Assembly: GCA_011772275.1 (NCBI GenBank)
Contig: WVZU01000353.1
Coordinates: forward strand, 1 to 11,013
Source: Planctomycetales bacterium
GTDB lineage: Bacteria > Planctomycetota > Planctomycetia > Pirellulales > UBA7805
Length of the DNA stretch: 11,013 nt
Direction: 5' to 3'
Part shown: positions 1 through 11,013 of the stretch, piece after piece
How positions within the stretch are numbered: the first letter of the stretch is position 1
Layout: every line of letters starts with the position of its first letter
Program-made: the position numbers and the translations under genes
The notes under the pieces: model-generated
What the model saw: the letters and a program-made list of their open reading frames with translations, nothing else
Databases searched by the model: none
What the model was told of the DNA's origin: nothing

Positions 1-92
1 AGTTTCTGCCGCAGAGCCCTGCCCCATTTTGCCAAGCGTATGTCGTCAAGTAGCGCGTCTGCTTTTTTTTCTCTGCTTTTCTGCTTTTTGTT
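1..92. other. Left edge: no gene seen, purine/pyrimidine-biased tract
   Basis: No coding region is supported here. The stretch lies just 3' of the stop codon of the large minus-strand gene. Bases 59 to 89 are almost pure pyrimidine on the plus strand and contain three copies of CTGCTTTT (starting at 59, 73 and 81), so the minus-strand transcript would leave the stop codon into an A-rich, GCAG-punctuated tail. No convincing stem precedes a U-run in the minus-strand direction, so I do not call an intrinsic terminator. Confidence 0.4.
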
Positions 93-3000
93 CTACTTCC
101 AGAACTGCAGCCGGCGTTTCCACCAGGGTTCAGGGGCCGGCGGCAGGGCCTCTGGGCGCGGGGGTACTATCGCCTGGCGAACCAGGGGGCGTTCTTCGGC
201 CAGCGGCTCGTCAGCCAGCGGAATGTGACGTTCCAGAAAATCGGGCCAGTAGCCTTCCAGCAACCGCAGGCAGTCGGCCAGCTGACCGCTTTCCAGCGTA
301 AAGTGGGCACGGGTCAGCAGCCGTGAGAGTTCGGTTCGTTCGTTTTCGCTGAACCGCAGGTCGGAGACCGTAATCTCGTCGATCCAGACGGTGCCCGCCC
401 CCTGCATGTCGAAGCGGACGTGCAGGTTGGTTATGTCGCTAAATGGCAGATCGTCCGTAGAGAACTCGAACAGTTTCCACGTCCCGTTCGGCCGCGCGAC
501 ACCGTGTCGATAGTATTCTTGCTGGCCATGTGTACCTCCCACGGCCAGCCGCAGGGGGCCTTGGAAGTCAGGGCTGGCCTTCAACCATACGGTGAATGCC
601 AGGCGGCCCGTACGGGGGGCGGCAAAGGAATTGCTGATCAACGAGGCGGTCGGGCCCTGGCCGCGAAACTGCAAGCAGGCTTGACCAACATGCTGCTCCT
701 GCAGGTCCGTGGTCACCGCCGCCTGGGGGTCCCCAATCAGCTTCCAGCCGGGGACGTTTCCTGCAACCGCCGGCGCTTCAAACCCGGCATTTTCCAAGCC
801 CTCCATCGGCCGCTTTTCGTCCAGCGAGGCGGCCCTGGCCACCAGACGTTGCAGCCGCCTGCGTAACTGCGCCTGGAACTGATCGGGCACGGTCACCTGC
901 ACGTCCGCCACCTGGACCTGTGCCGCAGGGAACCTCACGGCCAGAAAATCGTAACTTTCCAGCGTTACCGACCAGTTTCCGTCCGCCGGCTGTTCCACCT
1001 GTCGCAGGCCGCTCAGCTCTTCCACCGCAACGGCCCCCGGGGTAACGATCCGCATCGTGCACTGGCAAGGCCAGGGGGCATCGTTGACCAAGTAAAGGTA
1101 GGTGTGCTGCTGGCGAGACAACTGCCGCAGTTTTAACGGCTGGTATTTGCCCGGCACGGGCTGGAATTTTTGAGCGGGCAGTCGGCGATAGGCGATCACG
1201 ATGTCGCGCAACTGTTCTTCCTGGCCCAAGGGCAGGAGCTGGCCTCCGTAAAGAATGTGAGCGGTATCCAGATCGGCCAGTGCGCGGACCACGCGCCGGC
1301 GGCTGGAGCGGCCGGCGGCTGTCAAATGGGGTGACAAAACGATGTGCGTGCGGTCCGGCCCGAAGGGACTCTGCTGGTCGAACGATTTCAAGCGGAGGGA
1401 GGTGGCGCCGATCGACTGCAGGACCCCGACGTGGCCGCCGGCCGCCGCCTGGCCCAACAGTTCCTCCGAGGAAGGCAGTTGCTGCACCACCGCTCGACGC
1501 TCCAGCGGGAAATCGGGCGTGACCGAGGCGGGCTGGAAAAGGATGATGCTGGGCGAGGCCGCCTGGCCGGTCGCGTAGAGTTGCGGATTGATGCCAATGC
1601 CCCATAGTCCTTCGAGCGGCTTGGCGCGTGGCGGCAGGGCCGGGCGGAGCATGCGTTGAATCTCCGGACTGTCCAACATCGGGGACAGCGAGAGATACAA
1701 TTTGCCCTCCAGGCCTGCCCGCTGTAGTTCATCGGTCAGCAGGCCATGAAACTGGCGGAGACGGTAAGCCCGCCAGTCGAGCCACTTTTTCAGGAGGGGG
1801 CTTTCCATCAGCAGGCGATGATCACCCGGCGGAAGTGCCACACCCGCTTCCTGAGCGAACTGTTGCCGCGTGCGCGGGTCCGCCGGCCACAGCGGCCCAG
1901 GAAAGAAGGCAAAAGAGTGTTCCGATGTGCCGATCGCCAGTCCGTCAAACGACGGGTGATGACGGTAACGGTCCACCAGTTCCCGGACGACGGCAACCAT
2001 GGCCTGCTGGACCAGTGGGTGGAGGGGATTGTAAGAGGCCGACACGCCGTCGGGTCCGACCGCTGCCACACCGGCGCTGTCCGGGCCTCCCTGCCGCAAC
2101 ACGGCTTCCAGCTGGGGCAGTGGCGTAGAGAACTGGAGGGCGGGGATCAAGCGCAGTCCTTGGCGATCACAGAGACGAAACAGGAGTTCCAGGACATCTT
2201 TGCGTTGCGGGTCCTGCCCGCTGGCAAAAAATATTCCTGTGTCGTAGCGCGGCGTCGGTTCCAGCAGCCGGGTGGGGTAGATTGCACTACCGTCCGCAGC
2301 GACCGCCAGGACCAACGAATTGTAGCCGGCATATTTCAGGTATTGCACCAGACGCGTGGCGGCGTCGTAGAAGGTCAGCCAGTCGTCCATGCTGCGCTGG
2401 CTCCACGGATCGAAGGCCTCCTGTGCGGAAAAGTTTTCCGGAAACAAGGGGCGCTGCATGAACGCGGCCAGGGTCCGGCCTTCGTCCAATATGCCGGCCG
2501 GCATGGCGCTGGGCAGCCCGGTGGTCGGCGAGCCGGCCAGGTTGAGCCCGGCCACGGCGACTGCCTTGGGGCCCAGGACGCGGATCTTGCCATGCACGGC
2601 GTTCGCGTCGTCGCGCTGGTTGGTGATCAGCACCACCGGCTGGCGGGTCTTGGGCCAGAAGACGATCCGCTGTCGGCCCAGCGCCGGCTCGAAATCGGCC
2701 GCCTCGGGCGGCACATAGATTCCCGAGTCCAACCCTACCGGCAAGACACTTCCCGCCGCATTGGGCTCCAGAATGCTGATCCCCATCGCCTGCGGAACAT
2801 GCGTCGGATATGCCACGTCCAGAATGTGCGGTTGGCCTGGATGGCTGATGTTCAACGGATAGGCCGTCCAGCTGGCCTCCGACTGGCTGGACCCAGGTCC
2901 GATCCGGACCATCGTTCCCAGCTGGGGATGTTCCCAGTTGGTAACGTCACCGTGTTGCAGCGGGCCGCCGGACAGGCCGGGCAGCCTGGGAATGCGGGCC

Positions 3001-3971
3001 ACTTTTTTCCACCACGGTTCGGCCGGATTGATCTCGTCGATCACCTTGGAAGGCGGTTGCCGCGGTTCGTCCTCCGCTGGATCCGGCAGGTTGGGACGAA
3101 CGACCACGAACTGCACCTTGCGTCGCGCGGCGACCTGTTGGCGATTGCGGAAGGGGTTGCCGGGGTGGAACTGCCGGCGGGCGTTGGGCAAAAAGGCCTC
3201 GATTTCGAGATCGTAGACGCCTTCTTTTTGCGGAGCGGGAATTTCCAGGCTGAGGGGCGTGGCGATGCCCCCGACGACGTCCGCCTGCTGCTGACCGTCC
3301 CAGAGAGAATCGCCGCCGCGGGCCGGAACCAGCTGGGTCTGGATGCGCAACACGCCCTCCGCAAGATCGCCAACCAGGTGCGGCGACAGTTCCAGCTGCA
3401 ATTTTTCCTCCGGCGCCAGGACCAGGGAAGGGTTGCCGACGCGGACACGCAACTTGTCACCCGGCGCCCGTCGGACCAGCAACCGATTCTGCTGCTTGTC
3501 CAGATTCGCACTAAACAATTCGTCCCGCAATTGCAGGAGGGGAATTTCAAAAGTTTGCGGCCGATCTTGCGAGGGCCCGGTGAGCAAGGAGACGGTCAAG
3601 TGGCCGTCCAGATTGGATTGAACGGCTATGTCAACGCCGTCATAGCGGTGCGGGCTGCGCTGGAGGATTTCCAGCTGGCCGTTGTCGATCCACATCGAAC
3701 CCGGTTCGTCCGGCTCGATGCCCAGCGCCTGATGTTCAGTGATTTCCCCCGGTTCCACCCGGATCGTGCCCCGCCAGATTTGTTCCTCGCCACCACCCCA
3801 GGCCACGCGGAGGCGCAATGTCTGCGCATCGGCGCAGCACGCCAGACAGTTCAGCAACAGCCAAACCGACACGAACAGCGAGCGCTGTGCGGAGCCGCGC
3901 AGAGATCGCCGGCTTGTCGCAAAGGCCGTTGGCCGTGGACTTTTTGTTGCAAGCGCAGGATCGGCGCGCAC
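93..3971 (-). CDS. Large secreted family-10 glycosylhydrolase-like protein with C-terminal carbohydrate-binding-like domain
   Basis: A 1292-residue exported protein. Residues 1 to about 50 form a long signal peptide: Arg-rich start, a hydrophobic run around 32 to 45, and an A-D-A cleavage site before Q50. The first half (about 50 to 480) is beta-rich and unassigned. About residues 490 to 880 look like the TIM barrel of the GHL10 (DUF187-type) glycosidase-like family: LKYAGYNSLVL, a strand ending in RLIPALQF, the helix-rich HPLVQQAMVAVVRELVDRY, then the strand GLAIGTSEH near 683. About 1055 to 1200 (ENAGFE to WIDEITVSDL) resembles a jelly-roll carbohydrate-binding domain, followed by a helical tail. 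The motif EPWWK occurs near residue 320 and again at the extreme C terminus. The start is GTG, with GGGAGG about 10 bases upstream. A role in extracytoplasmic polysaccharide binding or cleavage is inferred. I cannot identify catalytic acids with confidence, so activity is unproven. Confidence 0.85.
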   Translation of the reverse strand: MRADPALATKSPRPTAFATSRRSLRGSAQRSLFVSVWLLLNCLACCADAQTLRLRVAWGGGEEQIWRGTIRVEPGEITEHQALGIEPDEPGSMWIDNGQLEILQRSPHRYDGVDIAVQSNLDGHLTVSLLTGPSQDRPQTFEIPLLQLRDELFSANLDKQQNRLLVRRAPGDKLRVRVGNPSLVLAPEEKLQLELSPHLVGDLAEGVLRIQTQLVPARGGDSLWDGQQQADVVGGIATPLSLEIPAPQKEGVYDLEIEAFLPNARRQFHPGNPFRNRQQVAARRKVQFVVVRPNLPDPAEDEPRQPPSKVIDEINPAEPWWKKVARIPRLPGLSGGPLQHGDVTNWEHPQLGTMVRIGPGSSQSEASWTAYPLNISHPGQPHILDVAYPTHVPQAMGISILEPNAAGSVLPVGLDSGIYVPPEAADFEPALGRQRIVFWPKTRQPVVLITNQRDDANAVHGKIRVLGPKAVAVAGLNLAGSPTTGLPSAMPAGILDEGRTLAAFMQRPLFPENFSAQEAFDPWSQRSMDDWLTFYDAATRLVQYLKYAGYNSLVLAVAADGSAIYPTRLLEPTPRYDTGIFFASGQDPQRKDVLELLFRLCDRQGLRLIPALQFSTPLPQLEAVLRQGGPDSAGVAAVGPDGVSASYNPLHPLVQQAMVAVVRELVDRYRHHPSFDGLAIGTSEHSFAFFPGPLWPADPRTRQQFAQEAGVALPPGDHRLLMESPLLKKWLDWRAYRLRQFHGLLTDELQRAGLEGKLYLSLSPMLDSPEIQRMLRPALPPRAKPLEGLWGIGINPQLYATGQAASPSIILFQPASVTPDFPLERRAVVQQLPSSEELLGQAAAGGHVGVLQSIGATSLRLKSFDQQSPFGPDRTHIVLSPHLTAAGRSSRRRVVRALADLDTAHILYGGQLLPLGQEEQLRDIVIAYRRLPAQKFQPVPGKYQPLKLRQLSRQQHTYLYLVNDAPWPCQCTMRIVTPGAVAVEELSGLRQVEQPADGNWSVTLESYDFLAVRFPAAQVQVADVQVTVPDQFQAQLRRRLQRLVARAASLDEKRPMEGLENAGFEAPAVAGNVPGWKLIGDPQAAVTTDLQEQHVGQACLQFRGQGPTASLISNSFAAPRTGRLAFTVWLKASPDFQGPLRLAVGGTHGQQEYYRHGVARPNGTWKLFEFSTDDLPFSDITNLHVRFDMQGAGTVWIDEITVSDLRFSENERTELSRLLTRAHFTLESGQLADCLRLLEGYWPDFLERHIPLADEPLAEERPLVRQAIVPPRPEALPPAPEPWWKRRLQFWK

Positions 3972-3990
3972 GGCGGACGGACCTCCCTGT

Positions 3991-4005
3991 CCGTTTCCAA
4001 AACGG
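3991..4005 (-). repeat. Perfect palindrome in the presumed leader of the large secreted gene
   Basis: Six-base arms CCGTTT and AAACGG are separated by three bases. The element lies between the possible TATAAT box and the GGGAGG ribosome-binding site. It could be an operator half-site pair or a small leader hairpin. Only the symmetry is seen; no regulator is known. Confidence 0.4.
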
Positions 4006-4043
4006 GATCTTTACATGGACAATAGGTTCAAAAAAGGGGTGCG

Positions 4044-4049
4044 ATTATA
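4044..4049 (-). promoter_or_regulatory. Possible -10 box (TATAAT) for the large secreted gene
   Basis: The minus strand reads TATAAT exactly, about 73 bases upstream of the GTG start at 3971, in an otherwise GC-rich gap. It would give a leader of roughly 65 bases. No good -35 hexamer is seen: the hexamer at 17-base spacing reads TGGGTC. The promoter call therefore rests on the -10 match and its position after a gap. Confidence 0.35.
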
Positions 4050-4143
4050 GGAAGGGCGACTTGTCGGACCCAGCCCGGATTGGCGGCGCAAGCGTTCACG
4101 GCAAGACTTGCCCGACGCGCGCAGTGCTGGCATTTCCAGCAGC

Positions 4144-4184
4144 GTCCGGCCAGGCGGCCTTCAATAGACGGCAGACGGCCGGAC
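4144..4184. repeat. Intergenic inverted repeat (possible transcript end of the DUF6807 gene)
   Basis: GTCCGGCC at 4144-4151 pairs perfectly with GGCCGGAC at 4177-4184, and a further GCC/GGC pairing is possible inside the loop. It lies about 145 bases past the stop codon of the DUF6807 gene. There is no following U-run on the minus strand, so it is at best a Rho-assisted end or a processing hairpin. Confidence 0.35.
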
Positions 4185-4328
4185 CGCCATCAGGCCAGAA
4201 ATTTCCCCCCTGCCGCGGCAGCCAAAACGCGCCGCGACTTTGGCAAGTCCTTTATCGCCGCAGACCTTGGCACGTTTTTGCAACGGAACAACCAGCGTTG
4301 ACACACGGCGAGCCGCCGGCGGGTACGT

Positions 4329-5351
4329 TCAGCGGCCGGCAGGCGACGTCCCTGCGGACGGTGGCTGGGACCTGGCATAGGACGCAAAGGCCCGGGCGAC
4401 CTGGCCTTCCTGATGATCTCCGCGGTGCAGCCACACCCGGTAATGCAGCGTAACCGACTCGCCGCGCGGCAGGTGGTAGTCGCCCTGTTTCTTGCCGGCC
4501 GTAAAGTCTCGCTGGCCGAATGGGTTGGCGGCAAACAGGCCGTAGGTGCGGACGTGCCAGTAGGTTGGAAACCGAAAGCTACGGGGATGATTGAAAATGG
4601 CGATACCCACCCGCTGGCCGTCGACCGGACCGTGGTAATCGACCCAGGCGGCCGGTTTACCCCAAGCCTGCTTGTCCCGGTGGCCTTCACTGTTGACGAT
4701 TTGCCCGCCCAGCTGGGCGTCGACTTTCATGGTGCCGGCCACGCGGAGACCAAAACTACCCTCCTTCGTATCGCCCAGATGCACGGGTTGGTCAACGGCG
4801 GTGAGGGTGATGGTAAAGTCGATCGAGCGATGATCCTTGCCCGCCTCGAACCGCAGGGCCCGTCGGTCTTGCAGGTGCCGCTTTCCCTGCGGATCGAGCC
4901 AGTCATTTTCGGTGACGATCGTATCACCCTGGATCTTGATAAACCTCTTGTGCTTGACCGTCGGACTCCCCTGGCGCTCGTGCCAGAATGAAAGTCCGTC
5001 TACGTCCCCGTGGGTGAACCACAGCGAGCGATGATGAGGGTGGTCTTTTTGCTCGGAAGGCCCCGCAGCCATCGGGTAGGCCCGCGTCATGGGTTTGCCG
5101 GTGGGGCCGATCAGTGGCCAAAGAATCGGTTTGTTGCCGCTGCGGATGTGGTATTTTGTAAACAGCTGTCCGTCGACCTTTACCGTCGCACCCTCGGCGC
5201 TCTTTTCGATCGTGATTTCCCCTGCCGCCAGGTGCGAAGTGGCCAGGCTGCCTATCAGGCAGAGGAGGCGGTCGATCCGCAGGAGGCCTGTTTTGGTTCT
5301 GGCATGCTGGTGCCGTGCCAATGAGCGCGATTTTTCGCGGAGGGCCCACAT
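4329..5351 (-). CDS. Secreted DUF6807 (PmoA-like) family protein
   Basis: A 340-residue protein of the family first deposited as 'methane oxygenase PmoA' and now DUF6807. The old name is misleading: these proteins are soluble or exported and common in planctomycetes and Bacteroidetes, often near sugar-related genes. The family signature DHPHHRSLW is at residues 103-111, followed by FTHGDVDGLSFWHE, with the late motif YHGPVDG and an NHP near the family's usual place. Residues 1-44 look like a signal peptide: basic start, LLCLIGSLA hydrophobic core, cleavage near HLAAG. The frame is open upstream to 5609, but that extension overlaps the HIT gene and is not family-like. I chose the ATG at 5351 because GGAAAG sits 7 bases upstream. 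The function of the family is not settled; a part in uptake or breakdown of sugar derivatives is inference. Confidence 0.85.
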   Translation of the reverse strand: MWALREKSRSLARHQHARTKTGLLRIDRLLCLIGSLATSHLAAGEITIEKSAEGATVKVDGQLFTKYHIRSGNKPILWPLIGPTGKPMTRAYPMAAGPSEQKDHPHHRSLWFTHGDVDGLSFWHERQGSPTVKHKRFIKIQGDTIVTENDWLDPQGKRHLQDRRALRFEAGKDHRSIDFTITLTAVDQPVHLGDTKEGSFGLRVAGTMKVDAQLGGQIVNSEGHRDKQAWGKPAAWVDYHGPVDGQRVGIAIFNHPRSFRFPTYWHVRTYGLFAANPFGQRDFTAGKKQGDYHLPRGESVTLHYRVWLHRGDHQEGQVARAFASYARSQPPSAGTSPAGR

Positions 5352-5488
5352 GGTCGCTTTCCAGGTTGGGGGGATGGAGGGGAAAAGGCGGCGGCCGTTT
5401 TGTTGCAGATGCGGCTGGTGGATTCTGTCTGTTTCGATTGCCAGATTGCGCGAGGGGTCAACTTGTTGCGGTAGCTGCTGGCCGTACC

Positions 5489-5504
5489 GCCGGCTGTTGC
5501 CGGC
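5489..5504 (-). repeat. Small perfect hairpin 3' of the HIT gene
   Basis: GCCGGC, a four-base loop, and GCCGGC again form a six-base-pair GC-only stem starting 34 bases past the HIT stop codon on the minus strand. No U-run follows, so a terminator is possible but not shown. The rest of the 187-base gap to the DUF6807 start holds nothing recognisable. Confidence 0.3.
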
Positions 5505-5538
5505 CCCTCGGTGCTCGGTTGCGGGGAGCGAGGACAAT

Positions 5539-5883
5539 TCAACCGGGGGGCCAGGTAAGTTGCCGTCCGCCCAGCAGGTGCAGGTGCAAATGGGGTATTT
5601 CCTGGCCACCTTGCGGCCCGCAATTCAGCACGACGCGATACCCTTCTTCCAGATTGCACTGTGCCGCCACATCCCGCGCCACTTTTACAAGGTGGCCCAA
5701 CAAGGGGACATCCTCTGCACGGGTTTCGCTCAGCGACCGGATTTCCTGCCGGGGAATGACCAGCACATGGGTGGGTGCCTGGGGGGAAACATCGCGAAAT
5801 GCCAGGCAAAGTTCGTCTTCGTACACCAAATCCGCGGGAATTTCGCCATCGATGATTTTCTTAAAGATCGTTTTGTCGCTCAT
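5539..5883 (-). CDS. hinT: HIT-family (histidine triad) nucleotide-binding hydrolase, HinT type
   Basis: A 114-residue cytoplasmic protein close in pattern to E. coli HinT, a purine nucleoside phosphoramidase that hydrolyses adenosine 5'-phosphoramidates. It begins in the standard way (TIFKKIIDGEIPAD), continues through LAFRDVSPQAPTHVLVIP, and ends with the HIT active site GGQEIPHLHLHLLGGRQ, in which H98, H100 and H102 form the triad. Its length matches the family. The frame is open further upstream to 6072, but that extension is a basic, non-family sequence. The ATG at 5883 has a strong GGGAGG about 7 bases upstream and puts the family start at residue 1. It ends 187 bases before the DUF6807 gene and starts 252 bases after the Trm112-like stop, so it may have its own promoter. 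The physiological substrate cannot be read from sequence. Confidence 0.95.
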   Translation of the reverse strand: MSDKTIFKKIIDGEIPADLVYEDELCLAFRDVSPQAPTHVLVIPRQEIRSLSETRAEDVPLLGHLVKVARDVAAQCNLEEGYRVVLNCGPQGGQEIPHLHLHLLGGRQLTWPPG

Positions 5884-6094
5884 GACCACCCTCCCACAAG
5901 CCCCGCTCGACCAACCCTTCTCGCCGTGCCGATCAATCCCCCGCCTCGCGCTTTTACGAGACTTTAAATTTTTCCTTTGCCGCCATGGCGCAGGTCGCCA
6001 AGACTTTCGGCGCTGGCAGGAATTGCCGAAACGCTTGGGCTTCTTCGCTGCCAGCACCTTGCGCGTTGACAAACCACGCGTCCCCCATTGGCTC

Positions 6095-6122
6095 TTTTTT
6101 TTGCCCTCCGGCCCTCCGGCCC
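6095..6122. repeat. Short tandem repeat and homopolymer between the Trm112-like and HIT genes
   Basis: The plus strand has a run of eight T at 6095-6102, then two perfect copies of GCCCTCCG (6103-6110 and 6111-6118) and a partial third. It sits 13 bases past the Trm112-like stop codon on the minus strand, where the homopolymer reads as A, so it is not a terminator in that direction. Possibly a slippage-prone site; no function seen. The remaining 5884-6094 holds no recognisable gene. Confidence 0.4.
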
Positions 6123-6135
6123 CTGCCCAACTCTT

Positions 6136-6408
6136 CTACTGCCCCACTTCCTCCTCAAAGCTTTCCAAGGGGATCGCCTCTTCGACCAGGAGGATCGGGA
6201 TCCCATCCACGATGGGATACAGTACGCGACCGTCTTCGCGGATGAGGCCAGCGTCCAATTTGTGTTCTACGGGCAGGTCCTGCGCATTGTGCAGCGTACC
6301 CGCTTCAATCGCCGCGTTCAGCTTGTCCACAACTTGTGGGTCGGCCATCTTCAGGGGCAGGTGGTTTTGCGGGCATACGAGGATATCCAACAGTTCTTTG
6401 TTCAACAT
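6136..6408 (-). CDS. Trm112-like (UPF0434/YcaR type) small protein
   Basis: A 90-residue protein recognised from its ends: MLNKELLDILVCP at the start and EDGRVLYPIVDGIPILL near the C terminus, the two conserved blocks of the bacterial Trm112-like family. In archaea and eukaryotes Trm112 is a zinc-binding activator of methyltransferases; the bacterial role is poorly defined. Here only one cysteine (C12) remains. The second position of the usual CPxC is N15, and the position expected for a later cysteine, before EDGR, carries no Cys. An insert of about 25 residues separates the two blocks, compared with the 60-residue YcaR. GGAG lies 7 bases before the ATG. It starts 120 bases after the membrane-protein gene, a gap in which I see nothing else. 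Confidence 0.85.
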   Translation of the reverse strand: MLNKELLDILVCPQNHLPLKMADPQVVDKLNAAIEAGTLHNAQDLPVEHKLDAGLIREDGRVLYPIVDGIPILLVEEAIPLESFEEEVGQ

Positions 6409-6528
6409 GATTGACTCCGTGGAAAGGCGCGAGGGATGTTCTCGTGCTGGGCTTCACCCGCGGCGAACTTCAGGGGCATCTGTTTTCCGCTCTTTCTCCG
6501 CTCTGCCCGCTGTTTGCACCGATTTTGC

Positions 6529-7260
6529 TCAGCGCGGCGCCACGTTTTCCTGGTAGTTCATGATACGCCAAAATCCGGTGGTCGTAACGGGGTTGTCGGT
6601 CCGCTGAGCGCGGATTCGCACATAGAGGGTGGTTTGCTGGTTGTCCGCCGAACGGGCGACGGCAAACAGATTGACGAATTGATCGACCCCATCTCGATGA
6701 ATGTGTTCTTGGCTGCGGTGATGTTGGATACGAGCGCGGGGGCCGAGGGCGGCCAGGGTTTTTACCAGTTTTTGTTGTTGGAAGCGTTGCAAACGGTTTT
6801 TCTCGGCTGGAGTCCCCCGCACGGCTGGCTGGTTATCGTCCGGTTCCGGTCTGGTTGGAGAGTCGGACATCGCAGCCAAGGCCTTGGCAGTCTGGCCGTT
6901 GGCCAGGAACTGGAGCCACTGCTGGCTGACGGCGATGGCCTGTTGGTTGAGACGATGCTGGCGGAGGTAGTGACGAGTGGGTGCCCAGCTGGCAAAGACG
7001 GTCGCGAGGACCAGCCCGGTGGTGGCCAGTCGGTATGCGGAGGAGGGTTGGGCAGCGTGTTGGAGTCGGATCAGGGCCAGGCTGGCCACCAGGAGACCCA
7101 GCGCGGCGGTAAACCAGAGGTAGGGGTGGAGCAGGGCGGTAGCCGAGCCGACCCCGGTCAGGAGGGCGGCGATTGCCCACCCGCTGACACGATGAGCGGG
7201 GATGTTGGGATCCGCGTGGTCGCTGAAGACCGGCGTGGGCGATTCCGCTTCACTGGTCAA
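6529..7260 (-). CDS. Small membrane protein, three predicted membrane segments; probable TTG start
   Basis: Not assigned to a named family with confidence. With the chosen start it has 243 residues: a short polar N terminus, hydrophobic segments at about 27-45, 47-66 and 78-94 in the spacing seen in DUF4190-like proteins, then a roughly 150-residue soluble tail. The tail begins with a helix (QQWLQFLANGQTAKALAAM) and ends in a beta-rich part closing with FWRIMNYQEN. The frame is open to 7350, but no in-frame ATG fits. The TTG at 7260 has GAGGG exactly 8 bases upstream and overlaps the cvpA stop codon by 11 bases, suggesting translational coupling. It is probably co-expressed with cvpA and the GspE-like gene. 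A function linked to the envelope is inferred from membrane segments and position only. Confidence 0.75.
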   Translation of the reverse strand: MTSEAESPTPVFSDHADPNIPAHRVSGWAIAALLTGVGSATALLHPYLWFTAALGLLVASLALIRLQHAAQPSSAYRLATTGLVLATVFASWAPTRHYLRQHRLNQQAIAVSQQWLQFLANGQTAKALAAMSDSPTRPEPDDNQPAVRGTPAEKNRLQRFQQQKLVKTLAALGPRARIQHHRSQEHIHRDGVDQFVNLFAVARSADNQQTTLYVRIRAQRTDNPVTTTGFWRIMNYQENVAPR

Positions 7261-7918
7261 CTTCCGGTCCCTCTTCGATGACACCGCTACCGAACTGGCG
7301 GCGGACCCGCAGTTCTTCCGTCGTCGCAAAGTTTGCTCGGCGGGTACCATATTTTAAAATAAACGTCCCTTCCGGATCGAACACGTTTGTTTGGGATTCG
7401 TCCTGGCGGTCGGCTTTACCCAGGCTGCGAAAAGAGAGGTTGTGCACGAACGCCAGCCACTGGCGGTCTGGTGCCAGCGAAAAGAACATCCGCGATTCGG
7501 GCGTTTGTTGGAAGGTGCCTCCAAATCCGTTTCGGGGAAGGGGGGCCACGTGCAACGACATCATCAGCAGGCAGACCAGCAGCCAGCCGGTCCAGACCGA
7601 CAACAACATACCGCCCGGAACATCGACCCATTTATGAAAGCGGACTTTGACTTGGGAAGCGAATTCCGTCAGGGTGCGGAAGAGGATGAAGAGGCCGGTG
7701 AAGAGCCCCCAAAAGACGACCAGGTCGATGATGTAGGAAAACGTCGGCATTTTGGAATCCAGCCAGGTGGCGGCCGGTTCAAAATAATTTGTGGCCAGCA
7801 CGGCTGCGGTCAGGACATTAAAGAAGGTCAGCAGGGCATGCCACAATCCTTCTTTGCCGACAAAGGCGACGCACAGCGCGATGATCAGCAGCGGACCGAC
7901 GTACAACAAGAGGCTCAT
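7250..7918 (-). CDS. CvpA-family membrane protein
   Basis: A 222-residue inner-membrane protein with the CvpA (colicin V production) fold pattern: four hydrophobic segments at about 3-20, 27-46, 61-82 and 102-121. These include the family-like IIDLVVFWGLFTGLFILF and the glycine-containing entry to the fourth helix (VPGGMLLSVWTGWLLV). CvpA proteins are linked to envelope homeostasis and, in E. coli, colicin V export; their molecular role is unclear. After the fourth segment it carries an extra 100-residue tail, longer than in typical 160-residue members. The ATG has GGGAAG 6 bases upstream and lies 18 bases after the GspE-like stop codon, and its 3' end overlaps the next gene, so co-transcription is likely. 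The family call is from topology and motif style rather than from invariant residues. Confidence 0.8.
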   Translation of the reverse strand: MSLLLYVGPLLIIALCVAFVGKEGLWHALLTFFNVLTAAVLATNYFEPAATWLDSKMPTFSYIIDLVVFWGLFTGLFILFRTLTEFASQVKVRFHKWVDVPGGMLLSVWTGWLLVCLLMMSLHVAPLPRNGFGGTFQQTPESRMFFSLAPDRQWLAFVHNLSFRSLGKADRQDESQTNVFDPEGTFILKYGTRRANFATTEELRVRRQFGSGVIEEGPEVDQ

Positions 7919-7936
7919 TCGACACTTCCCATTTGC

Positions 7937-9700
7937 TCAGCTCTTCAACACCCGTTGCAGTTCCTCCAGCGAGGTAACTCCTCGGACCGCCAAGAGAATT
8001 CCCTGCTGCTGTTCCGACTGCAACCCTGCTTGACGCGCGGCCTTGCGCAGTAGTTGCAGTTCGGGCTTGGCTTGCAATATTTTGCGAATCTGGTCATCGA
8101 CCCGCAGTAATTCGAAAATGGCCGTTCGCCCATAGTAGCCGACGCCATTGCAGCGGGCGCACACCTTGGGGGGCTCGGTGGGGGGCCGATAAAAATGCGG
8201 GACCTGTTCCGGTTTGAGGCCTAACTTGGCCAGCAACTGGGGCTGCGGGGTGTACTCTGCGCGGCATTCTTCGCACAATTTGCGGATCAAGCGTTGATGC
8301 AACACAGCCTGGATGGCTTCGGCAAAGGGTTGGCGAGGCACTTTCAGCACCAGCACCCGCAAGAGGGCTTCGGCGGCATCTTTGGCCTGGATGGTCGTGA
8401 TGATCAGCCGCTCGTCGATCGCCTGCTGGCACAAGATCTGGGCCGAAGCGGCATCGACGATGTCACGACAGAGAATGATATCGGGCTGCGTGCGGCCGAC
8501 GGTTGGCAGGATGGCAGCCGGGGTCTGCCCGGCCGCTCGGCTGTATGTCTTCACATCAACGCTATCCAGTTCGGGATAACGCGCGTCGACATCCTCCACG
8601 CTCACAAAATCCCGCAAGAGGCGGTCGACTTGCATCACACTTCGTGTGAGCGTGGTCGACAAGCCACCGGAGGGGAGCGCCGAAAACAAGATCATCCCGC
8701 GTTCACCGCTCAACAATTCCTGCACTTGGGCTTCGAGTTTGGCCGACATGCCCAGGTCCTGCAGGGTGTCGAATTGTGGCGGAGCGACTTTGAACTGCAG
8801 CAACACCCGTGGACCGGCAGGGGTGGCCTGGACGTTCAGCATCGTGGGGATCGAGTCCTCGCCGGCCTGCATGGCAAACCGGCCGCTGACCTTGGCCTGG
8901 GGGGCATCGTTCTGGACGCCCGCCACGGTTTGGAAGACCTGCAGAAGTTGATCGCCAATCTCGCGCGGTTGCGGGTTGTGGGCCAGCCAGACACCGTCAA
9001 TCAAATAACGCACGGCCACCGACTCGCCGTAATCCAACAACACGGAGTCGGCGCGGTGCTTTAGGGCGTGGTCCAGCAACGTGCGTGCCGGGGTATAGCC
9101 GGGCAGCTGCCGAGCGGCGATGAGCAGCGCCTGGTTGGCCTGTTCGTCCGTGCCGGTGGCCCGGAGTTGCAGAGCGGGTCCTTTTTCGTGGCTGGCCACC
9201 GCTTCCGCCTCGATGCGGATGCCGATCTTTTTCAGCTTTTCCGCGCACCAGAACCGCAGGTGTGCGGGCGTGAGGATCCTTTCCTGTTCTTCGACCTGCA
9301 AATTGCGGTAGGCGAAGATGTAGAGCCCCAGGGGGACAAGGTAGGCCAGCAGCATGAGGAGGTATCCCAGCAGGAAACTGGTGAGGACCCAGATCAGCAA
9401 AAAGGCCCCTGCGAAGGTGCCGACCACGACGGGGATCCAGAGGTGCAGTCTTTTGAGCCGCAGGATCTGCATATCCTGGCTGACCCAATCGGTAGTGCGG
9501 ACCCAGACGGCGAACAGCAGCCAGCAGGCCACGATCTTCTTGGTGCTGAAGTAAAACCCAGGTCCCCGAAAGTAATCGTGATCCAACGGGTAGTAGGGCC
9601 AAGGGTCCACCGCGGCGGGATTTTCCTGAGCGAACACGCTTTGCGCCATCAGCGACAGGGATGTCAATGAGCCCAAGGCGGTCAGGAAGGTGCGCATCAT
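7937..9700 (-). CDS. Membrane-anchored GspE/PilB-like protein with degenerate ATPase motifs
   Basis: A 587-residue protein with a secretion-ATPase (GspE/PilB) domain on a membrane anchor. Residues 1-25 resemble a signal peptide (cut near SVFAQ); membrane segments follow at about 55-68, 87-106 and 109-131, with basic RLKR between the first two, which would place the rest in the cytoplasm. Residues from about 205 follow GspE order: the ADSVLLDYGESVAVRYLIDGV block, a Walker A region near 340-350, a Walker B region near 407-416, a His-box region near 435-442, then CEEC (about 475) and CARCNGVGYYGR (about 514), the zinc-binding part. Key residues are missing: L347 replaces the Walker A lysine (GGLSTT), D413 replaces the Walker B glutamate (ILCRDIVD), and Q438 replaces the His-box histidine. 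ATP hydrolysis is therefore unlikely. The frame is intact, arguing against a decayed gene. It follows pilT by 10 bases with no clear ribosome-binding site; two ATG codons are adjacent at 9700 and 9697. Confidence 0.9.
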   Translation of the reverse strand: MMRTFLTALGSLTSLSLMAQSVFAQENPAAVDPWPYYPLDHDYFRGPGFYFSTKKIVACWLLFAVWVRTTDWVSQDMQILRLKRLHLWIPVVVGTFAGAFLLIWVLTSFLLGYLLMLLAYLVPLGLYIFAYRNLQVEEQERILTPAHLRFWCAEKLKKIGIRIEAEAVASHEKGPALQLRATGTDEQANQALLIAARQLPGYTPARTLLDHALKHRADSVLLDYGESVAVRYLIDGVWLAHNPQPREIGDQLLQVFQTVAGVQNDAPQAKVSGRFAMQAGEDSIPTMLNVQATPAGPRVLLQFKVAPPQFDTLQDLGMSAKLEAQVQELLSGERGMILFSALPSGGLSTTLTRSVMQVDRLLRDFVSVEDVDARYPELDSVDVKTYSRAAGQTPAAILPTVGRTQPDIILCRDIVDAASAQILCQQAIDERLIITTIQAKDAAEALLRVLVLKVPRQPFAEAIQAVLHQRLIRKLCEECRAEYTPQPQLLAKLGLKPEQVPHFYRPPTEPPKVCARCNGVGYYGRTAIFELLRVDDQIRKILQAKPELQLLRKAARQAGLQSEQQQGILLAVRGVTSLEELQRVLKS

Positions 9701-9710
9701 CAGTGGAATT

Positions 9711-10805
9711 TCAGATTAAGCCGCCTTGGGAAACGCCGATACCCTTGAGTGCCATCTTCAGCTGCTGGCGGTTGGGCGAGACGTCGAACGCGGTCTCCTG
9801 ATCGATCAGTTCTTTTTCGACCAGGTCCTTCAAGCTCATATTGAAGTCCTGCATGCCCTCCTGCGCACCCTGCCGGATTGCGTCGCCCAGCTTTTCGTCT
9901 TCCTCTTCCAGGATCAACTTGCGAACGGTGCTGTTGAACGTCATGATTTCGACAGTGGGCACGCGGCCCACTTCCTTGTCGATCGCTTTGACCAGCTTTT
10001 GCGCCATGATCGCCACCATATTGGCGGCGATGGCACTGCGCAAGCCGCTGTGCATATTGGCGGGAAACAGGTCCAGGATGCGATTAATGACGGTGGCCGC
10101 GTTGGACGCGTGAATCGTGCCAAACACGAGGTGCCCCGTTTCGGCGGCGTGAATGGCCGTGGCAAACGTTTCCTGATCGCGCATTTCGCCCACCAGCATC
10201 ACATCCGGATCCTCGCGGACTGCATGCTTCATGCCGATCTCAAAATCCTTGACGTCGACACCAATCTCGCGTTGGTTGATCAGGCATTTGTCTTCCCGGA
10301 ACATGAATTCGATCGGATCTTCCAGCGTGAGGATATGTTTGCGATAGTGCGCGTTGATCCAGTTCAGCATCGAGGCGATCGTGGTGCTCTTCCCCGACCC
10401 GGTGACCCCGGCAATCAGGATCAGACCTTGGTGAAACGAGCAGAGTTTTTCGATTTGGGGAGGCAGGTGCAGGCCAGCGAAGTCGGGAATCGTGTTATTG
10501 ACCCGGCGAGCGACCAGGCCCACATGTCCCATTTGGGTCAGCAGGTTGACGCGGAACCGCCAGGTCTCGCCATCCACGTCCAGCATGTGCGCAAAATCCG
10601 CCCCCCCGTCGCGCTCGAAAACCTCCTGGTTGCGTTGATCCAGCAGCGGCAGGCACAGCCGGCGCATCTCTCGCTCGTCGATCGGCTCACGTTTCATGGC
10701 CCGCAGCACGCCGCCGACGCGGACGTAGGGCGGGTTGCCCACCTTGAGATGCAAATCGCTGGCCTCCAGCTTGACGGCCGCTCGGAAGATCTTGTCGATC
10801 TCCAT
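9711..10805 (-). CDS. pilT: Twitching-motility retraction ATPase PilT
   Basis: A 364-residue cytoplasmic hexameric ATPase that powers retraction of type IV pili by returning pilins to the inner membrane. All motifs are present: N-terminal EASDLHLKVG, Walker A GVTGSGKST with K139, Asp box TLEDPIEF (160-167), Walker B DVMLVGEMRD (201-210), His box GHLVFGTIHASNA with H232, and the PilT-style C-terminal GAQEGMQDFNMSLKDLV. Length is close to the usual 345-370. The frame is open to 10937, but that region overlaps hisF. The ATG at 10805 gives the family start (MEIDKIF); its ribosome-binding site is weak (AGGGC). A GTG at 10847 would add 14 residues and cannot be excluded. It lies 64 bases after hisF and 10 bases before the GspE-like gene. 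No pilin or other pilus gene is in the window. Confidence 0.96.
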   Translation of the reverse strand: MEIDKIFRAAVKLEASDLHLKVGNPPYVRVGGVLRAMKREPIDEREMRRLCLPLLDQRNQEVFERDGGADFAHMLDVDGETWRFRVNLLTQMGHVGLVARRVNNTIPDFAGLHLPPQIEKLCSFHQGLILIAGVTGSGKSTTIASMLNWINAHYRKHILTLEDPIEFMFREDKCLINQREIGVDVKDFEIGMKHAVREDPDVMLVGEMRDQETFATAIHAAETGHLVFGTIHASNAATVINRILDLFPANMHSGLRSAIAANMVAIMAQKLVKAIDKEVGRVPTVEIMTFNSTVRKLILEEEDEKLGDAIRQGAQEGMQDFNMSLKDLVEKELIDQETAFDVSPNRQQLKMALKGIGVSQGGLI

Positions 10806-10869
10806 GCCGTTGCCCTGCCGCTCGTGCTTCTCGCCCTGCTCGCTCACCTGCGTTGACCGTCCTGATAAC

Positions 10870-11013
10870 CTAAAGTCGGACCGGGATCCCCTGTTCGCGC
10901 ATGAATTGCTTGGTTTCCCGAATCGTGTACTGGCCAAAATGAAAGATACTGGCGGCCAGGGCCGCGTCCGCTTTGCCCCGCAAGATCGCGTCTGCCAGAT
11001 GAGCGGGCTGGCC
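10870..11013 (-). CDS. hisF: Imidazole glycerol phosphate synthase subunit HisF, C-terminal end (partial)
   Basis: The last 47 codons and the TAG stop of hisF; the gene continues beyond the right edge. HisF is the cyclase subunit that, with the HisH glutaminase, makes imidazole glycerol phosphate and AICAR in histidine synthesis. The fragment shows the eighth strand and last helix of the (beta/alpha)8 barrel: [18 protein letters not shown], then [16 protein letters not shown], ending in REQGIPVRL, the typical HisF terminus. It sits on the same strand as pilT, 64 bases upstream of it, so pilT may be read from a transcript that includes hisF. Confidence 0.95.

Follow-up and report, generated by a model that had tools for sequence, protein, structure and literature searches.

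A PilB/GspE-fold protein without its catalytic residues, a candidate membrane-anchored adaptor for the adjacent PilT motor of planctomycetes

We analysed a stretch of 11,013 nucleotides from a Planctomycetales bacterium (hereafter the window) that encodes a PilB/GspE-fold pseudo-ATPase of 587 residues with a predicted N-terminal membrane domain (7937..9700). It belongs to a large group of proteins that have lost most catalytic residues while evolving under purifying selection, and that have kept the zinc cysteines, mostly the glutamate of the ASP box, and the predicted fold. Its gene neighbourhood recurs in relatives and includes a PilT-family ATPase with intact motifs. We infer that the dead protein does not hydrolyse ATP and serves as a membrane-anchored adaptor for this motor, encoded 10 bases upstream, a reading to which we give a probability of about one half. 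All genes and features described below are on the minus strand of the window, and their coordinates are those of the window.

Residues lost and kept in the pseudo-ATPase

The frame is open over 587 codons from an ATG, and the CxxC pairs of a tetra-cysteine zinc module are kept in the alignment (Cys476, Cys479, Cys514, and Cys517; 8150..8275), both as first annotated. A signal-peptide-like N-terminal helix (residues 1-24; 9629..9700) is suggested by an alignment consensus ending in A-x-A-Q, by hydropathy, and by a helix at residues 2-24 in the structure model. Three membrane helices (residues 53-80, 85-105, and 109-135; 9296..9544) are predicted from hydropathy, the structure model, and family conservation. 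The N-terminal helices are predicted to leave the body of the protein in the cytoplasm.

The T2SSE domain (PF00437) and a predicted PilB-like fold place the protein among the PilB/PilF/GspE ATPases. It shares with them this domain, the two-lobe core fold (predicted here), and the Cys4 zinc module, which is reported as a mark of the PilB/GspE clade (PMC5424180). Unlike them, it lacks the Walker A Lys, the catalytic Glu, the His-box His, and both arginine fingers, and adds the predicted membrane domain. Its scores fall well below the NCBIfam equivalog cutoffs for GspE (168.1, cutoff 630.25) and PilB (145.9, cutoff 675.65), and below that of the PilT/PilU profile TIGR01420 (30.8, cutoff 319.1). 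Many dead proteins of the family are named type II secretory ATPase, GspE, or TadA in the sources, which calls for caution in annotation.

The losses were read in an alignment with intact relatives. The former Walker A (residues 341-350, ALPSGGLSTT; 8651..8680) has Leu347 for Lys; the former Walker B with the catalytic Glu (residues 406-417, PDIILCRDIVDA; 8450..8485) has Asp413, and Val415 at the next conserved Arg; the former His box (residues 431-442, RLIITTIQAKDA; 8375..8410) has Arg431 and Gln438. Columns 287 and 302, which we take to be the two arginine fingers, hold Met and Gln where intact rows have Arg (8795..8842). The initial annotation had named the changes at 347, 413, 415, and 438 and had judged the fingers seemingly absent, and the alignment agrees on each. 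Its broader claim, that the catalytic residues of all three ATPase motifs are lost, stands for Lys, Glu, and His, but the Mg-binding Glu369 of the ASP box, as found in PilB/GspE, is still present, so not every residue of the nucleotide site is gone. With the Lys, the Glu, the arginine fingers, and both His-box histidines (431 and 438) lost, the pseudo-ATPase likely cannot hydrolyse ATP.

Two reference groups were defined independently of the motifs. Membrane-domain proteins from other orders of the same class have Lys347, Glu413, Arg415, His438, His431, Arg287, and Arg302 in all 25 distinct rows. Of the distinct rows that score below 275 bits and have no membrane domain, 67/69 retain all three of Lys, Glu, and His; the two exceptions (L093 and L194) are planctomycete paralogues. 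Positions 415, 287, and 302 are also Arg in 67/67 canonical and 34/34 intact membrane-domain rows, two sets picked for keeping Lys, Glu, and His and in which only the other columns are independent. The 34 include L027, which is also present in the family trees and comes from a contig titled Candidatus Kuenenia stuttgartiensis. A same-order genome (G398, L247) has the identical gene; the contig is likely misplaced and was thus not used as evidence for another class.

Spread of the dead state among relatives

A protein search returned 295 matches, of which 120, the window's own protein (P0002) included, are listed and were chosen by shared words, which biases them towards the query. Among these matches listed, the Lys is absent in 120/120 (Leu in 113, Val in 5, Phe in 1, and Met in 1), the Lys, Glu, and His are all absent in 108/120, and the four zinc cysteines are kept in 120/120, one of these being the window's own. 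A sequencing error or local mutation, which the initial annotation had linked to finding intact motifs in close relatives, is ruled out by the loss of the Lys in 119/119 other homologues among the matches listed. The orthologues of close relatives in the same order are dead too, and the intact ones (25/25) come from other orders of the class.

A family match at E-values up to 1e-88, intact paralogues counted, is present in 192 of 196 same-order genomes. The 107 distinct same-order sequences comprise 86 without the Lys (out of 105 that are readable there), one with the Lys only (Glu and His lost), 18 fully intact, and two that are cut. The 87 dead copies keep the Glu in 19 cases, the His in three, and the Lys in one. 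The membrane domain is present in 61 of them and absent from 26, in four of these only through a cut start; it is thus missing in 22 of the 83 with an uncut N-terminus, which indicates that the anchor is dispensable in some lineages. The 18 intact copies are all from genomes of one family (code f107; L244-L266 and L161:1-1500). They are about 45-62% identical to L161 and/or L027 and about 25-31% identical to two dead copies (BLAST), at least nine of the genomes that hold one also have a dead copy, and no PilT was found in the short stretch fetched upstream of them. We read them, from these comparisons, as a probable separate paralogue. Tandem dead pairs occur at L164:4782-8130, L171:4476-8795, and L271:1162-4467; the second copy in L164 keeps the Lys and lacks the Glu and His.

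We distinguished two groups of dead copies, the Pirellulales side, to which the window belongs, and the Phycisphaerae side, with relatives assigned by kinship or by locus group and tree. The labels follow the record titles of named relatives, which make Pirellulales the probable order of the window; such titles are loose, and those of L014, L020, and L025, all dead copies, read Planctomycetales or Planctomycetaceae. One contig titled Actinomycetes bacterium (L030) groups with the Phycisphaerae-side dead copies and is likely mislabelled. In the dead membrane-domain rows of the two sides, respectively, the Lys is kept in 0/54 and 0/26, Glu413 in 10/54 and 5/26, and His438 in 2/54 and 1/26. The altered motifs are themselves conserved on the Pirellulales side (Leu347 in 48/54 and Arg438 in 39/54), Gly346 is present in 54/54 and 26/26, and Glu369 in 47/54 and 25/26.

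Since Glu369 is mostly kept, the protein may still bind nucleotide. It could then be a regulator or sensor that binds ATP or another nucleotide through the glycine loop and Glu369, does not hydrolyse it, and switches PilT on or off. The conservation of Gly346 and Glu369 in both dead groups is what this reading would expect. We nevertheless consider it unlikely, because no row of either group has Lys at 347, where a hydrophobic residue mostly stands instead, because the Arg that follows the catalytic Glu is lost in most rows, and because the core drifts fast (see below).

Gene neighbourhood and the proposed adaptor role

The PilT-family ATPase (9711..10937) ends 10 nt upstream of the dead gene; its frame opens at a TTG, and the true start is likely an ATG near 10805. 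It scores 395.7 bits with TIGR01420 (cutoff 319.1) and is thus a PilT/PilU protein, whose catalytic Lys, Glu, and His are invariant in the 32 partner PilTs aligned, the window's included. On the other side, 18 nt downstream, starts a CvpA-like (colicin V production) protein (7250..7918), which matches the CvpA family PF02674 with 43.1 bits (cutoff 29.3). Further downstream, an uncharacterised protein without Pfam match (6529..7350) is found in part of the relatives, its homology cluster being present in 19 loci, the window included. Beyond the module on its downstream side, the window encodes a DUF6807 protein (4329-5609), a HIT-domain protein (5539-6072), and a Trm112-like protein (6136-6408), and a 1,292-residue protein with a GHL10 glycosyl-hydrolase-like domain lies at 93-3971.

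Neighbourhoods were examined around 77 membrane-domain copies, 76 of them distinct, for which long flanks were available. Genes were clustered by blastp, with which remote cases may escape. PilT is upstream in 44 of the 50 dead copies and in 12 of the 24 intact copies with room for it, so PilT is not a neighbour of dead copies alone. Among the six dead copies without PilT by our rule, one is the second of a tandem and another (L208) has a PilT match directly upstream in a search of the phylum. The CvpA-like gene is downstream in 44/50 dead and 21/25 intact copies with room, and in five of the six dead misses such a frame is nearby, outside the distance rule. Nine of ten downstream genes tested match the CvpA profile of Pfam, six of them over the cutoff. 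A putative hisF, named from sequence, is upstream in 30 loci. The intact orthologues of other orders (family codes f5 and f6) have the same N-terminal domain, the CvpA-like gene downstream in most cases, and PilT upstream in some; they differ from the window's protein in keeping the catalytic residues (25/25). In same-class genomes without PilT beside the ATPase, a close PilT type was found elsewhere in 11/11 searched (58-64% identity).

We also asked whether a PilT-type protein could mark the pair. The search of the phylum matches such a protein in 379 of 392 genomes. Among 20 of these loci that were inspected, however, six have a dead membrane-domain copy downstream and one has an intact copy without the domain; several of the 20 end at the contig end. 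We thus drew no statistic on the co-occurrence of PilT and dead copies.

The initial annotation had named a structural adaptor, a regulator of PilT, or a platform for pilus assembly as candidate roles. Of these, an adaptor to PilT is favoured by the adjacent PilT gene and by the membrane helices predicted for the dead protein. At the inner membrane, this protein would build a ring of its own, or a segment of one, perhaps together with the CvpA-like protein. It would hold the PilT hexamer, or couple it, to a pilus base whose genes lie elsewhere in the genome. We recognised no pilin, PilC, or secretin gene in the window, so the tie to pili rests on family membership. Elsewhere, the same genome has other PilB/GspE-type, PilT-type, T2SSF, and secretin genes, and an unlinked pilus base may thus be available in the cell. 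Two adjacent PilT-like frames (382 and 474 residues) are also found in this genome, at G000:C150:8202-9823.

The nearest known pair is presumably PilT and PilU, in which two pilus ATPase genes also adjoin and of which forms with a naturally or artificially inactive PilT are known. In Vibrio cholerae, two studies report that PilT variants that have lost ATP binding or hydrolysis retain a PilU-dependent function and that PilU does not contribute to retraction when PilT is missing, so that an inactive ATPase can be needed by the other (PMC6762196, PMC6821130). By analogy, the planctomycete PilT would be the motor and the dead PilB/GspE-type protein its required adaptor, with the predicted membrane helices fixing the complex. 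The likeness has limits: PilT and PilU are both of PilT type and normally active, whereas the dead protein of the window is of PilB/GspE type, predicted to be membrane-anchored, and dead across most of the order.

Alternatively, PilT, its dead neighbour, and the CvpA-like protein might build a separate envelope machine unrelated to pili, which could act, for example, in transport or in the remodelling of membranes. The lack of a recognised pilin or secretin gene beside the module, the hisF-like and CvpA-like genes as frequent neighbours, and the presence of other PilB/GspE and T2SSF loci in the genome are consistent with such a machine. However, PilT and the dead ATPase both belong by sequence to families of pilus and secretion motors, and such motors are not known to us to act in anything other than pili, secretion, or conjugation. 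We find this reading doubtful and rank it after the regulator.

Rotary ATPases combine catalytic and non-catalytic subunits, and dead subunits could likewise enter a mixed ring with PilT, as the adjacency of the genes, 10 nt apart, and the invariant catalytic residues of PilT might suggest. This is improbable, because both arginine fingers of the dead protein are gone and the active site of the neighbouring subunit would not be completed. PilT and PilU are moreover reported to act as separate homohexamers, which may associate in a complex (PMC6821130).

Selection, drift, and the number of losses

Dead relatives are under purifying selection: dN/dS is 0.05-0.22 in close pairs of dead copies and about 0.03-0.21 in pairs of intact family members, ratios that are rough because they were computed by Nei-Gojobori on pairs of relatives 70-97% identical, with dS below 2.2 and often near or above 1. 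The initial annotation had proposed selection for a non-hydrolysing role, and the spread across the order, the conserved altered motifs, and these low ratios support it. The ATPase core nonetheless drifts faster after catalysis is lost. Where the partner PilTs are 75-80% identical, the cores of intact pairs (n=5) are 77% identical, those of dead pairs on the Pirellulales side (n=245) 46%, and those of dead pairs in the other group (n=4) 58%; sequences recur among the pairs, which are not independent. That the gene is decaying and being lost, or results from a faulty assembly, is scarcely credible: dead copies do drift faster than their partner PilT, but their frames are open, and both the dN/dS among dead relatives and the loss of the Lys throughout the matches listed speak against it. 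A pseudogene is ruled out for the family by dN/dS far below 1, measured in pairs among dead relatives that do not include the window's gene.

We built quick trees and, having seen them, ran topology tests on groups set by motif state or kinship. The unconstrained family tree (99 rows, motif columns left out) gathers all dead copies in one clade (SH-aLRT 98), implying one change. In the PilT tree, the PilTs of the Pirellulales side group with PilTs that have intact partners in other orders of the class, apart from the Phycisphaerae-side PilTs. Forcing the PilTs of dead partners together, with three rows left out (one long outgroup row and two duplicates), is 69 log units worse (AU test, p 0.0009). 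When four fast rows, all without the membrane domain (L191, L192, L194, and L093), are left out of the family tree, holding the Planctomycetia together gives a likelihood 29.6 above that of the free search (p 0.845). A single loss for all dead copies is therefore rejected on the PilT tree and no longer favoured without the fast rows, and we take the single dead clade as long-branch attraction. The better reading of these trees, short of proof, is that catalysis was lost at least twice.

Because other orders have intact orthologues, the ancestor seems to have been a live motor, whose catalysis would have become dispensable, probably twice, once PilT carried the work. Extending the adaptor role in this way, planctomycetes might run a two-part pilus-type motor, in which a live ring of PilT acts on a dead one. 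The latter would be permanent, embedded in the membrane, and descended from PilB/GspE proteins, and would have arisen at least twice; we advance this tentatively, at rather less than even odds. If true, the dead ring would be a natural class of structural pilus 'ATPase'. We searched the literature on degenerate or pseudo pilus ATPases and on planctomycete pili, and found nothing on the dead family among the open-licence titles and starts of abstracts listed. Since intact orthologues survive in other orders of the class, live and dead forms could be exchanged to test what a pilus motor does besides burning ATP.

Another GspE-like group, also dead but lacking the membrane domain, comprises L191:4998-6380, L192:4857-6224, L194:4944-6305, and L093:8026-9450. 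The genomes of L191 and L192 also hold an intact membrane-domain copy, and a third loss of catalysis is possible.
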